From: Thermogemmata fonticola
GTDB lineage: Bacteria; Planctomycetota; Planctomycetia; Gemmatales; Gemmataceae
Reading direction: 5' to 3'
DNA: 64,000 bases
Assembly (NCBI RefSeq): GCF_013694095.1
Contig: NZ_JACEFB010000002.1
Span: forward strand, 62,001-126,000
This document shows positions 1 to 64,000 of this stretch, piece after piece. A model generated the notes under the pieces. That model had not been told where the DNA came from, made no database searches, and saw nothing but the letters and a program-made list of their open reading frames with translations. Within the stretch, counting starts at the first letter, position 1; each line of letters begins with the position of its first letter. Made by a program: the position numbers and the translations under genes.

Positions 1-1
1 T

Positions 2-367
2 GCAGTGCTCGACACCAGTGCGGAAATGGTTGTCCTGCCGCTTTACGATGGGGAATGGGCGGTGCTCTCCGGACATGCGCCGTTCGTGGCTCGACTTGGT
101 GCGGGAGAATTGCGCCTCAAAAGCGGCGGTGCCATCTCGCAGCGCTGGTACGTCGAATTCGGTTTCGTGCAGGTACGTCAGGATGTTGTCACCCTGCTGA
201 CCGAGCGGGCCGTTCCGGCGTCGGAGGTGACGCCAGCTCTGGCGGAACAAGCGCGTGTGGAAGCAGCTTCCCTGCCGGTCGGTACGCCTTCTGAACGGGC
301 CAGCAAAGCTCGAGCGCGGGAACGTGCCGCCGGACTAGCCAAAGTCGCCGCCCGCAATACCGGCTGA
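2..367 (+). CDS. atpC: ATP synthase F1 epsilon subunit, 5' truncated by window edge
   Basis: C-terminal and central part of the F1 epsilon subunit, the central-stalk protein that couples rotation to catalysis and can inhibit ATP hydrolysis. The frame is open to the window edge, so the first residues, and presumably the other atp genes, lie outside. The visible beta-sandwich has the family signature LPLYDGEWAVLSGHAPFVA, followed by GELRL and a strand with VEFGFVQV. It ends in a helical Ala/Arg-rich tail of about 45 residues typical of the C-terminal helices. A GTG at 5 could be read as a start, but that would cut the first beta strand, so the gene most likely starts upstream of the window. Confidence 0.9.
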   Translation, partial: AVLDTSAEMVVLPLYDGEWAVLSGHAPFVARLGAGELRLKSGGAISQRWYVEFGFVQVRQDVVTLLTERAVPASEVTPALAEQARVEAASLPVGTPSERASKARARERAAGLAKVAARNTG

Positions 368-410
368 CCATCCAGTTCCAGTTTTATGGCGGGTTTATCC
401 TTCTGGCGGT

Positions 411-436
411 AGGATCTCTCTGCAGGATCTCTCTGC
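411..436. repeat. 13-bp perfect tandem duplication
   Basis: AGGATCTCTCTGC occurs twice back to back (411-423 and 424-436) in the short convergent gap between atpC and the DUF1559 gene. A second near-duplicate, AGTCCGCCA, recurs just downstream around 469-490. This looks like replication slippage and no function is apparent. Confidence 0.8.
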
Positions 437-479
437 CTGCCAGGTGTAACCATCCTGTCTTTTCCCAGTCCGCCAATTC

Positions 480-1388
480 CTAGTCCGCCAGGTGGATCAC
501 CTCCCCTCCTTGCCGCGTAGCCAGAGCGGCCAGGGTTTGCGGACCGATCGAATAGGAGAGCAACCGTACGGAGCCGTCGGCAAATGCAAAATGCGCCCCG
601 CCGGGATGCTGGCTCCAGAAGTGGAAAGCGCTGCAATAATTCTCGAGCTGTCCGGGGCCATAGCCGTAAGGTCCGACAGGACAACCCCGATACCACGTGT
701 CGTACAAATTGACCTCCGTGGCTCCCAGATGCGTGTCCAACTGGCCATTGCCGTATTGACCCCATCCCGCGTACCACCAGCCGTAAACAAGGTCCGCACT
801 CGGCGGGCGTTCCCCGATCATGAGGGTTTGCGAGGTGCCATCCCGGATGTGGACTAGTTGAACCCGCGAATTGTCGTAAAGGACGCCGTTGCGCAAGGTG
901 GACTGAGTGCCGGAAACTCCCAGATACGAGGAGAGAGCCACCGTAACGTTGAAACCCCAGTTCGAGGTCACATCCCAGGCTGTTTGAACGCGATAATCCA
1001 GCGTGCAGATGTAAAGCGGAATCACCCGCGTTCGCACATACTCATGAGCCTGCCGGTGAAAATACGGGTCCTGGCGGTAGGCTTGGACGGAAGCGTCCCA
1101 CAGGGCCTGTTGTTCGATGTACGGCAAGATGAAAGTGCGCCAGCTCGCCAGAGGCATTGGTTCGCCGGTCTGGAGCCGCCGCACGCCGGAGGGAAGGCCG
1201 TTGTGGGTGTCGTGGTATTGGTGCAGAGCCAAGGCGGACTGGCGGAGGTTGTTGGCACACACCAAACGTGCTGCCGCCAGACGGACCCGCTGGATCGCCG
1301 CCAGAAGCAGCCCCTGAAGGATGGCCAAGATGGCAATCACGACCAGGGCTTCGATAAGGCTGAAGGCTTTAGGAGCGGAGCGGCGCAT
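480..1388 (-). CDS. DUF1559 prepilin-like secreted protein
   Basis: A 302-residue member of the large planctomycete family that combines a type IV pilin-like N-terminus with a DUF1559 (SBP_bac_10-like) domain. The prepilin-like start is visible: a short basic leader MRRSAPK followed by AFSLIEALVVIAILAIL, a cleavage/methylation-type hydrophobic helix. The C-terminal signature HFAFADGSVR matches the H-x(n)-DG region that defines these proteins. They are presumed to be exported pseudopilin-like proteins and their function is unknown. The ATG lies one base after the stop of the upstream gene (TGACATG), so translation is probably coupled. It is the last gene of a three-gene minus-strand cassette. 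Confidence 0.88.
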   Translation of the reverse strand: MRRSAPKAFSLIEALVVIAILAILQGLLLAAIQRVRLAAARLVCANNLRQSALALHQYHDTHNGLPSGVRRLQTGEPMPLASWRTFILPYIEQQALWDASVQAYRQDPYFHRQAHEYVRTRVIPLYICTLDYRVQTAWDVTSNWGFNVTVALSSYLGVSGTQSTLRNGVLYDNSRVQLVHIRDGTSQTLMIGERPPSADLVYGWWYAGWGQYGNGQLDTHLGATEVNLYDTWYRGCPVGPYGYGPGQLENYCSAFHFWSQHPGGAHFAFADGSVRLLSYSIGPQTLAALATRQGGEVIHLAD

Positions 1389-1389
1389 G

Positions 1390-2550
1390 TCAGGACCTTC
1401 CTGGAAGGGTGGAGCGGCGCCACAGCCAGAGGACGAGCAGAGCGCCCAGGGTCAGGGAAACAGCAGCGAAGACAAGCCAGGGGTCCCAGCGTCGCGGTTC
1501 TTGCAGAGGTTGAGGGGGCGGAGGCGTGGCCGCCAACAGTTCCTGACGTCGGGAGGCGGCAGGGTGGATGTCAGGTTCTTTCTCCACTTGACCGTTTTTG
1601 AGGGTACCGTAAATGGATTGTCCCCCGGAGTAGATACGCACGGGTGTGCCATCGGGGAGGCATCCGGCGAGGGTGAAGGTGGAGGGGGGTACTTCCTCAT
1701 TCAACCGCACTTCCAAAATCTGGACCGTTTCCTGGCACGTCAGAGTTCCGTCTTTCGCGGAGCGGACTTGGTGTTTGACCTGTTTGGGGAACCAGAGGTT
1801 GTTGGGTCCGACCGCCTGCAATTCGGATTCAGTCTCTTCGATTTGACTTTGATCCGTCCAGGTGATGCGGACGATATTGTAGCCGTGGTCGGGGGCGATC
1901 CAGACCTTTTGTTCTGCCCCTTCCGCCAGGATGGAGCGGAGTAGGTAGCAGCGCATCCCGTTCCACTGCGTCGCTTCCATTTGGACTGACTCGCGGCGGA
2001 GACGGGGGTGTTTCCCCAGGTGCAAGTCCAGGGAAAACTGGTGAGGGTACAAGGCGGTGGAGGGGGCGTTTACGTAACCGAGCAGACGCGGATCAATGAT
2101 GTTGCGAGGATCTGAGGGATATTTTTGCCCCGGGGGAACGGTAACTTCGTCGAGGGTAGCTCGGATGGGGGTGTCGGCTTCTCTCCAATACAGGGAGTGG
2201 TTTTTCTTTTCGCAATGGTGGCAGCCGACCATGCGTTTGCCTGGAGGAAAGGGGCCGAGATCATAGACCACGTCATTGCGTAACTTGTCACCGCTCACCC
2301 AGATTGCCCGTGTCCCTGATTGTCGAAAGTTACGGTCAGGATCGTGGCGTGAGAAGTGGAGTTTGACGTAGAGGGTTTTGAGGTTTTGTCGGGCTTGGAG
2401 GGCGAGGGTTTCCATTTCGGCCGGGGATTTGGGTTCCGGGGCAGCGTCGAGCGGGGGCATTTGCAGCCCGGTCAGGAGGAGGATCGGCACCAGAGTGACC
2501 GTGATCAGAAAGCTAGCTCGGCCGGAGAGATGTAAGCAATTCGGGATCAT
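1390..2550 (-). CDS. secreted LolA-like protein with C-terminal membrane anchor
   Basis: A 386-residue protein of unknown function. It has an N-terminal signal or anchor segment (FLITVTLVPILLLTGL), a long soluble part, a proline-rich linker (TPPPPQPLQEP) and a C-terminal transmembrane segment (WLVFAAVSLTLGALLVLWLW) followed by basic residues. The soluble part has repeated beta-strand patterns (KVWIAPDHGYNIVRITW, NNLWFPKQVKHQV) like LolA/outer-membrane-lipoprotein-sorting-like domains seen in planctomycetes; this assignment is an inference from pattern only. A CHHCEKK motif could bind metal. The ATG at 2550 was chosen because GAGGACAAGG precedes it; a longer frame reaching 2703 would overlap the upstream gene. 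Confidence 0.7.
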   Translation of the reverse strand: MIPNCLHLSGRASFLITVTLVPILLLTGLQMPPLDAAPEPKSPAEMETLALQARQNLKTLYVKLHFSRHDPDRNFRQSGTRAIWVSGDKLRNDVVYDLGPFPPGKRMVGCHHCEKKNHSLYWREADTPIRATLDEVTVPPGQKYPSDPRNIIDPRLLGYVNAPSTALYPHQFSLDLHLGKHPRLRRESVQMEATQWNGMRCYLLRSILAEGAEQKVWIAPDHGYNIVRITWTDQSQIEETESELQAVGPNNLWFPKQVKHQVRSAKDGTLTCQETVQILEVRLNEEVPPSTFTLAGCLPDGTPVRIYSGGQSIYGTLKNGQVEKEPDIHPAASRRQELLAATPPPPQPLQEPRRWDPWLVFAAVSLTLGALLVLWLWRRSTLPGRS

Positions 2551-2582
2551 GGCCTTGTCCTCATGATTCAATGCATGGAGTA

Positions 2583-2831
2583 TCATCCCACAACCGGTGG
2601 GTTGGCGTACACGCCTGGGGGGAGTTTTTCCCGCGATGGAAAGGCGAAGTAAGCCGCGAGCGTGGCCCCGCTGAGAAGAACGATGACCAAACCGTATTTG
2701 CACAGGAGGGAGAAGAGGGTTTCCGATGAGTGGTGGGGAGACGAGGCGGCGGAAGACGTTGAAATTGAATCTGCGCCCGCTTGCGCTGGGTCAGGAGGTC
2801 GCAGCGGAGGAGATGTTCCGCTGATGGACAT
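2583..2831 (-). CDS. small single-pass membrane protein
   Basis: An 82-residue protein with a Pro/Ser/Ala-rich N-terminal tail, one membrane segment (YGLVIVLLSGATLAAYFAF) and a short hydrophilic end. No family is recognised. The start MSISGTS was chosen because GAGG lies 8 bases upstream. It is followed after 32 bases by the LolA-like gene and then by the DUF1559 gene, so the three probably form one transcript. Such a small membrane protein could be an assembly partner for its neighbours, but that rests on position alone. Confidence 0.6.
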   Translation of the reverse strand: MSISGTSPPLRPPDPAQAGADSISTSSAASSPHHSSETLFSLLCKYGLVIVLLSGATLAAYFAFPSREKLPPGVYANPPVVG

Positions 2832-3005
2832 TGTGACATCCTCAAGCCAATCGCTAGAGATGATAACTCGATAAGCCCACAAACAACTATAAATAGCCTC
2901 GGAGTAATATCAAGACGAATCCAAAATTTCTCATTTTTTTTAATGTTCTTATGATGGGGAGGTCGTGATTGCCCAAGGGAGGCGTCGGAGGGTGGGAGCA
3001 GAAAA

Positions 3006-4577
3006 TCATCCAGCGGAGGGGGAAGGGGAAAGGTGGAAGGAATCCGCAGTGACAGCAGGGCGGCAAGGTGCAAGAGTGAGAGCGGTAGTGGAATCTGAGG
3101 AGATAGCCACGGGCCGAGGGGGATCAGAAATCGGCAGGAGGGCGAAGGTCTCGCGTTCCAGGGTTTCGACTATCTCGCTGAGGGTTTGCAACACTTCCCG
3201 TAGCGGTTGAGGGGAACGACGGAGGAGGAAATGGAGTTGTCCCACGGGCATGTCGCCGATCCAGAGAGGGACTGTGATGCGGCTGAGAGCTGAGAGGGCG
3301 ACGGCTTCCCCTCGGCTCCAGCGAGCATGGTAGTCTTCATGCAAGGACGGAATGGTGACATCGAAGTGTAGCGCTTCCAGAGGCAAGCGCCGGGCTGTAG
3401 CTAGCAAGTCCTTCCAGAGCAAGTTCCAATCGACGGTCCCGTGAAGATGGACAGCCAATTCCTGTTCATGGAGGCGCTCAGGAGGGGATAGCAAAATATG
3501 GGCGGTGGTCGCTAATCGTTGTCGGAGGAGTTTCCATTCGGCATATCCGAACCATTTACCGGCCACCAAAGTGACGACGACGCCAACGGCACAGATAAAG
3601 GCGTAGAGGTCGTTCTGCAAAGCCATGCTGACTAATGCCCCCGCCGCGGCCAATGCGCCAATCGCCGCTACGAGCATCAGGATTCGCCAAGGAGAGAAGC
3701 CGCGCTGGAGCAAGACATGGTGGATGTGCCCGCGGTCGGCTACGGCCAAGCCGCGGCCTGTCAGTTGGCGGCGGAGGATAGCGGCAGTGGTGTCGAAAAC
3801 GGGCAGCACCAAAATGGCCAGCGGTGCGCCCAATGCGACAGTGGCGGGACCTTTAAGCGAGGTTTGCAAAGCCAAGGCGCCGACGGCCAGACCGATGAGC
3901 ATGCTGCCGGCATCCCCCATGTAAATCCGCGCCGGGGGCAGATTCCACCACAGAAATCCCAGGACGGCTCCCATCAAGCTAAAAGCTATAACGGCGGCCG
4001 TCCCATGGCCCGACAAGACCGCGAGCAAGCCGAACGAGGCCAAGGCAATACTGCTCACCGTGCCAAGCAAGCCATCCATGCCGTCGATCAAGTTCAGGGC
4101 ATTGATGCAAGCCAGCAGCCAAAGCACCGTGAGCGGTGCGGACAAAAGCCCCAACTCGATCACCCAACCGAACACGCTCACAGAGGTGATCGAATAATCC
4201 CCCAGGAACATCAGTACTAGTACGGCTGCAACTTGACCGAGAAGTTTATAGCGGGCGCGGAGATTGTACCGGTCATCCAGGAGACCTAACACCAAAATCA
4301 ACCCCGCGGCCAGAAACAGTCCCCACGTCTCGCGGAGAGAGTATTCCCAAGGCGTATCGCAGAGCTTGGAAGCAGCAGCGCCCAGACACAGAGTGAGCAC
4401 CGTGGCCAGAAACACCGCCACACCGCCGCCCAACGGCACTGCCAAGTGGTGCAGCTTCCGGTTACGATCGGGGTAATCCAGCCATCCCCACTGCCGCGCC
4501 CAGGGAATTGCCAGACGTGTCAACAGCCAACCACCGATCAAGCCACAGAGGAAGTGGCCCATATAGACGGTCGTCAT
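3006..4577 (-). CDS. WecA/MraY-type undecaprenyl-phosphate sugar-1-phosphate transferase
   Basis: A 523-residue polytopic glycosyltransferase family 4 enzyme that loads an N-acetylhexosamine-1-phosphate onto undecaprenyl phosphate, the first step of O-antigen, exopolysaccharide or teichuronic-type glycan synthesis at the inner membrane. The family motifs are clear: LGLLDDRYNLRARYKLLGQ (Asp-Asp, Mg site), NALNLIDGMDGLLG (catalytic Asp region), IYMGDAGSMLIGL and the RGHIHHVLLQRG loop. Typical WecA proteins are about 350 residues; here about 170 extra C-terminal residues form a soluble domain with LWIGDMPVGQLHFLL, so the enzyme may carry a regulatory or partner-binding module. It is transcribed toward the 2831-480 cassette with a 174-base gap. 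Confidence 0.9.
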   Translation of the reverse strand: MTTVYMGHFLCGLIGGWLLTRLAIPWARQWGWLDYPDRNRKLHHLAVPLGGGVAVFLATVLTLCLGAAASKLCDTPWEYSLRETWGLFLAAGLILVLGLLDDRYNLRARYKLLGQVAAVLVLMFLGDYSITSVSVFGWVIELGLLSAPLTVLWLLACINALNLIDGMDGLLGTVSSIALASFGLLAVLSGHGTAAVIAFSLMGAVLGFLWWNLPPARIYMGDAGSMLIGLAVGALALQTSLKGPATVALGAPLAILVLPVFDTTAAILRRQLTGRGLAVADRGHIHHVLLQRGFSPWRILMLVAAIGALAAAGALVSMALQNDLYAFICAVGVVVTLVAGKWFGYAEWKLLRQRLATTAHILLSPPERLHEQELAVHLHGTVDWNLLWKDLLATARRLPLEALHFDVTIPSLHEDYHARWSRGEAVALSALSRITVPLWIGDMPVGQLHFLLRRSPQPLREVLQTLSEIVETLERETFALLPISDPPRPVAISSDSTTALTLAPCRPAVTADSFHLSPSPSAG

Positions 4578-4892
4578 AGTCTACTCACAGATGCCGACCT
4601 CAAGCTGTTTTGTCGTCGTCTTATTTTTCAACTAGGAGCCGATCTCGATTGTGAATATAAGTTAACTTTTCCGTTGGAGCCAATTCAAGCAAAAAAGAGA
4701 AAAAATGAAGATGGCGGCCATTCTGCTACTGCCAGGGCTGAGGCCAGAATCGTCAGGATGCCTCATCAGCGATAAGCCAGATCAAGTCGAAATCTGAGCA
4801 CTCCGTCGGCAGGCTCAGAACCAGAGCAGTTCCCTGGAGAAGCACGCTGTACGAAGGGCTGGACGGATCGATGGCCTTGGCCAGGTGTTTTG
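4578..4892. other. intergenic, no gene seen
   Basis: Stretch of about 315 bases between two minus-strand genes. It contains an A-rich patch (AAGCAAAAAAGAGAAAAAAT near 4690) and is locally AT-richer than its surroundings, which would fit the promoter of the GT4 gene. I see no convincing ORF, tRNA or hairpin terminator. Confidence 0.5.
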
Positions 4893-7013
4893 TCAATGTT
4901 GTGTCAGTTCCTGGAGAAGGGATTCAGCGGCATAGACTTTGCGGAGGGCTTCGAGGACAGCACGGGAATGAACCGCGATGTGCCGGGCTTGGACATCGGT
5001 ATAGACGAAGTTGCGGACCAGGCCGTAGCGGTTGCGATCGAAATTGACGCCGACCAATTCGCCCGCACGGTTGAGCACCGGAGAACCGGAATTGCCCCCG
5101 ATGGTGTCGGCGGTGGAAACGAAGTTGAGGGGCGTCTCCGGGTCGAGCCGTCGGCGGTGTTCGAGCCAACGGGGAGGCAAGGTGAATGGTTCCCGGCCTC
5201 CCAAGCTGTCGTAACGCGTGAAGAGTTGACCGATCGTGGTGTGCCAAGGGATGTTTTGTCCTTCAGCTTGATAACCGCGCACGGTTCCGAAAGCAAGGCG
5301 GAGGGTGAAGGTGGCATCTGGCGGGATAGAACGTCCATAGACAGCAAACCGCAGGGCGGCGAGGGCGGCATAGGCTTGTCGTTCCGGTTCTTCCACTTCG
5401 GTCTCATACCTCTGGCGCAATTGGCGGGCGATCGGATCGATGCTTCGGGCCAGTTGGATCATGCTATCTTGGCTGGCCTCGATGGCGGCTTGCCCCCCTT
5501 CGACGAGCTTGCGCCGTTCCTGAGGGTCGAAGAGGCGGGTGCCCGCGATCAGTTCTGCGGCACGATCCGCCGGATTTTTCCCCGCGAGTACCTTTCGGAC
5601 GATCTCGTGATCCCCGCCCAGGTTTTCCGCCAGGAACAGCAAGGAGGTTCTCAACCGGGCTTGTTCCAGCTCTGGGTACAAGGGGGCGGGACTGAACAGG
5701 GAGAGTTTCAACGAATCGAGATTGGAGTCGCGGTATTCCCGGAGGCGTTCGCTGGAAGGTTTCGGCAATTCCTCGGCTAAGCGCACGCAATGACGGGCAA
5801 TGAGGAAGAGGGGGGAAGCAAAGGCATGCCCGCCTTCTATGAGGGCATACTCTTTCTCGAAGGTGCGGAGTTGTTCCTGGACACGGGCGATGGTCTCAAG
5901 AGCACGTTCAGCGTCGGCTGTGGGAAGGCCGCGTTGGCGGGCCGCTGCCAGCAGTTCTTCCTCTTGCTGACGCTTCTGCTCCAAAATGGCCGGGGTGAGC
6001 AAGCCTTGCAACTGACCCGTGAAAGCTTTGCGTGCGTTGGCGACGCCGTGCAAATCGGCAACCGCTTGCCGCCGTTTTTCCGGGTGCTCCTCGCTATATT
6101 GGAGCAGGGCCGCCTCCAGGGCACGGAGACGGGAGAGGCTATAGGGCAGAGTCAGATCACGCCGGTGGCGCAGGCGGGCCCACGTTTCCAGCCGCTGGGT
6201 CGTCCCAGGGTGGCCTGTGACAAAAACCAGATCGCCCTCCTGCGGACCCGTGGCGCTCCAGCGGAAAAAATGCGGCGTTTTCGCCGGCTTGCCATCCTCG
6301 TAAACCCGAAAGAAAGCGACATCCAGGCAGTAACGGGGAAACTCGAAGTTGTCCACATCGCCGCCGAAACCGGCAATCGCTTTTTCCGGACTGAAAACCA
6401 GGCGAACGTCCGTATATTTCTTGTACCGATACAGGTGATAGGCTCCACCGTTGTATAACGTCACTACATCCGAGCGCAGACCGGTGCGATCCAGCGACTC
6501 CTTCTCTATCCGGCTCATGACCGCGCGCCGGGCTGCTGCGGCTTGAGCGGGCGTCATCCCTTCCTTCACCGCGGCGTTGACCTCCGCCGTGACATCCACA
6601 ATTTCCTGGAGGACATTGACCTCAAGATCGAGGCACTTCAATTCCTCCTCCCGCCGAGCGGCATAGAAGCCGTTGTGATAGAGATCGACTCCGGGCTTGC
6701 TCAGTTTCTGGACGGCATCTGCCGCAACGTGATGATTGGTGACCAACAATCCCTCCGGTGAAACGAAACCGCCCGAACCGCCGCTGTTGAGACGCACGGA
6801 AGCCTTCATCGCCCGCTGGAGCCATTCCTCCGTCAACTCGTAACCGTATTTCTCTTTGAGCAAGGTCCGCGGCGGGTCGTTGAGCAACCACATTCCCTCG
6901 TCCGACACCGCCATCATGGCTGTCCCTCCCCACAGCAGTAGCACTGCTATACCACCGTTCCATCCTATCGTGCCTTTCGGACCCCGGCAGGCGTTCGGTA
7001 TGGGTTCGGCCAT
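4893..7013 (-). CDS. S46 family dipeptidyl-peptidase (DPP11-like specificity residue)
   Basis: A 706-residue exported serine exopeptidase of family S46 (DPP7/DPP11), which removes dipeptides from the N-terminus of oligopeptides in the periplasm. Visible elements are an N-terminal hydrophobic segment (IAVLLLWGGTAMMAVS), TNHHVAADAV with the catalytic His (94 or 95), GGDVDNFEFPRYCLDVAFF with the catalytic Asp (about 231) and GGNSGSPVLN with Ser642. The S1-pocket position 18 residues after the catalytic Ser is Arg660 (NFDRN). Known DPP11 enzymes carry Arg there and cleave after Asp/Glu, while DPP7 has Gly. The start at 7013 follows AGGAGCATCCT; a start at 7046 is possible but lacks such a site. 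Confidence 0.93.
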   Translation of the reverse strand: MAEPIPNACRGPKGTIGWNGGIAVLLLWGGTAMMAVSDEGMWLLNDPPRTLLKEKYGYELTEEWLQRAMKASVRLNSGGSGGFVSPEGLLVTNHHVAADAVQKLSKPGVDLYHNGFYAARREEELKCLDLEVNVLQEIVDVTAEVNAAVKEGMTPAQAAAARRAVMSRIEKESLDRTGLRSDVVTLYNGGAYHLYRYKKYTDVRLVFSPEKAIAGFGGDVDNFEFPRYCLDVAFFRVYEDGKPAKTPHFFRWSATGPQEGDLVFVTGHPGTTQRLETWARLRHRRDLTLPYSLSRLRALEAALLQYSEEHPEKRRQAVADLHGVANARKAFTGQLQGLLTPAILEQKRQQEEELLAAARQRGLPTADAERALETIARVQEQLRTFEKEYALIEGGHAFASPLFLIARHCVRLAEELPKPSSERLREYRDSNLDSLKLSLFSPAPLYPELEQARLRTSLLFLAENLGGDHEIVRKVLAGKNPADRAAELIAGTRLFDPQERRKLVEGGQAAIEASQDSMIQLARSIDPIARQLRQRYETEVEEPERQAYAALAALRFAVYGRSIPPDATFTLRLAFGTVRGYQAEGQNIPWHTTIGQLFTRYDSLGGREPFTLPPRWLEHRRRLDPETPLNFVSTADTIGGNSGSPVLNRAGELVGVNFDRNRYGLVRNFVYTDVQARHIAVHSRAVLEALRKVYAAESLLQELTQH

Positions 7014-7395
7014 AGGATGCTCCTGGAATGGCAGTGAGTCGTACACTCAGACCAAGCACCACGGTGATCCACCGGCTGTGGACTTCGCATCATTGTATTT
7101 TTTTATTGAAGAGCCACAAAACACCGACCACTTTCCTACGCGTCAGCCGTCCCTCATGGCTGGCGCATGGAAACTCTTTCCCGCTAACCTCAGGAGAGGC
7201 TGATGCGAACAGAGCCGAATTGAATCCGCTGCACGGGAACAGAGCAAACCGGTGCAGCACGAAGCCATAATCATCCCACTGGCGTGGCGTGGGAAATGGT
7301 AATGATCCAGGGATAGGCACCCCTTTTTGCTGGTCCGGTTTTTCCTGAAGCCGCCGAGCGGGACGCGCTAGTGCGTTTCTGAGCCTATGGAACCG

Positions 7396-7494
7396 TTAGC
7401 CATGAGAATGCGGCTTGCGAAACAGCAGAGCGCTGTAACCATACAGCCAGACCAGCAACACTAAACCGAAGCCGACCATTGTGATGGTTTCCAT
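7396..7494 (-). CDS. possible 32-residue membrane peptide
   Basis: METITMVGFGLVLLVWLYGY begins a 32-residue frame that is almost entirely one membrane helix, followed by a basic, His-containing tail (FRKPHSHG). A GGAGGG sequence sits 4 bases before the ATG, rather close for a ribosome binding site. A longer in-frame version from 7590 adds a Gly/Glu-rich stretch. There is no recognised homologue; it could be a small membrane protein or chance. Confidence 0.3.
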   Translation of the reverse strand: METITMVGFGLVLLVWLYGYSALLFRKPHSHG

Positions 7495-7912
7495 GACACC
7501 CTCCACGCCCTCCACGAGTTGTTCCCGATACGAGGGGATGCCACCTGGGGCGCCCCCTTTCGGTTCCCGACCTTCGATTCCACCCTCCAAGGTGGGTGCT
7601 GGCGGGACATATTCGACTCTACTCCCAATTTCGCATATTTGGATCGTTTTGTCCAGATTTCATGGGTAGATTCTCTTCTCCCTCCCAGCTCCTGGACGGC
7701 ATCTCCTGTTGAAAAGGCACAACACAGCGAAAATGCCGAGAGTTCAGGGGAGGTGCATCGCACCACACACGTCAACGGAAAGAAAGAGGGGAAGATTGCT
7801 GAGGGGCTGAGATAAAGAGTCAAGGGCGAGCCAACCTGAAGATCGCAAGATGAAGCTGGCAGCGGCGGAATGCTTGTCCCGCAGCGGAGGAAAGACGGCG
7901 GCATTGCCAAAG

Positions 7913-7994
7913 TTGGCGAGACATTAGGGTCTCCTCAGGGGGGCTGCCTGATGTTGGTGAGACAGTAGGGTTCCCTAAGATAGACTGTCTGATG
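7913..7994. repeat. two diverged 41-bp tandem repeats
   Basis: Units 7913-7953 and 7954-7994 both start TTGG(C/T)GAGACA and end CTG(C/T)CTGATG, with roughly three quarters of positions identical. Each unit has its own inverted repeat: GAGAC...GTCTC in the first, GACAGT...ACTGTC in the second. They lie 130-210 bases upstream of the methyltransferase gene at 8126. Confidence 0.75.
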
Positions 7995-8125
7995 CGAGGC
8001 GGAGAGCGTTTCAGGGGGTAAAGGAGTTAGGTCAAGCGGTCCGAGCGTAACCCTGGATGTGCGTCCATGATTGAGAGGGGGGTGCGGGATGCCGCGCAGG
8101 GAAACATTTGTGGGATCGGTGAATT

Positions 8126-9271
8126 ATGGGACACGCGCGCCGCAAGAGAGAAGAGTCCGCCGCCGAACTGCCGGCGTTGTATGCGCTCACGCATGATGGT
8201 CTGGAAAGGGTGGCTGCAGACGAGATCACTCAGGATTTGCATGGCGAGGTGAAGAAGACGGCCCGGGGGTTGGTGGTCTTTCGCCTGTCCCAAATCGATG
8301 AGTCGGTGTTGTCTCTGCGCACGACGGAGGATGTTTTTCTTCTCGCCTGGGGTAGCGATACCCTGACGTATCGAGCTGCGGACCTGGATTTGTTCCGCCA
8401 GTGGACTGCCCGGAAACCGGACTGGCCGGCGTTGTTCCGCTGGCATCATCAGATTCGGCCTTTGCGGCGGGGTAAGCCTACCTTCCACCTGGTGTGCCAG
8501 ATGCAAGGGGAGCATGGCTATCGACGGGTGGATGCCGAGGAGGCGTTCCGGGCAGGCTTACGTCATGTTTTGCCGGCGGGTTGGTACGAGGTCGACGAGA
8601 ATGCTTGGCTCGAAATTTGGCTGACGATTCACGGCAAAACGGCGGTTTGCGGTGTTCGGCTCTCCGACCGTACCATGCGGCATCGTACTTACAAACAGGA
8701 GCATATTGCCGCCTCCTTGCGCCCGACCGTGGCCGCCGCTATGGTGCGGTTGGCGGGTATTGCTCCCGGTATGACAGTCCTGGACCCGATGTGCGGCGCG
8801 GGAACGATCCTGGCGGAAGCCCTGACACTGGCTCGCCAGCGCAAGGGGGGAGCGCCTGTCCGGCTGCTCGGTGGAGACATCGACCCCCATGCTGTCTTTG
8901 TTTCCACGCAGAATCTGGGCCGCATGGGACCCGTAGGTTTAGCGCGCTGGGATGCACGTTCCCTGCCCTTGGCCGACGCCAGTGTGGACCGCCTCTTGTG
9001 CAATCCGCCTTTCGGCAAGCAACTGGCTTCGGTGGAGGAAATTCTACCGCTTTACACGGCGTTGGCCCGCGAGTGGAATCGGGTTCTCAAACCGGGTGGT
9101 CGAGCTGTCCTGCTCGTGATGGAGCATCAGGCTCTCTCGATGGCCCTGAGTCCCTTCCGCTGGACAACGGTACGCCGGCTCGCCCTACGTGTTCTCGGCC
9201 AGCCATGTACCTTGAGCGTCTGGCACAAGCCGCTGGAGGAGTCCACACTACCGCCACCGGCGATTGCGTAA
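8126..9271 (+). CDS. THUMP-domain RNA N2-guanine methyltransferase (Trm14/RlmL-N-like)
   Basis: A 381-residue SAM-dependent RNA methyltransferase. The N-terminal half is a THUMP RNA-binding module (ALTHDGLERVAADEI start, then the THUMP fold to about residue 170). The C-terminal half is a Rossmann methyltransferase with SAM motif LDPMCGAGTILAEAL and the catalytic NPPFGKQL, the N-P-P-F/Y type used to methylate exocyclic amino groups of guanine. Relatives are archaeal/eukaryal Trm14/TrmN (m2G6 of tRNA) and the bacterial RlmL/RlmKL methyltransferases of 23S rRNA. It is shorter than RlmKL, with no second methyltransferase domain. Whether the substrate is tRNA or 23S rRNA cannot be told from sequence alone. 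Confidence 0.9.
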   Translation: MGHARRKREESAAELPALYALTHDGLERVAADEITQDLHGEVKKTARGLVVFRLSQIDESVLSLRTTEDVFLLAWGSDTLTYRAADLDLFRQWTARKPDWPALFRWHHQIRPLRRGKPTFHLVCQMQGEHGYRRVDAEEAFRAGLRHVLPAGWYEVDENAWLEIWLTIHGKTAVCGVRLSDRTMRHRTYKQEHIAASLRPTVAAAMVRLAGIAPGMTVLDPMCGAGTILAEALTLARQRKGGAPVRLLGGDIDPHAVFVSTQNLGRMGPVGLARWDARSLPLADASVDRLLCNPPFGKQLASVEEILPLYTALAREWNRVLKPGGRAVLLVMEHQALSMALSPFRWTTVRRLALRVLGQPCTLSVWHKPLEESTLPPPAIA

Positions 9272-9316
9272 GTTACCCCCGCAAAACGGTGGTTCGGACT
9301 GGCAGTCTTGCCACTC

Positions 9317-9420
9317 GGGTGCAACCAAATTCTCTGGGGGTTCCCTGCCGGGCAGCTCCGCTAGTGTGGGGAAACACCTCGCGGGTTCAGCCCCCACCCC
9401 CAGAAAATCTGGTTACACCC
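9317..9420. mobile_element. MITE-like element with 25-bp terminal inverted repeats and 8-bp target duplication
   Basis: A 104-bp non-coding element. The left end (9317-9341, starting GGGTGCAACCAAATT) and right end (9396-9420, ending ATCTGGTTACACCC) are inverted repeats matching at 22 of 25 positions. The element is flanked immediately on both sides by the same 8-bp word TGCCACTC (9309-9316 and 9421-9428), a perfect target-site duplication. The 54-base centre has small hairpins (GTGTggggaaACAC and TGCCgGGCA) and no ORF. This is the architecture of a miniature inverted-repeat transposable element mobilised in trans by a transposase making 8-bp duplications (IS256, IS66, ISL3 or ISAs1 type are possibilities). 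No transposase is present in the window. Confidence 0.8.
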
Positions 9421-9448
9421 TGCCACTCCAGCGCGCGCAAAGTCGGTC

Positions 9449-9477
9449 TTGACACAGAAACAAATCGGGGACATAGA
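9449..9477 (+). promoter_or_regulatory. possible sigma-70 promoter for the 9564 gene
   Basis: TTGACA (9449-9454), a 17-base spacer and CATAGA (9472-9477) lie about 90 bases upstream of the TIGR03067-like gene. The -35 is perfect but the -10 matches only three of six positions, so this is weak. It lies about 20 bases outside the right flank of the MITE-like element. Confidence 0.3.
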
Positions 9478-9563
9478 GCGCTGTCGTTGCTTCCAAAGTG
9501 TACAGCGTGAGAGATCAGAGGAGTGACAGTCCAGCGGCAAGATTCGGATGAGGAGAGCGGGCC

Positions 9564-10049
9564 ATGTTACGCTTGGTTGCAATATATGGTGTGTTTCTTG
9601 GCGTTAGCGGGGGATGGTGGACGTGGGCGGCGGGAGAACCGAATCCTGGGGGCGATCTGGCAGCTTTACAAGGTCAGTGGAAACCCTTGCATTGTGAATA
9701 TGAGGGCCGAGCGCAGATGACGCCGGAGGTTATGAAACAGATCACTGCCGTTTTTGATCAGAACGATTACTACCTTTACTTCCTCGACAAGGGTCAAGAT
9801 GGGAAACCGCGTCCGATCGTGCTGGCCACTGTTCAGATTACTCTGGACCCCACGACTCAGCCCAAGGGGATCATCTTTGAATTCAAGGACGGACCACTCA
9901 AGGGCCAAAAGCGGCACGGCATTTACGAGTTAGCCGGCAATCAGTTAAAGTTATGTTATGGGCCGGCGGACAAACCTCGGCCGAAGGAGTTCCAGGCGCC
10001 GACAGGCAGCGGGTATTTTCTGGAAACGTGGGCACGCCAGGTTCGCTAG
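9564..10049 (+). CDS. secreted TIGR03067-like protein
   Basis: A 161-residue exported protein of the TIGR03067 type, abundant in Planctomycetes and of unknown function. It has a signal peptide-like start (MLRLVAIYGVFLGVSGGW), then the domain hallmark LAALQGQWKPLHCEY, central beta strands (ATVQITLDP, IIFEFKDG) and the closing pattern GIYELAGNQLKLCYGPADKPRP that precedes the end of such domains. The ATG is preceded by GAGGAGAGCGGGCC. The lipocalin-like beta pattern suggests ligand binding but no residue proves it. mutS2 follows 39 bases downstream on the same strand. Confidence 0.75.
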   Translation: MLRLVAIYGVFLGVSGGWWTWAAGEPNPGGDLAALQGQWKPLHCEYEGRAQMTPEVMKQITAVFDQNDYYLYFLDKGQDGKPRPIVLATVQITLDPTTQPKGIIFEFKDGPLKGQKRHGIYELAGNQLKLCYGPADKPRPKEFQAPTGSGYFLETWARQVR

Positions 10050-10088
10050 ACACAGCCGCTTCGTATTATCCGGCGGTAAAATGTCTGT

Positions 10089-11990
10089 ATGGATGCCCAC
10101 ACTCTGGAGTTGCTCGGATACGAAGCGATCCGGGAATTGTTAGCGTCTTATGCGACCACGTCATTGGGCCGGGAACTGGCCCGTCGTCTGGAGCCATCCA
10201 CGGATCTTGCCCACATCCAGCGCCAGATCGCCTGGACCAGCGAGATGGTAGAAGCTCTGGCGGCCGGTGTGGCTCCCCCGTTGCAGGGGATTCATGATAT
10301 CCGGCTGTGGGTCCGCCGAGCGGCGCTGGGTACGATGCTGGCGGCGGAACAACTCGTGCAGATCGCGGAGACGCTGCAAGCCACCGGCGCCCTGTACCGC
10401 TATCGCATGCGTTTGCCTCCTTCCTGCAAGGGTCTGATGGAGCTGCTGGCGGGAATCGAGGATTTTGGGCCTACGGCGCGGCTGATCACGGCCTGCATCG
10501 ATGCGCGCGGCCATGTGCTGGATATGGCCAGTCCGGAACTGGCGGATATTCGCCGGCGGTTGCATGATCTGGATGAACGGATCAAAGGGGAAATCCGCCG
10601 CATGTTGCGGGACCCAGAGTTGCGCCGTCTGCTGAGTTATCCGAATGCCACGGTGCATGGGGATCATCATGTGTTACCGGTAGCGGTGAATTATCGCCAC
10701 AAAGTCGCGGGGGTCGTCCATCGGATGAGTGCGACGGGGGAGACGGTCTTCATCGAGCCGGCCTCGGTCGCGGCCCTCCATGCCGAACGAGTGGCACTCC
10801 AAGCGGCGGAAGAGCGCGAGGTGCAGCGGGTGCTCCGCCGGCTCAGCGGCGAAGTGGGCCGGTTGGCCAAGCCGCTGGGGTACGCCCTCGACATCGCGGC
10901 TCGCCTCGATTTGATCACCGCCCAAGCCAGGTTCAGCCGGGATTATCGTATGTCCGCCCCTCAACTCAACACGGAAGGGCGGCTCTGGTTGCAACAAGCT
11001 CGGCATCCTTTGCTGGAACACCTCTTTCGGACCAGCACGGAGGAACAGGCGCCACGCCAGGTGGTTCCCATCGATGTCCGCCTGGGCTTTCACTTCAACA
11101 TTCTGATCATCACCGGTCCGAACACAGGAGGCAAAACCGTCGCTCTCAAAACGACAGGATTGCTATGTCTCATGGCTCAATCCGGTTTGCACGTCCCGGC
11201 GGCTCCGGGAAGTTTACTGCCGGTTTTCCGCCATATCCTCGCCGATATCGGAGATGAACAGAGCCTGGAGCAATCCTTGAGTACTTTCAGTGCTCACATG
11301 TCACGGATTGCCACGATTTTGCGAACGGCAACGGCCGATAGCCTGGTGCTGCTCGATGAACTCGGAGCGGGAACCGACCCCACCGAAGGGGCTGCCTTGG
11401 GGCGGGCTATTCTGGACCAATTGGATCAAATCGGCTGCCGGGCTATGGTCACGACCCATTTGGGAGACCTCAAGACGTATGCCTTCAGCAATCCTCGCGC
11501 GGAAAACGGAGCGGTGGAGTTCGATGTCGAGACGTTGCGGCCGACCTATCGGTTGCACATTGGCCAATTCGGCATGAGCAATGCTTTGACCATTGCCCGA
11601 CGATTGCAACTGCCTCCGGAATTGCTCCAACGTGCAGCGCGTTATCTGCATCAGGGGGGGAGTGTGGCCGCGGAGTTGGCTCGCTTGCAACGGGTCCGCC
11701 AAGAAGCGGAACAAGCCAAGGCCGAGGCCGTCGCAGCCCGACTGGCCGCGGAGCAGGAAAAACAGGCGTATGCCCAGCGACGGGCGCACCTGGAGCAGCA
11801 AGCCGCTGAACAAGCCCAGTTGCAAGAGTGGCGGAGCCGCCTACGCGAAGGAGAAACCGTGCGTGTGAGTCGATTCGATGCTGTCGGGCGTGTGGTGCGG
11901 GTGGACCTGCGCAAACGCCTGATCACCGTACACATCGGCCTAGGACAATGGGAAGTCCCGTTTGAAGAAATTTTGCCCGTCACTTCCTAA
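10089..11990 (+). CDS. mutS2: MutS2 family ATPase lacking the Smr domain
   Basis: A 633-residue MutS2 protein. The N-terminus LELLGYEAIRELL is the canonical family start. The lever/clamp region follows, then the ABC-type ATPase with Walker A GPNTGGKTVALKT (about 343-355), Walker B LVLLDELGAGTDPTEGA (about 419-435), the dimer loop LSTFSAHMSRI and TTHLGDLKTYAF. MutS2 proteins act on branched DNA, restrict recombination and, in some bacteria, rescue collided ribosomes. They are usually about 770-790 residues and end in a Smr nuclease domain. Here the chain stops after a coiled coil and a short beta domain (ETVRVSRFDAVGRVV), so no Smr nuclease is encoded. The stop is followed directly by the converging cbiM gene. 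Confidence 0.9.
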   Translation: MDAHTLELLGYEAIRELLASYATTSLGRELARRLEPSTDLAHIQRQIAWTSEMVEALAAGVAPPLQGIHDIRLWVRRAALGTMLAAEQLVQIAETLQATGALYRYRMRLPPSCKGLMELLAGIEDFGPTARLITACIDARGHVLDMASPELADIRRRLHDLDERIKGEIRRMLRDPELRRLLSYPNATVHGDHHVLPVAVNYRHKVAGVVHRMSATGETVFIEPASVAALHAERVALQAAEEREVQRVLRRLSGEVGRLAKPLGYALDIAARLDLITAQARFSRDYRMSAPQLNTEGRLWLQQARHPLLEHLFRTSTEEQAPRQVVPIDVRLGFHFNILIITGPNTGGKTVALKTTGLLCLMAQSGLHVPAAPGSLLPVFRHILADIGDEQSLEQSLSTFSAHMSRIATILRTATADSLVLLDELGAGTDPTEGAALGRAILDQLDQIGCRAMVTTHLGDLKTYAFSNPRAENGAVEFDVETLRPTYRLHIGQFGMSNALTIARRLQLPPELLQRAARYLHQGGSVAAELARLQRVRQEAEQAKAEAVAARLAAEQEKQAYAQRRAHLEQQAAEQAQLQEWRSRLREGETVRVSRFDAVGRVVRVDLRKRLITVHIGLGQWEVPFEEILPVTS

Positions 11991-12037
11991 AAGGGTGAGG
12001 AAATCCCCCCTGTGTCCCTCCGTGTAGGCTCCAGCGA

Positions 12038-12739
12038 TCAGACCTGTCGCGATGCCGTTCCTGGAGATGGGTGCAAATTGGTCCAAGATGATGTCGTTGC
12101 CGAGGAAGGCGGCGGGGGTGGCTGGAGCATCTCCGGTTTGACCCGTTCCAGGTAAGCTAGGATCACTCCTAACATCCCGGCCTCTAACACCAACACGGGC
12201 AGGTGGGCGAGCAGGACCAGCCGCGCGAGCACCCCCCACTCTTCTTTGCCTCCCAGCAGCAGAACCACAAAATTGAGTAGCACTGTGCCTGCTACGGCTC
12301 CTCCCCCCACAAGGACGCCGCGCCAGAACGGCGGCAGATAGGCCCGCAACCGCCGCTCCAGGAGCGCCATTCCCAGAGCCGGTATGGCGATGATGCAGGT
12401 GTTCAGCCCCAAGGTAGTTAGGCCGCCGTGAGCGAGCAGCAGATATTGCAGAAGCAAACCGACGGCTATGGCGATGGGAGCGCGCGGCCCCAATAGAACA
12501 CCGACCAGACCGTTGAGGAGCAAATGAACGCTGGTTGGCAGAATGGCTAACTTGATGTGTATGCTGGAGCTGACGAAAAAGGCCGCGGTCAGCAATCCCA
12601 AGCGGGGAATATCTTCATCGTGCAACTGTCGGAGTGGTCGCAGCAGGAGGAGGGCGCAACCGAGCCAACCGGCGACAAGCCAGGCTTCCGCGATCGCTCC
12701 ATCCGCTAGATGGACCGCCCACAGAGGCTTGCCTGTCAC
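12038..12739 (-). CDS. cbiM: CbiM-like energy-coupling-factor transporter membrane component
   Basis: A 233-residue polytopic membrane protein of the CbiM/NikM family, the substrate-binding membrane subunit of ECF-type cobalt or nickel importers. The N-terminal metal-binding start, normally MHIPDGF, is replaced by AVHLADGAI a few residues in. Helix-packing motifs such as IHIKLAILPTSVHLLLNGLV and LNTCIIAIPALGMALLERRL fit the family. The start is taken as GTG at 12739 because GGAGG lies 10 bases upstream and the GTG overlaps the stop of the sigma factor gene (GTGA). No CbiN, CbiQ or CbiO is in the window, so partners must be elsewhere. A longer open frame to 13033 lies inside the sigma gene and is not used. 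Confidence 0.75.
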   Translation of the reverse strand: MTGKPLWAVHLADGAIAEAWLVAGWLGCALLLLRPLRQLHDEDIPRLGLLTAAFFVSSSIHIKLAILPTSVHLLLNGLVGVLLGPRAPIAIAVGLLLQYLLLAHGGLTTLGLNTCIIAIPALGMALLERRLRAYLPPFWRGVLVGGGAVAGTVLLNFVVLLLGGKEEWGVLARLVLLAHLPVLVLEAGMLGVILAYLERVKPEMLQPPPPPSSATTSSWTNLHPSPGTASRQV

Positions 12740-13500
12740 GACCGGTTGTCCTCCGACGAGGAGTCCAGAGAATCTTTCTGCGGCGAATGAGGTACGAGGA
12801 TGGCTCGCAGACGGCGTAAGGCCCGCAGATACCGCATCGAAGCAGCGGCTTCGCTCAGTCCCAACACGAGGGCCGCCTCCTGGTTGCTCAATTGTTCCTG
12901 ATGCCTCAGGAGCAGGATTTCCCGGTCCGCTTCCGGCAGTTGCCAAAGAGCGGCAGTGACGCGGCGGAACAGCTCTCGGCGGATCGCCTCGGAAGCCGGG
13001 GTTCTTTCTGTATCCACCAACTGGGCCGCCCAATCGGTAGCGGAGGGATCATCCGCCCAGGCAGCGGCCTGCAGGCTTTCCTCACGGTCCACGCTGCGGC
13101 GCTGGGCCAGACGATGGCGCCGGTGAACGTCGATGATCCGATCCTGGGCCAAATGCCGCAGCCATAGATGAAAGGGCATGTCCGGCTTTTGCAGATAGGC
13201 GATCAGACGCTGGTTGGCTTCCAGCAAAACGTCCTGGACGATGTCCGAGGCATCCAGGCGCCGGGCCAGAACCGGGTCCAGACGGGCCGCGATCAGCCGC
13301 CGGAGGGGTTCCCGGTGGGTTCCCAGCAGTTGCTCGGCCGCCTGGGTATTCCCCTGACGGGCTGCTTCCAGGAGGCGTTCTGTCTCTTCTCGTGAGGGCC
13401 ACATCTGCGCTACCGTTTTTTCTCCCTGCGCTTTCTCTCGCGGCACTTCCACAACTTGATGAGGGTCCGTGGCGTTGAGGCCCGTGGGTATGCATTGCAA
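12736..13500 (-). CDS. sigma-70 family RNA polymerase sigma factor (ECF-type)
   Basis: Up to 254 residues with regions 2 and 4 only, as in ECF sigma factors. Region 2 runs through RRLDASDIVQDVLLEANQRL (core binding, -10 recognition). Region 4 has LPEADREILLLRHQEQLSNQ and a helix-turn-helix ending in SEAAASMRYLRALRRL. The sequence style is typical of planctomycete ECF factors. The start is uncertain: an internal ATG at 13404 (MWPSREETERLL) gives a 222-residue protein closer to the domain boundary, and no clear ribosome binding site decides between them. The stop overlaps the GTG of cbiM. No anti-sigma gene is adjacent. Confidence 0.88.
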   Translation of the reverse strand: MQCIPTGLNATDPHQVVEVPREKAQGEKTVAQMWPSREETERLLEAARQGNTQAAEQLLGTHREPLRRLIAARLDPVLARRLDASDIVQDVLLEANQRLIAYLQKPDMPFHLWLRHLAQDRIIDVHRRHRLAQRRSVDREESLQAAAWADDPSATDWAAQLVDTERTPASEAIRRELFRRVTAALWQLPEADREILLLRHQEQLSNQEAALVLGLSEAAASMRYLRALRRLRAILVPHSPQKDSLDSSSEDNRS

Positions 13501-13526
13501 GCGTTCTGCTCAAATTGCGGTCATTG

Positions 13527-13544
13527 CTCAATATAGCGATTGAG
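13527..13544. promoter_or_regulatory. dyad CTCAAT-N6-ATTGAG, possible operator
   Basis: A perfect 6-bp inverted repeat (CTCAAT at 13527-13532, ATTGAG at 13539-13544) in the divergent region between the sigma factor and the calpain gene. A related half-site TGCTCAAAT lies at 13507-13515. It sits just upstream of the annotated start of the sigma gene and about 60 bases before the -35 of the calpain promoter, so it could serve either gene. Confidence 0.35.
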
Positions 13545-13601
13545 AGCAAGGCGAGCGAGCCAGCCTCGCTTGTCCCGTTACCCCAAGCAGAACAACTCTG
13601 C

Positions 13602-13629
13602 TTGACAGCCACCCGCCGCTAGTTACACT
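13602..13629 (+). promoter_or_regulatory. sigma-70 type promoter of the calpain-like gene
   Basis: TTGACA at 13602-13607, a 16-base spacer and TACACT at 13624-13629 form a near-consensus housekeeping promoter reading toward the gene at 13713. Predicted transcription start is about 13636, giving a leader of roughly 75 bases. Confidence 0.6.
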
Positions 13630-13712
13630 AGCATACTAGATGAGTGATGTTTCCTCCTCTTCTTAGCGACTTAGCAACATTCATTCGTTTCACCTAAGCG
13701 AGGTTGGTAGCC

Positions 13713-15254
13713 ATGGCCGCGCGTAACTCGCTCCGCTTTCATCCTCTCGTAACTGTGCTGGAAGACCGAACAGTCCCAGCAGTGGCCGCAGTCCAACTTT
13801 TCAACGGGGTTTTGAAGGTTGTTACGGATAATCAGGACAACAGCATACTTGTACATCAAAACACTCCAGGAAGGGTGGTGGTGAGGGATCTAATCGCCAA
13901 CCGGACGTGGAGTTACGTGGCATCGGCGGTACAACGGATCGATGTTTATGGCGGACGAGGGGAGGATGCCATTACGGCTGTGGGACCGGCCGCAGCTCGA
14001 CTTGTGCGGATGTATGGGAATGCTGGCCAAGATCTGCTTCAAGCCCGGGGTGCGGGACGAATCGTGGCTTATGGCGGTGCGGGCCATGATACCTTGCGGG
14101 GTGGTGAGAGTACGGATCGACTATCCGGCGAGGGGGGGAACGACTGGATCCACGGCAACGGCGGCAATGACGTCCTTACTGGTGGTGCGGGCAACGATTG
14201 GCTCAATGGCGGAGCAGGAGCCAATGCCGTCTTCGGTAGTTCCGGTGACGATACCATTATCACGCTCAACGATTTGGTGGGTGATGTGGTTGATCCTGGC
14301 CTCGGCTTTGACGTGATTTGGGTGGATAAAAACGGTTCCCTGACGGACAACGTATCGACAGCCACGGCAGCCGATACGGTCAATGCTGTGGAAGCCTTTG
14401 GGAATCCTGGAGCGGATCGAACACTGGATGGGGATCGTTTGGTCGATCCCGCTCTGTTACCGCAGACCGCCAGCGGCCAGAATTTCTACTACGAGCGGTT
14501 CGATGGCCGACCGCTTTTCGGTCCCTCCGGTCCGCACATCAACGATATCCAGCAGGGAGCCTTGGGGGATTGCTGGTTCCTGGCCAGCTTGGCATCGATG
14601 GCTTACGCCAATCCGGATTCCATCAAATCGATGGTGGTGGACTTCGGGGACGGCACTTATGGAGTCCGCTTTGGCAGCGCCTTCTACCGAGTCGATAATG
14701 ATCTGCCTGTCAGCCGCTATGGGGATCAATTCCTGTCCTACACGGCCTTCGGATTGGGAGGAAGCATGTGGGCGCCGATAATCGAGAAGGCGTTTACTTT
14801 CCACCGCCAGCCGGGAGCCAATAGTTACAGTTCCATTGAGGGTGGTTTCACCATCGATGCCTACAACGCCTACCAATTACCCGACACGGGAGCTATCGCC
14901 TTCCACAGTTCATTCTCCTTTGGATTGCCAGCCTTCGCGAATGCTGCCTCCTTGGGAGCAGGCATTAAAAGCCTTCTCTATCCTTCCAATCCCAACACCC
15001 GCTATGCTGTAACCATCGGTATCCACATCTCGACCAGCAACTATCTGATCAGCAATCACCAGTACGTCGTCACCGGTGTCGACCTGGACGGCCTGACGGG
15101 TGAAGTGCTCAACGTCCACCTGCGCAATCCCTGGCGGATTGATGGCGGCACGACCGCTTACGGCAATCCCAACGACGGCGATATTGTAATTTCGATTGAT
15201 GAGTTGTACAACTGCCAAGGCTTCTGCACCCTGGAGTTTGCTCGCGTTTCCTGA
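13713..15254 (+). CDS. secreted calpain-family cysteine protease with RTX-like repeats
   Basis: A 513-residue protein. It opens with LRFHPLVTVLEDRTVPA, the planctomycete LEDRTVPA-type N-terminal motif found on large exported proteins. Residues about 110-180 are glycine/aspartate nonapeptide-like repeats (GGAGHDTLRGGES, GGNDVLTGGAGNDWLNGG), as in Ca-binding RTX/hemolysin domains. The rest is a C2 calpain catalytic core with triad Cys287 (GALGDCWFLAS), His449 (NHQYVVTGV) and Asn472 (LRNPW). Calpains are Ca-dependent endopeptidases; pairing with RTX repeats suggests a calcium-folded exported enzyme. The ATG at 13713 is preceded by GAGG; an in-frame TTG at 13704 is less likely. A good promoter lies upstream. 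Confidence 0.9.
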   Translation: MAARNSLRFHPLVTVLEDRTVPAVAAVQLFNGVLKVVTDNQDNSILVHQNTPGRVVVRDLIANRTWSYVASAVQRIDVYGGRGEDAITAVGPAAARLVRMYGNAGQDLLQARGAGRIVAYGGAGHDTLRGGESTDRLSGEGGNDWIHGNGGNDVLTGGAGNDWLNGGAGANAVFGSSGDDTIITLNDLVGDVVDPGLGFDVIWVDKNGSLTDNVSTATAADTVNAVEAFGNPGADRTLDGDRLVDPALLPQTASGQNFYYERFDGRPLFGPSGPHINDIQQGALGDCWFLASLASMAYANPDSIKSMVVDFGDGTYGVRFGSAFYRVDNDLPVSRYGDQFLSYTAFGLGGSMWAPIIEKAFTFHRQPGANSYSSIEGGFTIDAYNAYQLPDTGAIAFHSSFSFGLPAFANAASLGAGIKSLLYPSNPNTRYAVTIGIHISTSNYLISNHQYVVTGVDLDGLTGEVLNVHLRNPWRIDGGTTAYGNPNDGDIVISIDELYNCQGFCTLEFARVS

Positions 15255-15337
15255 CGATCTCGCTTCTGAGTAACTCAGCTCATTGGAGGCCAGATTCAAC
15301 CGCGGTATGAGAAGCAGCCGCGGTCGAAGCTGTGTAT

Positions 15338-15354
15338 AAAGTGGCCCACTTTTT
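15338..15354 (+). terminator. possible weak rho-independent terminator after the calpain gene
   Basis: AAAGTG-GCC-CACTTT stem-loop followed directly by two further T residues (T-run 15350-15354), 84 bases after the calpain stop. The stem is only six pairs and AT-rich at the base, so efficiency is doubtful. Confidence 0.35.
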
Positions 15355-15465
15355 GATTTTGAAATTGGTTCGCCTGACACGCGCTCCGCTTTGGAAAACA
15401 TTGTTTCTGGGACATGTGTGCCGCTGCTCAAACTCCGTGAATCGATGGTCGATGGCAAGGTGGCC

Positions 15466-17934
15466 TTAGCGCTGGGAACCAATCACCTGCTGCAAGGTGG
15501 CAGCGCGACGGGCGGCGGCAGCACGGCGGGCATAGGGGCCGTGATCAGGATAATGCTCCGCTAACCATTCCCAATGAATCCGTGCCTCAGCAAAACGATC
15601 CTCCAGTTCGAGTTGAATCGCGAACATCTCTCTCAGAAGCCGGTCGTGAGGAAATTGCTGCACGCCGTGTTGCAACACTTCAAGGGATTGCAGGTAGCGG
15701 CTGCATTGGATGAGGGCATCGGCCCAGGCTCGGAATGCCAGCGGCTCGGTAGTCGAAGGGTTCTGGGCGAAACGCTCAGCGACGAGACTATACCACTGCT
15801 GTCGTTGAGGGGAATCGGTCCGGAGAAAGAGGTATTTTGCAGCTTGGTACCAGAGCAGGGGATCATCGGGCAGGGCATGCTGCCGGAAGTGATCCAATGG
15901 GACTGGACTCATAGCGATCCATCGGCATATGGATGGCAAGTGTCTAGGAGAACGCACGAGTGATTCTTTCCAGCAGTGCAAAGCGGCAGTCCAATTTGCG
16001 GAGGCCGCCCAGACCTGGCCGCAAGCAAACCAGACGTCGGGATCGGCGTGCCCCACCGTTTGGGCACGGGTCAGATAGACTGTGATGTTCTCGGCTTGCT
16101 GGGCATGGCGCAGGAGAGCGGCGATACGCAGATGGGGGCCGGGCCAAAGGGGCTGAGCATCGCACGCAGCACGACTAGCCCGCAAAGCCGCCTGGAAGTG
16201 TCCTGCACTGTCACTGAGTGTCATCAGATCGGCAGGGAGCAAGGCAGCCGCAGGTCCCGCCACAACCCAATGCCCTATACGGCTAATGTCGATGCCACGT
16301 TGAAGGTGTAAAGCTGCCAATTGTTCCCAGCTCTCGAAGTCACGAGGCCGCCATCTCAAAGCTTGTTCCAAGCAATGGGTCGCTTCATCGAAAGAAAGGG
16401 TGGCGGCGGCGCGCTGCTGCCACTTGTCCGCTCGATAATCCCAATGGAGGGGCAACCCGACGGCTAGGGCTAGTATGCCCATGAGGACGAGGAAGCAGCA
16501 CGGGGACCACCGCTTGATCGGCGGCTGCGCAGGTTGAGCGTTGGAGGCACGAGAAGCCGCGAAAGTGGCTAGAATCGTGGCACCGAGAGCAACACTGGGG
16601 ACGTGAATGCCTGCATCGACGATGCTGTGGAGGGCCACCGCAGTCAACGAAACAAAGCAGCCGAGGCTCAGAGCCTCTCCCTCACTGCGATAAGCGCGCA
16701 GGGCATGCCGCAGGGTGAAAAACACAAGCAGCAACGTAGCGACCCCGCGGAGGATGCCGCCTTCGATCCAGGCTTCCAGATACTCGTTGTGCGCGGTGGT
16801 TGAGAGGATGGGGCCGAGATGACGCGGTCGTGTCACCAGTTCGGCGATGGTGTAACCTCCCCCGCCCGTACCGCTCAGAGGGAACAAGGCTACGAGGCGC
16901 CACGCGTTCTGCCATAGGGACGTGCGATTGTCCGCTTCCCCCCGCCATAGAGTCGCCAGGCGGGTCAGGACAGCTTCATTCCCCAGCCAGAGCAACCAGG
17001 CTGCGCTCGCGATCATGAGCAGGATCACGCCACCCCAGAGTGTGCGGTGATGAGGCAAACGGGAAGCACCCAGGAGGGCAGACAAAAGCAGACTGGCGCT
17101 CAATGCTAGCACCCCGCCTCGGGACTGACTAAGCACCACAGCACTGAGCATCAATCCCAGGAAAAAGAAGACTCCGACAGCCACTGGTGAGCGCCAACCG
17201 TGGCGCCGCCATTCCGCGAGCCAGAGACCGAACGATAACCCAAACATGAGTTCGATCTGGAACGCGAAATGGTTTTTGTTGACGAAGGGGCCAAAGGAGG
17301 GGCCATCAGTGGCAAAGTGGCCGTAAATGCGCTCTTGCTCCCCGCTCAGATACTGGATGATCCCTGTGAGGGACAGTAAAAGACCGGTTCCGCACGCCGC
17401 CCACGTGAGATGGCGAAGATGGCAGCCGCGGCCCACGAGCAGTCGCCCACCGAGATAGAGCAGGGTGATTCCGGCCAATTGTGCGCCGAGGCGCTGGGTC
17501 TCCAGAGGAGCGATGCTCAAAGGCAACCACGCGGAGCGGCGGGGTACGTGCTCCGGTATTTCGCCGACTGTCAATTCCGGTTGCGCTGGCCGTAGGGTCG
17601 CATGCCACTCCGCTGCCTGGGGATTGAGCACAGCGACCCAACTCGCTGGCAAAGGCACCGTTTGGCACCAGGTCCAAGCGGTGAGTCCCAGCAAGCACCA
17701 GGCAAGCGGGTCCCGATATAAGCCGAACTCTTGCCGGGTTGTCCAGAAAACGTAAGCTCCCCACCCCGCTAGAGCCAGGATGGCCAGCATCACCACGAAT
17801 TGACTAGCAGGACTAGCACTTCCGAATGGCCAAGGAGTGAGGACGAAAAGACCAATCAGCAAGATGATTCCTGCGCGCCGAACGACAGGAATGTCGGGGA
17901 AACCCTGAAGATGGGAACTTCCGGGAAACGGCAT
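15466..17934 (-). CDS. O-antigen ligase/Wzy-like polytopic protein with TPR domain
   Basis: An 822-residue protein. The first 480 residues have a dozen hydrophobic segments and the Wzy_C/O-antigen ligase hallmark FGPFVNKNHFAFQIELMFG, then STTAHNEYLEAWIEGGILRG, the conserved periplasmic-loop H-N-E-Y pattern. After a last membrane helix (CCFLVLMGILALAVGLPL) come about 300 residues of TPR-like helices (ATHCLEQALRWRPRDFESWE, DPDVWFACGQVWAASANW). Proteins of this design polymerise or transfer lipid-linked glycans at the periplasmic face. It probably uses glycans started by a WecA-like enzyme such as the one at 3006-4577. A small secreted protein gene lies 36 bases upstream on the same strand. Confidence 0.85.
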   Translation of the reverse strand: MPFPGSSHLQGFPDIPVVRRAGIILLIGLFVLTPWPFGSASPASQFVVMLAILALAGWGAYVFWTTRQEFGLYRDPLAWCLLGLTAWTWCQTVPLPASWVAVLNPQAAEWHATLRPAQPELTVGEIPEHVPRRSAWLPLSIAPLETQRLGAQLAGITLLYLGGRLLVGRGCHLRHLTWAACGTGLLLSLTGIIQYLSGEQERIYGHFATDGPSFGPFVNKNHFAFQIELMFGLSFGLWLAEWRRHGWRSPVAVGVFFFLGLMLSAVVLSQSRGGVLALSASLLLSALLGASRLPHHRTLWGGVILLMIASAAWLLWLGNEAVLTRLATLWRGEADNRTSLWQNAWRLVALFPLSGTGGGGYTIAELVTRPRHLGPILSTTAHNEYLEAWIEGGILRGVATLLLVFFTLRHALRAYRSEGEALSLGCFVSLTAVALHSIVDAGIHVPSVALGATILATFAASRASNAQPAQPPIKRWSPCCFLVLMGILALAVGLPLHWDYRADKWQQRAAATLSFDEATHCLEQALRWRPRDFESWEQLAALHLQRGIDISRIGHWVVAGPAAALLPADLMTLSDSAGHFQAALRASRAACDAQPLWPGPHLRIAALLRHAQQAENITVYLTRAQTVGHADPDVWFACGQVWAASANWTAALHCWKESLVRSPRHLPSICRWIAMSPVPLDHFRQHALPDDPLLWYQAAKYLFLRTDSPQRQQWYSLVAERFAQNPSTTEPLAFRAWADALIQCSRYLQSLEVLQHGVQQFPHDRLLREMFAIQLELEDRFAEARIHWEWLAEHYPDHGPYARRAAAARRAATLQQVIGSQR

Positions 17935-17970
17935 GGAAAAGGTGGCATTGGGTGCTAGCCAGTCCGTAGG

Positions 17971-18222
17971 TCAACGGCGAGTGGGAGCTTTCGGTTGAGG
18001 CAAGCGTGCTTTGCGCGTGTCCTGGAGTCGGCGTCCGGTCTCTACCCACAATGCTGCCGAGGCTTCATCCCCTTCCACGAGTGTTAGAGGTGACTCCTCC
18101 GACTGCAAGGCGGTTGCCACTGGATTACCCGCTCCTTGCAAGCTCTCGCAGACTTCCGCCGTGGCCACCACGGCTGCCAATAGAACCAAGAACCCTGGCA
18201 GCACTAGCACGAGTTTGCGCAT
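17971..18222 (-). CDS. small exported protein, function unknown
   Basis: 83 residues with a clear signal peptide (MRKLVLVLPGFLVLLAAVVA, probable cleavage near TAEVC) and a mature part of about 60 residues ending in a basic, proline-rich tail (KARLPQPKAPTRR). The context, immediately upstream of the O-antigen-ligase-like gene, suggests co-transcription. No family recognised. Confidence 0.6.
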   Translation of the reverse strand: MRKLVLVLPGFLVLLAAVVATAEVCESLQGAGNPVATALQSEESPLTLVEGDEASAALWVETGRRLQDTRKARLPQPKAPTRR

Positions 18223-18454
18223 GATGATGTTCCGCTGGTGTGACTATTGCCTCGGGCAAACTCTTCACCCATAGCATAATCTGTCCGGTTGGGATATGCC
18301 AACGTTTTTCCGGTAACTTTCCGGCAAGGGCAGTCCTTGTCTGTTCCTGATGGACCCTGTTCCCGATGGACTGAGCGGGAGGGAGGGAGGGCTCATACCG
18401 GTTCACGTCAATCTCAGGAAAAATCAGGGAAGATGACTGCTTATCGAAGCGGTC

Positions 18455-19108
18455 CTAACGAAAGGGGAGCAGATGCTTGTAGTGGCTCGACAGGAGGGCG
18501 GCGAGAATTTCATCATGGTGGAGATAATAACCGCGGGAGGCGCGGGCAGCTACGGCAATTCCGATGACGCGCCGCTGAGCATCCAGCAAAGGCCCGCCGG
18601 AACGACCCGCTAGCGGAGCTTGGGCCGTCCGCCAAAAGAAAACACCCTCTTTTCCGGCATCGTCCACATATTCACGAGCTTCCAGCCGTTCTGCTCGGAG
18701 GGTAGCGCCACCCTCGGAGTTGATGCCGATGCTCCAAGCAGCCGCTGGGAAACGTTTCGGGCGTGCCCAAGGTGGTGCCAAGGGAAGCACAGGTATCTTC
18801 CGCCCTCCGGTCTCGAAGCGGACCAGGGCCAAGTCTTGCTGGGGCCAGCGGGCCACGACACGCGCCTGGCGGGCGTACCAAGCCACATCGGGATAGCTCT
18901 GCCAGGAAGTGAAAGCGACTTCCACCCGTTCGTCGATAGCCACGTGTGCCGCTGTCAGTAGCCAGCCGATTTCATTCTGGACGGCGATGACTACGCCGGT
19001 CCCAGTCGGTCCTCGTGCCACACTCACGCGCGGGCAGGCGAGGAGTGCTTCAGTCCACAAGATGGAGGTCATCACACCAGGCATTATCAAAGTCCATGCA
19101 GATACCAT
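18455..19108 (-). CDS. trypsin-like serine protease, single domain
   Basis: A 217-residue protease of the trypsin fold with the complete triad: His55 (TAAHVA), Asp92 (QQDLALVRFE) and Ser170 (LAGRSGGPLLD). It begins with a hydrophobic stretch (TLIMPGVMTSILWTEALLAC), so it is probably exported. There is no PDZ domain, unlike HtrA. The start at 19108 follows GAGGGAGCAAC. Gene neighbours on the same strand are the HAD phosphatase upstream and the small exported protein downstream. The substrate is unknown. Confidence 0.85.
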   Translation of the reverse strand: MVSAWTLIMPGVMTSILWTEALLACPRVSVARGPTGTGVVIAVQNEIGWLLTAAHVAIDERVEVAFTSWQSYPDVAWYARQARVVARWPQQDLALVRFETGGRKIPVLPLAPPWARPKRFPAAAWSIGINSEGGATLRAERLEAREYVDDAGKEGVFFWRTAQAPLAGRSGGPLLDAQRRVIGIAVAARASRGYYLHHDEILAALLSSHYKHLLPFR

Positions 19109-19176
19109 GTTGCTCCCTCATGCGCCGATGACCCATGTGGTGTTGGGCCAGAACTCGAAGAGGGGTGAGGAATGTC

Positions 19177-19899
19177 TCAATCTTGGGCTTGCACGGTACG
19201 CAGCGGAGGTTGGCTTGGGACGCTCCGGTCTTGTTCCGAGAGGGGGGGAAGCCATTCGAGCAGCTCGTCAAACTGGTTCAAGAGCCGTTGCGGTTGAGAT
19301 TGACGGATGGCCTCCTCGCTTTCGGGACCTCCGCGGACAATCCACACAGGCACCCCCGCCGCCCGTCCCGTTTCCACGTCAATGCTCATGTCCCCTACGT
19401 AGAGGGCCTCCTGGGGCGAAACTCCGAGCCGCCGCATTCCCTCTAAAAGCATAGCAGGGTCTGGCTTGGTTCGACCCGCGACATCCTCCGGTCCGAGAAT
19501 GCAACCGATAGCAGGACCGAGGGCCAGAGATTGGACCAGACGGCGAGTGAATTCGACACGTTTGTTACTGCAAACGCCTAAGCGATAGCCTCGTCGTGCT
19601 AGCTCCGCCAGGGTGGTGGTGACACCGGGAAGCCAGCGTGTCTGTTCTAGCAGGATGCGGTCATGATGCTCGCGGTAGCGAGCTATGGCTTCGGGAAGGG
19701 GCGCATTGGGAACGAGCTGTTGCAATAGACGTTGCAAGCCCCAGCCCACATGCCGCCGGACTTCCGCCTCGCTCAACGGTGGCAGCCCGTAAGCGGCACG
19801 GACATGATTGGTGCTAGCAGTAATGGCCGCGAAACTGTCGGCCAGTGTCCCATCAAAATCGAGGAGGACGGCTCGTATGCCGGATGGTGCTGTTGCCAC
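19177..19899 (-). CDS. gph: HAD-superfamily phosphatase, phosphoglycolate-phosphatase-like
   Basis: About 240 residues with the HAD motifs: I, LLDFDGTLADS (nucleophile Asp); II, GVCSNKR; III, Lys in GRTKPDPAMLLEG; IV, ALYVGDMSIDVETGRAAGV. The cap domain position and the motifs match Gph-type phosphatases that remove 2-phosphoglycolate, though the substrate range of this family is wide. The start is taken as GTG at 19899, preceded by AAAGGG; a TTG at 19920 would add seven residues. The tail after residue 220 is divergent. Confidence 0.8.
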   Translation of the reverse strand: MATAPSGIRAVLLDFDGTLADSFAAITASTNHVRAAYGLPPLSEAEVRRHVGWGLQRLLQQLVPNAPLPEAIARYREHHDRILLEQTRWLPGVTTTLAELARRGYRLGVCSNKRVEFTRRLVQSLALGPAIGCILGPEDVAGRTKPDPAMLLEGMRRLGVSPQEALYVGDMSIDVETGRAAGVPVWIVRGGPESEEAIRQSQPQRLLNQFDELLEWLPPLSEQDRSVPSQPPLRTVQAQD

Positions 19900-20044
19900 G
19901 GTAACCCTTTCGCCTTGCAATCGCCGTTGGCGTCGCCGGCAGTGCCTTGTCCGCCGCTTTGATTCAGACCGCGGTATTTCCTCTGTGCGATCCCTTTGCT
20001 ATGGTAGGAATGAACCTCCTTTTCCGCATCTGGTACTTTCCACT

Positions 20045-21052
20045 ATGCCTGGGGCACCGCGGCCATCCCGATCTGACACTGGCCCGTCTCCGCGAGTGGT
20101 TCCCTCCGGAATCACGCCCGACGCTGCGGAGTCCCAGGTTCTTCCTCCAGCATCCTCTGGAGAATCTGGACGGCATTCTCAAGCTCTGCCGGCCGCCAAC
20201 CTAAGCAGAAAGGAAGCAGCTTGTGATCCCTCGAAACCGGATTCTCCGCAGGCGGCGCTCGATGAATCGAAACTGCTCAAATCCAGGATCGGTGCGATGC
20301 CTGCGGACACAGAGAAGGGTCAGGGTGAGAAGACTGCTTCCCGGGAATCCGCAACAAGAAGCGGTGCGCTGGTACATCTGCGGTCCCGACCGGGGACGGC
20401 ATTAGCGCCGTTGGCTCCGCCGGCGACGACCGCGTTGGCACCGTTGGCGGAACGGCCCTTAACCCCGGAATTGGTCTTCCGGGAATACGCACCGCGCATC
20501 TACGCCTTGGCTCGCCGCATGCTTGGAAACGATGCCGATGCCGAAGACGTAACTCAGGATGTCCTCCTGCAAGTGGTGCGCAAGCTGAACACCTTTCGGG
20601 GCGAAAGCCAATTGGGTACCTGGTTGCACCGCGTGACCGTCAATGCCGCCTTGGCTCATCGTGCCAAACGGGCCAGCCGGCAAAAACACGAGACCAGCGA
20701 GGTGGAGGATGCCACCTTTGATGCCGCTGTCCTAACTTCCCCCGTCAAGCGCTGGCATGCTTCGCCGGAAGAACCGATCTTGACCGCCGAACAGGCCGAA
20801 ATCATCGAAAAAGCCATTCGCCAGTTGCCTGAACCCTACCGGGATGTTTATGTGCTCGCCGATGTCGAGCATTTATCCAATGCGGAAATTGCTGAGCGAT
20901 TGGGTTTGTCCGTAGCCGCAGTCAAAAGCCGACTCCATCGTGCCCGACTTCGCATGCGTGCTGCCTTGGCTCGATACTTTGAACAGGAAGCCGGTACAGA
21001 TTCCCAACCCCTCCTTCCGGACGACCCGCCTGACGGAGGATCCATCTCATGA
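20045..21052 (+). CDS. ECF RNA polymerase sigma factor (RpoE-like) with N-terminal extension
   Basis: Region 2 (VFREYAPRIYALARRML, then DAEDVTQDVLLQVV) and region 4 (LPEPYRDVYVLADVEHLSNA and a helix-turn-helix AAVKSRLHRARLRMR) define an ECF sigma factor of the RpoE type. The frame carries a long low-complexity N-terminal extension rich in Pro, Ser and Ala before region 2. The start is uncertain: ATG 20045 gives 335 residues; ATG 20297, preceded by AGGA, gives 251. The stop overlaps the ATG of the zinc-finger anti-sigma gene (ATGA), so the pair is translationally coupled. The upstream part of the frame overlaps the divergent HAD gene and is not included. Confidence 0.85.
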   Translation: MPGAPRPSRSDTGPSPRVVPSGITPDAAESQVLPPASSGESGRHSQALPAANLSRKEAACDPSKPDSPQAALDESKLLKSRIGAMPADTEKGQGEKTASRESATRSGALVHLRSRPGTALAPLAPPATTALAPLAERPLTPELVFREYAPRIYALARRMLGNDADAEDVTQDVLLQVVRKLNTFRGESQLGTWLHRVTVNAALAHRAKRASRQKHETSEVEDATFDAAVLTSPVKRWHASPEEPILTAEQAEIIEKAIRQLPEPYRDVYVLADVEHLSNAEIAERLGLSVAAVKSRLHRARLRMRAALARYFEQEAGTDSQPLLPDDPPDGGSIS

Positions 21053-21312
21053 CTTGTACTGAATTGTTGCAACTGCTGGATGATTATCTCACCGGGCAGT
21101 TGTTCTACGAACAGCAGCAATTGGTCGAGTGGCATATTTCCTCCTGCGAGCACTGCCGGACTCAGGTGGTGAGCTATCGCTTCACGATTCAGGCCGTGCG
21201 GCATCTGCCCCGCGAGGTGCCCTTGCCCCCACACTTTGCCCATCGGCTCTGGCAGATCATGCAAGAGGAATTGGCCCGCCCCCAGGAGGAAACGAAGGAT
21301 CGCTATGGCTAA
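21049..21312 (+). CDS. zf-HC2 anti-sigma factor, soluble
   Basis: 87 residues with the zinc-binding anti-sigma signature near residues 25-38: H in VEWHISSCEHC, followed by C-x2-C (H-x3-C-x2-C). This domain binds the cognate ECF sigma factor and may release it on oxidation or a structural signal. There is no transmembrane segment, so this is a cytoplasmic ZAS-type regulator. The gene starts within the stop codon of the sigma factor gene, and its stop lies 3 bases before the end of the converging halogenase-like gene. Confidence 0.85.
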   Translation: MTCTELLQLLDDYLTGQLFYEQQQLVEWHISSCEHCRTQVVSYRFTIQAVRHLPREVPLPPHFAHRLWQIMQEELARPQEETKDRYG

Positions 21313-21315
21313 CTT

Positions 21316-22584
21316 TCAGACTGCGGCGGCCACAAACGGCTCGTAAGGCGGCAAGCCCTGCTCCCGCCGCATCTCATCCATCGGACCCCACAACACATCC
21401 ACATCATCCTTGAACACGTCCCCAATCAGGACATCCGTGACGGCGCCCTTCAGGTGGGGATATTTGCGGACAAACCGCCCGAAACTCAGTCCGTCGTAGT
21501 ACTCGCATACCAATCGGCGTACACGGTCCATTCCTTGGACATAGGTCTTTTCCCACTTCCGCAGTTGAGCTTCGGAAAAGTCCTGCCGGGCAAACGCCTC
21601 CAGGATCGTGTCGGCTGCCATGCTGGCCGAGGTCATCGCCATCAACAGACCCGAAGAGTAAAGAGGATCGAGAAAGCCGAAGGCATCGCCGATCAAGCAC
21701 CAACCGTTACCGGCTGCCTTCTTGGCGCGATAGGAATACTCTTTTTGAATGCGGAAGATGTCGCATCGTGTCGCGCCGCGAATGCGGGGTTGCAGGCCGG
21801 GAGCCTTGGCCACTTCCTCGAAGTAAATAGTCTCCGGGTCCTTGTTGCCCCGCTTGAGCAAATACTCGCCATCGGCCACCACACCCACGGAGACGATGTC
21901 GTCATGGAGGGGAATATACCAGAACCAGCCTTTTTTGCCCTGGGTCTGGATGACGATGGTTGCCCCTTCATCTTTGCCAGTGTCCCGGTAGGCTCCTTTC
22001 CAGTAAGTCCATAGGGCCGCTTTCTTCAGGAGCGGGTCCCACTGGCGCAAGCCGAAGCGATCGATGATCAAAGTGCTTTGACCGCTAGCATCAATGACCA
22101 CCTTGCTGCGGACTTCATAGGGGGAGGAACCTTCGGGTTGCACCCGGACGCCGACCGCCTGCTCACCCTCGAAGAGCACCTCCAGAACCCGCGTTCCTTC
22201 CTGAACCGCTACGCCGTTTTCCCGGGCGTGATTGAGGGCCAGGTGGTCGAATTCGCTCCGCCTCACCTGCCAGGTTTGGGAGGATTCGTGCGGTTTGTGT
22301 TCCCAGAAGTAAAACGGTTCCGAAAGCCGGCCATATTGATCGATGAATTGCACGCTGTATTTTTTCACGAAATGGCTATTCTTCATTTTTTGTAACAGAC
22401 CTGTGCGCTGCATCGGATAGAAAGTATTGGGGATCATGGATTCCCCAATATGAAAGCGGGGGAAGTGGTCCCGTTCAAACAAGGCGACTTTCAGGCCGTT
22501 TTGCGCGAGTATGGTCGCCGCGGTGGAACCGGAAGGCCCCCCACCTACGACAACCACATCCACCTGTTGCGTGATTGGATTCAT
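21316..22584 (-). CDS. FAD-dependent halogenase-like / geranylgeranyl-reductase-like flavoenzyme
   Basis: A 422-residue flavoprotein with FAD dinucleotide motif VVVGGGPSGSTAATIL, then FPRFHIGESMIPN and the C-terminal FAD motif LIGDAFGFLDPLYSSGLLMA. The WFWYIPL segment fits the W-x-W-x-I-P motif of flavin-dependent halogenases of the CmlS type. Relatives in planctomycetes are annotated tryptophan halogenase or NAD(P)/FAD-dependent oxidoreductase. The true activity (halogenation, prenyl reduction or another oxidation) cannot be fixed from sequence. A ribosome site AGGAGAAGAAGACC precedes the ATG. A MarR regulator lies 96 bases upstream on the same strand. Confidence 0.75.
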   Translation of the reverse strand: MNPITQQVDVVVVGGGPSGSTAATILAQNGLKVALFERDHFPRFHIGESMIPNTFYPMQRTGLLQKMKNSHFVKKYSVQFIDQYGRLSEPFYFWEHKPHESSQTWQVRRSEFDHLALNHARENGVAVQEGTRVLEVLFEGEQAVGVRVQPEGSSPYEVRSKVVIDASGQSTLIIDRFGLRQWDPLLKKAALWTYWKGAYRDTGKDEGATIVIQTQGKKGWFWYIPLHDDIVSVGVVADGEYLLKRGNKDPETIYFEEVAKAPGLQPRIRGATRCDIFRIQKEYSYRAKKAAGNGWCLIGDAFGFLDPLYSSGLLMAMTSASMAADTILEAFARQDFSEAQLRKWEKTYVQGMDRVRRLVCEYYDGLSFGRFVRKYPHLKGAVTDVLIGDVFKDDVDVLWGPMDEMRREQGLPPYEPFVAAAV

Positions 22585-22680
22585 GGTCTTCTTCTCCTAA
22601 CGGGGGGTTATGGTATTTATAGCCTGGAATCTCACACACGGACGTCGTTGATACATCCAGTGGACGAACTTATACCGGCG

Positions 22681-23175
22681 TTATTTCCAGTGGCTGCCGT
22701 CTGGCTCATGGGGAGATCGTACCAATCGCAGCAAATCGATCAGTTGGCGTAGCTGTTCGGGACGGAGATGCCCCAGTTGCCGCCGATGGCATTGACGCAG
22801 CGGTTCCGCCAGTTGATCCAGCAACCAGCGTCCTGCCGCGGTGATGCTGACCAATACTGCGCGCCGATCTGCCGGGGAGCGAGTTCGCATGATCAGACCG
22901 CGCTGCTCGAGTTTGTCCAACATCCGGGTAATGTCCGGAGCACGGGAAATGAGGCGGTCCGCCAATGCTAGTGTTGGCAAGGGTTCCCGTGCTGCTCGGA
23001 GGAGGCGCAGGACGTTATACTGCTGGGCGGTCAATCCATACTCGGCAAACAGTTCCTCTTCCAGGATTTTCAGCCGATCGTAGGTTCTCCAGAGCGACAG
23101 GTATGCTTCCTGTTCCAGGGAGTCAAAGCGCCGCCGGCTCGGAGAACGCCGTTCTGTTATGCTGTGACCACTCAT
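22681..23175 (-). CDS. MarR family transcriptional regulator
   Basis: A 164-residue winged-helix regulator. Core features are LTAQQYNVLRLLRA (dimer helix and start of the DNA-binding domain), LADRLISRAPDITRMLDKLE (recognition helix) and the wing RTRSPADRRAVLVSITAAG with the conserved D-R-R. MarR proteins bind palindromic operators as dimers and let go on binding a ligand or on oxidation. The ATG at 23175 was chosen because the longer open frame upstream runs through a 38-bp dyad that looks like its operator. It probably represses itself and the downstream flavoenzyme. Confidence 0.88.
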   Translation of the reverse strand: MSGHSITERRSPSRRRFDSLEQEAYLSLWRTYDRLKILEEELFAEYGLTAQQYNVLRLLRAAREPLPTLALADRLISRAPDITRMLDKLEQRGLIMRTRSPADRRAVLVSITAAGRWLLDQLAEPLRQCHRRQLGHLRPEQLRQLIDLLRLVRSPHEPDGSHWK

Positions 23176-23190
23176 ACTAGCACTATAGTC

Positions 23191-23228
23191 GTCGGGACAT
23201 TGATTGTCCAGACAACTATTGTTCCGAC
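23191..23228. promoter_or_regulatory. 38-bp nested dyad, probable MarR operator
   Basis: Outer arms GTCGGGACA (23191-23199) and TGTTCCGAC (23220-23228) and inner arms TTGTC (23204-23208) and GACAA (23211-23215) share one centre at 23209.5; 14 of 19 positions of each half pair. A further perfect repeat GGACA-N5-TGTCC overlaps the left half. It lies 16 bases upstream of the MarR start, where an autorepressor would bind. Confidence 0.6.
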
Positions 23229-23397
23229 ATCTTCTGTTTCCTCTCGCTTGCCGGTCGGTGATGCCTTTTCGGTCGCTCAAGGGACGGCAGGAAGCAGGAT
23301 AAGCGCGGCATACCTTGGATGGATTGATGGGAGCTGAGATGGAGGGTGGGAGAAGGTGCCGCAAGGAAAAGGATCACGGGGTTACGACCCGGCAATC

Positions 23398-25929
23398 TCA
23401 GGCTATATCTTTGCCGCGGATTTTGGCGCCGAGTACGTGTCGGAGGCGCCCTTCGATCTTTTCGTGAGCCTTGGCGATTTCCTTGTCGGAAAGCGTGTGG
23501 TCTGGAGCCTGATAGGTCAGGGCGAACGCCAGGCTCTTGGTACCCGGAGGAAGGCCGGGGCCGGTGTAAAGATCGAACAATTCCGCTCGGACCAGCAAAG
23601 ATCCGCCGGCAGTTCGAATTTCCCGCAGAACATGCTCCGCGGGGAGTTCGGCCGGCACAACCACGGCAATATCTCGCTTGGCAGCCGGGAAAGGCGGGAT
23701 GGGGCGATAGGCGAACCGTTCCGGTATGCCCGCCAGAATGGCTTCTAAGTCAAGTTCTGCCAAGAGCAGAGTGCGGGGGAGTTGCCACTGATCCGCCACG
23801 CGCGGATGAATCTGACCCGCTGCGCCGAGACTGGAGTTCCTCAGGACCAATCGGGCACACCGCTTGGGGTGCAACCAGGGCACGGAGTCAGTCGGCTGGT
23901 ATTGCACGTCGGGCAGATGCAGATCTGCTGCCAAGGCTTCCAGGATCCCCTTCAGATCAAAGAAGTCGTATTGCGGAGCGGGGGAATGAGGCGGATCATC
24001 CCAGGCGGGAGAATAACGGCGGCCCCACAAGGCTAGAGCGACACGGCGTTGCTCCTGGGGCAAGTCCGAATCAGGCTGAGGGATGTACACCAGGCCGATC
24101 TCGAAAAGGGCCAAGCTGTCATTGTGCTCAAGATTGTGGCGGACGACGGCGAGCAGGCCGGGCAGAAGTGAGCGGCGAAGGACAGAACGTTCCGGCGAGA
24201 TGGGGTTGAGCAGGCGGACGTAGTCCGTGGCAGGGGCATGATTCGGCTTGGGATGGAGTCGAGCTTCGGCTTCTGGACTGCTGAGGGAGTAGGTGATGAC
24301 CTCCTGGAGGCCGTGGAGGACCAGTAGGTCCCGGACCTTCTCCTCTCCGTCTTCATCCTGTTGCACTTGGGGCGGGGGAAGTTCCAGGGGCAGGAGCCGT
24401 TCCGGCAGGCGGTCGTAGCCGTAGATGCGTGCCAGTTCTTCGACCAGGTCCGCGGCCCCATTCTGAATGTCTAAGCGGGTGAGAGGAACCTCGACCCGCC
24501 AGCCATCCGGCAGGGGCTGGAGGGAAAAGTCCAGAGCTGTCAGGATGCGTTCCACCTCACCCTCCGGCAAGGAGCATCCGAGCAGGCGGCAGATGTCGCG
24601 CTGCGTGAAATGGACCACTTGCACTTGCGGCGGTTGGGGAAAGACATCGACCAGTCCCGCGAGGACTTGACCCTGGGCCAGACGATGGAACAGTTCCAGC
24701 GCCCTTTGAGTGGCAGGAAGGACCTGAGCGGGTGACACGCCTCGGCTGAAACGTGTGCTCGCTTCACTGAAAAGGTTGAACTGGCGGGCCGTTTTGCGAA
24801 TGCTCACCAGGTCAAAGGTGGCGGCTTCCAGAAGAATGTGGCGCGTTTGGGCGGTGACTTCCGTCTCTTGTCCGCCCATGACTCCGGCCAGAGCGATGGG
24901 GCCAGCGCTGTCGGCGATGACCAGATTGTCCGCAGTCAATTCCCGCTTCTGGCCATCGAGCGTGAGGAGTGTTTCGCCGGGTCGGGCAGGGCGTATGGTG
25001 ATGTGAGGGGTTTCCCCACCGGCGCGCCGTAGGAGAACATCGTAATCAAAGGCATGGAGCGGTTGTCCCTGTTCCAGCATGACGTAGTTGGTGACATCGA
25101 CGATGTTATTAATCGGCCGCATGCCGGCGAGGCGGAGGCGGTGCTGCAACCAGTAGGGGGACGGGCCAACGCGGACATTGCGAATGACAGCCGCGATGTA
25201 GCGGGGGCAGAGCTGGACATCGGCAATGGAGACGCGGACGTGGCGCTCGACGGATTCGCTCGTGGTGGGATAATTCGCCACAGGCAGGCGCAGAGGCAAT
25301 CCCGTCAGAGCGGCCACTTCGCGGGCTAGGCCGACTAGACCCAGGCAGCGTGCCATGCTTGGGAGTACATCGATCTCCAACACGACATCTCCCAGCAGAT
25401 CGGCGGCAGGAGTGCCGGGAGGGGGAGCTTCTGCGGGGTCCAGCAGAATAATCCCTTCGTGATCCTCGGAGAGTCCCAGTTCAAACTCCGACATGCACAT
25501 GGCATCGTTGAGGATGCCGCGGAGGGTCCGCGGTTCCAAGGTGGCGATGGTTTTGCGTCCTTCCTTGTCCATGCTGAAATAGCGGCAGCCACGCAAGCCC
25601 AGGATGACCACCTGCCCCGATTCGCCGACCGCGATATTGGGAGCACCGGTCACTACTGTCTTGGGTTGGTCCGCGCCATATTCGACGGTCACCAGTTTGA
25701 GCTTATCGGCGTCGGGATGCTTGGCGATGTTGAGGATGCGGGCGACGAGGACTTTATCTCGTTCCCAGACCAGAGGCGCCTGAGGTGCCGGTAAACCGGG
25801 CGGCAGAGGCACGCCATAGGCGTGAACAGCGGTAACTTCCAGCCCGGCTCGGCTCAGGCGTTCCACCAAGGCGGGCAAGTCTGCGGGGAGCTGAACGTAT
25901 TCGCGCAGCCATGACAGCGGGACACGCAT
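23398..25929 (-). CDS. pheT: phenylalanyl-tRNA synthetase beta subunit
   Basis: An 843-residue PheT, the large subunit of the alpha2-beta2 enzyme that charges tRNA-Phe in the cytoplasm. Order of domains: EMAP-like tRNA-binding domain (VLVARILNIAKHPDADKLKL), B3/B4 editing domain, B5 DNA-binding-like domain, the catalytic-core-like domain with RLLNPISPERSVLRR, and the C-terminal ferredoxin-fold anticodon-binding domain ending in LRHVLGAKIRG. N-terminus MRVPLSWLREYVQLP is canonical. The alpha subunit gene pheS is not adjacent; a ROK kinase is upstream instead. Confidence 0.97.
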   Translation of the reverse strand: MRVPLSWLREYVQLPADLPALVERLSRAGLEVTAVHAYGVPLPPGLPAPQAPLVWERDKVLVARILNIAKHPDADKLKLVTVEYGADQPKTVVTGAPNIAVGESGQVVILGLRGCRYFSMDKEGRKTIATLEPRTLRGILNDAMCMSEFELGLSEDHEGIILLDPAEAPPPGTPAADLLGDVVLEIDVLPSMARCLGLVGLAREVAALTGLPLRLPVANYPTTSESVERHVRVSIADVQLCPRYIAAVIRNVRVGPSPYWLQHRLRLAGMRPINNIVDVTNYVMLEQGQPLHAFDYDVLLRRAGGETPHITIRPARPGETLLTLDGQKRELTADNLVIADSAGPIALAGVMGGQETEVTAQTRHILLEAATFDLVSIRKTARQFNLFSEASTRFSRGVSPAQVLPATQRALELFHRLAQGQVLAGLVDVFPQPPQVQVVHFTQRDICRLLGCSLPEGEVERILTALDFSLQPLPDGWRVEVPLTRLDIQNGAADLVEELARIYGYDRLPERLLPLELPPPQVQQDEDGEEKVRDLLVLHGLQEVITYSLSSPEAEARLHPKPNHAPATDYVRLLNPISPERSVLRRSLLPGLLAVVRHNLEHNDSLALFEIGLVYIPQPDSDLPQEQRRVALALWGRRYSPAWDDPPHSPAPQYDFFDLKGILEALAADLHLPDVQYQPTDSVPWLHPKRCARLVLRNSSLGAAGQIHPRVADQWQLPRTLLLAELDLEAILAGIPERFAYRPIPPFPAAKRDIAVVVPAELPAEHVLREIRTAGGSLLVRAELFDLYTGPGLPPGTKSLAFALTYQAPDHTLSDKEIAKAHEKIEGRLRHVLGAKIRGKDIA

Positions 25930-26088
25930 GGAAGGCTTCCGTCCTGATCCGAGTGCAAATGTCTGAGTTCAGGCTCAGTTCACCTCTGGCGCCGGGAAGG
26001 ATCGTCCACCGGCGGGATGGGGAAATGCTAGCGAAAGACCACAGCCCTGGCAGCCGGGAGTTCGCCGCGGAGACCACCCGTAACGGAG

Positions 26089-27096
26089 TCAAATCCGACC
26101 ATCGCCGAGGATCAGTTGTCGGGCGCAACCCGCGGCTCCAATGACACCGGCATCTGCTCCCAGTTCTGCTAAAGCAATGCGGACCTGGCGGCTCGGATAG
26201 GGTAAGCCGAAACGACGAACGTAGGCATCGATCCTGGCTCGGAAGCCCTCCCCCGCTTCCGCCATGCCGCCGCCGAAGACGATCATTTCCGGGTCCACGA
26301 CGGCAATAACCGCGGTGGCTCCCAAGGCGAGATAATAGGCGGTTTCATCGACGATCTGGAGTGCGAGGGCATCGCCACTTTCGGCCAGGTCAAAGATGAC
26401 GCGAGTGGTGAGTTCGGCATCTGTGGCGGTGTAGTAATCGCGCAGGCGCGTGGGGCCGCGCCAGGCCGCCAGGGCTTCACGGGTCCGCCGGACGACTGCT
26501 GTGGCACTGGCATGAGCCTCCAAGCACCCCCGCGCTCCACAACCGCAGAGTCGGCCCTGTTCCGGCAAGGCAATGCGTAAATGTCCCAGTTCGCCGCCGT
26601 GGCTGTGTTCCCCCTCGATGATCCGATTATCGATAATGATTCCTCCCCCCACGCCGGTACCCAGGGTGAACAAGACCATGCTGCGGCAGCCGCGAGCCGC
26701 GCCGACCCAGAACTCGCCATAGGCCGCGGCATTCGCATCATTTTGATAGGCCGTTGGCTTGCCGAATACCTTGCGGATGTGTTCCCGGACGGGCACATTC
26801 TTCCACGGCTTGAGGTTGGGCGGATCGAGAATCACTCCCGCACGGATGTCCATCAAACCGGGGGTCGCCACCCCGATGGCCGTGATGGCTTCCAGGGATA
26901 AACGGGCGGCAGCGATCGCCTGTCGGATCGTCTCGCACATGGTTTCCAGTCCCGCTTCCTGGCCCCGCTCAGGACGTGTGGGTAATGCCACGGGTTCCGT
27001 GAGAGGCCGGCCATTATCATCCACCACTGCCGCCTTCATCGTGGTACCGCCCACATCTAATCCCACGTAATACCTTCCGGCTGCACCGTTGCTCAT
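26089..27096 (-). CDS. ROK family sugar kinase, probable glucokinase
   Basis: A 335-residue ROK kinase. Visible elements are the phosphate-binding start YVGLDVGGTTMKAAVVDD, ATPGLMD, the catalytic region YQNDANAAAYGEFW, the glycine loop TLGTGVGGGIIID, the sugar-binding E-H-S-H-G-G-E-L-G-H stretch, and the zinc signature CGCGARGCLEAHAS. These features fit bacterial ROK glucokinases, which phosphorylate glucose with ATP in the cytoplasm; N-acetylmannosamine or fructose kinases look similar. It has no helix-turn-helix, so it is not a ROK repressor. The gap to pheT downstream is 159 bases. Confidence 0.88.
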   Translation of the reverse strand: MSNGAAGRYYVGLDVGGTTMKAAVVDDNGRPLTEPVALPTRPERGQEAGLETMCETIRQAIAAARLSLEAITAIGVATPGLMDIRAGVILDPPNLKPWKNVPVREHIRKVFGKPTAYQNDANAAAYGEFWVGAARGCRSMVLFTLGTGVGGGIIIDNRIIEGEHSHGGELGHLRIALPEQGRLCGCGARGCLEAHASATAVVRRTREALAAWRGPTRLRDYYTATDAELTTRVIFDLAESGDALALQIVDETAYYLALGATAVIAVVDPEMIVFGGGMAEAGEGFRARIDAYVRRFGLPYPSRQVRIALAELGADAGVIGAAGCARQLILGDGRI

Positions 27097-27505
27097 GAAC
27101 GACTCCTTGGTATCCCATTCCCCTTTGCCAATGGCTTATATCTGCGGGTGGGATCTGTCCGCGGGAGCTGGCTAGGGTGACCTGATTTCCCAGTCCTGGG
27201 GATGCCATCGAATTTTCTAATCCCTCGGATTCTACCGAGATGCCTCAGCAAAGCCGGAGGACAGGAACCGGTTGGGACAATACCCCATCCCGCCTTCGCT
27301 GGGAAATCACTTGACGGAGTCAGGTTTTGATGGGTGTGAAAAACTGTGTTATCAGTGGCAGAGGGTGGGTTGGGCTGATCCCAAGGAGAGAAACTCCCGT
27401 CGGCGCAGGGGGAAAATGTGATCTAGACTTGGTGATGATCCGAGGCACGACATGCCGTGCCCAGAAGTAAAAAACGTCCCACGATCCCTGTCGCCCGGTG
27501 GAAGT
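27097..27505. other. divergent intergenic region, no gene seen
   Basis: About 400 bases between the ROK kinase and HEAT-repeat genes, which diverge. No convincing ORF, RNA or consensus promoter was seen; TTGACG at about 27312 has no matching -10 at a usual distance. Confidence 0.5.
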
Positions 27506-28234
27506 ATGGAAACCGTATCGCCCCCGTTACCACCCGCCCTGATGCAACGTCTGGTCATGGCCGTGATGGTCCATGGCATTCCGGATTCCCAGGTGGGTAC
27601 AGCGTTTGAGATCTTAGTTCATGCCTTGCGGCACCCGTTGGCTTACGTTCGGGAGTTGGCCGTGGTAGCTCTGGCCGAGCTACCTTTAGGCTCATCGAAA
27701 CGGATTGCAGCGTTAGTAAGGGCGTTGCAGGATGACTCGGCCCGCGTGCGGCGGCGGGCCGCTCGTGCCCTGGGAGATTTCGATCCACCGGCCTGGCCGG
27801 CGATGGGCATGCTCATCGCAGCCTTGCGAGATGTGGATGGCAGTGTGCGGCGGGATGCGGCGGGTGCCTTGCAGCGCTTCGGACCTCTGGCGGCTCCGGC
27901 GGCTCCGTCCCTGGTGGCTCTCATTGCCGATCCCGACATGCGGACGCGGGCCGTCGCTTCGGCGACCTTACGCAGCATCGGTCCTGCTGCTGTCACCGCC
28001 TTGCAACAGGCCCGGCTCCACGCCCATGCCGAACTCAGAGCGCGGATCGATGAATGGCTCTCCCGCTATGCCCTCGCAGTAGCAACCACCCCTCCACCGG
28101 GCGAAACCCGCTCCCTCAGTCTCTACTCAACGGATGTCCTTCCACCGCTCCCGTCCCCAACCCATTCGGTTAGCCCTGAGACTGCGTCCAAAAACGCCAG
28201 CGAAACGGCAGACCCTTCCCCCACCCTGTCGTGA
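27506..28234 (+). CDS. HEAT-repeat protein
   Basis: About 242 residues forming a small array of HEAT/EZ-type helical repeats, for example ALRHPLAYVRELAVVALAEL, ALQDDSARVRRRAARALGDF, ALRDVDGSVRRDAAGALQRF and LIADPDMRTRAVASATLRSI. Each is about 35-38 residues with the V-R-x2-A pattern. The C-terminal 50 residues are low-complexity Pro/Ser/Thr. HEAT arrays are protein-binding scaffolds; similar ones occur in phycobilin lyases and signalling proteins. ATG 27506 is preceded by GGTGGA; an alternative at 27452 adds 18 residues. Confidence 0.8.
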   Translation: METVSPPLPPALMQRLVMAVMVHGIPDSQVGTAFEILVHALRHPLAYVRELAVVALAELPLGSSKRIAALVRALQDDSARVRRRAARALGDFDPPAWPAMGMLIAALRDVDGSVRRDAAGALQRFGPLAAPAAPSLVALIADPDMRTRAVASATLRSIGPAAVTALQQARLHAHAELRARIDEWLSRYALAVATTPPPGETRSLSLYSTDVLPPLPSPTHSVSPETASKNASETADPSPTLS

Positions 28235-28434
28235 TATGGTTCAGTTAGATTCCCCCTTGGGCGGAAGAAGTGATATCTATCCGATGACCTGTTCCAAATG
28301 GAAGCAGGATCAGTCCCGCGATGTCTGATCCCGCTCTGTGGTCTGTGAGGTCGATTTTCGGGGGGACCGAGCTTGTCGCTCTTATTCAAGGGCGATTCCC
28401 TTCGCAGCGCTTTCCGTCCCAAGCTCCGAGCATT

Positions 28435-29142
28435 CTAGCGGATTTGCGTGATGTCCTTGATGCCATCGAGAAAAGGTTCCGGGTCTTTCAGGAAGGCCGC
28501 CAGAGCTGTAGCGAAGGTCAGCGTCTTGCGATGTTTCCAGATGAACTCCATGGCCCGATCGCCGTAGCGGAAGATGACTTCCAACAATTCTTCGTTCCGG
28601 CCGATCTGTTGGAGGCTGCCGTTGTCGAACATCATGCGGAGGCGGCGGCCATTCTGAAGTTGTTGCAGTACGGAGAAGGCCCGCGCTGCGGGTGCCCCTT
28701 GAGCTTGGATCACCGGCATGGCTACATCTCCGTGGCGCATCAGAGCACGGGCCGCCTCATCTCCGTGTTGGCGGGTCAAAATCACTGCCGCAGGACGTTG
28801 AACGACCCAAGCGGCCTCATCCCCGTACCGCGCCAGGAGCCGGATGACTTGGGTGGCGTGTTGTTCCCCCACCTGCTCGACGTAGTGGAAGACTTGGGGG
28901 CCAACTTTGCGCGCGGCGGTGTAGGCGTCCTCCCCATGCCGGGCGGCGAGGCGTTCCAGTCGGCCAGCTAAGGTTTGCAATTCCTGCGCGGATAACCGCA
29001 GCCCGAATTTCTTGGCAATATATTCCGCTGTCTCGCGCGCCGGGGCAGCTCGGCCTTGGCCCCAGCAGGGCAAGATTCCCAATAAGACCACCAGCAGCGC
29101 CACTGCCAACAACGCGCTCCCAAATACCACATGTCGCTTCAT
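28435..29142 (-). CDS. exported helical protein of unknown function (paired cassette, gene 2)
   Basis: About 235 residues. A signal or anchor helix (VVFGSALLAVALLVVLLGIL) is followed by a helical domain built from related Arg/His/Gly-Asp-Glu-Ala segments: RHGEDAYTAARKVG, RYGDEAAWVVQRP, QHGDEAARALMRHG, RYGDRAMEFIWKHR. The recurring pattern (R/H)-(Y/H)-G-(D/E)-(E/D)-A about every 25-35 residues suggests tandem helical repeats. The start at 29142 has GGAGAAAG upstream. It follows the 352-residue membrane protein gene after 41 bases, on the same strand. No known family is recognised. Confidence 0.7.
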   Translation of the reverse strand: MKRHVVFGSALLAVALLVVLLGILPCWGQGRAAPARETAEYIAKKFGLRLSAQELQTLAGRLERLAARHGEDAYTAARKVGPQVFHYVEQVGEQHATQVIRLLARYGDEAAWVVQRPAAVILTRQHGDEAARALMRHGDVAMPVIQAQGAPAARAFSVLQQLQNGRRLRMMFDNGSLQQIGRNEELLEVIFRYGDRAMEFIWKHRKTLTFATALAAFLKDPEPFLDGIKDITQIR

Positions 29143-29183
29143 CGCACTTTCTCCGATCTTGGCCCGGAGATAGGATCCTCTGA

Positions 29184-30242
29184 TCACTCCTGATCCCGCT
29201 GGGGCGTAGGAGTGAGCAGGCTCTGCAATGCGGCTTGCCGGACGGCTTTACGCTCCTTGGCAAACTGTTGCAGTTCTGCCCTAACTGCTTGGGAGATCTC
29301 TTTTTCCAATTCATCGAGGTTCGCTTCTACCTGCTTAGCCAATTCACCTTTGCGATCGAGAATACTTTCGATGATCCAATCGATCGCTGCACCCACGATC
29401 AATCCAATTCCGAAGGTGACCGCTCCGGATGCCATCCCCGCGGCGCTGGTACTCAATCGTAAACCTAAACGGGTCAGAATTTGGGTAGCAATCGCCTCTG
29501 TGATTTTTGGTGGGGAGATGATGCGAGTGGCAACCAAATCACCCGCCACGGCTGCCAGCTTGGTCGAATCATGGTAAAGCAGTTTCTTTTTCGCCTGCTG
29601 GCAAGCCGCGATAAGACTTTCTGTGTACTTTTTCTGAAGTTGCTCCCGATCCCATTTGGCGAATGGAGTGGGGAAATCTGCCACATCTTCCTGCAATTTC
29701 AGAAGCATGTTGTTTTCGATTTGCTCCACCTCTTTCAGATACGCTTTGATCGTTTGCTCCACGACTTTTTCGAGGCTTTCTGGGGCGAAAATGCATTCCG
29801 CAAACTTTTCTTCCAGGAAGCGTTTATGCTTCTCGCAATCTCCGAAGGGGAGCAGGTCCTGCAGCCAACGGCGGGTGCTGCCCCAACCCAGTGCATAATC
29901 TGCGAATTCCGGGCAGCCTTGTTTCGCATCGCCGAAGAAACGTGGAATCGCCTGCATCTGCCGATCGAGGGCCTCTCGGCAGAGCCGTTGTGCTTCTTCT
30001 TCATGTTTGCGGATGCGTTCTTCCAGCGATGGTCGCTTTTGGGTCGTCTTCTCCGGGGCGGAGAGTGGCTCGGACGATGGAGCCGCTTGCCCGCGGACCC
30101 AACTGACGAGCAAGACGCCAGTGAGCACGCCCGTGGTCAGTAGCACCCAGTAGAGCCAGGATGGCAGGGCTGGGGCGGTCTGCGGATTGGCTCCATTCTG
30201 CGGGACTTTGCTTTGGCCAGAAGTTGGGGTCACGTGCGTCAT
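29184..30242 (-). CDS. membrane protein with coiled coils and a GxxxG hydrophobic hairpin (paired cassette, gene 1)
   Basis: 352 residues. An N-terminal membrane segment (LYWVLLTTGVLTGVLLVSWV) is followed by charged helices (EERIRKHEEEAQRLCREALD) and long alpha-helical stretches. Residues about 260-295 hold a second hydrophobic segment rich in glycine (MASGAVTFGIGLIVGAAIDW), then another coiled coil (ELAKQVEANLDELEKEI). Helix-rich proteins with a Gly-rich hydrophobic segment between coiled coils can insert into or bend membranes, but this is only an analogy. No family is recognised. It is the first gene of the two-gene unit. Confidence 0.7.
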   Translation of the reverse strand: MTHVTPTSGQSKVPQNGANPQTAPALPSWLYWVLLTTGVLTGVLLVSWVRGQAAPSSEPLSAPEKTTQKRPSLEERIRKHEEEAQRLCREALDRQMQAIPRFFGDAKQGCPEFADYALGWGSTRRWLQDLLPFGDCEKHKRFLEEKFAECIFAPESLEKVVEQTIKAYLKEVEQIENNMLLKLQEDVADFPTPFAKWDREQLQKKYTESLIAACQQAKKKLLYHDSTKLAAVAGDLVATRIISPPKITEAIATQILTRLGLRLSTSAAGMASGAVTFGIGLIVGAAIDWIIESILDRKGELAKQVEANLDELEKEISQAVRAELQQFAKERKAVRQAALQSLLTPTPQRDQE

Positions 30243-30507
30243 TGAAAGTTCTCCCAGAAGATAGGGTGGAACGGCCGGACCTCCGGGGTTTCCCCCATTC
30301 GTCCTTCCACAGGATCAAGAGGCGGCATCTAGGGATTTGGTTCGTCGAAATCGAGAATTTATTTGGCAGGGTGCAATTGAGGTGCTGCGGGGGGGGGGAA
30401 GCTGCGGATGAGCTGAGACAATGGTGTAAGAGCTTAGGGGTGAGGAAGATACGGGATAAAGTCAGGCCGGCAGTTAGGTGGCGGGAGGTTGACCGAGGGG
30501 GAAAGGA

Positions 30508-31020
30508 TCAAAGCGGAGGCATGTGGCGGTGCCGCCGGGCGGTGAGCGTCCGGTCGATTTGGCGTTGGGCATCCCGCTGACGGAGGGCTTCCCGTTTGTC
30601 GTATTTCTTCTTGCCTTTGGCGAGGGCAAGTTCCACCTTGGCCCGGCCGTTTTTGAAGTACAGCCGCAGCGGGATCAGGGTCAGTCCTTCCTGTTGGGCC
30701 TTAGCGGCAAAGCGGGTAATCTGCTGGCGGTGGAGGAGTAACTTGCGTGGGCGCTTGGGCTTGTGATTGAGCACATTCCCATATTCGTATTCGGGGATTT
30801 CTAAGCCGTAGAGCCAGACTTCGCCATCTTCCACACGCGCGAAGGCATCGTCGAGCTGAGCATGGCCGGCCCGCAGGCTTTTGACTTCCGTTCCTTGCAG
30901 AACCAGGCCGCACTCCAGGCGGTCCAAGATATCGAAATCATACGTGGCACGGCGATTCCGGCAGATGATGTCGATGCCTTCTTCCGCCGACTTTTTCTTC
31001 TCCTTGTTCGCCTTGGACAT
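30508..31020 (-). CDS. smpB: SsrA-binding protein SmpB
   Basis: A 170-residue SmpB, partner of tmRNA in trans-translation, which rescues stalled ribosomes. The OB-fold core is clear: ICRNRRATYDFDILDRLECG, VLQGTEVKSLRAGHAQLDDAF and YGLEIPEYEYGN, followed by KRPRKLLLHRQQI. The C-terminal tail KGKKKYDKREALRQRDAQRQ has the K-K-x-D-K-R motif that follows the decoding-site helix. An extra basic tail (ARRHRHMPPL) extends past the usual end. ssrA itself was not found nearby. Confidence 0.95.
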   Translation of the reverse strand: MSKANKEKKKSAEEGIDIICRNRRATYDFDILDRLECGLVLQGTEVKSLRAGHAQLDDAFARVEDGEVWLYGLEIPEYEYGNVLNHKPKRPRKLLLHRQQITRFAAKAQQEGLTLIPLRLYFKNGRAKVELALAKGKKKYDKREALRQRDAQRQIDRTLTARRHRHMPPL

Positions 31021-31369
31021 GGCGCCTATTCCTCTGCTAGAGTTTGCCCCTCAATTGAGCATTCAGGGGAAACGATGGCGGCTCGACCTCGTGCTGGTCT
31101 CAGCTCTTCCTCCGCTTTCCGGCAGGGGACAGCCACCCACCCCCGAAGTTCCCCATGCAATGCGGCGGGTTTGGGAAGTTGTGTCACCGGCGCGATACCT
31201 GTTCCCACCAGCGGCCCTTTCCCATTCCGCGGTATCCCGTCTCGGTCCCCATTATAAACTGGATGTAACGGAAGTTGTAGGTACGGGTGAAGGGGAATCT
31301 TCGTGGGGAGGATAGAAGTGTGGTAGGCGGCTGGGGAATTTGATCTTTGATTCAGGTAGGGGTGGGGGG
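31021..31369. other. divergent intergenic region, no gene seen
   Basis: About 350 bases between smpB and the LigD-PE-like gene. Open frames here have no protein-like features. I looked for a tmRNA, which some genomes place next to smpB, and saw neither an acceptor stem with a 3' G-T-T-C-R loop nor a plausible tag ORF. Confidence 0.45.
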
Positions 31370-31840
31370 ATGGCTCAGCGGCGATACGTGATCCTAGAGC
31401 ACAACTGGCCTGCGGTCCACTGGGATTTGCTGCTGGATGTCGGGGCGGTTCTTCGTGCATGGCGGTTGTGGGAGGAGCCAGCCGTCGGGGTAACGATGCG
31501 GGCGGAAATCAACGCGGATCACCGGCGGATTTATTTGGATTACGAAGGGGAAGTGAGCGGAGGGCGGGGGGTGGTCCGCCGTTGGGATGCCGGGGTGTAT
31601 GAGGTTGTGGCGGTGGTCGGGGACCAAGCCGAAGGGGTCGAGCAGCCGGCGGGAGGAGACGACACTGGCGTGATGCCGTGTCCGAAGGAGTTGGTGGTAC
31701 ACCTGTGGGGTCAGCGCTGGCAGGTTCGTTGCCGCTTGTGGCGTGTGGAAGGAGGTGAGGTCGGGGAATATCGGGCGGCGTTCACGGCTTGGACGGAGGC
31801 GGTGCCACAGCTTCAACCCGCGTGCGGCCCGCCACCGTGA
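31370..31840 (+). CDS. stand-alone LigD-type 3'-phosphoesterase domain protein
   Basis: 156 residues matching the DNA polymerase/ligase D 3'-phosphoesterase (PE) domain. This domain trims 3'-phosphates and single ribonucleotides from DNA ends before ligation in bacterial NHEJ. The catalytic pattern is complete: His11, His17 and Asp19 in HNWPAVHWDLLLD, His51 in NADHRRIYLDYEGEV, then GGRGVVRRWDAGVYEVV. Single-domain versions occur outside LigD and are often annotated DNA polymerase ligase N-terminal domain protein. Neither a ligase nor Ku is nearby. GGGGGG precedes the ATG at 31370. The 3' end overlaps the converging gene by 59 bases. Confidence 0.82.
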   Translation: MAQRRYVILEHNWPAVHWDLLLDVGAVLRAWRLWEEPAVGVTMRAEINADHRRIYLDYEGEVSGGRGVVRRWDAGVYEVVAVVGDQAEGVEQPAGGDDTGVMPCPKELVVHLWGQRWQVRCRLWRVEGGEVGEYRAAFTAWTEAVPQLQPACGPPP

Positions 31841-32486
31841 GGTTGCCGTCGTGGACTTCCAAAGTTAGGATTTGCGACACGGGATGCGGTTGGTCCGGAA
31901 AGAACCGGAACAGCCCCACGGGGTTACTCCCGTGCCGATACCATGTAACATCGATGTGGGAAGCGCGGGCCGCCTCGCTAAGAGCATCCAGAATGGATTG
32001 CCGGGCGATGCCCAATTGTCCGACCCGCAAGTCGCAGACTTCCACTGCCACGACGTTGATTTCTTCCGCCACCAGCCAGATTCGCAATTGCAAAGAGATC
32101 ACTGTGCTCCACCAGCCCTGTCCGTAGCGCACTCCCAAGTGGAGTCGGTCGCCCACGATGGCCACACGGGGGGAGTGGAATCCCGACGGGAGCCAACCGG
32201 CAAAACTTCCTCGCGGTCCCATCATCTCCGCGAAAAAGCAGTTGAGTTCCTCCGCTCCGATTCGGATGCCCCAAGCGGGTCGGGTCCGAACTTCGTACTT
32301 GAAATCCTGGATGCGAGTGACCAAGTGGGAGGCTTTCTCCCGCGTGTCGTAGGTGTCGGGAGGGGATACTTGCCGATAAAAAGCCGGTTCAGCCTTGATC
32401 AGTCCGGTGAGGATGGCAAGCACCGCAACTAGAAGGATCATCGGCAAGGCGAACGCCGTCCAGCGTTTCTGACGGTAGGTCATCAC
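31782..32486 (-). CDS. membrane-anchored protein of unknown function
   Basis: 234 residues. An N-terminal membrane anchor (FALPMILLVAVLAILTGLI) is followed by a periplasmic domain with beta-rich patterns (VRTRPAWGIRIGAEELNCFF, VAIVGDRLHLGVRYGQGW, LRIWLVAEEINVVAVEVCDL). These resemble planctomycete proteins with a synaptotagmin-like or AsmA-like lipid-binding fold, but the match is only suggestive. GAGG precedes the ATG. It follows the ABC ATPase gene on the same strand after 134 bases. The last 59 bases overlap the LigD-PE-like gene tail to tail. Confidence 0.65.
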   Translation of the reverse strand: MMTYRQKRWTAFALPMILLVAVLAILTGLIKAEPAFYRQVSPPDTYDTREKASHLVTRIQDFKYEVRTRPAWGIRIGAEELNCFFAEMMGPRGSFAGWLPSGFHSPRVAIVGDRLHLGVRYGQGWWSTVISLQLRIWLVAEEINVVAVEVCDLRVGQLGIARQSILDALSEAARASHIDVTWYRHGSNPVGLFRFFPDQPHPVSQILTLEVHDGNLTVAGRTRVEAVAPPPSKP

Positions 32487-32620
32487 GGAAAGCCTCGTGT
32501 CGAACCCGCAAACGGGTAAGTGCCAATTCGAAACAGTGAAGCATTCCCAGGCATAACCGGGAAAGCGGCCTGCGTCCAGAGCGATCGGCAGGAGGGGTCA
32601 ATGAGTGATGACCGGCGGGG

Positions 32621-33556
32621 TCAATCCCGCAGTTCGCGTCCGGTGAGATGGAGGAAGACCCGTTCCAAGGAAGGCGGCCGAGCATCGATGGCCGTGATCT
32701 GGACGCCGACTTCCGCCGCCAAGCGCACGACGCGGGGGAGGACTTCCGCGACATGGTCTGTGAGAATTTCCCAACGTCCATCTTTTTGCACGGCATTTTT
32801 GACGCCGGGTAGGAGGGGCAGCCGCTCCAGGAAGTCGCGGTTGGCCTGTTCCACCGTCAGCAAAAGCTGGCCATCGAGCAGGGCGAGAAGGCGGGGAAGG
32901 GTGTCGCACGCTCGGAGACGGCCGTCGTCAAGGATGGCTAGACGCGGGCAGAGGGCTTCCACCTCTTCCAGGTAGTGACTGGTATACACAATTGTCATGC
33001 CGCCGCGGTTGAGGGTCCGGATCAACTCGAAGATGTAATTGCGGCTTTGGGGGTCCACCCCCGTGGTCGGTTCATCAAGAAACAGCAAGCGGGGGCGGTG
33101 GACAATCGCAGCGGCCAAATGCAACCGCCGTTTCATGCCTCCGGAGAAACTTGCCACCCGCTCCTCGGCCCGCTCCTCCAGCCCGACGGCCTGGAGCATC
33201 TCCGCGACTCGGCTTTCCAATTCCGAACCCTCCAGGCCATAGAGACGGGCGAAGAAGCGGAGATTTTCCCGCGCCGTCAGATCGGGATAGAGGGCCAGTT
33301 CCTGGGAAGCTAGTCCGATCCATCGGCGCAGGTCCCGGCGACGGCGATGGAACGTCTGGCCGAACAGGCGGACCTCCCCTCCATCCGCATCGAGCAAGCC
33401 GCAGAGTATCGAAATGAGCGTGGTTTTACCCGCCCCATTCGGCCCCAGTAATCCGAACAATTCCCCTTCATTCACCGTCAGTGAAACATCGTCCAGAGCG
33501 ACGGTGTCGCCGTAGCTCTTGCGAACATGAATCACTTCGAGAACGGGGCGGCTCAT
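32621..33556 (-). CDS. ABC transporter ATP-binding protein (ABC-2/DrrA type)
   Basis: A 311-residue nucleotide-binding subunit with Walker [18 protein letters not shown]-loop [13 protein letters not shown], signature [15 protein letters not shown], Walker [15 protein letters not shown] and the H-loop in [12 protein letters not shown]. After residue 220 there is a C-terminal domain as in drug/polysaccharide exporters of the ABC-2 class. The matching permease is not adjacent; the downstream gene encodes only a single-anchor protein. It diverges from the photolyase gene with a gap of about 115 bases holding both promoters. Confidence 0.9.
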
Positions 33557-33671
33557 GGTGACTATGAATTGTTCTAGCGGTTGATCCGACGGCTAACAGG
33601 GGGCGGAGATCACCCTGCGATTCAGAACCCCTTAGCTCCAAGCTGAGGTGTGCCCTGCGGGAGGTAGGAAG

Positions 33672-35315
33672 ATGCCGACCTCAGATCATGGGCGGACGAG
33701 TCCGGATCGGATTCGCAGTGTCAACGATCGTTCTCCCGATCCCCGCGGCCAGTATGTGCTGTACTGGATGCAGACCAGCCGCCGTCTGCATTGCAATCAT
33801 GCCCTGGACGTGGCGGGGTATTGGGCGGTCCGACTCCACAAGCCTTTGGTCATTTACGAGGGGTTGAAGCGGCATTATCCCTGGGCCAATGCTCGGCTTC
33901 ACGTCTTCGCCCTGGAGGGAATGCGGGACAATGCCGCGGCAGCACGCCACTACGGCTTGACCTATTGGCCATTTGTGGAAACGCCGGATTATCCAGGGCA
34001 CGGTTTGGTCCGACGCTTGGCAGCCCAAGCCTGCCTCGTGGTGACCGATGATTACCCTGCCTACATTGTGCCAGCCCATATTCAGGCGTTGGCAGGCTCG
34101 ATTCACGTACCTTTGCTCTGTGTGGATGGCAACGGACTGATTCCCCTGCGGCAGTTGGGACCGCTGCCGGGTGCTGCCGCCCATTTGCGCCCGCGGTGGC
34201 ACCGTCACTTTCCCCAAGCCTGGCAGCAGAGAGCGGCGAGCGTTCCGGATTTCCCCGCTTTTGTGAGGCGAACCGTTACGCCTCCCTTTCCTGTTTGGGA
34301 TGTCCCGCAGGACCTAACCACGGCCGTGTCCCGGCTTGGTATCGATCAGTCCGTTCCCCCTGTGCCAGCGACTCCTGGTGGCACTCAAGCTGGCCAAGCT
34401 CGTCTTCGTGAGTTCGTGGCTCATCGACTGAGTCGCTACGCTGCGGAGCGCAATCAACCGAGCGATCCGCAGCAGGGGGCATCCAGCGGCTTGAGTCCCT
34501 ATCTACGCTGGGGGCATATTAGCATTCAGGAAGTGGTCGAGGCGGTACTAGGTCCCGATTGGTCACTAGACGAGCTAGACAGGAGTGCAGCGGGACGGCG
34601 CGAAGGATTCTTCTGCCGTGATGCTAATATCAACGCTTTTCTCGACGAAAGCTTGATCTGGCGGGATGTCGGCTACGTCTGGCACTACTTTTTCCGCCCC
34701 CAGGTGTTGGCTATGACGGGCCAGCCACCGGGAACGGTCAGTTGGCATACGGGAGCGCATCCGCCGCACTTCCATTTTGCTCGCTGGGATTTTTCTACGG
34801 GATCCAGCGATCCACTGGCCTTGGTGCTGCCGAAGTGGGCCTATACCACCTTGCAGCAGCATGCACAAGACCCCCGTCCTTACAGTTATGATCTGGAGCA
34901 ATTCGAGCATGCGGACACACACGATCCCCTCTGGAATGCCGCCCAGCAAGAGCTGCTCCTGACCGGACGCATCCACAACTATCTCCGCATGTTGTGGGGG
35001 AAGAAGGTCCTGGAGTGGTCCCCTTCGCCGCTCCAAGCCTACTTCATCCTGGAACATCTCAACAACAAATACGCTCTGGATGGGCGGGACCCCAACTCGT
35101 ACACCGGCATCCTTTGGTGCTTTGGTTTATTCGATCGGCCCTGGACTCCGGAGCGGCCCGTCTTCGGCAAAGTCCGGTACATGTCTTCGGAGAACACGGC
35201 TCGGAAGTTCCCTTTGCGCGGCTACTACGAGTATGTGTCCCGCCTGAGTGCTGCGGCCAAGGGAACAGCTCCGTCTCGACAAGGCCATCTTTTCCCATAC
35301 AACGATGGCACCTGA
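33672..35315 (+). CDS. phrB: class II CPD photolyase (DNA photolyase/FAD-binding)
   Basis: A 547-residue cryptochrome/photolyase of the class II type. It opens with YVLYWMQTSRRLHCNHALDV, the class II start around residue 30, continues with YEGLKRHYPWANARLH and ends with LNNKYALDGRDPNSYTGILW and FGKVRYMSSENTARKFPLRG, the FAD-domain signatures. It repairs UV-made cyclobutane pyrimidine dimers using blue light and FADH-. Usual length is about 450-470; here the extra residues lie in the N-terminal tail and in the middle (after GSIHVPLL). A GGGAGGTAGGAAG ribosome site precedes ATG 33672. ahcY follows 72 bases downstream. Confidence 0.88.
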   Translation: MPTSDHGRTSPDRIRSVNDRSPDPRGQYVLYWMQTSRRLHCNHALDVAGYWAVRLHKPLVIYEGLKRHYPWANARLHVFALEGMRDNAAAARHYGLTYWPFVETPDYPGHGLVRRLAAQACLVVTDDYPAYIVPAHIQALAGSIHVPLLCVDGNGLIPLRQLGPLPGAAAHLRPRWHRHFPQAWQQRAASVPDFPAFVRRTVTPPFPVWDVPQDLTTAVSRLGIDQSVPPVPATPGGTQAGQARLREFVAHRLSRYAAERNQPSDPQQGASSGLSPYLRWGHISIQEVVEAVLGPDWSLDELDRSAAGRREGFFCRDANINAFLDESLIWRDVGYVWHYFFRPQVLAMTGQPPGTVSWHTGAHPPHFHFARWDFSTGSSDPLALVLPKWAYTTLQQHAQDPRPYSYDLEQFEHADTHDPLWNAAQQELLLTGRIHNYLRMLWGKKVLEWSPSPLQAYFILEHLNNKYALDGRDPNSYTGILWCFGLFDRPWTPERPVFGKVRYMSSENTARKFPLRGYYEYVSRLSAAAKGTAPSRQGHLFPYNDGT

Positions 35316-35363
35316 GAATGGGGAGCGTGTGGATAACACTGACTCAGGCTATCCGCAGGTTGA

Positions 35364-36752
<1,389 letters not shown>

Positions 36753-36802
36753 TTTCCAATCCCTGCTGCCGAAGCGGTCCCGATAGGCTGCTTTCCGGAC
36801 CA

Positions 36803-37903
36803 TCACCCCGTTGTTTCCGGTGGTAGATGCGAACCGTTCCTCGCGGGGAGAGTCGAAACGGCGGGAGGGTGGCCTCCCTCCGACATGTCATCGCCTTGCC
36901 AGGAACCACTCAGCGGCTTTCCGTTTCGGCGGTAGATGCGTTCGATCCGCTCGCGGGTCAGGCCGAGGACCTTGTCGAAACGTCCGAGTTTGAGGCCGGC
37001 GATCCCGGTCTCATAGCTGGCCAGATTGTGGAGGATGGCGACATCGTTGCGGATTTCCCGATCCAGTTCCCGGCGGAAGAGCCAGCGGATCAGGCGCAAT
37101 CCTCCAGTGGGACCAGGATAGCGGGACCGGGCAAAGCCGATGGAGAAGACGCGTGTGCGCTGCTGGTCCCACGGAACATAGAAGACATAGACACGCCAGC
37201 GGACCATCCGTTCGCAGCGGCCTGTGGCATCGGTCCACCAATGGTCGAAGACGGAGTGGACAGGGGAGAAGCGGGTGGTCCAGTGATCGTGGAACAGATC
37301 GCCGCGGCGCAAGCCCAGCCAAAGGGCATAGAGCCAGAAAATCCGCTTGCTCGGCCCGCGATTGCGCACCCAAACGGTGTCGTCATTCGCCTGGTACTCC
37401 ACCACGACTTCGTGCAGCCGCTCCAAATCGTAGCCGAAAGTGCGGTGGACGGTGCCGCTGTGTTCGATTTCATTGAAGTTGTCCACGGTCAGCTCTAGCG
37501 GAGCCGGGGCGTCATGCACGAACGTGCCGATGTAGTAAAATCCCTCGGCTTCGATGGCGGGGAAGGCCGCCTGGCTGTCCCGCGGTTTGATCCAGACGAG
37601 GCCGTGGATTTCGCGGGTCTCATAGCTAGAAATGCAAGCGTGGAGTTTGGGCGTCGCAGGACTTTCGCCTTGACCGTCGGGAGAAAACGTCCAGCCGTGA
37701 TAGCGGCAGCGCAAGCGCTCGCCGACGACTTCCCCAGCACTGAGCTTGAAACGCCGGTGGGGGCAGATGTTGGACAGGGCGCCCACCTGCCCGCTTCGAG
37801 TGCGGAATAGGACAATCGGAATACCCGCCAATTGCACCTCAAGCGGTTGCCCCCTCAAGTCGGCACTGCGAGCCACAGGATGCCAATGCTCCAGCATGCC
37901 CAT
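36803..37903 (-). CDS. Rieske non-heme iron ring-hydroxylating oxygenase, alpha-like subunit
   Basis: A 366-residue Rieske oxygenase. The [2Fe-2S] site is Cys47-x-His49 (NICPHRRFKLS) and Cys66-x2-His69 (RCRYHGWTF). The mononuclear iron site has Asn/Glu and His148/His153 in NEIEHSGTVHRTFGYD. Such enzymes hydroxylate or demethylate aromatic or sterol-like substrates with electrons from a separate reductase, which is not encoded here. A related family in planctomycetes is annotated aromatic ring-hydroxylating dioxygenase; the substrate is unknown. The start at 37903 was chosen because the frame upstream overlaps ribE; GGGAG is nearby. Confidence 0.85.
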   Translation of the reverse strand: MGMLEHWHPVARSADLRGQPLEVQLAGIPIVLFRTRSGQVGALSNICPHRRFKLSAGEVVGERLRCRYHGWTFSPDGQGESPATPKLHACISSYETREIHGLVWIKPRDSQAAFPAIEAEGFYYIGTFVHDAPAPLELTVDNFNEIEHSGTVHRTFGYDLERLHEVVVEYQANDDTVWVRNRGPSKRIFWLYALWLGLRRGDLFHDHWTTRFSPVHSVFDHWWTDATGRCERMVRWRVYVFYVPWDQQRTRVFSIGFARSRYPGPTGGLRLIRWLFRRELDREIRNDVAILHNLASYETGIAGLKLGRFDKVLGLTRERIERIYRRNGKPLSGSWQGDDMSEGGHPPAVSTLPARNGSHLPPETTG

Positions 37904-38039
37904 TTCGATGTACTCCCGCAGGTGATGGCGGCGGCGATTTCTTTCATCGGTGTTTTTGTCTTGCCAGGGATAATGTAAATGGGAGCAACAAAGATGCCAG
38001 GAGCCAGAGGAACGGACACGATTGGATTCAGGAGAAACC

Positions 38040-38651
38040 ATGTTTACAGGATTGGTCCAGGCGATGGGAATGGTCCGCTGGCAGACGGGCGACCAGAGTG
38101 GCCGGCGAATGCTCATTGGTGGTACGCCGCTTGTGGAACGACTTTCAGTGGGAGATAGCGTCGCTGTCGATGGCGTCTGCCTGACGGTCGCCGCCAAAGA
38201 GGGGGATGGCTTCGCCGCCCAGGTCGGGCCGGAGACGCTGGCACGCACCACCTTGGGCCAACTGCGGCCAGGAGATATGGTGAACCTGGAACCCGCCCTG
38301 CGTGCCGGAGACCCCTTGGGCGGCCATCTGGTCACTGGACATGTCGATACCGTGGGAACCATCGTCGCGGAAGCTCACGAGGGAGAATGGCGCTATGTGG
38401 ACATCCGTTACCCCTCCTCATTTGCCGATTACCTGGCGCCGCAAGGGTCGATCGCCGTCGATGGTGTTAGCCTGACCATTGTCTCCTGTACCGAGGATCA
38501 CTTCCGTATCATGTTGATTCCCCACACTCTGGCTGTGACCACACTGGGGCGCAAGAGTGTAGGGGCCGCAGTCAATCTCGAATTTGACCTCATTGCCAAG
38601 TATATTTGTCGTTTGGTGCGCCGTTATGTCGGATCAGCGAATGCCCATTGA
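38040..38651 (+). CDS. ribE: riboflavin synthase, alpha subunit
   Basis: A 203-residue riboflavin synthase that dismutates two 6,7-dimethyl-8-ribityllumazine molecules to riboflavin. Two tandem lumazine-binding domains show the duplicated pattern: MFTGLVQAMG start, DSVAVDGVCLTVAA in the first domain and GSIAVDGVSLTIVS in the second, with GHVDTVGTI between. AGGAGAAACC precedes ATG 38040; an in-frame ATG at 38022 is less likely. No other rib gene or FMN riboswitch is nearby. Its last bases overlap the start of rsmA. Confidence 0.95.
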   Translation: MFTGLVQAMGMVRWQTGDQSGRRMLIGGTPLVERLSVGDSVAVDGVCLTVAAKEGDGFAAQVGPETLARTTLGQLRPGDMVNLEPALRAGDPLGGHLVTGHVDTVGTIVAEAHEGEWRYVDIRYPSSFADYLAPQGSIAVDGVSLTIVSCTEDHFRIMLIPHTLAVTTLGRKSVGAAVNLEFDLIAKYICRLVRRYVGSANAH

Positions 38652-39699
38652 GCGAGATGCCATGACTAGCCAGTCGGATCATTCGGGAACGGTGAGCCAG
38701 CCAGAGGGGCAGGAGGCTACACCACCGGCTCAGGTCAATCGTGCTGCGGAGATTCCTCCACCCTCTGAGGAGATGGGAGCAGAGCCGGACTCAGCGGCAG
38801 GGGAGGCGAAGGCAGCATCGCCCCGCCAGACGCTGCGGTATCTGCGGGACTTGCTCGCCGCCCATGGGATTCAAGCCAAGAACAAGCTGGGGCAGAGCTT
38901 CCTGATCGATCTGAATCTGTTGGACCTGCTGGTACGCAGTGCGGAGCTGGATCGGCGCGACGCCGTACTGGAAGTCGGCACGGGAACCGGATCACTCACC
39001 GCGCAGCTCGCTGATCAGGCCGGAGCCGTGGTGACGATCGAGATCGATCCGGCTTTAGCCGCCATTGCCCAGCAGGTGGTTGGCCCTCGCCCCCACGTGC
39101 GTTTTCTGCAGGGGGACGCCTTGGCCAACAAAAACCAGATGAATCCCCAGTTGCTCGCAAGCTGGGATGAAATGGCTCAGGCCTTCTCCTGCAGCCGGAG
39201 GAAGGTAGTAGCCAATCTGCCGTATGTGATTGCTGCCCCGGTAATCAGCAATCTGCTGATTGCTCGCGAAGATATCGAACGGTTTGTTGTCATGGTGCAG
39301 TGGGAAATCGCCGAGCGTCTGCGAGCCGAGGTGGGCAGCAAGGATTACAACGCCCTCTCAATTCTGGTCCAGAGCCTGGCGGAAGTCGAGGTGATCCGCA
39401 AGGTGGCGCCGAGCAACTTCTTCCCACGCCCGCAGGTTGATTCCGCCATCGTTCGCATCCGTCCCGATCCCGCCCGGCGAGCCAGGGTGGGGGATGTGCC
39501 TCGGTTCCGCGCCTATCTCCGCGATCTGTTTGTTCACCGGCGCAAGAACCTGCGCCAGGCTCTGACCGGCTGGCCTCGCGGCCGGCAGGATAAAGCCACC
39601 GTCGATGCCCGCCTCCGCGCCCTAGGCATCGATGGTCAGGCACGCGCAGAAGACCTGACGATCGAGCAACACCTGCGCCTCTGCGAAGTCTTCGGTTAA
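38641..39699 (+). CDS. rsmA: 16S rRNA (adenine1518/1519-N6) dimethyltransferase
   Basis: RsmA/KsgA, which dimethylates two adjacent adenines in helix 45 of 16S rRNA late in 30S assembly. The core begins with LLAAHGIQAKNKLGQSFLID and has the SAM motif EVGTGTGSLTAQL, acidic IEIDPAL, QGDALANK, the catalytic ANLPYVIAAP and NFFPRPQVDSAIVR. The N-terminus carries a 50-70 residue low-complexity extension rich in Pro, Glu and Ala not seen in typical KsgA. Starts at 38626, 38641 and 38662 are all plausible; 38641 lies inside the ribE stop region, which implies coupling. Confidence 0.9.
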   Translation: MPIERDAMTSQSDHSGTVSQPEGQEATPPAQVNRAAEIPPPSEEMGAEPDSAAGEAKAASPRQTLRYLRDLLAAHGIQAKNKLGQSFLIDLNLLDLLVRSAELDRRDAVLEVGTGTGSLTAQLADQAGAVVTIEIDPALAAIAQQVVGPRPHVRFLQGDALANKNQMNPQLLASWDEMAQAFSCSRRKVVANLPYVIAAPVISNLLIAREDIERFVVMVQWEIAERLRAEVGSKDYNALSILVQSLAEVEVIRKVAPSNFFPRPQVDSAIVRIRPDPARRARVGDVPRFRAYLRDLFVHRRKNLRQALTGWPRGRQDKATVDARLRALGIDGQARAEDLTIEQHLRLCEVFG

Positions 39700-39701
39700 A
39701 C

Positions 39702-39734
39702 CCTGGAATCGTGGCGGCATTCCTGCGTTCCAGG
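39702..39734. terminator. inverted repeat in the convergent rsmA/caspase gap
   Basis: CCTGGAA (39702-39708) and TTCCAGG (39728-39734) form a 7-bp stem with a 19-base loop between the converging ends of rsmA and the caspase-like gene. There is no T-run, so it could be a weak bidirectional or factor-assisted terminator. Confidence 0.3.
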
Positions 39735-39772
39735 TCAGGGGCGAGTCCAGTTTCATGACACCGTGACCTTCC

Positions 39773-42700
39773 TCAGCGTGCCACCAGGGGCAGGTGAGGC
39801 AGTGCATGGGGGGGCGGGAAACAGACCGGATGCTGCTGGTGTTCCACGCCGCTTTCGCGCAGCAACTCCGGTACGCGCCGAGATACGTACTGGTAAAGTT
39901 CCTCCACGGTGAGGGTTCCGTCAGAGTTGCGATCCGCCGCTCGAAAACGCTGGCCGAGTGCTTCCAGAATGGCATAGGTGAAGACCCCGTGTTGCAACGC
40001 GGCGTCCTCATACGACTGCTCGTGGAGATCGCAAGCCGCGATGATGGCCGGCCCCTGCCCCAGGGGTACCAGCCGCCGCAACAAGCCCGCCTCGGCTGTC
40101 CTTCCGGAACGGCAGGCATCCAGCAGCACTAGCTTGCGGCAATTCAGGCGGCTTAAGGCGGCCACCAGCTCTTCTCCCCCGATCGCTGTGCGGGAGGCGG
40201 CCTGCGGGGCATAGTCATGGCAGCAGAGGACAAAGGAACCTTCCACGGCGGTGCTAGACCATCCGACGATGGATTCCGGTGTTGAAGCCTTCCTTTCCGT
40301 TGCGACTACATCCCCGTGACAGGCGAAGAACAGGATGACCAGATCATCGGGCTGGAGTTTGCCTTGCTGCTGGAGCTTTTCCAGTTGGGTCAGCGATTCG
40401 TGTAGGGAAGGACGGCGGACCTGCTCGTCCAGCAACAATTGCAACTCTCCCCGTGTGAAGTGTTTCTTCGGCCCCTGGTAAGCCAGCCACGCTTGGCGCA
40501 GCGCCACGGCATCATGGCGGGCATAGGTCAGATCGCTCAGACCACGGGCACGAACTCGGTCTGCCATGCGGTGGGCGGAGTAATCGTTAACTCCGACAGC
40601 GAGTCCGAAGAGCTGCCGTGGTTGGGGTGGCGTGGTCTCTTTCCGCAAGTAATGAACCGCTTCCGCCCGGCCTCGTGCGGGATTGTATGCCAGCGCCGTG
40701 ATCTGGTTCTCGCCGGTTCGCAACAAGGACGCTGGCACTTCCAGAGCCTCCTGGAATGACCTTTGCCCACGCAGGTCCCACGTACGATAGCGGTAATCGT
40801 TGAGCCATAACTCGACGCGTTCCGGCAGTAGATCGGGATTATTTCCCGGAAGTTGCACGCTCAAACGCAAGGGTACGACGGGACCGCGGACCTCCGTTAC
40901 GTCCACGGCGAGTTCCAGCGGCGGCGGTTCCACTTCCCGGAAGGACTGCCGCAAGGGATTTTGACCGCGGCCCAAGCGAAGGGCTTCCGCTACCGAGCGA
41001 GTTTGTAGCAGCCGACGGATGACCTCCGGCTTCAAAAACAGATGCTGGAAGCGCTCCAGAGGATGAAACTGCGGTGTACCATCCACCGCAGCGTCGTTGA
41101 CGTGCCAACCTACATAGCGGTCGCCATGCGGGGAGTCGGTGTAATAATAGTTCCCGTGCCACATCCAGAGCACGCTGTCACTAAGATGTCCTTGTTCATC
41201 GAACACCGGGAACCATTTCCACAGGGGACGCTGCTTGAGGCGTGTCGGACTGGCTCGCAAGGCCTTCCCGGCTTGCCAAGCGAAAAAATACTCGATTCCC
41301 GATTGCGGCTGACGCAGCTTCTCCAAGGCTTGCGGGATGGTGCCTTTGGGCGGTCGATGGCGGCGGCGGTCCCAGACCAATTCCCCGTCGACGGCAAGCA
41401 ACACGATGGTATCGCCAGGAGACAACCCAGCTTCCCAGGCGGGTGAACCGACATCCACTGCCGTGACAGTCAGTTGGCCGTCGCGCGCGGCAAAACTAGC
41501 TCCCAAGGCTGCCTGAGACGGCCAGTCGGCGAGGCTCCACGCTGCCACGGTTTGGTCGGAACTAGCAGTGACAAACCATTGACCCTGTGCATCCGCCACA
41601 ATTGCATTCACTTCCGCGCCATGACCAATGTAAAGCTTGCTCCGCGGCAACTCGGCCTGCCCCGTGCGCGGGTTGAGCCGCACGTGCGCCGGATCGATCT
41701 CGAACAGGGAACAGCCATAATAATGGCCGACCAGCAAGCGCGGCGGTCGATCGGCAGGAGTGGGGACGAAGGTATAACAGGTCGGAGCTTGGTCCTGATC
41801 CGCATCCAGGGCGAGACGCCAGCGCGGGCCGGAACCATCCGCCTCCGGACGCGCGACATACCAGACAAAACGGGAGTGTTGGTCCGGCACGACTCGCCAA
41901 CCCCGATCCGTGTCGCGTACGCCGATCCAGCGATGAGTGGTGTCTACCGTGGTCCGCAAACGTTCCAGATGGTAGCGTATCCAAGGGCCTTTCCCTCGCG
42001 CGTTCGGATGCCAAGCCTCTTCCTGACGCTGGACCTGGATACCCAGAATTGCTCCGTCTTCCGAAAGATTGACGCCATAGAGTCGCCGGCCCGCTCCGCG
42101 AATAACACTTGATGGTGTCACGCCCTTGTCTGTGATCCGCAACAAGGCCACCTCATCAGCGTCCCCCCCGGCCACGGCCAGGTAGTCGTCCCGCTGCGGA
42201 TGGAAAGCGAGCGCCTCGACCCGCCCTGGATGAGGCCAGTGACGATACGCTGGTTTGTCTTTCGACGCTTCATCCCAAGCATACAAGCGGATATGGTCGT
42301 TCCCTTCCAGATAGAACCGGGGCTGGCCTGCTGGAGCAGGTCGGGCACTACCCACTCCCACCGCAAGCATCCGCCCATCCCGGCGCCAGGCCAGACAGCG
42401 CGGAAAGTGATCCTCCGGCAAAGGCAGCGGCACGGTTTGCTGGCCATCCGCGGAACGCAGCAGCACCAACGGACCTTTCAGAGCGACTGCGAGCCACCGG
42501 CCATCCGGCGACCAAGCCGCTTGATGCACTGGATAGCGGGGATGGGGGGGGAGATGCACCCGAAAGAGCAACTGGACAGGCGGGACTTCGGGCGGCGGTT
42601 CCTCACCTGGTCCTTCAGGGAGCGAGCAAGCCACCACTTGACCGGCATACGACACGGCCCAGAGGGTTTGGCGGTTGGTAAAGTGTAATGCACACGGAAA

Positions 42701-43375
42701 ATTGTAAGGCGTCCTTCCCCCTGCTGCGGCAAGAGAGGGACAGCGTCCGATGCATAGCGGAGCCGACCAGGTGCGGCCGTCCGGTTGGGGGACAGTGAGT
42801 TTCTCCGGTTTCCAGAGCCACAAACTGCCGTCTGCCGTTCCGAAGGCGACACGTTCCCCCTTCGGATCAAATGCCACAGCGGTGACAGCATCAAAATGCG
42901 TTTGTCCTTCCACTCCACGCGGCCAAGTGAGGGCGAGTGTCTTGCCGCTGCTGCTATCCAGGATCGCCACCGAACTGATCCGTAAGCCGTATCCCCCGAC
43001 GGCCGCCCGCCGGCCATCCGGACTCACCGAGACAGCCTTGATTCCGCCCAACTGATCCCGCCAAGCTCGCCAGCGTAATGTCCGTTTTTGTGAGGCGGAA
43101 TTGTCCAGGGTCAAGCGGCCGTCTCCGTCCGCTTGGCAGGGCCACAGACGCACGACCTTGTCATCCCCTGCCGCATAAAGATATTTCCCATCCGGAGTGA
43201 AACCCAGCACATCGCACGTTCCGTAACGGCCTCCCGCTTCCAGGCACACTTCCGGCTCATCCCGCGCTCGTCGGTCATATTGCTGGCCATGCGCCTCCCC
43301 CGCTCCCCATAACAAGAGCCACGCGATGATCCCCGCGCCCCCTCCCGTTGGACTCCAAGCACCCCCTAACCGCAT
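39773..43375 (-). CDS. WD40 - PDZ - caspase-like peptidase - EF-hand fusion protein
   Basis: A 1200-residue exported protein with four modules. A signal segment (GAGIIAWLLLWGAGEAHGQ) is followed by an N-terminal WD40-type propeller (VLGFTPDGKYLYAAGDDKVV, VAFDPKGERVAFGTADGSLW, LAWRRDGRMLAVGVG and others up to about residue 615). Next is a PDZ-like segment near 625-690 (SPAWEAGLSPGDTIVLLAVD). The caspase-fold (peptidase C14) domain near 940-1130 has the catalytic dyad His1020 (LFFACHGD) and Cys1088 (LLDACRSG). A Ca-binding EF-hand follows at about 1148-1160 (DRNSDGTLTVEEL). Bacterial caspase homologues of this kind act in signalling or cell-death-like processes. AGGAGCCATACC before ATG 43375 sets the start. 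Confidence 0.88.
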   Translation of the reverse strand: MRLGGAWSPTGGGAGIIAWLLLWGAGEAHGQQYDRRARDEPEVCLEAGGRYGTCDVLGFTPDGKYLYAAGDDKVVRLWPCQADGDGRLTLDNSASQKRTLRWRAWRDQLGGIKAVSVSPDGRRAAVGGYGLRISSVAILDSSSGKTLALTWPRGVEGQTHFDAVTAVAFDPKGERVAFGTADGSLWLWKPEKLTVPQPDGRTWSAPLCIGRCPSLAAAGGRTPYNFPCALHFTNRQTLWAVSYAGQVVACSLPEGPGEEPPPEVPPVQLLFRVHLPPHPRYPVHQAAWSPDGRWLAVALKGPLVLLRSADGQQTVPLPLPEDHFPRCLAWRRDGRMLAVGVGSARPAPAGQPRFYLEGNDHIRLYAWDEASKDKPAYRHWPHPGRVEALAFHPQRDDYLAVAGGDADEVALLRITDKGVTPSSVIRGAGRRLYGVNLSEDGAILGIQVQRQEEAWHPNARGKGPWIRYHLERLRTTVDTTHRWIGVRDTDRGWRVVPDQHSRFVWYVARPEADGSGPRWRLALDADQDQAPTCYTFVPTPADRPPRLLVGHYYGCSLFEIDPAHVRLNPRTGQAELPRSKLYIGHGAEVNAIVADAQGQWFVTASSDQTVAAWSLADWPSQAALGASFAARDGQLTVTAVDVGSPAWEAGLSPGDTIVLLAVDGELVWDRRRHRPPKGTIPQALEKLRQPQSGIEYFFAWQAGKALRASPTRLKQRPLWKWFPVFDEQGHLSDSVLWMWHGNYYYTDSPHGDRYVGWHVNDAAVDGTPQFHPLERFQHLFLKPEVIRRLLQTRSVAEALRLGRGQNPLRQSFREVEPPPLELAVDVTEVRGPVVPLRLSVQLPGNNPDLLPERVELWLNDYRYRTWDLRGQRSFQEALEVPASLLRTGENQITALAYNPARGRAEAVHYLRKETTPPQPRQLFGLAVGVNDYSAHRMADRVRARGLSDLTYARHDAVALRQAWLAYQGPKKHFTRGELQLLLDEQVRRPSLHESLTQLEKLQQQGKLQPDDLVILFFACHGDVVATERKASTPESIVGWSSTAVEGSFVLCCHDYAPQAASRTAIGGEELVAALSRLNCRKLVLLDACRSGRTAEAGLLRRLVPLGQGPAIIAACDLHEQSYEDAALQHGVFTYAILEALGQRFRAADRNSDGTLTVEELYQYVSRRVPELLRESGVEHQQHPVCFPPPHALPHLPLVAR

Positions 43376-43697
43376 GGTATGGCTCCTGTTCTTCCCGAAC
43401 TTCTCCACATCCGTAACAACTTGGCCGTTTCCCGACCATGCTGACCCTACTCTAGCCTACACCATCCTGATAATGCAGAACGAGACGTTTCCGAGGACAC
43501 ATCATCAGCCCTTCGACAGCCCCCACGCTGCGAGACATTGCAAACCTGCCAGGGCTGCCTCGAAATATGCCCATCCGCAAGCTGGAACAGCGAGAAAGGA
43601 CCGCTTTTTTCTGCTTCTCATCCGGCCTCCAAAAGGACTGAAGTCACCGCCCCTGGACCTGCCGTTATCCAGAGGTGAAAAATTTTCCATTTTTTAC

Positions 43698-43726
43698 TTG
43701 ACAAGTTCGATTTTATTGTACATACT
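43698..43726 (+). promoter_or_regulatory. near-consensus sigma-70 promoter
   Basis: TTGACA (43698-43703), a 17-base AT-rich spacer and CATACT (43721-43726) give a strong-looking plus-strand promoter. The next plus-strand gene starts at 44124, so the transcript would have a leader of about 390 bases or encode a small RNA. Confidence 0.5.
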
Positions 43727-43862
43727 TTCAATAACCTGACGGCGAATCGGGTTTTCTCTTCGAGTAGGAACCTTCCCACGGAGCGAGAGATCACCCCGCC
43801 ATCGGGTAGAGTTGCCAATGCTGGAGGGTAAAAAATGACCGGCTCTTTCACAGTTGGGTATC

Positions 43863-43907
43863 AGTCGCCTATTGGGAAGTCGCCTGTTGGAAAGTCACCT
43901 ATTGGGA
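43863..43907. repeat. three 15-bp tandem repeats
   Basis: AGTCGCCTATTGGGA (43863-43877), AGTCGCCTGTTGGAA (43878-43892) and AGTCACCTATTGGGA (43893-43907): units differ by one to three bases. They lie about 140 bases downstream of the promoter at 43698, in its presumed leader. Confidence 0.85.
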
Positions 43908-44123
43908 TCGTTGACGGAGTTTATTTCGATACTTCATAAAAAATGGATTAATGTAAAAGATAAACTAATGATAAGTAGAATAATTGATCAACAATCGGAT
44001 CGGATATATGCCGGCGCGAACAGGTGCTCGCGGGGCGGGAAGTGGAAGGGTAGATTCGTCTTCCCTCCGAAATGCTCGCCGGAGTAGAGTGTAGGCCCGT
44101 GTCCTGATGGGAGGGCGGAAGCG

Positions 44124-45422
44124 ATGCGTGTGTGTCTGGTCGAAGATGAACGAGTGGCAGCTTTGGAACCGCTAGTGGCGACACGTCCTGTCGGTCACCT
44201 GGTCTGCGGCATCACGACGCTGGCGGCCAAACAGCAGCGCTATCTGTCGGCCACGGAAGTGGGATACTGGTGCCGGTCTCACGTGGCCGAATGGTTGCGG
44301 TCCCAAGGTTGTGCGGAAGCGATCAATGATGCCCAATGGTTGCAACGTGCTCCCACCTTACTGGTCAATGGACGATGGCTGCCGCCAGGAGGGCATGTCC
44401 GCATCAAGACGGAAGGCGGCCCCTTCGTGGCGTGGCTGGGCGATGAATGGACTTATGCCTGGCTGGAGCCGGAGCAGTTGGCGGCTTGGCTGGAAGAAGG
44501 CAGTTTCGCCTCGCCGCAATGGTGGAGGCAATGGCCGGCCCAAACAGCGACGGGTCGGATCATCACCTATCTCTGGGAGTTGCTGGATTGCAATGGTGCG
44601 GAAATCGCACGGGATATCGCAGAAGGCGATTATGGCCATTGGTGGCCGGAAGCATCCCGCCATGTTACCGTTTTGGGTCCAAGTGAATGGCTCTACGTTC
44701 ATCCGACGGCCGAGATCGAACCCCAAGTGGTGATCGATACACGACCCGGACCCGTGGTGCTGGAAGCGGGGGTTTGCGTGCAAGCCTTCAGCCGCATCGA
44801 AGGCCCCTGCGCCATCGGAGCCGGAAGCATCCTCTACGGCGCGAAAATCCGAGGTGGAACAACGATTGGTCCCCACTGCCGCATCGGCGGAGAAGTGGAG
44901 AACAGCATCGTGATCGGCTACACCAACAAATATCATGAAGGTTTTCTCGGCCACAGTTACGTGGGCGCTTGGGTCAACTTGGCTGCTGGGACGCACACCA
45001 GCGATCTGCGCTGTGACTATGCACCCGTGACTGTGCCTCTGCAAGGAAAAGAGATTTGTACAGATCGGCGGAAAGTGGGGGCCTTCATCGGGGATCATGC
45101 CAAAACTGGGTTGGGCGTCTTGCTCGATGCGGGTACTGTGGTGGGTCCGTTTGCCCAGGTCCTGCCAATGTCGAGTTTTGCTCCCCGCTTCATTCCGGCA
45201 TTTCATCGCGCCAGTGAAGCCGGATTGAAAATGCTCCGAAATGTGGACCGTTTACTGGCAACTGCCCGGATCGTCATGCAGCGGCGGGGTTTCACTCTGA
45301 CGGCGGAAGGGGAACACCTATATCGCTCTCTCGCCTCGTATGTCTTTGAAACAGCCGAGGCCCCGACAACCAATGGCCCGTCTGAAACACCGACTGTCAT
45401 CCCGATGCGAAAGTCCGCCTGA
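44124..45422 (+). CDS. GlmU-like sugar nucleotidyltransferase/acetyltransferase family protein
   Basis: A 432-residue protein of the alternative GlmU-like family (TIGR03991 type). The N-terminal part (VCLVEDERVAALEPLVATRP) resembles a shortened nucleotidyltransferase without the standard L-A-A-G-x-G-T-R-M loop. From about residue 195 there is a left-handed beta-helix of hexapeptide repeats (VHPTAEIEPQVVIDTRPGPV, CAIGAGSILYGAKIRGGTTI, CRIGGEVENSIVIGYTNKYH), ending with GAFIGDHAKTGLGVLLDAGT. Members are thought to make or modify UDP-GlcNAc-type sugars for envelope polymers, but for this planctomycete version that is inferred. GGAGGGCGGAAGCG precedes the ATG. Confidence 0.85.
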   Translation: MRVCLVEDERVAALEPLVATRPVGHLVCGITTLAAKQQRYLSATEVGYWCRSHVAEWLRSQGCAEAINDAQWLQRAPTLLVNGRWLPPGGHVRIKTEGGPFVAWLGDEWTYAWLEPEQLAAWLEEGSFASPQWWRQWPAQTATGRIITYLWELLDCNGAEIARDIAEGDYGHWWPEASRHVTVLGPSEWLYVHPTAEIEPQVVIDTRPGPVVLEAGVCVQAFSRIEGPCAIGAGSILYGAKIRGGTTIGPHCRIGGEVENSIVIGYTNKYHEGFLGHSYVGAWVNLAAGTHTSDLRCDYAPVTVPLQGKEICTDRRKVGAFIGDHAKTGLGVLLDAGTVVGPFAQVLPMSSFAPRFIPAFHRASEAGLKMLRNVDRLLATARIVMQRRGFTLTAEGEHLYRSLASYVFETAEAPTTNGPSETPTVIPMRKSA

Positions 45423-45503
45423 GAACCGTGGGAAAGCAGTCTCAGCGGGGATAAACGGAGGAGTTCCATAACGTCGGCGACCTGGATGGCCGGAGATAAT
45501 CAG

Positions 45504-46964
45504 TCAGCGGCGGAACAAGCCGCGGAGCAGTTGCCTCAACCCGCGCCAGCGCTCCCGCCAGCTTCGGGAATACCCGCAGCGGAGCATGCCTTCCAGAATC
45601 TGATGTGTCGAAGAGGAAAGCGGCAGGACGGCCTCCTCATAGTGGGGGCGGAATCGACCGCGGCGAACCGATACGACTTGAGGCACAGTCAAACTTAGCA
45701 ATCCCTCCGGCCCTTGAGTGACGCCCCATCCGCTAGCGCCTCGTCCGCCGAAGGGTGTGGCCGGATGAGCTGTCGGAGCCAAGACGTCATTGACCGTCAC
45801 ATAACCCGCCGGCAGTTGAGCTGCCAGATGCTGTGCGAGTGCCATGTCCTTCGTGAAGATGGAAGCTGCTAGAGCGGAGGGGCATTGCCGGGTCAGAGCC
45901 AAGGCTTGCTCCACTGTGTCGAAAACGGCAATCGCAGCCAGGGGAGCAAAACACGGTTCCCGCATCACCGCGGCCTCAGCGGGTGTGTTCCAGAGGAATG
46001 TCGGCCGGCAGCCAGGAGCGGCTTCCGAGCTGGGAACGAAGAGGGGGGTGGCACCTTTCTCCACCGCATCGGCAAGCAGGCGGTGAAACTGCTCCTCTTG
46101 GGCCGGCGTTTGGAGAGCGAGGGGGGAAGACCGCTTGACGCGGGCCAGCCACGATTGCAGGGCGGTATGAAACGCCTCCGCAATGGAACGTTGTACCAGA
46201 ATACGCCGTACAGCGATGCACGTTTGGCCGCGATTGAAGGTCATCCCAAACCAAGCCGCTTGAACAGCGAGGGCGATGTCAGCGTCGGCCAGGACCCACA
46301 TCGGATCGCAGCCGGATAGCTCCAGCGTCGAAGGAATCAGACGTTCCCCCAAACGGCTGGCCAAGCGGCGCCCCACCGCTTCGGAACCGGTGAAGAGGAG
46401 ATAGTCGATATCCGCTTCCGCCAATTGAGGTCCTGCTTCGCGAGTAGCCGGGAGTATCTGCAGAACATCGCGATCCAACCCCGCTTGCTGGAACACTTGT
46501 CCGATGGCCTGCGCGCAGCGCGGCGCCTGCTCGCTCGGTTTCCAGAGGACGCTATTCCCCGCTGTCAGAGCTTGCGCGATGGGTACGATGTTGAGAAACA
46601 GAGGATAATTCCACGTACCGATGATGCCCACGACACCCCAAGGCCGGCGATGGACAACATCACGACAACCCCAAAGCCAGAGCGGCCGATCCCAAAGCGA
46701 AACTTTGCGGGGGGCCAAGATACGCCGAGCATGCCGTTCCAGAAACTTCAAGGCGCTGGCAATAGGAAGCAATTCGGAAGCTAAAACTTCCTGGGGTGAT
46801 CGCTGGACATCATCGTAAGCGGCCTGCCAGAGACGCTCCCGCTGACAAATGAGTTGTTCTCTCAAGCGGCGAATGAACTGCAACCGTTGTGAGACGGTTT
46901 TACCGCTCCAACTCGGCAGGGCCGACCGCGCGGCGGAGGCTTCGCGTTCTAGGGGCATTGTCAT
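45504..46964 (-). CDS. aldehyde dehydrogenase family protein (class 3-like)
   Basis: A 486-residue NAD(P)-dependent aldehyde dehydrogenase. Landmarks are GIIGTWNYPLFLNIVPIAQA (cofactor-binding P-W-N-Y region), FTGSEAVGRRLASRLGERLI, the general-base Glu in STLELSGCDPMWVLADADIA and the catalytic Cys in NRGQTCIAVRRILVQ. Length and order resemble class 3/fatty aldehyde dehydrogenases rather than the 500-residue class 1. The C-terminus is basic (RSWRERWRGLRQLLRG) and could associate with membrane. An aldehyde from lipid or carotenoid metabolism is a plausible substrate, which is inference. ATG 46964 is followed by a second ATG at 46958. Confidence 0.9.
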   Translation of the reverse strand: MTMPLEREASAARSALPSWSGKTVSQRLQFIRRLREQLICQRERLWQAAYDDVQRSPQEVLASELLPIASALKFLERHARRILAPRKVSLWDRPLWLWGCRDVVHRRPWGVVGIIGTWNYPLFLNIVPIAQALTAGNSVLWKPSEQAPRCAQAIGQVFQQAGLDRDVLQILPATREAGPQLAEADIDYLLFTGSEAVGRRLASRLGERLIPSTLELSGCDPMWVLADADIALAVQAAWFGMTFNRGQTCIAVRRILVQRSIAEAFHTALQSWLARVKRSSPLALQTPAQEEQFHRLLADAVEKGATPLFVPSSEAAPGCRPTFLWNTPAEAAVMREPCFAPLAAIAVFDTVEQALALTRQCPSALAASIFTKDMALAQHLAAQLPAGYVTVNDVLAPTAHPATPFGGRGASGWGVTQGPEGLLSLTVPQVVSVRRGRFRPHYEEAVLPLSSSTHQILEGMLRCGYSRSWRERWRGLRQLLRGLFRR

Positions 46965-47133
46965 GGAGTCAAGGGATTATAGGGATTCCCACTTCCGTTT
47001 TTGTAGGGAGATTGTGAGCATAAAGCCGTGTCTGATCAGCACGCCGCTGGGTTCCCTGAACGCCGGAAGTGGATCGCTAGATCCTGACGATTCAGTCGAA
47101 GTGGGTGGCCAAGCTGATGATTCCAGTTCTAGA

Positions 47134-49026
47134 CTATTGTGTCGCCTTCTTGAGGTCCTCCTCCAAGGTGGCCATCTGAGCGGCGCGATTGATGATGATC
47201 CCTTTCTTGTCCGTAACGAGGATGTGCGGCACGACAAGTATCCCGTAGGCATTGGCCAGGGGACTTTTATCCAGTCCTCCGGGAGCGAAGAGATGGATGC
47301 CGGGCATTTTGTGGGCTGTTAGAGCTTCGGCGGCGGCCTTGGCATCATCATCGACGCTGATCACGACCAGTTCGAGTCCCTTCGGACCGTAGTCCCGGAG
47401 CAAGGATTGCAGTTTGCGTGCATCCTCAGCCAAGGTACTGCTCCAGCTTGCCGTGTAATACACGATGACGGCTTTATCGCGCAAACTGCTAGTGTCGAAG
47501 GTCTGTCCGTTGCCCAAGAGAGAGCCGGTGAGACTCAGCGGTTTACCCACGCTTTCCAAGCGGCGAATGGCGCCGGCGGCCTTGGCGGCATGGGAATGCT
47601 GACGATAGCGCGTGGTCAATACCGTATACCATTCCCTGGCCTTGGATTCGCCTTGGGGTGTAAACTCCAAGGCCATAGCCAAGCGCAAAACCGCTTCCGG
47701 TGCATCCTCGCTATCCGGATACGTTGTGGCAAACTCTTCCAAGGCTTTGCGCCACTTCTCCTGCACAGCGGCGAAACTTTCGGGAGAAGCGCTGCGCAGG
47801 GCCAAGCTGTTCTCGGCCAGCAGGAGCCGGAATGCCGCATGGGCGGCCAGAGGGGATGAGGCCTGGTGCAATCGTTCTTTCAACTGCCGTAAGCGAACCA
47901 GATAGGAACCATCAGCCTTATCCCCTTCGGCGGCACCTCCCAAGCTGTCAATGAGCAAACGTAGCCACGGTTCCTGTTGCGGGCCTTCGGGAAGCTTCGC
48001 CAGGATTTGCTCCAGGACCTTGACCCGCTGAGCATTGTGGCTGGCCAACGCCTCGGCCGTGGGGGGGGTGGGAGTTTGCTGATCGATTTCGTGGAGTTGA
48101 GCCACAAGGTCTTTAATGGCATCGGTTATGACCGGTCCCTGGGACGTGGTCGACATTTGGCCGAGGGAGGGGCCATCGATTAGCTTCCAGGCCCGTCCGA
48201 CTAAAACCATTTCACCCAGAGGCAAAAACCGTGCGGTCTCACCGTCGTAAACGAGGAGCATGGCTTGCTTGTGCGTGATCCAGTCATCGCGCAGATTCCA
48301 GGTGTCGCCGGGGATAGTTTGAGGCGGGGCTAATTCAAGATGGCCCCAGCGTGTTTGTGGGGAAAGTTTCAGTTGCTCTGCGGCCTCTAGCACGCGTTGG
48401 CCGACTCGTGCCGCTCGTTCCAAAAGTGGCCCCGCTTTATCGGCTGGCATTCCCAGGTAATCGAGATTGGATTTGTTAAGGGCTAAGGCTTCGGCCCGTC
48501 GACTGTCACGCGTCAGGATCGCTTGCAGAAGTTCCTGGGACAACTCCTCAGGAGACAGGACGACCCACTCATCGACTAGGCCGTCGCGATTGCGGTCCAG
48601 TCCCCATTTGCTGCCATTAGGACCCAACCAGCGGTATTGCACCGGCTCTGTGGTTCGCGTGGGGTAAACCTCCCGAAATGCTTCCACACCGTTGTAATAA
48701 TATGCCACAATGTTGTAGCTTTGATTGTCGTAGCTGACAAATTGACGCAGAGGCAGGCCTGCGGAGTCACGCACAACGTACCCCAGGGGAGTTCGCCCAT
48801 CCTTCGGGTTCAGAATCGGTTCCACCTTACACGTTTTCCACTGCTCCGCAGGGGGCGTGGAGATCAGCAATCCCGGATATTTCGGCTGCCGCCGGAGTGC
48901 CTCCTCGACGCTGAGTGCGGGGGGCTGCCCCGATGCCGAGTGGGCCATCACTGCCGTCAGCAGCATCGTCGCCGCCAACATCAGCGTCCTTGTGCCTTGC
49001 CCCTTCAATTTCCGCTGGGTTTCCAT
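47134..49026 (-). CDS. exported protein with a C-terminal thioredoxin-like domain lacking CxxC
   Basis: 630 residues. A signal peptide (MLAATMLLTAVMAHSASGQ) is followed by a long N-terminal region with a helical, TPR-like part (EEFATTYPDSEDAPEAVLRL, AREWYTVLTTRYRQHSHAAK). The final 150 residues are a TlpA/AhpC-type thioredoxin fold: GNGQTFDTSSLRDKAVIVYY, GLELVVISVDDD and GILVVPHILVTDKKGII with the cis-Pro in VVPH. The redox site W-C-x-x-C is replaced by Trp528-Ser529-Ser530-Thr531-Leu532, so it should not do thiol-disulfide exchange. It may be a binding module instead. The general architecture is common in planctomycetes. Confidence 0.85.
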   Translation of the reverse strand: METQRKLKGQGTRTLMLAATMLLTAVMAHSASGQPPALSVEEALRRQPKYPGLLISTPPAEQWKTCKVEPILNPKDGRTPLGYVVRDSAGLPLRQFVSYDNQSYNIVAYYYNGVEAFREVYPTRTTEPVQYRWLGPNGSKWGLDRNRDGLVDEWVVLSPEELSQELLQAILTRDSRRAEALALNKSNLDYLGMPADKAGPLLERAARVGQRVLEAAEQLKLSPQTRWGHLELAPPQTIPGDTWNLRDDWITHKQAMLLVYDGETARFLPLGEMVLVGRAWKLIDGPSLGQMSTTSQGPVITDAIKDLVAQLHEIDQQTPTPPTAEALASHNAQRVKVLEQILAKLPEGPQQEPWLRLLIDSLGGAAEGDKADGSYLVRLRQLKERLHQASSPLAAHAAFRLLLAENSLALRSASPESFAAVQEKWRKALEEFATTYPDSEDAPEAVLRLAMALEFTPQGESKAREWYTVLTTRYRQHSHAAKAAGAIRRLESVGKPLSLTGSLLGNGQTFDTSSLRDKAVIVYYTASWSSTLAEDARKLQSLLRDYGPKGLELVVISVDDDAKAAAEALTAHKMPGIHLFAPGGLDKSPLANAYGILVVPHILVTDKKGIIINRAAQMATLEEDLKKATQ

Positions 49027-49359
49027 CCGCTGCCCTCCATGCAGAATACTGGGCCTTTTTTCTCTTCGGCAAACATGGCGAGGGAGATTGATGGGAAGCC
49101 GGCCTTTCCTGAGGGAGATAAGGCTCAGGAGTGTAGAGATAGCAAGTCGCCTCGCTTAGCCAGCATGAGTTCGCTTTTTCCTTTCCGCGAGAAAGTCCGG
49201 AATCTTATGTTGGAATCCTGATGTACTTCGTGATGTATTCCTGAGTATATGTGATATTATGTATCAAGATCGAAGTATTGTCAAATATCCTGATGTGAGG
49301 CACTGGCTGCGAAGGCGTCTCGTCAAAGGAAGTGATCCAGGTGAGCAAGGGAACGGGCG
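49027..49359. other. intergenic region, no gene seen
   Basis: About 330 bases between two minus-strand genes. The centre (49195-49300) is AT-rich, with ATCCTGATGT at 49216 and again near 49288. It could hold the promoter of the exported thioredoxin-like gene. I see no ORF or hairpin terminator. Confidence 0.45.
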
Positions 49360-49707
49360 TCAGATCGCCTCAGGGCCGCGTTCCCCAGTGCGGATTCGGA
49401 TGCAGTCTTCGAGGGGCAGAATGAAGATTTTCCCATCGCCGATGCGTCCTTCGGGACCGGTGCGAGCCGCGGAGATAATGGCTTGGACGGTGGGTTCGAC
49501 AAAGTCTTCGTTGACGGCGATCTGAAGTTGCACCTTGCGGAGCATGTTGATGGTCAGTTCGTGACCGCGGTAGATTTCCGTTTGACCCTTCTGTCGGCCG
49601 AAACCGAGGACATCGAGAATGGTCAGGCGGAACACCTCGACCTGATTGAGCGCCGCTTTTACGGCATCGAGCTTATCCGGCGGAATGATGGCGATGATGA
49701 GCTTCAT
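49360..49707 (-). CDS. glnB: PII family nitrogen regulatory protein, Tyr51 replaced
   Basis: A 115-residue PII signal-transduction protein that senses 2-oxoglutarate and ATP/ADP to control nitrogen metabolism. Family features are intact: start MKLIIAIIPPDKLDAVKAAL, LGFGRQKGQTEIYRG, the B-loop GPEGRIGDGKIFI and C-loop EDCIRIRTGERG. The T-loop residue aligned to E. coli GlnB Tyr51, the uridylylation site, is Leu51 (GHELTIN in place of GAEYMV), so it cannot be controlled by GlnD-type uridylylation. ATG 49707 matches the canonical N-terminus. No amtB, glnA or glnD is in the window. Confidence 0.92.
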   Translation of the reverse strand: MKLIIAIIPPDKLDAVKAALNQVEVFRLTILDVLGFGRQKGQTEIYRGHELTINMLRKVQLQIAVNEDFVEPTVQAIISAARTGPEGRIGDGKIFILPLEDCIRIRTGERGPEAI

Positions 49708-49761
49708 AGGGAGATTGTCAAGTCGGGACAAACGCTCGGCGATTTTGCGGCGAAGCGAGTT

Positions 49762-49968
49762 TCATCCAGTGATTATATGAAAGTCGAGAAGGCCGGGTGT
49801 GGGCTGCGGAAGGAAGGACATCAGGCGTTCCCGTAGTTCGATCTCAGCGAGGTGTCGTGATTCCCACGCGATGGCGCGCCGTTGGAGACTGACCCAGAAA
49901 GTTTCCAATCGCGGATTAGTCCCGCTGCCCGTCGTGCCATCCAGCAGGGCGCGAAGTTTAATGAATGC
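49762..49968 (-). pseudogene. possible gene remnant (open frame without start codon)
   Basis: A minus-strand frame runs open from 49968 to a stop at 49762 with a protein-like translation, including NPRLETFWVSLQRRAIAWES and RHLAEIELRERLM, but has no ATG, GTG or TTG start before that stretch. It is preceded by an in-frame TGA. It may be a degraded gene, the tail of a frameshifted gene from upstream, or chance in GC-rich DNA. No family is recognised. Confidence 0.25.
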
Positions 49969-50032
49969 TCAGCGGTCTAGGCGGGGCGCATGCCGTAGGG
50001 TCTGGTTGGGATGTTCATCTGGATCGTCACGG

Positions 50033-51214
50033 TCAGGGAAGGGGGTACAAACCAACTCCTCTGACTGAGCGGCGCACTGCGGCAGGCTTCCAAGGTGAAT
50101 GTTCCGGGGGCGACGTTGGTGGAGATTCCTGAACCGGCGGCGAGAATGGCAAGTGTGAAGGGGTAGCTACTCCCTCCATCGCTAGCGGAAGGTGAGACGC
50201 CTCCGGCAGGGCTGGAGTTTGAACAATGGCCGGGACAGCGGCAGATGTCGCGAGAGGCAGTGGTGCCACTGGAGCTGACGGCGAGGAATCATGACTGGAC
50301 ATAGCAGGCAGCACCGCTGACGCAGGCCATCCCTGAATCGAATGATGAACACTCGGTATACTCCGCGAGGGCTGGAATATCGGCGGTGTGGGCTGTACAG
50401 GGGGCGGGAGTGTGCCGGCAGGCGGCACTGGCTGTGTCCCCTGCTGAGAGACGGACAGAGTAGGGAGTGGCTGGGAACGAGAGTTGCCGCTTGCCGCAGG
50501 GAGCGAATCCGTCGGCGACGGCGCAGCGAGCACGGGCATAGGAAAGGCTCCCGCCGTGGCTCCCGTGATGTGATACCAGTCGGCGGAAGCCCTGGGATAT
50601 TGGCCGTGGGATTGTACCAGAAAAGCGGGGGGAGTGGCTGCTCCGTAGCCGTACCAGCGATAAGCTGGCGGACCAGCGTAGATTGTAGCCCCTTGGGTGT
50701 TGGTGCCTCGGAAAGGAGTTTGAGCGGAGGGGGGAGGCGTCGCTGCGGCGTTTGTTGTCCCAGTTGCCAGAAAAGCGGGTTTGGAAAACAGTCGGACGGC
50801 GGGCGGTTGAGGATTGCTTCCGTTGGTCCAGCCGGACTGAGCTTCGGAAGTGGTGTGAGGATCAGGGGAAACGGATGGTACGGAAGCAGCGGTGGGCAGG
50901 ACGCTTTCCGCTTCAGCGACCCCTCGGAGCCAAGCAGGGGGGGGCGATTGGACGGGGCGAGCCGGAGGGGATGCCATCGGAGAGCGGCGCACAGGGGTCA
51001 TGCCGAGGGGGGGTAAAGGTTCCCCTTGGGCGCGAATCACCTCTGACTTATAGAAAGCGGGCTTCGCCTGAGCATCGAGAAGTTGCGGTGCTAGCAGGCG
51101 TGCCGAGCGAGGGGGCGAAGGGGGAAAGGAGTCGAGGGCGTCCCCCGCAGGATCGGCCCCCAAGCCAGCAACCGCTCCGAGAAGTACTCCACCCACACCC
51201 AATTGCCAGCGCAT
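50033..51214 (-). CDS. exported proline/serine-rich low-complexity protein
   Basis: 393 residues. A signal-like start (RWQLGVGGVLLGAVAGLG) is followed by a Pro/Ser/Thr/Ala-rich chain with no visible fold (PPAPTPP-like runs such as PPPVQPTPPIFQPSRS). AGGAGGATGAT directly before ATG 51214 supports the start. The composition suggests a cell-envelope or surface protein, perhaps a structural or glycosylated stalk; that is inference. The last 250 bases are also open in the frame one base earlier, with a more GC3-rich and more protein-like translation, so a frameshift near 50290 is possible. It is upstream-linked with two other secreted genes on the same strand. Confidence 0.6.
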   Translation of the reverse strand: MRWQLGVGGVLLGAVAGLGADPAGDALDSFPPSPPRSARLLAPQLLDAQAKPAFYKSEVIRAQGEPLPPLGMTPVRRSPMASPPARPVQSPPPAWLRGVAEAESVLPTAASVPSVSPDPHTTSEAQSGWTNGSNPQPPAVRLFSKPAFLATGTTNAAATPPPSAQTPFRGTNTQGATIYAGPPAYRWYGYGAATPPAFLVQSHGQYPRASADWYHITGATAGAFPMPVLAAPSPTDSLPAASGNSRSQPLPTLSVSQQGTQPVPPAGTLPPPVQPTPPIFQPSRSIPSVHHSIQGWPASAVLPAMSSHDSSPSAPVAPLPLATSAAVPAIVQTPALPEASHLPLAMEGVATPSHLPFSPPVQESPPTSPPEHSPWKPAAVRRSVRGVGLYPLP

Positions 51215-51295
51215 ATCATCCTCCTGACCCCAAGCTCCGGCGTGTGCCAAAGTTCTGACAGGCCAGCTTGACCCCAAGGGCCGAGCTGCCCAGAG

Positions 51296-51811
51296 TCAGC
51301 GGCGTGTCCCGGACCGGGCCGCGCCCAATCCGGCGAGCGCGGGACGCGCACCACCCGCTGGCGCCAACGGCGTGGGGAAGAAACCAAGAGTGTTGTTGAA
51401 CACAACCGGATGGCCGGCTGGCGGCAAGATGCGATCCCCATCCGCAACACGCTCGGACAGCGGGTCCGGAGCCGCCGCTAATTGCGGGAAAAACAGAGGT
51501 CGAGGACCTCCCGGAGCCACGAACGGAGCACCGCCGCCTCGTCCCACACTCATCCCCAACGTTCCCGGACGAACACCGTAATAATAGTTCACTCCCGGAT
51601 TGATTCCTGACAATAAATTCAAATAAGGACTCAATGGCTGAGTTTGTGGATTATAAATGTTCGGCATCAGGTTGTAGGGATTGATCGCGCCGGAGGGGGG
51701 AAGATAGGGAATCGAGGGCAAATTGCTGCCATACTGCTGGAGCGGTGTTTGGGCTTGCAAGGAATGGCTCAGGCACAAACCAGCGGCTATGATCCACATA
51801 GATCGTGTCAT
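51296..51811 (-). CDS. exported glycine/proline-rich protein, function unknown
   Basis: 171 residues with a signal peptide (WIIAAGLCLSHSLQAQ) and a Pro/Gly/Asn/Tyr-rich mature chain (YNLMPNIYNPQTQPLSPYLN, GVNYYYGVRPGTLGMSVGRG). Similar short secreted proteins are common in Gemmatales. It is flanked on the same strand by the export lipoprotein (80 bases upstream) and the proline-rich protein (downstream), which suggests a joint envelope role. No domain recognised. Confidence 0.6.
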   Translation of the reverse strand: MTRSMWIIAAGLCLSHSLQAQTPLQQYGSNLPSIPYLPPSGAINPYNLMPNIYNPQTQPLSPYLNLLSGINPGVNYYYGVRPGTLGMSVGRGGGAPFVAPGGPRPLFFPQLAAAPDPLSERVADGDRILPPAGHPVVFNNTLGFFPTPLAPAGGARPALAGLGAARSGTRR

Positions 51812-51891
51812 GATGGTATCACTCTATAGAGTCGTTCTAATAGGTGGCTCCCAGTGTATACACTTCTGAAGAAGCCAGGTTACATTTCGTC

Positions 51892-52803
51892 CTAGCGTCC
51901 GCCGAAGCCGAAGCCTCGCCCTTGAATCTGATTGACTGTTGCTGCACCCAACAGTGTGACTCCAAAGGCCCGCTCAATCGGTGCCAGGAATCGAGCCATC
52001 ATCCGGTCAATTGTCACGAGTTTCTGAGCCTTGACGTAGATGCGGTCCCCTGGAAGAATCTGGTAATTGGTGATCGAGATGCCATGCTGCGTAATCCCCA
52101 CCCAATCGACGGGGAGAATCTGCCACGGTTGGCCAGGATGCGGCGTACGGCGAGCCACCCAGATATTGCGCTTACTGGCAATATCCGATAAACCGCCAAC
52201 GTTGGCGATGGCATCCAGGACCGTTTCACTTCCCGTGATGGGGAATGAGATCACCTGCTCTCCCCAGCCGGCTCCATCGTAGATGATGTAATAACGCTTG
52301 CTATTGTAAGCGAGAACATCCACGATGACGATGATGCTTTCCGGAGCCGTGCCGTATTCGCGCAGCACAGGGTTTTTGACAATATGTTGTCGTATGGCTT
52401 CTGCAGCCTGATCCAGGGTCAGTCCCGCGACAATCACGGACCCCCAGAACCCTAAGCCGACCGAGCCATCTGGCCGGACTTGGAACGGGCCAGAAATCGG
52501 CTGCACGGGAAGTCGTTCGGTGACCGTTTTCAGGATCGGCTTGCCGTCAGGCCCCAAGCGGGGTTTGCCCGCTTCATCGATATCGGGAACGGTACTGCGT
52601 TGGACGACCTCGATAAGTAACTGATCCGGTGGCTCGATGACGTAAGGCGGGAGAGTGACTTTGTCGAGTTCCCGCGGCACAGCTCCGGGCGGGGGGACGG
52701 CAATCGGCATGGGCATGCCGGCGGGTCCGGCCGGTGCTAGGGTTCCGTGATGGCATCCAGCGGCGATCAGGAGCCATCCGCAGCCCAGCACGGTCCACCG
52801 CAT
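51892..52803 (-). CDS. Wza-like polysaccharide biosynthesis/export lipoprotein
   Basis: 303 residues. A lipoprotein signal (WLLIAAGCHHG, lipobox Cys17) is followed by a Poly_export (PES) domain (YVIEPPDQLLIEVVQ, FQVRPDGSVGLGFWGSVIVA, LTLDQAAEAIRQHI) and SLBB-like repeats (PITGSETVLDAIANVGGL, ISITNYQILPGDRIYVKAQK). In E. coli Wza-type proteins form the outer-membrane exit pore for capsule or exopolysaccharide; this shorter protein probably plays the same role for a planctomycete polysaccharide. GGGAGGGTCAGTT precedes ATG 52803. It is the first of three same-strand secreted-protein genes. Confidence 0.85.
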   Translation of the reverse strand: MRWTVLGCGWLLIAAGCHHGTLAPAGPAGMPMPIAVPPPGAVPRELDKVTLPPYVIEPPDQLLIEVVQRSTVPDIDEAGKPRLGPDGKPILKTVTERLPVQPISGPFQVRPDGSVGLGFWGSVIVAGLTLDQAAEAIRQHIVKNPVLREYGTAPESIIVIVDVLAYNSKRYYIIYDGAGWGEQVISFPITGSETVLDAIANVGGLSDIASKRNIWVARRTPHPGQPWQILPVDWVGITQHGISITNYQILPGDRIYVKAQKLVTIDRMMARFLAPIERAFGVTLLGAATVNQIQGRGFGFGGR

Positions 52804-53007
52804 AACTGACCCTCCCGCTTTCAGCGCGTCATCGCTGGTGTTATCGGCGTGATGCGCAAAGGGAGTGAAGCATTTTCCGAGGATCAACGAGAAAAGTTGA
52901 AGTGGGCAAGTTCCTGTGTCTAGCTCCAGGGAACACTAGCCCGCTCCAGGGTTGGCTGACCGGAATGCGAAAAACCTGCGGCGATCGGATTCTGGAAGCC
53001 GATTAGC

Positions 53008-54591
53008 TCACGCCTGTCCCCGCCGCAAGGCACGTCCTGGCCGGGCCGAGGTGCGCTGGCCGTGAAGCAAAACCGGTTCCCCATTGACAAAAACATGCTG
53101 CATACCGGTGGCCAAGGCGGTGCCGTGATCGTAAGTAGCGTGATCGGTCAGAGCCTGCGGGTCAAAGACGGCGAGGTCGGCAAACCAGCCCTCGCGAATC
53201 TGCCCGCGGTAAGCCAGACCAAATCGCCGGGCGCCATGCCAAGCGCATTTGCTTACCGCTTCTTCCAGCGTCCAATCTTGACGCCGCACATGGTGGCCGA
53301 GATAGCGGGCGAAACAACCAAAGCCGCGGGGATGCGGCCGGCTCCCCACAAAAATCCCGTCACTCCCAGCCATCATCCACGGGGAACGCATCAGCTCGAG
53401 TATGTCCTGTTCCTGGCGTTGGGCAAAATGGCGGATGACACATCCGGCGGCCAAATCGGTGGCGATGAGCAGATCGCAGGTGAAATCGACGAGTTGCCGC
53501 AGGGTGGGAGGGGCCGTGAGGCGATAGGCTTCGCAGCAGGCATCCACCAGCAGGTACCCTTCGTAGTGTTGCCAGTCCGGGTGAGGTACGCTGCTCAGGC
53601 GGATCGTCTCGATAGGAAAACGGGGGTGAGCAAAGGCAATTTCCAATTGGCGGCGGGTTTCCGGCTGACGTAAACGCTCACACGTGGCATCGATTCCTCC
53701 CGCGAGGACTTCCGGAGGAAGCGTGAGCATCGCCACAATCGTACTGCCGTAGAGATAGCAATACAGGTCAAAGGTAATATCGATCTGGTGTTGGCGGGCG
53801 GTCTCCAACAGAGGCAGTGTCTGTCGAGCCAGACAGTTGAAATGGGAAACGTGAACGGGGCAACCCGTTCGGCGGGCAATTGTAAACACTTCTTCCAACG
53901 CTCTCGGTGCTTTTTCGGGAGTATAACCTCGCATGTGCGTAACATAGACACCGCCATAGGCGGTGAGCACCTCGCAAAGCGCCGATAATTCGTCAACATC
54001 CGCATAAAGACTGGGGACATAATCCAGGCCGCTGGACAAGCCGACGGCTCCCTGTTCCAGAGCCATGCGGAGGTGGGACCGCATCTGTTCCAGCTCTGCC
54101 GGTGTCGCCGGACGAGGATCGAGTCCCAGCACTTCCATCCGCAGGTTGCCATTCGGGACGAGGGTGCAAACATTGAGGGCGCAGCGGCGGTGGAACTGCT
54201 CCAGGAACTCAGCGACGGAATGCCACTGGTGATCAGGTGTAGGAAAATTGCCGTTGAATCCAGCGGTGTAGCGCCGCATGTACTGCAAAGTCGCCTCCGA
54301 GGCAGGGGCGAAGGCGACGCCGTCCTGACCGAGGACATAGGTGGTGACTCCCTGGCGGATTGCCGGCTCATGATCGGGATCCACCAAGAGGGCCAAGTCA
54401 CCGTGGACATGCGTGTCCACAAACCCCGGCGCGACGACCAGCCCTGTGACATCCAGAACAGTCAGTGCTGCTGCATCGGGAAAGTGGCCAATCGCCGCGA
54501 TGCGATCCCCTTTGATAGCGAGGTCCGCTCGAAACCAGGGCAACCCTGTGCCATCGACAATGCGCCCGCCACGCAACAGGTAGTCGAACAT
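53008..54591 (-). CDS. D-aminoacylase-like amidohydrolase
   Basis: A 527-residue metal-dependent amidohydrolase of the N-acyl-D-amino-acid deacylase type, which removes acyl groups from D-amino acids. The fold is intact: small N-terminal domain (FDYLLRGGRIVDGTGLP), DTHVHGD metal motif, GLSSGLDYVPSLYAD, His in THMRGY and PVHVSHFN, and SPWMMAGSDGIF with the catalytic Asp. The metal-bridging Cys of typical enzymes (G-N-C-G) is replaced here by GQDG, so metal binding may differ. The C-terminal domain has LAVFDPQALTDHATY. It diverges from the symporter gene. Confidence 0.85.
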   Translation of the reverse strand: MFDYLLRGGRIVDGTGLPWFRADLAIKGDRIAAIGHFPDAAALTVLDVTGLVVAPGFVDTHVHGDLALLVDPDHEPAIRQGVTTYVLGQDGVAFAPASEATLQYMRRYTAGFNGNFPTPDHQWHSVAEFLEQFHRRCALNVCTLVPNGNLRMEVLGLDPRPATPAELEQMRSHLRMALEQGAVGLSSGLDYVPSLYADVDELSALCEVLTAYGGVYVTHMRGYTPEKAPRALEEVFTIARRTGCPVHVSHFNCLARQTLPLLETARQHQIDITFDLYCYLYGSTIVAMLTLPPEVLAGGIDATCERLRQPETRRQLEIAFAHPRFPIETIRLSSVPHPDWQHYEGYLLVDACCEAYRLTAPPTLRQLVDFTCDLLIATDLAAGCVIRHFAQRQEQDILELMRSPWMMAGSDGIFVGSRPHPRGFGCFARYLGHHVRRQDWTLEEAVSKCAWHGARRFGLAYRGQIREGWFADLAVFDPQALTDHATYDHGTALATGMQHVFVNGEPVLLHGQRTSARPGRALRRGQA

Positions 54592-54720
54592 CGGAGGATT
54601 ACCAAAAAAGGTGCAAGGGCCATTGCCATTAGGTTATGGTTCGTCAGGGTTTAGGAAAACGTCCGCAGAAACCGAGGTGTTACTACTACCCACCGGTACA
54701 AACCCTAGGGAGGATAGGCC

Positions 54721-56085
54721 ATGAGGGTGGAGTTGTCAGTGCCGCAGAGGGGAATCGTGATGGGATTGATCGTTGGCATCCTCTTGGGGGCAGCCGCTAA
54801 CGTCTGGGGAATGGAAAGCGCTGCTCCACCGCAAGCCAAACCCTGGTTGAATGCCGTGATCCGTTATGTTGCAGAACCGGTGGGGCGGATATTCCTGAAC
54901 CTTTTGCTGATGACTGTGGTTCCCCTCGTGTTCACGTCGCTGGCGGCGGGGGTGTGTCGCCTGGGTGGTCTGGAACGCCTGGGGAAATTGGGTGTGCGGG
55001 CGATGGGATATTTTCTGTTCACCTCCTCCGTGGCTGCGGCCATCGGCCTGATGCTCGTGCAACTGTTCCAGCCCGGCCGGACAGTAGAAGAATCGGTGGT
55101 CATCCAGATGCAAGCGATCTACGGCCAGCAGGTCCAGAAACGCAGCGAAGTGAACGATTGGGGGATCCAATCTTTGGTGCAGATGGTGCCACGCAATCCT
55201 TTGCAGGCCGCCGTGGAGATGAACATGTTAGCCATCATTGTGTTCGCCTTGCTCTTCGGCCTCGGTTTGCAACGGATCGACTCACGTCTGAGAGAGACCT
55301 TGACTACGACGTTCGAGGCCATCAGCGAAGTGATGGTGGCCATCATTGGTTTTGCGCTACGAGCGGCGCCTTTGGGCGTTTGTGCTCTCATTTTCAGCGT
55401 TGTGGCTCAGTTCGGCTTTGGCCTGCTAGTTGCGCTAGGCATGTACGTATTGGTGGTGCTTCTCGGATTAGGGTTGCAACTGTTCGTAGTGTTTCCCTTG
55501 TTGATCTCTTTTTTAGGGCGGCGCTCCCCGGTGGAGTTTTTCCGCCGTGTGCGGGTCGTGTTTCTAACAGCCTTCAGTACCAGTTCATCCAATGCAACTT
55601 TGCCTACTTCCCTTCGTACCGCACAAACGGAATTGGGCGTCTCTTCTGCCGTCGCCGGTTTTGTGCTTCCCTTGGGAGCCACGATGAATATGAATGGTAC
55701 GGCTCTGTTCGAGGGAGTCACAGTTCTATTTCTGGCGCAGGTTGCTGGTGTGGACCTGTCGCTTTCCCAACAACTCCTTGTTTTGGTACTGAGTGTGATG
55801 ACAGCGGTCGGAGCTGCGGGGGTGCCTGGAGGCTCTATCCCTTTACTGGCTACAGTCTTGGCAACGGTCCAGGTACCACCGGAGTATCTCTTCCTCATCC
55901 TCGGTGTGGATCGATTATTGGATATGTGCCGTACTACAGTCAATGTGTTGGGAGACCTCGTGGCCGCGATCTACATCCAACGCCTGACGACTTCAGACTC
56001 GCCGGTGTCCCCTCGCAATACACCGTCCTTGGGCGATGATAATCGTCCGGGCCAGTCGAGTGCTTCGGAGGTGATAGGGGAATGA
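54721..56085 (+). CDS. dicarboxylate/amino acid:cation symporter (DAACS family)
   Basis: A 454-residue secondary transporter of the GltP/DctA family, which imports C4-dicarboxylates or acidic amino acids with Na+ or H+. Hallmarks are the serine-rich re-entrant loop FSTSSSNATLPTSLR, the MNMNGTALFEG motif, the second hairpin VPGGSIPLLATVLATVQVPP and DRLLDMCRTTVNVLGDLVAA with the conserved Asp-Arg-Thr-Asn region. About eight membrane segments and two hairpins fit the fold. An AGGGAGGATAGGCC ribosome site precedes ATG 54721. The divergent D-aminoacylase may share its substrate. Confidence 0.93.
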   Translation: MRVELSVPQRGIVMGLIVGILLGAAANVWGMESAAPPQAKPWLNAVIRYVAEPVGRIFLNLLLMTVVPLVFTSLAAGVCRLGGLERLGKLGVRAMGYFLFTSSVAAAIGLMLVQLFQPGRTVEESVVIQMQAIYGQQVQKRSEVNDWGIQSLVQMVPRNPLQAAVEMNMLAIIVFALLFGLGLQRIDSRLRETLTTTFEAISEVMVAIIGFALRAAPLGVCALIFSVVAQFGFGLLVALGMYVLVVLLGLGLQLFVVFPLLISFLGRRSPVEFFRRVRVVFLTAFSTSSSNATLPTSLRTAQTELGVSSAVAGFVLPLGATMNMNGTALFEGVTVLFLAQVAGVDLSLSQQLLVLVLSVMTAVGAAGVPGGSIPLLATVLATVQVPPEYLFLILGVDRLLDMCRTTVNVLGDLVAAIYIQRLTTSDSPVSPRNTPSLGDDNRPGQSSASEVIGE

Positions 56086-56101
56086 GGTGTAGACAGACGT
56101 G

Positions 56102-57250
56102 TCAACGGTGAGGAGAACGATATTCCCCAATGGTGACTTCCGTGGTGGATAGGCGCCGTTCGCGCCAGTAGGTGAGACGGACACGCTGACCCGGAGGAAG
56201 TTCGGAAATAAGGTTGATGAGGTGGTTTTGATCACGAAGGGTGACGTCTTCGAGTTTGAGAATCACGTCGCCGGGCCGCAAACCAGCCTGAGCGGCTGGG
56301 GTATTCGGATGGACGATTTCGACCAAGGCGCCATTCACACGTTGAAGTCCCAAGCGCAGAGCGTGAGCAGGTTCGATCGTGGCTGCCAATTGGACGCCCA
56401 AATAACCACGGGTGACTTTGCCATGCTCGAACAACTGGCGGGCGATGCGTTTGACCAAGTTCGCCGGGATACTGAAAGAAACACCGCTGCTGTCTCCACT
56501 TTTTGAGGCGATGGCGGTATTGATGCCAATCACTTTGCCATCCAAATCGAGCAGGGGTCCGCCGCTTGAACCGGGATTGATGGCAGCATCCGTTTGCAAA
56601 AACTCCTTAATCCGAATGGTGGAGCCGAGATGAATCTGGCCGCGATTGGTCGCAGAGATGATACCGTGAGTGACTGTCTGATTGAGACCAAACGGACTAC
56701 CGATGGCTAAAACCCATTGGCCGCGTTGGACTTTGTCACTGTCTGCCAGTTCCGCCGTGGGCAAATCGGTCGCGTCGAGCAACAGGAAAGCAAGATCCGA
56801 TTCCGGATCGGTCCACAGCCGCCTGGGCTGAAAGATGCGTCCGTCCGCGAGAGTGATGTAAATCCGCTGAAGAGGTGCAGTACCGATGACATGGTAGTTG
56901 GTGACAACAAGGGTTCCCGCTTGATTGGGCCAGCGGAGTAGGACACCTGATCCCGATTCTTCCACCGGTTTGGAAGGGGTACCTGTGTCCGCGGGCGGAG
57001 GCTTGACAGCATCGACGGCCACCACTGCAGGACTCACCAGCCGGACCACCTGTTGGAAACGTTCCGATAGAGCCGCGGCAGCATCGGGAGCTGGACCGGA
57101 ATGGGAAGTGGCAGCATAGGATCCTGGCGGAGGAGGCAACGGGGGAGAGACCGCAGTCAGTTCCGGTAAAGCAGAGCCTGGCCCGTGCCCTGCCAGCAGC
57201 CCCACACTGGCTCCGACACCCATCAATAGCCAAATACGATAGGAGGACAT
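56102..57250 (-). CDS. HtrA/DegP-like serine protease with one PDZ domain
   Basis: A 382-residue envelope protease. An N-terminal signal/anchor (IWLLMGVGASVGLLAG) is followed by a proline-rich linker. The trypsin-like domain has triad His120 (VVTNYHVIGT), Asp152 (DPESDLAFLL) and Ser229 (NPGSSGGPLLDLDG). One PDZ domain follows near residues 285-370 (GYLGVQLA, AAQAGLRPGDVILKLEDV). HtrA proteins degrade or refold damaged envelope proteins under stress. GAGGGTATATTCC precedes ATG 57250. The gap to the upstream DksA-like gene contains a strong hairpin terminator. Confidence 0.93.
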   Translation of the reverse strand: MSSYRIWLLMGVGASVGLLAGHGPGSALPELTAVSPPLPPPPGSYAATSHSGPAPDAAAALSERFQQVVRLVSPAVVAVDAVKPPPADTGTPSKPVEESGSGVLLRWPNQAGTLVVTNYHVIGTAPLQRIYITLADGRIFQPRRLWTDPESDLAFLLLDATDLPTAELADSDKVQRGQWVLAIGSPFGLNQTVTHGIISATNRGQIHLGSTIRIKEFLQTDAAINPGSSGGPLLDLDGKVIGINTAIASKSGDSSGVSFSIPANLVKRIARQLFEHGKVTRGYLGVQLAATIEPAHALRLGLQRVNGALVEIVHPNTPAAQAGLRPGDVILKLEDVTLRDQNHLINLISELPPGQRVRLTYWRERRLSTTEVTIGEYRSPHR

Positions 57251-57382
57251 GGAATATACCCTCGATTCTAATGCTTGATGACTTACCTCTCAATTCACTC
57301 TAAGGCGAAAGGCCACACAGCAGGGAGGGAGAAAGAGAGGTTCAATCCTGCTCAGCGAGTAAAGCGAGTCGTTATAAAACGC

Positions 57383-57423
57383 ACAAGGCCCGCAGTCTGT
57401 CAAGACATGCGGGCCTTGTTTTT
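57383..57423. terminator. strong hairpin terminator between the DksA-like gene and htrA
   Basis: ACAAGGCCCGCA (57383-57394) pairs perfectly with TGCGGGCCTTGT (57408-57419), and the loop itself pairs GTCT with AGAC, giving a long stem. On the plus strand TTTTT follows at once; on the minus strand GCGTTTT follows the stem. It probably ends the minus-strand DksA-like transcript, possibly acting in both directions. Confidence 0.8.
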
Positions 57424-57536
57424 GGCTGGGTTGAGGAGGGGAGTCCTCTTTCGGGGTGCATTCCTATCATCGGGAAACGCCCTGTGATTTTACACCCCAA
57501 ATTGAGACTCTATCCTTATGTTTCAGAGCGTATGTT

Positions 57537-57980
57537 TCACGAATCCAATTCCGAGAGGTTGACGTGTATATCCTCTGTGGTATTGGAATCACGGACGCGG
57601 GACCAATCGTAACGTTGTGGCCCGGCATCCTCTCCTTCTTCTTCCAATTGCCGTTGGCACTTGATGCAATGGGTGCAATAAGGCAGAGCATTGAGGCGGG
57701 CGATGGGGATTTTGCAGCCACAGCCTTCGCAGCGCCCATAGGTGCCGTTTTTGAGCTTCGCTAAGGCTCGTTCCACTTGGAGCAATTCGCGGGCCTCTAA
57801 TTCCGCGAGGGAGGAGGCGAGCGCTTCGCTGGCCGCGTCAAACGCAGCATCGGCTGTATCGCCTCCGGTCGAGTGATGTTGAGCCAAGTCGTCCAAGGCC
57901 ATGCCTAGACGACGGCACAATTCCGCTCGCCGATCGAGCAGTTTTTTATGGATCCGAAGCAAAGCATCGTTGCGCGCCAT
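57537..57980 (-). CDS. DksA/TraR-type zinc finger protein
   Basis: A 147-residue protein of the DksA/TraR C4-zinc-finger family. An N-terminal coiled coil (ARELLQVERALAKL, alanine/leucine helices with DAAFDAASEALASSLAE) carries the acidic tip region. The zinc finger CEGCGCKIPIARLNALPYC is followed by THC (C-x2-C...C-x2-C). Such proteins insert into the RNA polymerase secondary channel and adjust rRNA and stress promoters with ppGpp. Whether this one acts like DksA or like shorter TraR/YocK cannot be settled. A terminator lies downstream. Confidence 0.88.
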   Translation of the reverse strand: MARNDALLRIHKKLLDRRAELCRRLGMALDDLAQHHSTGGDTADAAFDAASEALASSLAELEARELLQVERALAKLKNGTYGRCEGCGCKIPIARLNALPYCTHCIKCQRQLEEEGEDAGPQRYDWSRVRDSNTTEDIHVNLSELDS

Positions 57981-58649
57981 GTTGGAGGGTCCTCGGAACG
58001 GTCAAAATGAGTTTGGGTGACAATGGACCCGGTCGCAGGGCATTGGGAACGGAACCCGATGTCTGCTAATACCTTGGAATCCGCTCTCCTCTGGGACGAT
58101 TTTGGTTCTGTTTCAAGTATAGGCTGTCTAATTGTCCGAAAGTCAAGGGGTGGGCTAAGGGGACGGCGCACCCTCCAAATCGCTGCTGATTTCGTCGTCC
58201 AGATGTCTTACTGTGACAACAATCTAATACGGATGTTCGTTGGATTCCGGACAGTCTCATGTGTCGGTTCGGTTCGTACTCCGCAGTAATTGCCAGCAAT
58301 TCCAATGCCAATCGAAAGCCCAGAGAAGTTGATTCCGCTTTCCGTACTCATCACGGGTTAAGGTGTCAGGTGATAATGGGGTTTTGGAGAGAATTGCCTC
58401 CTATATTATAAGAAAAGTGATATTAGTCTGTGATCTGTTTAGAATCTGGCCAAGCCGGTCAATCTGTGAACACAAGCACCGGCATCATTGCCCCCAAGGG
58501 TAACCTAAGGGGGGCCGTTGCCCAAATCGCTTGTCGAAGGTATCATGACGTTCACTTCCCTGAGAGAAGAGCTGGCAAATGGTAAATATGACCCTAAATA
58601 AGTCGGGATTAAGATCATCCTCACGAGGTCTGAGTCGGAGACAAAATTA
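57981..58649. other. 670-bp gene-free region, structured in part
   Basis: The region between the DksA-like gene and the 58650 membrane protein gene, which diverge, has no convincing ORF; open frames lack protein-like composition. It is locally AT-rich around 58390-58440 (ATTATAAGAAAAGTGATATT). Consecutive hairpins at 58454-58516 are described separately. No tRNA was seen. Confidence 0.5.
58454..58516 (+). ncRNA. candidate structured leader: two consecutive hairpins
   Basis: Hairpin 1: GCCGGT (58454-58459) pairs with ACCGGC (58478-58483), with an inner TGTG-AA-CACA stem. Hairpin 2: GCCCCC (58490-58495) pairs with the GGGGGG run from 58509, with GGGT...ACCT inside. They lie about 135 bases before the start codon at 58650 and could be a 5' regulatory element of that gene or a small RNA. 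No known riboswitch consensus was recognised. Confidence 0.35.
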
Positions 58650-59357
58650 GTGGGTGTGGGCATACCTTACGTTCTGATCATTTGCGTGGCAGCGGTTATC
58701 TGTCTGGTGCCGTTGTCGGTTTATTTGCGTTTTGTGGCGGCTTTAGGGCAGCGACAACGGGCGACAGTGATTAGTGGAGTGTGGGATTTTGCAGGATTGG
58801 CGGCGGGCTTATCCGGATTTTTACTTTTTGGTGGAGTGTTACTGCTGGCTCTGCTGCAATCCCATTTTCGAGCGGGGATGCAAGGTGGATTTGCGGCTTT
58901 GCGAGCGGGGTGGGAGCAACAGGCAACTACCTGGTCTGTCTTGGCGGGATTGTACATTTTGGCGGTGGTAGTCTGGTTCAGTTTGGTATCCCTGGCACGG
59001 CGGCAGTCATGGGTTATTTACAACGTCGTGCCGGGAGCCGTCGAGGAGTGCATTTCTCAAGCGTTGTCCCAATTGGGTATTGCCGCTCAGCGCCGGGGAA
59101 ATGTCTGGTATCGCGACCGGGAAGCTCTCTGTGAGATCGAAGGGTTTGATAGCGGTTGCACCGTGACCCTCCGCTGGCTGCATCCGGACCGGACGCTCTA
59201 CGAAGAAATGGATCGGATTTTACGAAATCGTGCTTCCAAATTGGACATACCCGCCGAGAATGGTGCCTCGCTTTGGCTACGGATGGCATCTAGCGGCTTG
59301 GGGGTATTCGCCATGACGTGTCTGGGGTTGCTAACCTACGCTTTGTTCTGGACCTAA
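58650..59357 (+). CDS. membrane protein of unknown function, five predicted membrane segments
   Basis: 235 residues. Hydrophobic segments occur at the N-terminus (YVLIICVAAVICLVPLSVYL), GFLLFGGVLLLALLQ, SVLAGLYILAVVVWFSLV and the C-terminus (GLGVFAMTCLGLLTYALFW). Between them, residues about 125-205 form a soluble domain with SWVIYNVVPGAVEECISQAL and VWYRDREALCEIEGFDSGCT. The start is GTG at 58650 with GGAG about 11 bases upstream; GTG at 58656 is an alternative. No family recognised; a structured 5' leader may control it. Confidence 0.7.
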   Translation: MGVGIPYVLIICVAAVICLVPLSVYLRFVAALGQRQRATVISGVWDFAGLAAGLSGFLLFGGVLLLALLQSHFRAGMQGGFAALRAGWEQQATTWSVLAGLYILAVVVWFSLVSLARRQSWVIYNVVPGAVEECISQALSQLGIAAQRRGNVWYRDREALCEIEGFDSGCTVTLRWLHPDRTLYEEMDRILRNRASKLDIPAENGASLWLRMASSGLGVFAMTCLGLLTYALFWT

Positions 59358-59438
59358 CTGGTTGCCACGGGAGTCGTTGGCTGCGACGGGAGGCAGCGCG
59401 CGGTGGATGGTCTAGCAAATCTCACAGAGCTGTCGCAA

Positions 59439-60371
59439 TCACTTTTTTGGGGGATGCTCCCACTGTTCCAGCCAGTGGAGAATGGCCGCGGCGTAATAGG
59501 TGCCGCTCATGGAAGGAGGCTCGGCGGGGGCGACGGCATAAGCGCCATCGGGGGAACGTTGGGCAGCGAGGAAACGCTGTAAAGCTGGCAGATCGCGGGG
59601 TTTGTTCCGCAGGTGGACAAAGGCTCGCATGACCCGGTAGGTCGTTTCGAGGTCGGAGTGTTTGGAGCCGGCCTTTCCCCATCCGCCATCGGCCCGTTGC
59701 CCTCGGCGCAGGGCTTGGAGGTATCGTTGGCTTTGCTCCGCTGTCAACTCGCCCCCCAGTCGCAGGATCAGTGCGACAGCGGAGCCGAGATCACGAGCGC
59801 CTCCGTCAGCGGCGTCGCGTTTCAGGGCTTCTTCCGCCACTTCACGGGCCTGAGCGATCCAAGGCTGGACATCAAACGGGCAGTTCTTAAGGCCAGCGGC
59901 TTCCACGGCAGCAGCAGCAATCCGAACCTCCTCGAAACTTTTCGCTTGGCGGTGCAAATACTCCCACGCTTTGGCATATTCTTTGGGAGGAATCTGCAAG
60001 GCTGTGGCGGCCAATATCCCCACACTGGTCAAAGGAACATCCGGCTGTCCTCCCGGTTCGGCAAAACCGCCTGTGCGAGGATCGTAGCAGCGAAGGACGA
60101 ACTGCCGATGACGGTCGATGTGGGGGATGGGTGCTCCCAAGTAGAGCAAGGCACGCACGGCGCCGCTAGTCGCCCGCAAGGACGGCTGCGGGAGCACATC
60201 CAGGTTTGCAGGGGGCGGCCGGAGGAGAAAGCCTCCCTGTTCCACCTCCTGTTGCAAAATCCAGCGGATGGTAGTTTCGCGATCTTGCCGGGCGTCTGGC
60301 GCCGGTTGCACCGAAAGAGACAGCCCCAGCCACCCGCCTACCACCACGGATAAGGCCAGCACCAGACGCAT
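59439..60371 (-). CDS. exported prenyltransferase/squalene-cyclase-like alpha/alpha-toroid protein
   Basis: 310 residues. A signal peptide (MRLVLALSVVVGGWLGLSLS) is followed by repeats of the prenyltransferase-beta/terpene-cyclase toroid: ATSGAVRALLYLGAPIPH, CYDPRTGGFAEPGGQPDVPL, LQALRRGQRADGGWGKAGSK and AAQRSPDGAYAV with Y-Y-A-A. The D-G-G-W/G-A motifs match QW-type repeats. Export and the lack of a clear zinc-binding D-x-C...H set argue against a cytoplasmic protein prenyltransferase. GAGGAGTCCGACC before the ATG fits the start. It follows mog on the same strand after 33 bases. Confidence 0.75.
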   Translation of the reverse strand: MRLVLALSVVVGGWLGLSLSVQPAPDARQDRETTIRWILQQEVEQGGFLLRPPPANLDVLPQPSLRATSGAVRALLYLGAPIPHIDRHRQFVLRCYDPRTGGFAEPGGQPDVPLTSVGILAATALQIPPKEYAKAWEYLHRQAKSFEEVRIAAAAVEAAGLKNCPFDVQPWIAQAREVAEEALKRDAADGGARDLGSAVALILRLGGELTAEQSQRYLQALRRGQRADGGWGKAGSKHSDLETTYRVMRAFVHLRNKPRDLPALQRFLAAQRSPDGAYAVAPAEPPSMSGTYYAAAILHWLEQWEHPPKK

Positions 60372-60404
60372 GGTCGGACTCCTCGCAGGTTTTCTGTTGT
60401 GAGA

Positions 60405-60926
60405 TCAGCTTCCCGGCCGGAAAGCACGCACCACCTCTTCCCGGGTCGTCATGTAAGGCCCGCCGATCAGATCGAGACAGTAAGGAACCGCAGGCATCAC
60501 TGCCAGGAGGCACTCGCGAATGGCGGCGGGTTTGCCGGGCAGGTTGATGATCAAGCTCCGCCCGCGGATGCCAGCTACTTGTCGGGACAGAATCGCGGTG
60601 GGCACCGAGCGGAGAGAAACCTGACGCATCAACTCGCCGAAGCCGGGAAGCAGCTTATCGCAAACCTTCTCTGTAGCTTCGGGAGTGACATCACGAGGAG
60701 CAGGTCCTGTACCTCCGGTCGTCACCACCAAGGCGCAGCCTTCCTCATCGCAAAGCTGCTTGAGCGTCTGTTCGATCAGTTCCTGCTCATCGGGAATCAG
60801 GCGGAAGACCGGTTCCCAGGTACAGCTCAACGCCTCTCGGAAGAATTGCTCGATGGCGGGACCGCTTTTGTCCTCGTAGATTCCTTGACTGGCTCGGTCC
60901 GAGATTGTGACGATGCCGATACGCAT
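60405..60926 (-). CDS. mog: molybdopterin adenylyltransferase MogA-like
   Basis: A 173-residue protein of the MogA/MoaB family, which adenylates molybdopterin in molybdenum cofactor synthesis. The key motifs are present: IGIVTISDRASQGIYEDKSG, LVVTTGGTGPAPRDVTPEAT (the T-G-G-T-G loop with the P-x-D-x-T-P-E that favours MogA), RSLIINLPGKPAAIRECL and the C-terminal LIGGPYM. The start MRIG is typical. No other mo gene is near; the toroid protein downstream is not known to act in this pathway. Confidence 0.9.
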   Translation of the reverse strand: MRIGIVTISDRASQGIYEDKSGPAIEQFFREALSCTWEPVFRLIPDEQELIEQTLKQLCDEEGCALVVTTGGTGPAPRDVTPEATEKVCDKLLPGFGELMRQVSLRSVPTAILSRQVAGIRGRSLIINLPGKPAAIRECLLAVMPAVPYCLDLIGGPYMTTREEVVRAFRPGS

Positions 60927-61344
60927 GGATGCTGGACTCTCCCTCCATTGGATGATGCTCGACTCTTCTCTTCTGGCTGAATGCGTGATCCCTCTCTTTC
61001 GTGGGATGAAGAAGGGCCTCTTCGGATAATCTCCGGCCCTCTCGCTGGCTTGCTTCTCTTTTTTTTCTTCCTGGGATATTAATCTCTGCGCTTCCGAAAG
61101 TCTAATTGCGAGCGGCGTCGCTACCCGGCGAGCAACACAAGGCCGCTTTTTTATCTCTCCACCAAAGAGTCGCGGAAGCCGATGGTTGCACAGTTTGCAA
61201 AGTTATCCTACTCGGAGATCAGACAGGTTGCCAACAGCAGGGCTGTCTCGGAAGATCATCGATGGGTCGGGGATGTTGGTTCTTCCGAGTCGGTCGGTTT
61301 GAGGTTTTGGCTGTCGTGAGGCTGGCTCAGACGGAGGGGCGCCG
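60927..61344. other. intergenic region, no gene seen
   Basis: About 420 bases between mog and the alcohol dehydrogenase gene. It is pyrimidine-rich with a T-run near 61066 and has a short inverted repeat AGGGCC...GGCCCT (61013-61040) that is too short and too far from the T-run to call a terminator. No ORF of protein-like character was seen. Confidence 0.45.
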
Positions 61345-62559
61345 ATGCGGTCGTGGACATTTGCGTCAGCCGGGACGGTTTTTTTCGGACGGGGTGTGGT
61401 TGGGGAACGGTTTGCAGAAGCCTTTGGGCGGTTGGGGGCGCGTCGAGCTTTGCTGGTGACGGATGCCGGGGTGATCCGGGCGGGTCTGGCGGAGACAGTG
61501 CAACAAGCGGCCAAAGCGGCAGGGATTTCCTTGGCTGTGTTTGATCAGGTCACACCCGAACCACCCTTGGAAATCATCCGCTCGTGCGCGTCGATGGGGC
61601 GAGAATGGCAACCTGAAGTCGTGGTAGGCTTGGGTGGTGGCAGCGCCTTGGACACGGCCAAGCTAACCGCATTGCTTTTAGCCCACGGCGGGGACCCGTT
61701 GGATTACACCGGCGATAGCCGGGTGCCGGGTCCGATTCGCCCCGTGATTGCCATCCCTACGACGGCGGGTACAGGTTCCGAGGTATCCGCCGCCGCCGTT
61801 TTTACGGACACAAGCCGCCAGATCAAGGTTTCTTGCCTCAGTCCCTACTTGCGGCCCGCCGTGGCTTTAGTGGATCCGCTGCTGACAGTCTCTTGCCCTG
61901 CGAAGGTGACGGCGGATTCCGGGATCGATGCTCTCACGCATGCCATTGAAGCCTACTGTGCCGTAGATAACGACAACTTCCCCCTACCACCGGGAGAAGT
62001 TTCTGTGTACCAAGGGAAAAACCCCATGGCGGACTTGTTTGCGGCGGAAGCGATTCGTCTGATTGGCCGTTATCTGATGGCGGCTGTTGCTCATGGGGAG
62101 GATTTACAAGCCCGTGAAGGGATGGCCCTGGCAGCGACCTTGGCGGGACTGGCCTTTTCCAATGCGGGTGTGGCCTTGGTCCATGCTATGGAATATCCTG
62201 TGGGCGGAGCGGTCCATATCTCCCACGGGGCCGGTAACGGCTTACTGCTTCCGTATGTCTTGCGCTACAATCTGCCGGTTCGCCTGCGGGAAATCGCTCA
62301 GATCGGAGCGTGGTTATCCGGTATTCCCCTGTCCGAATCTCTGCCTTTAGGGGAAGCCGCAGAGCAGGCTATTGAGTCGATAGCACAACTCCGTGCCCGG
62401 ATTGGTATCCCTCTGCGCTTGAGGGACGTGGGCGTCCAGGCGGATATGCTGCCAGCCTTTGCAGAAAAAGCCTTTGCCATTACCCGCTTGTTGCGTGTCA
62501 ACCCTCGCCGCCCCGCTAGTGCCGAGGAGATCCTTGCGATCTACCAGGCGGCCTACTAA
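61345..62559 (+). CDS. iron-containing alcohol dehydrogenase
   Basis: A 404-residue group III (Fe-dependent) alcohol dehydrogenase. NAD(P) binding is shown by GLGGGSALDTAKLTA and IPTTAGTGSEVSAAAVFT. Metal ligands are Asp and His in DALTHAIEAY and the two His in LVHAMEYPVGGAVHISHGAG. Such enzymes oxidise or reduce short alcohols and aldehydes; the exact substrate is not fixed by sequence. GGAGGGGCGCCG precedes the ATG. No aldehyde dehydrogenase is adjacent. Confidence 0.92.
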   Translation: MRSWTFASAGTVFFGRGVVGERFAEAFGRLGARRALLVTDAGVIRAGLAETVQQAAKAAGISLAVFDQVTPEPPLEIIRSCASMGREWQPEVVVGLGGGSALDTAKLTALLLAHGGDPLDYTGDSRVPGPIRPVIAIPTTAGTGSEVSAAAVFTDTSRQIKVSCLSPYLRPAVALVDPLLTVSCPAKVTADSGIDALTHAIEAYCAVDNDNFPLPPGEVSVYQGKNPMADLFAAEAIRLIGRYLMAAVAHGEDLQAREGMALAATLAGLAFSNAGVALVHAMEYPVGGAVHISHGAGNGLLLPYVLRYNLPVRLREIAQIGAWLSGIPLSESLPLGEAAEQAIESIAQLRARIGIPLRLRDVGVQADMLPAFAEKAFAITRLLRVNPRRPASAEEILAIYQAAY

Positions 62560-62771
62560 ACCCGGAAGTGATCCCAACCATCCAGGGCAGGCAAGTATTC
62601 AATAAATCGTCGGGTGCGGCTGAGATTTTCGGGCTAAAAGGGGTGGGAGTTTTACCGTCCCAATGCCTTTCGCAAATCATCTTCAGGATTTCTGGGGGAT
62701 AATAGTCAGGAGAAGTTATTGAAACAGCAGGGGGCGGTGCAGTGCCTGAGGTTGCGTTTCAGGAAAGCCGA

Positions 62772-63956
62772 ATGAATTCAGAAGCCGCCGTGATTCGGAA
62801 TCCGATTCCGAAGCGGGTACTCTGGTGGTTGTTCTTCCTCTTGCTGCTGGTAACGGGAATCGCTGCGATTCGCGTGTATCGAGGCGTCATGTCTCCAGAA
62901 TTGCCCAAGGATTTTGTGCAGTATTGGGCCGTGGGGCGCCTGGTGCTGGAAGGAGAGAACCCTTACGCCCCCGCATTGCAACTGCGCGAACAACAGCATG
63001 TTTACCCAGAGCGGGACATCGCTCTGATGATGTGGAATCCGCCGCCTGCCTTACCCCTGTATGCCCCGTGGGGGCTGTTACCGGCCCGACTCGCAGCTTG
63101 GTTATGGAACGGACTGCAACTTGGGGCAGTACTGGCGGCATCCTTCCTTTTGGTTCGTGTCTATGCTTCTGACTCGGCGTGGTGGTGGTTTCTGCCTCTG
63201 TCCCTTGGCTTTGCTGGGACAGTTTGGCTATTGCTCTATGGGCAGAATACAGGGTGGATCCTGTTCGGATTGGCGGGGTTTGCCTGGGGACAGCATCGAG
63301 GGCAGCCCTGGCTGGCGGGATGCTGCGGCGCTTTGACTGTGCTCAAACCGCATTTGCTCGTCGGTTTCGGTCTGGTCTGGATTTGGGACGTGTGGCATCG
63401 CGGGCAGCGCCGCATTGCCCTGTTGGCCGGCGTGGCTGCGGTTTTGCTGGCCACCGCGTTGGCTCATCTGAGCGACCCCCAAGTCTTGCCGCATTACTTG
63501 ACAGCCCTGCGGGAGCCTTCACCCTATGCTGTCTCTCCCAAGGACTGGATGTTGCCGACGGCCAGCTACTGGTTGCGGCATTATCTGGCACCCGAATCGA
63601 TGGCCTGGCAATTTCTACCCTCCATCCTGGCGGCACTCGCCTTATTGCTATGGCGGTTGAGATGGGGGGAGAAGTGGTCTTGGCCGCAGGCGTTACCTAT
63701 CGTGGTCGCTGTCTCAGTGTTGACTACTGGCTATGGGGGTTGGATTTTTGACCTTCCCGTGTTACTGGTATCGCTGATCGCCTTAGCAGCCCGGATGTAC
63801 CAAGTCAGGCCCATGCTTCTGGTGTACCTGACCGTCTGGCAGTTTCTTGTTACCTGGGCCACATTCGTTTATGGATACACGTTGCATGGTTTTTGGTGGG
63901 TAGCTCCAGCCGTTCTTGGCCCGTGCCTATTCCTACCTTTTCTCAAGACCGATTGA
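62772..63956 (+). CDS. DUF2029/GT87-type membrane glycosyltransferase
   Basis: A 394-residue polytopic protein of the GT87 (DUF2029) family, polyprenyl-phosphate-linked mannosyl- or arabinosyltransferases that act at the outer face of the inner membrane. Hallmarks are the acidic first loop DFVQYWAVGRLVLEGENPY, the following WNPPPALPLYAPW, and repeated long hydrophobic helices (WWFLPLSLGFAGTVWLLLYG, ALTVLKPHLLVGFGLVWIWD). The ATG at 62772 follows AGGAAAG; GTG 62742 would add ten residues. It may use lipid-linked sugars with the other glycan genes in this window; that link is inference. Confidence 0.82.
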   Translation: MNSEAAVIRNPIPKRVLWWLFFLLLLVTGIAAIRVYRGVMSPELPKDFVQYWAVGRLVLEGENPYAPALQLREQQHVYPERDIALMMWNPPPALPLYAPWGLLPARLAAWLWNGLQLGAVLAASFLLVRVYASDSAWWWFLPLSLGFAGTVWLLLYGQNTGWILFGLAGFAWGQHRGQPWLAGCCGALTVLKPHLLVGFGLVWIWDVWHRGQRRIALLAGVAAVLLATALAHLSDPQVLPHYLTALREPSPYAVSPKDWMLPTASYWLRHYLAPESMAWQFLPSILAALALLLWRLRWGEKWSWPQALPIVVAVSVLTTGYGGWIFDLPVLLVSLIALAARMYQVRPMLLVYLTVWQFLVTWATFVYGYTLHGFWWVAPAVLGPCLFLPFLKTD

Positions 63957-64000
63957 GAGATTGTTGGGGCGGGGTCTTCTGTGTAAGTCAGAGAATCCTT

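What the first reader, a model, noticed from the sequence alone, without database searches (positions are those of the whole stretch)
9309..9428. MITE-like element with perfect 8-bp target duplication
25-bp terminal inverted repeats (22 of 25 pairing) enclose a 54-base hairpin-rich centre, and TGCCACTC is repeated directly at both outer borders. The exact duplication at the exact repeat edges is hard to explain by chance and marks a recent or well-preserved insertion of a non-autonomous transposon. No transposase or second copy was noticed in the window.
Basis: seen in the sequence. Interest (0 to 1): 0.7.

Follow-up and report, generated by a model that had tools for sequence, protein, structure and literature searches.

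The report
Multicopy MITE of ISKra4/ISMich2-type transposons
This is one of about thirty copies of a tiny, gene-less jumping DNA element in a planctomycete bacterium; it carries the end signals of a known transposon family (ISKra4/ISMich2 type), and one copy has split a gene that stays whole in related bacteria, so it is well documented but of an ordinary kind.

Summary
A 104-bp element (9317-9420) has 25-bp ends pairing 22/25, a 54-bp centre, and TGCCACTC on both sides. The genome holds 29 full-length copies (mean 94% identical). Eight are flanked by an exact 8-bp direct repeat at the exact ends, 11 if the border may move 1-2 bp; re-pairing flanks at random gives 0.46 on average. One copy splits a gene at a TGCTGTTC duplication; relatives carry that gene uninterrupted across the junction. 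Two 172-bp elements share the ends. The same ends bound a 1453-bp insertion sequence in Gemmata sp. IIL30 that encodes an ISKra4-family transposase as two ORFs in a -1 frameshift relation, as in the published ISMich2 group, whose relatives make 8-9-bp repeats. No such transposase was found in this genome; its one ISKra4-like IS has only partly similar ends, so the partner is probably lost or unassembled, or that distant relative acts in trans. Three loci hold two full copies separated by one 7-8-bp spacer, which may reflect circular intermediates (inference). New member of a known kind; modest interest.

The parts
9309..9316 (.). left target-site duplication TGCCACTC
   Evidence: sequence; exact repeat of 9421-9428
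9317..9341 (+). left terminal inverted repeat, 25 bp (GGGTGCAACCAAATTCTCTGGGGGT)
   Evidence: 22/24 identical to the IS end in Gemmata sp. IIL30 (L053 3001-3024)
9342..9395 (.). 54-bp non-coding centre, hairpin-forming
   Evidence: conserved among 29 genomic copies
9396..9420 (-). right terminal inverted repeat, 25 bp
9421..9428 (.). right target-site duplication TGCCACTC
   Evidence: sequence

Best explanation
The feature is one copy of a non-autonomous miniature element (MITE, 104 bp). It was multiplied by an ISKra4-family transposase (prokaryotic Mutator-like, p-MULT 4, most like the ISMich2 group) that recognises the ~24-bp ends GGGTGYAACCARATTYTCTNGGGG, inserts the element between staggered cuts, and so leaves an 8-bp duplication. 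Shown: structure, copy number, duplications, a gene interrupted by one copy, and the same ends on transposase-bearing elements of related genomes. Inferred: that this transposase type moved the copies in trans, and that its gene is now absent from, or unassembled in, this genome.
For: 29 full-length copies, pairwise 85-100%, mean 94% identical. 8 of 29 with an exact 8-bp repeat at offset 0 and 11 within 2 bp; mean 0.46, maximum 4 in 2000 trials when flanks are re-paired at random. The copy at C8:43243-43346 splits a ~199-codon gene; 24 other genomes hold a homologue, and the 14 aligned here read through the junction. Same ends on a 1453-bp element of Gemmata sp. IIL30 with 110-aa and 354-aa ORFs, ISKra4 family model E=1.9e-51; also next to transposase 3' ends in G085 and G093. 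Published p-MULT elements have 18-39-bp IRs, a conserved terminal C, 8-9-bp repeats, and in the ISMich2 group two ORFs joined by a -1 frameshift (PMC3942029).
Against: No transposase close to the Gemmata one was found in the window's genome (only a distant one at C7). 17 of 29 copies have no 8-bp repeat with 7 or more matches (two of these show an exact 7-bp repeat), so many are old or rearranged. By eye, the interior of the 104-bp element resembles the known IS ends only weakly beyond the repeats, so it is not proven to be a deletion derivative of that IS. The ISKra4 model matched below its curated cut-off (175 against 205 bits).
Confidence: 0.93

Rival explanations
1. The MITE is real but is mobilised by the genome's own distant ISKra4-family IS (C7:80597 to about 82438, 549-aa transposase; two further copies cut by contig ends on C14 and C18), whose ends are GGTCTGACCAGAAATTCTGGCGG, acting in trans.
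For: Same family; its C7 copy is flanked by an 8-bp repeat GTCGGAGA, one base outside each end; its end differs from the MITE end pattern at only 5-6 of 24 positions.
Against: The ends of the IIL30-type IS match much better (1-2 mismatches at the left end); the own IS has 32% identity to that transposase over about half its length and a different ORF layout (one ORF).
Confidence: 0.15
2. A conserved RNA hairpin or regulatory repeat (REP-like, terminator-like) rather than a mobile element.
For: Stable hairpin (z -3.6); the window copy lies between two co-directional genes.
Against: 8-bp duplications at the exact ends, insertion inside a gene, ends shared with transposase-bearing elements, no Rfam family.
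Confidence: 0.03

Closest known systems
ISKra4 family, ISMich2 group (p-MULT 4 Mutator-like transposases; PMC3942029)
   Same: 24-25-bp inverted repeats starting with G (ending in C), 8-bp duplications; the IS of Gemmata sp. IIL30 with the same ends has two ORFs in a -1 frameshift relation with an A-rich run (GGGAAAAAGCCC) before the end of the overlap, and the motifs DAG, GDG, D-x2-H and a later E expected of the catalytic domain.
   Different: The window element has no transposase gene and is 104 bp; the IS itself was not found in this genome.
172-bp elements of the same genome (L033 5003-5174, L034 4852-5023)
   Same: Same ends (0-3 mismatches), 8-bp repeats (GAGCCAGT; GTCAGGTC one base off).
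   Different: Unrelated centre and length; two copies only.
Elements of 172, 164 and 193 bp in other Gemmataceae (L055 in G064, L057 in G108, L062 in G093)
   Same: Similar ends; at L062 an 8-bp repeat GTGCCATG, at L055 a repeat AAACAAGTG.
   Different: Different centres; not the same MITE family.

Membership tests
MITE | short, no transposase gene, terminal inverted repeats | tested here: met
   104 bp, 25-bp ends 22/25
MITE | multiple dispersed copies | tested here: met
   29 full copies on 13 contigs
MITE | target-site duplication of constant length | tested here: met
   8 bp exact in 8 of 29 copies, 11 within 2 bp
MITE | empty site in relatives | tested here: met
   protein level, for the C8 copy only; not testable for the window copy
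ISKra4 family, ISMich2 group (as mobiliser) | IR 18-39 bp with conserved terminal C, 8-9-bp repeats | tested here: met
   against PMC3942029
ISKra4 family, ISMich2 group (as mobiliser) | transposase of the family between the same ends | tested here: met
   in Gemmata sp. IIL30, not in the window's genome; below the curated cut-off, 175 of 205 bits
ISKra4 family, ISMich2 group (as mobiliser) | transposase in two ORFs joined by a -1 frameshift | tested here: met
   reading frames 0 and 2 of the IIL30 element overlap as required; frameshifting itself not tested
ISKra4 family, ISMich2 group (as mobiliser) | place in the ISMich2 clade of a transposase tree | not tested
   no ISfinder reference sequences were held; filed on ORF layout only
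ISKra4 family, ISMich2 group (as mobiliser) | transposase moves the 104-bp element | not testable with these tools
   needs an assay

The most novel reading that the evidence does not exclude
The head-to-tail doublets (element - one 7-8-bp spacer - element) at three loci, and the copy beside an end fragment at a fourth, record the circular or end-to-end intermediate of Mutator-like transposition, in which the two ends are joined through a short stretch of flanking DNA; the MITE would then be a natural readout of that mechanism in planctomycetes.
Probability: 0.3. Interest if true: 0.4.

Novelty: new member of a known kind. Interest (0 to 1): 0.27.

Why it matters
No paper on MITEs in Gemmata-type planctomycetes was found in the held library (open-licence papers only). 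The family gives 29 insertion sites with known ends for a little-studied Mutator-like transposase group, an example of a gene split by a MITE, and a set of tandem doublets that bear on how this transposase group moves DNA. It is a descriptive addition, not a new kind of system.

Tried and rejected
Empty site for the window copy: in G001, the only other held species of the genus, the upstream gene matches on contig C193 and the downstream gene on C201, so the intergenic stretch cannot be compared. Rfam: only a chance match to a microRNA model, E 0.81. Papers naming ISKra4 together with MITE: none relevant by title and abstract. The sequence GGGTGTAACAAGTGT next to two copies looked like a third family of ends, but it occurs only twice, in a duplicated flank. 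The hit in G001 to 26 bp of the centre is too short to mean anything. Looking for other gene-splitting copies by joined open frames gave only the C8 case as convincing.

Full report
Check of the observation. The sequence at 9309-9428 is as described: TGCCACTC, a 104-bp element, TGCCACTC. The two 25-bp ends pair at 22 positions. The end motif, with up to 3 mismatches, occurs in the 64-kb window only at these two places and in none of 100 shuffles.

Copy number. A search of the genome in which the window lies (4.81 Mb, 61 contigs, 97% complete) gives 29 full-length copies, this one included, 88-100% identical to the window copy. Among themselves they are 85-100% identical, mean 94%, and differ from their consensus at 0 to 9 positions; the window copy differs at 4. 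A search of 58 other genomes of the same genus, family, order and class with the whole element finds no second genome with it; the one hit, in G001, covers 26 bp.

Target duplications. Eight of 29 copies have an exact 8-bp repeat directly at both ends, and 11 have one if the border may shift by up to 2 bp; re-pairing left and right flanks at random gives 0.46 on average and 4 at most in 2000 trials (single copies listed). Seventeen copies have no 8-bp repeat with 7 or more matches, although two of these show an exact 7-bp repeat; many copies are therefore old or have recombined.

An insertion inside a gene. The copy at C8:43243-43346 lies between TGCTGTTC and TGCTGTTC inside an open frame. With the flanks joined in a script, about 199 codons read through. 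A protein search of 398 genomes finds homologues in 24 other genomes, and the 14 of these aligned here run through the junction...ALVLF|DREGC..., which is well conserved. This is an empty-site test at the protein level. Neither half matches Pfam.

Which transposase. The ends, as a pattern with up to 2 mismatches, occur in 8 other genomes of 148. In G112, named through the collection scan as Gemmata sp. IIL30, two places carry the end next to a transposase gene; one is a complete 1453-bp element with both ends, L054 3001-4453. It encodes ORFs of 110 and 354 aa; the second matches the ISKra4 transposase model over most of its length (E 1.9e-51, 175 bits, under the curated cut-off of 205). The two frames overlap in the -1 sense, with the run GGGAAAAAGCCC just before the end of the overlap. 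The repeat flanking this IS is imperfect (GTTTAGTG against GTTATAGTG). In G085 and G093 the end is also followed by sequence that reads as the 3' end of a related transposase gene. This agrees with the published p-MULT 4 group: p-MULT elements have 18-39-bp ends, a conserved terminal C and 8-9-bp repeats, and the ISMich2 group has a two-ORF transposase (PMC3942029). I did not build a tree with ISfinder references, so the ISMich2 placement rests on the ORF layout.

No partner at home. Among the 51 end matches found in the genome at up to 3 mismatches, none bounds an element longer than 172 bp; one, at C17:15918, is a lone end. The only ISKra4-like transposase found (C7, with two pieces at contig ends) has ends GGTCTGACCAGAAATTCTGGCGG and an 8-bp repeat GTCGGAGA one base outside each end. 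It could act in trans, but its ends fit less well. A partner lost or missing from the assembly is more likely; this is inference.

Related short elements. Two 172-bp elements in the same genome have the same ends and another centre. Elements of 172, 164 and 193 bp with similar ends occur in G064, G108 and G093.

Doublets. At C24 (10 and 122), C10 (9697 and 9809) and C6 (22134 and 22244) two full copies lie head to tail with a spacer of 7-8 bp, and at C17 a copy is followed after 8 bp by an end fragment. At C24 and C17 the spacer equals the repeat on the other side of one copy. The paper reports that related elements form circles whose ends are joined through 6-10 bp of flanking DNA, which could produce such spacers; unequal crossing-over or repeated insertion at one site are not excluded.

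Verdict. The finding is real, the reading as a MITE is right, and the likely mobiliser family is identified. It is a new member of a known kind.

Noticed in passing
L015 10-225, L023 501-716, L025 501-714, L017 501-636: Head-to-tail doublets of the element separated by one 7-8-bp spacer (in L017 the second unit is only an end fragment); the spacers of L015 (reverse strand) and L023 are 7/8 alike (CAGGCGGA, GAGGCGGA).
   Followed up: partly
L033 5003-5174, L034 4852-5023: Second short element of 172 bp with the same ends and an unrelated centre.
   Followed up: partly
L065 2937-4778 (C7): The genome's own ISKra4-like IS: 549-aa transposase with a repetitive insert (STVTATPANA-type repeats), 8-bp repeat GTCGGAGA; two more copies run off the ends of contigs C14 and C18.
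   Followed up: partly
L101 2300-3010 (C8): A ~199-aa gene without a Pfam match, conserved in scattered planctomycetes with the motif LVLFDREGCG, is split by a copy of the element.
   Followed up: partly
L027 400-500 and L015 226-400: Two copies share a duplicated flank (GCTTGGTGGTTTGAGT and beyond), pointing to recombination or a segmental duplication.
   Followed up: no
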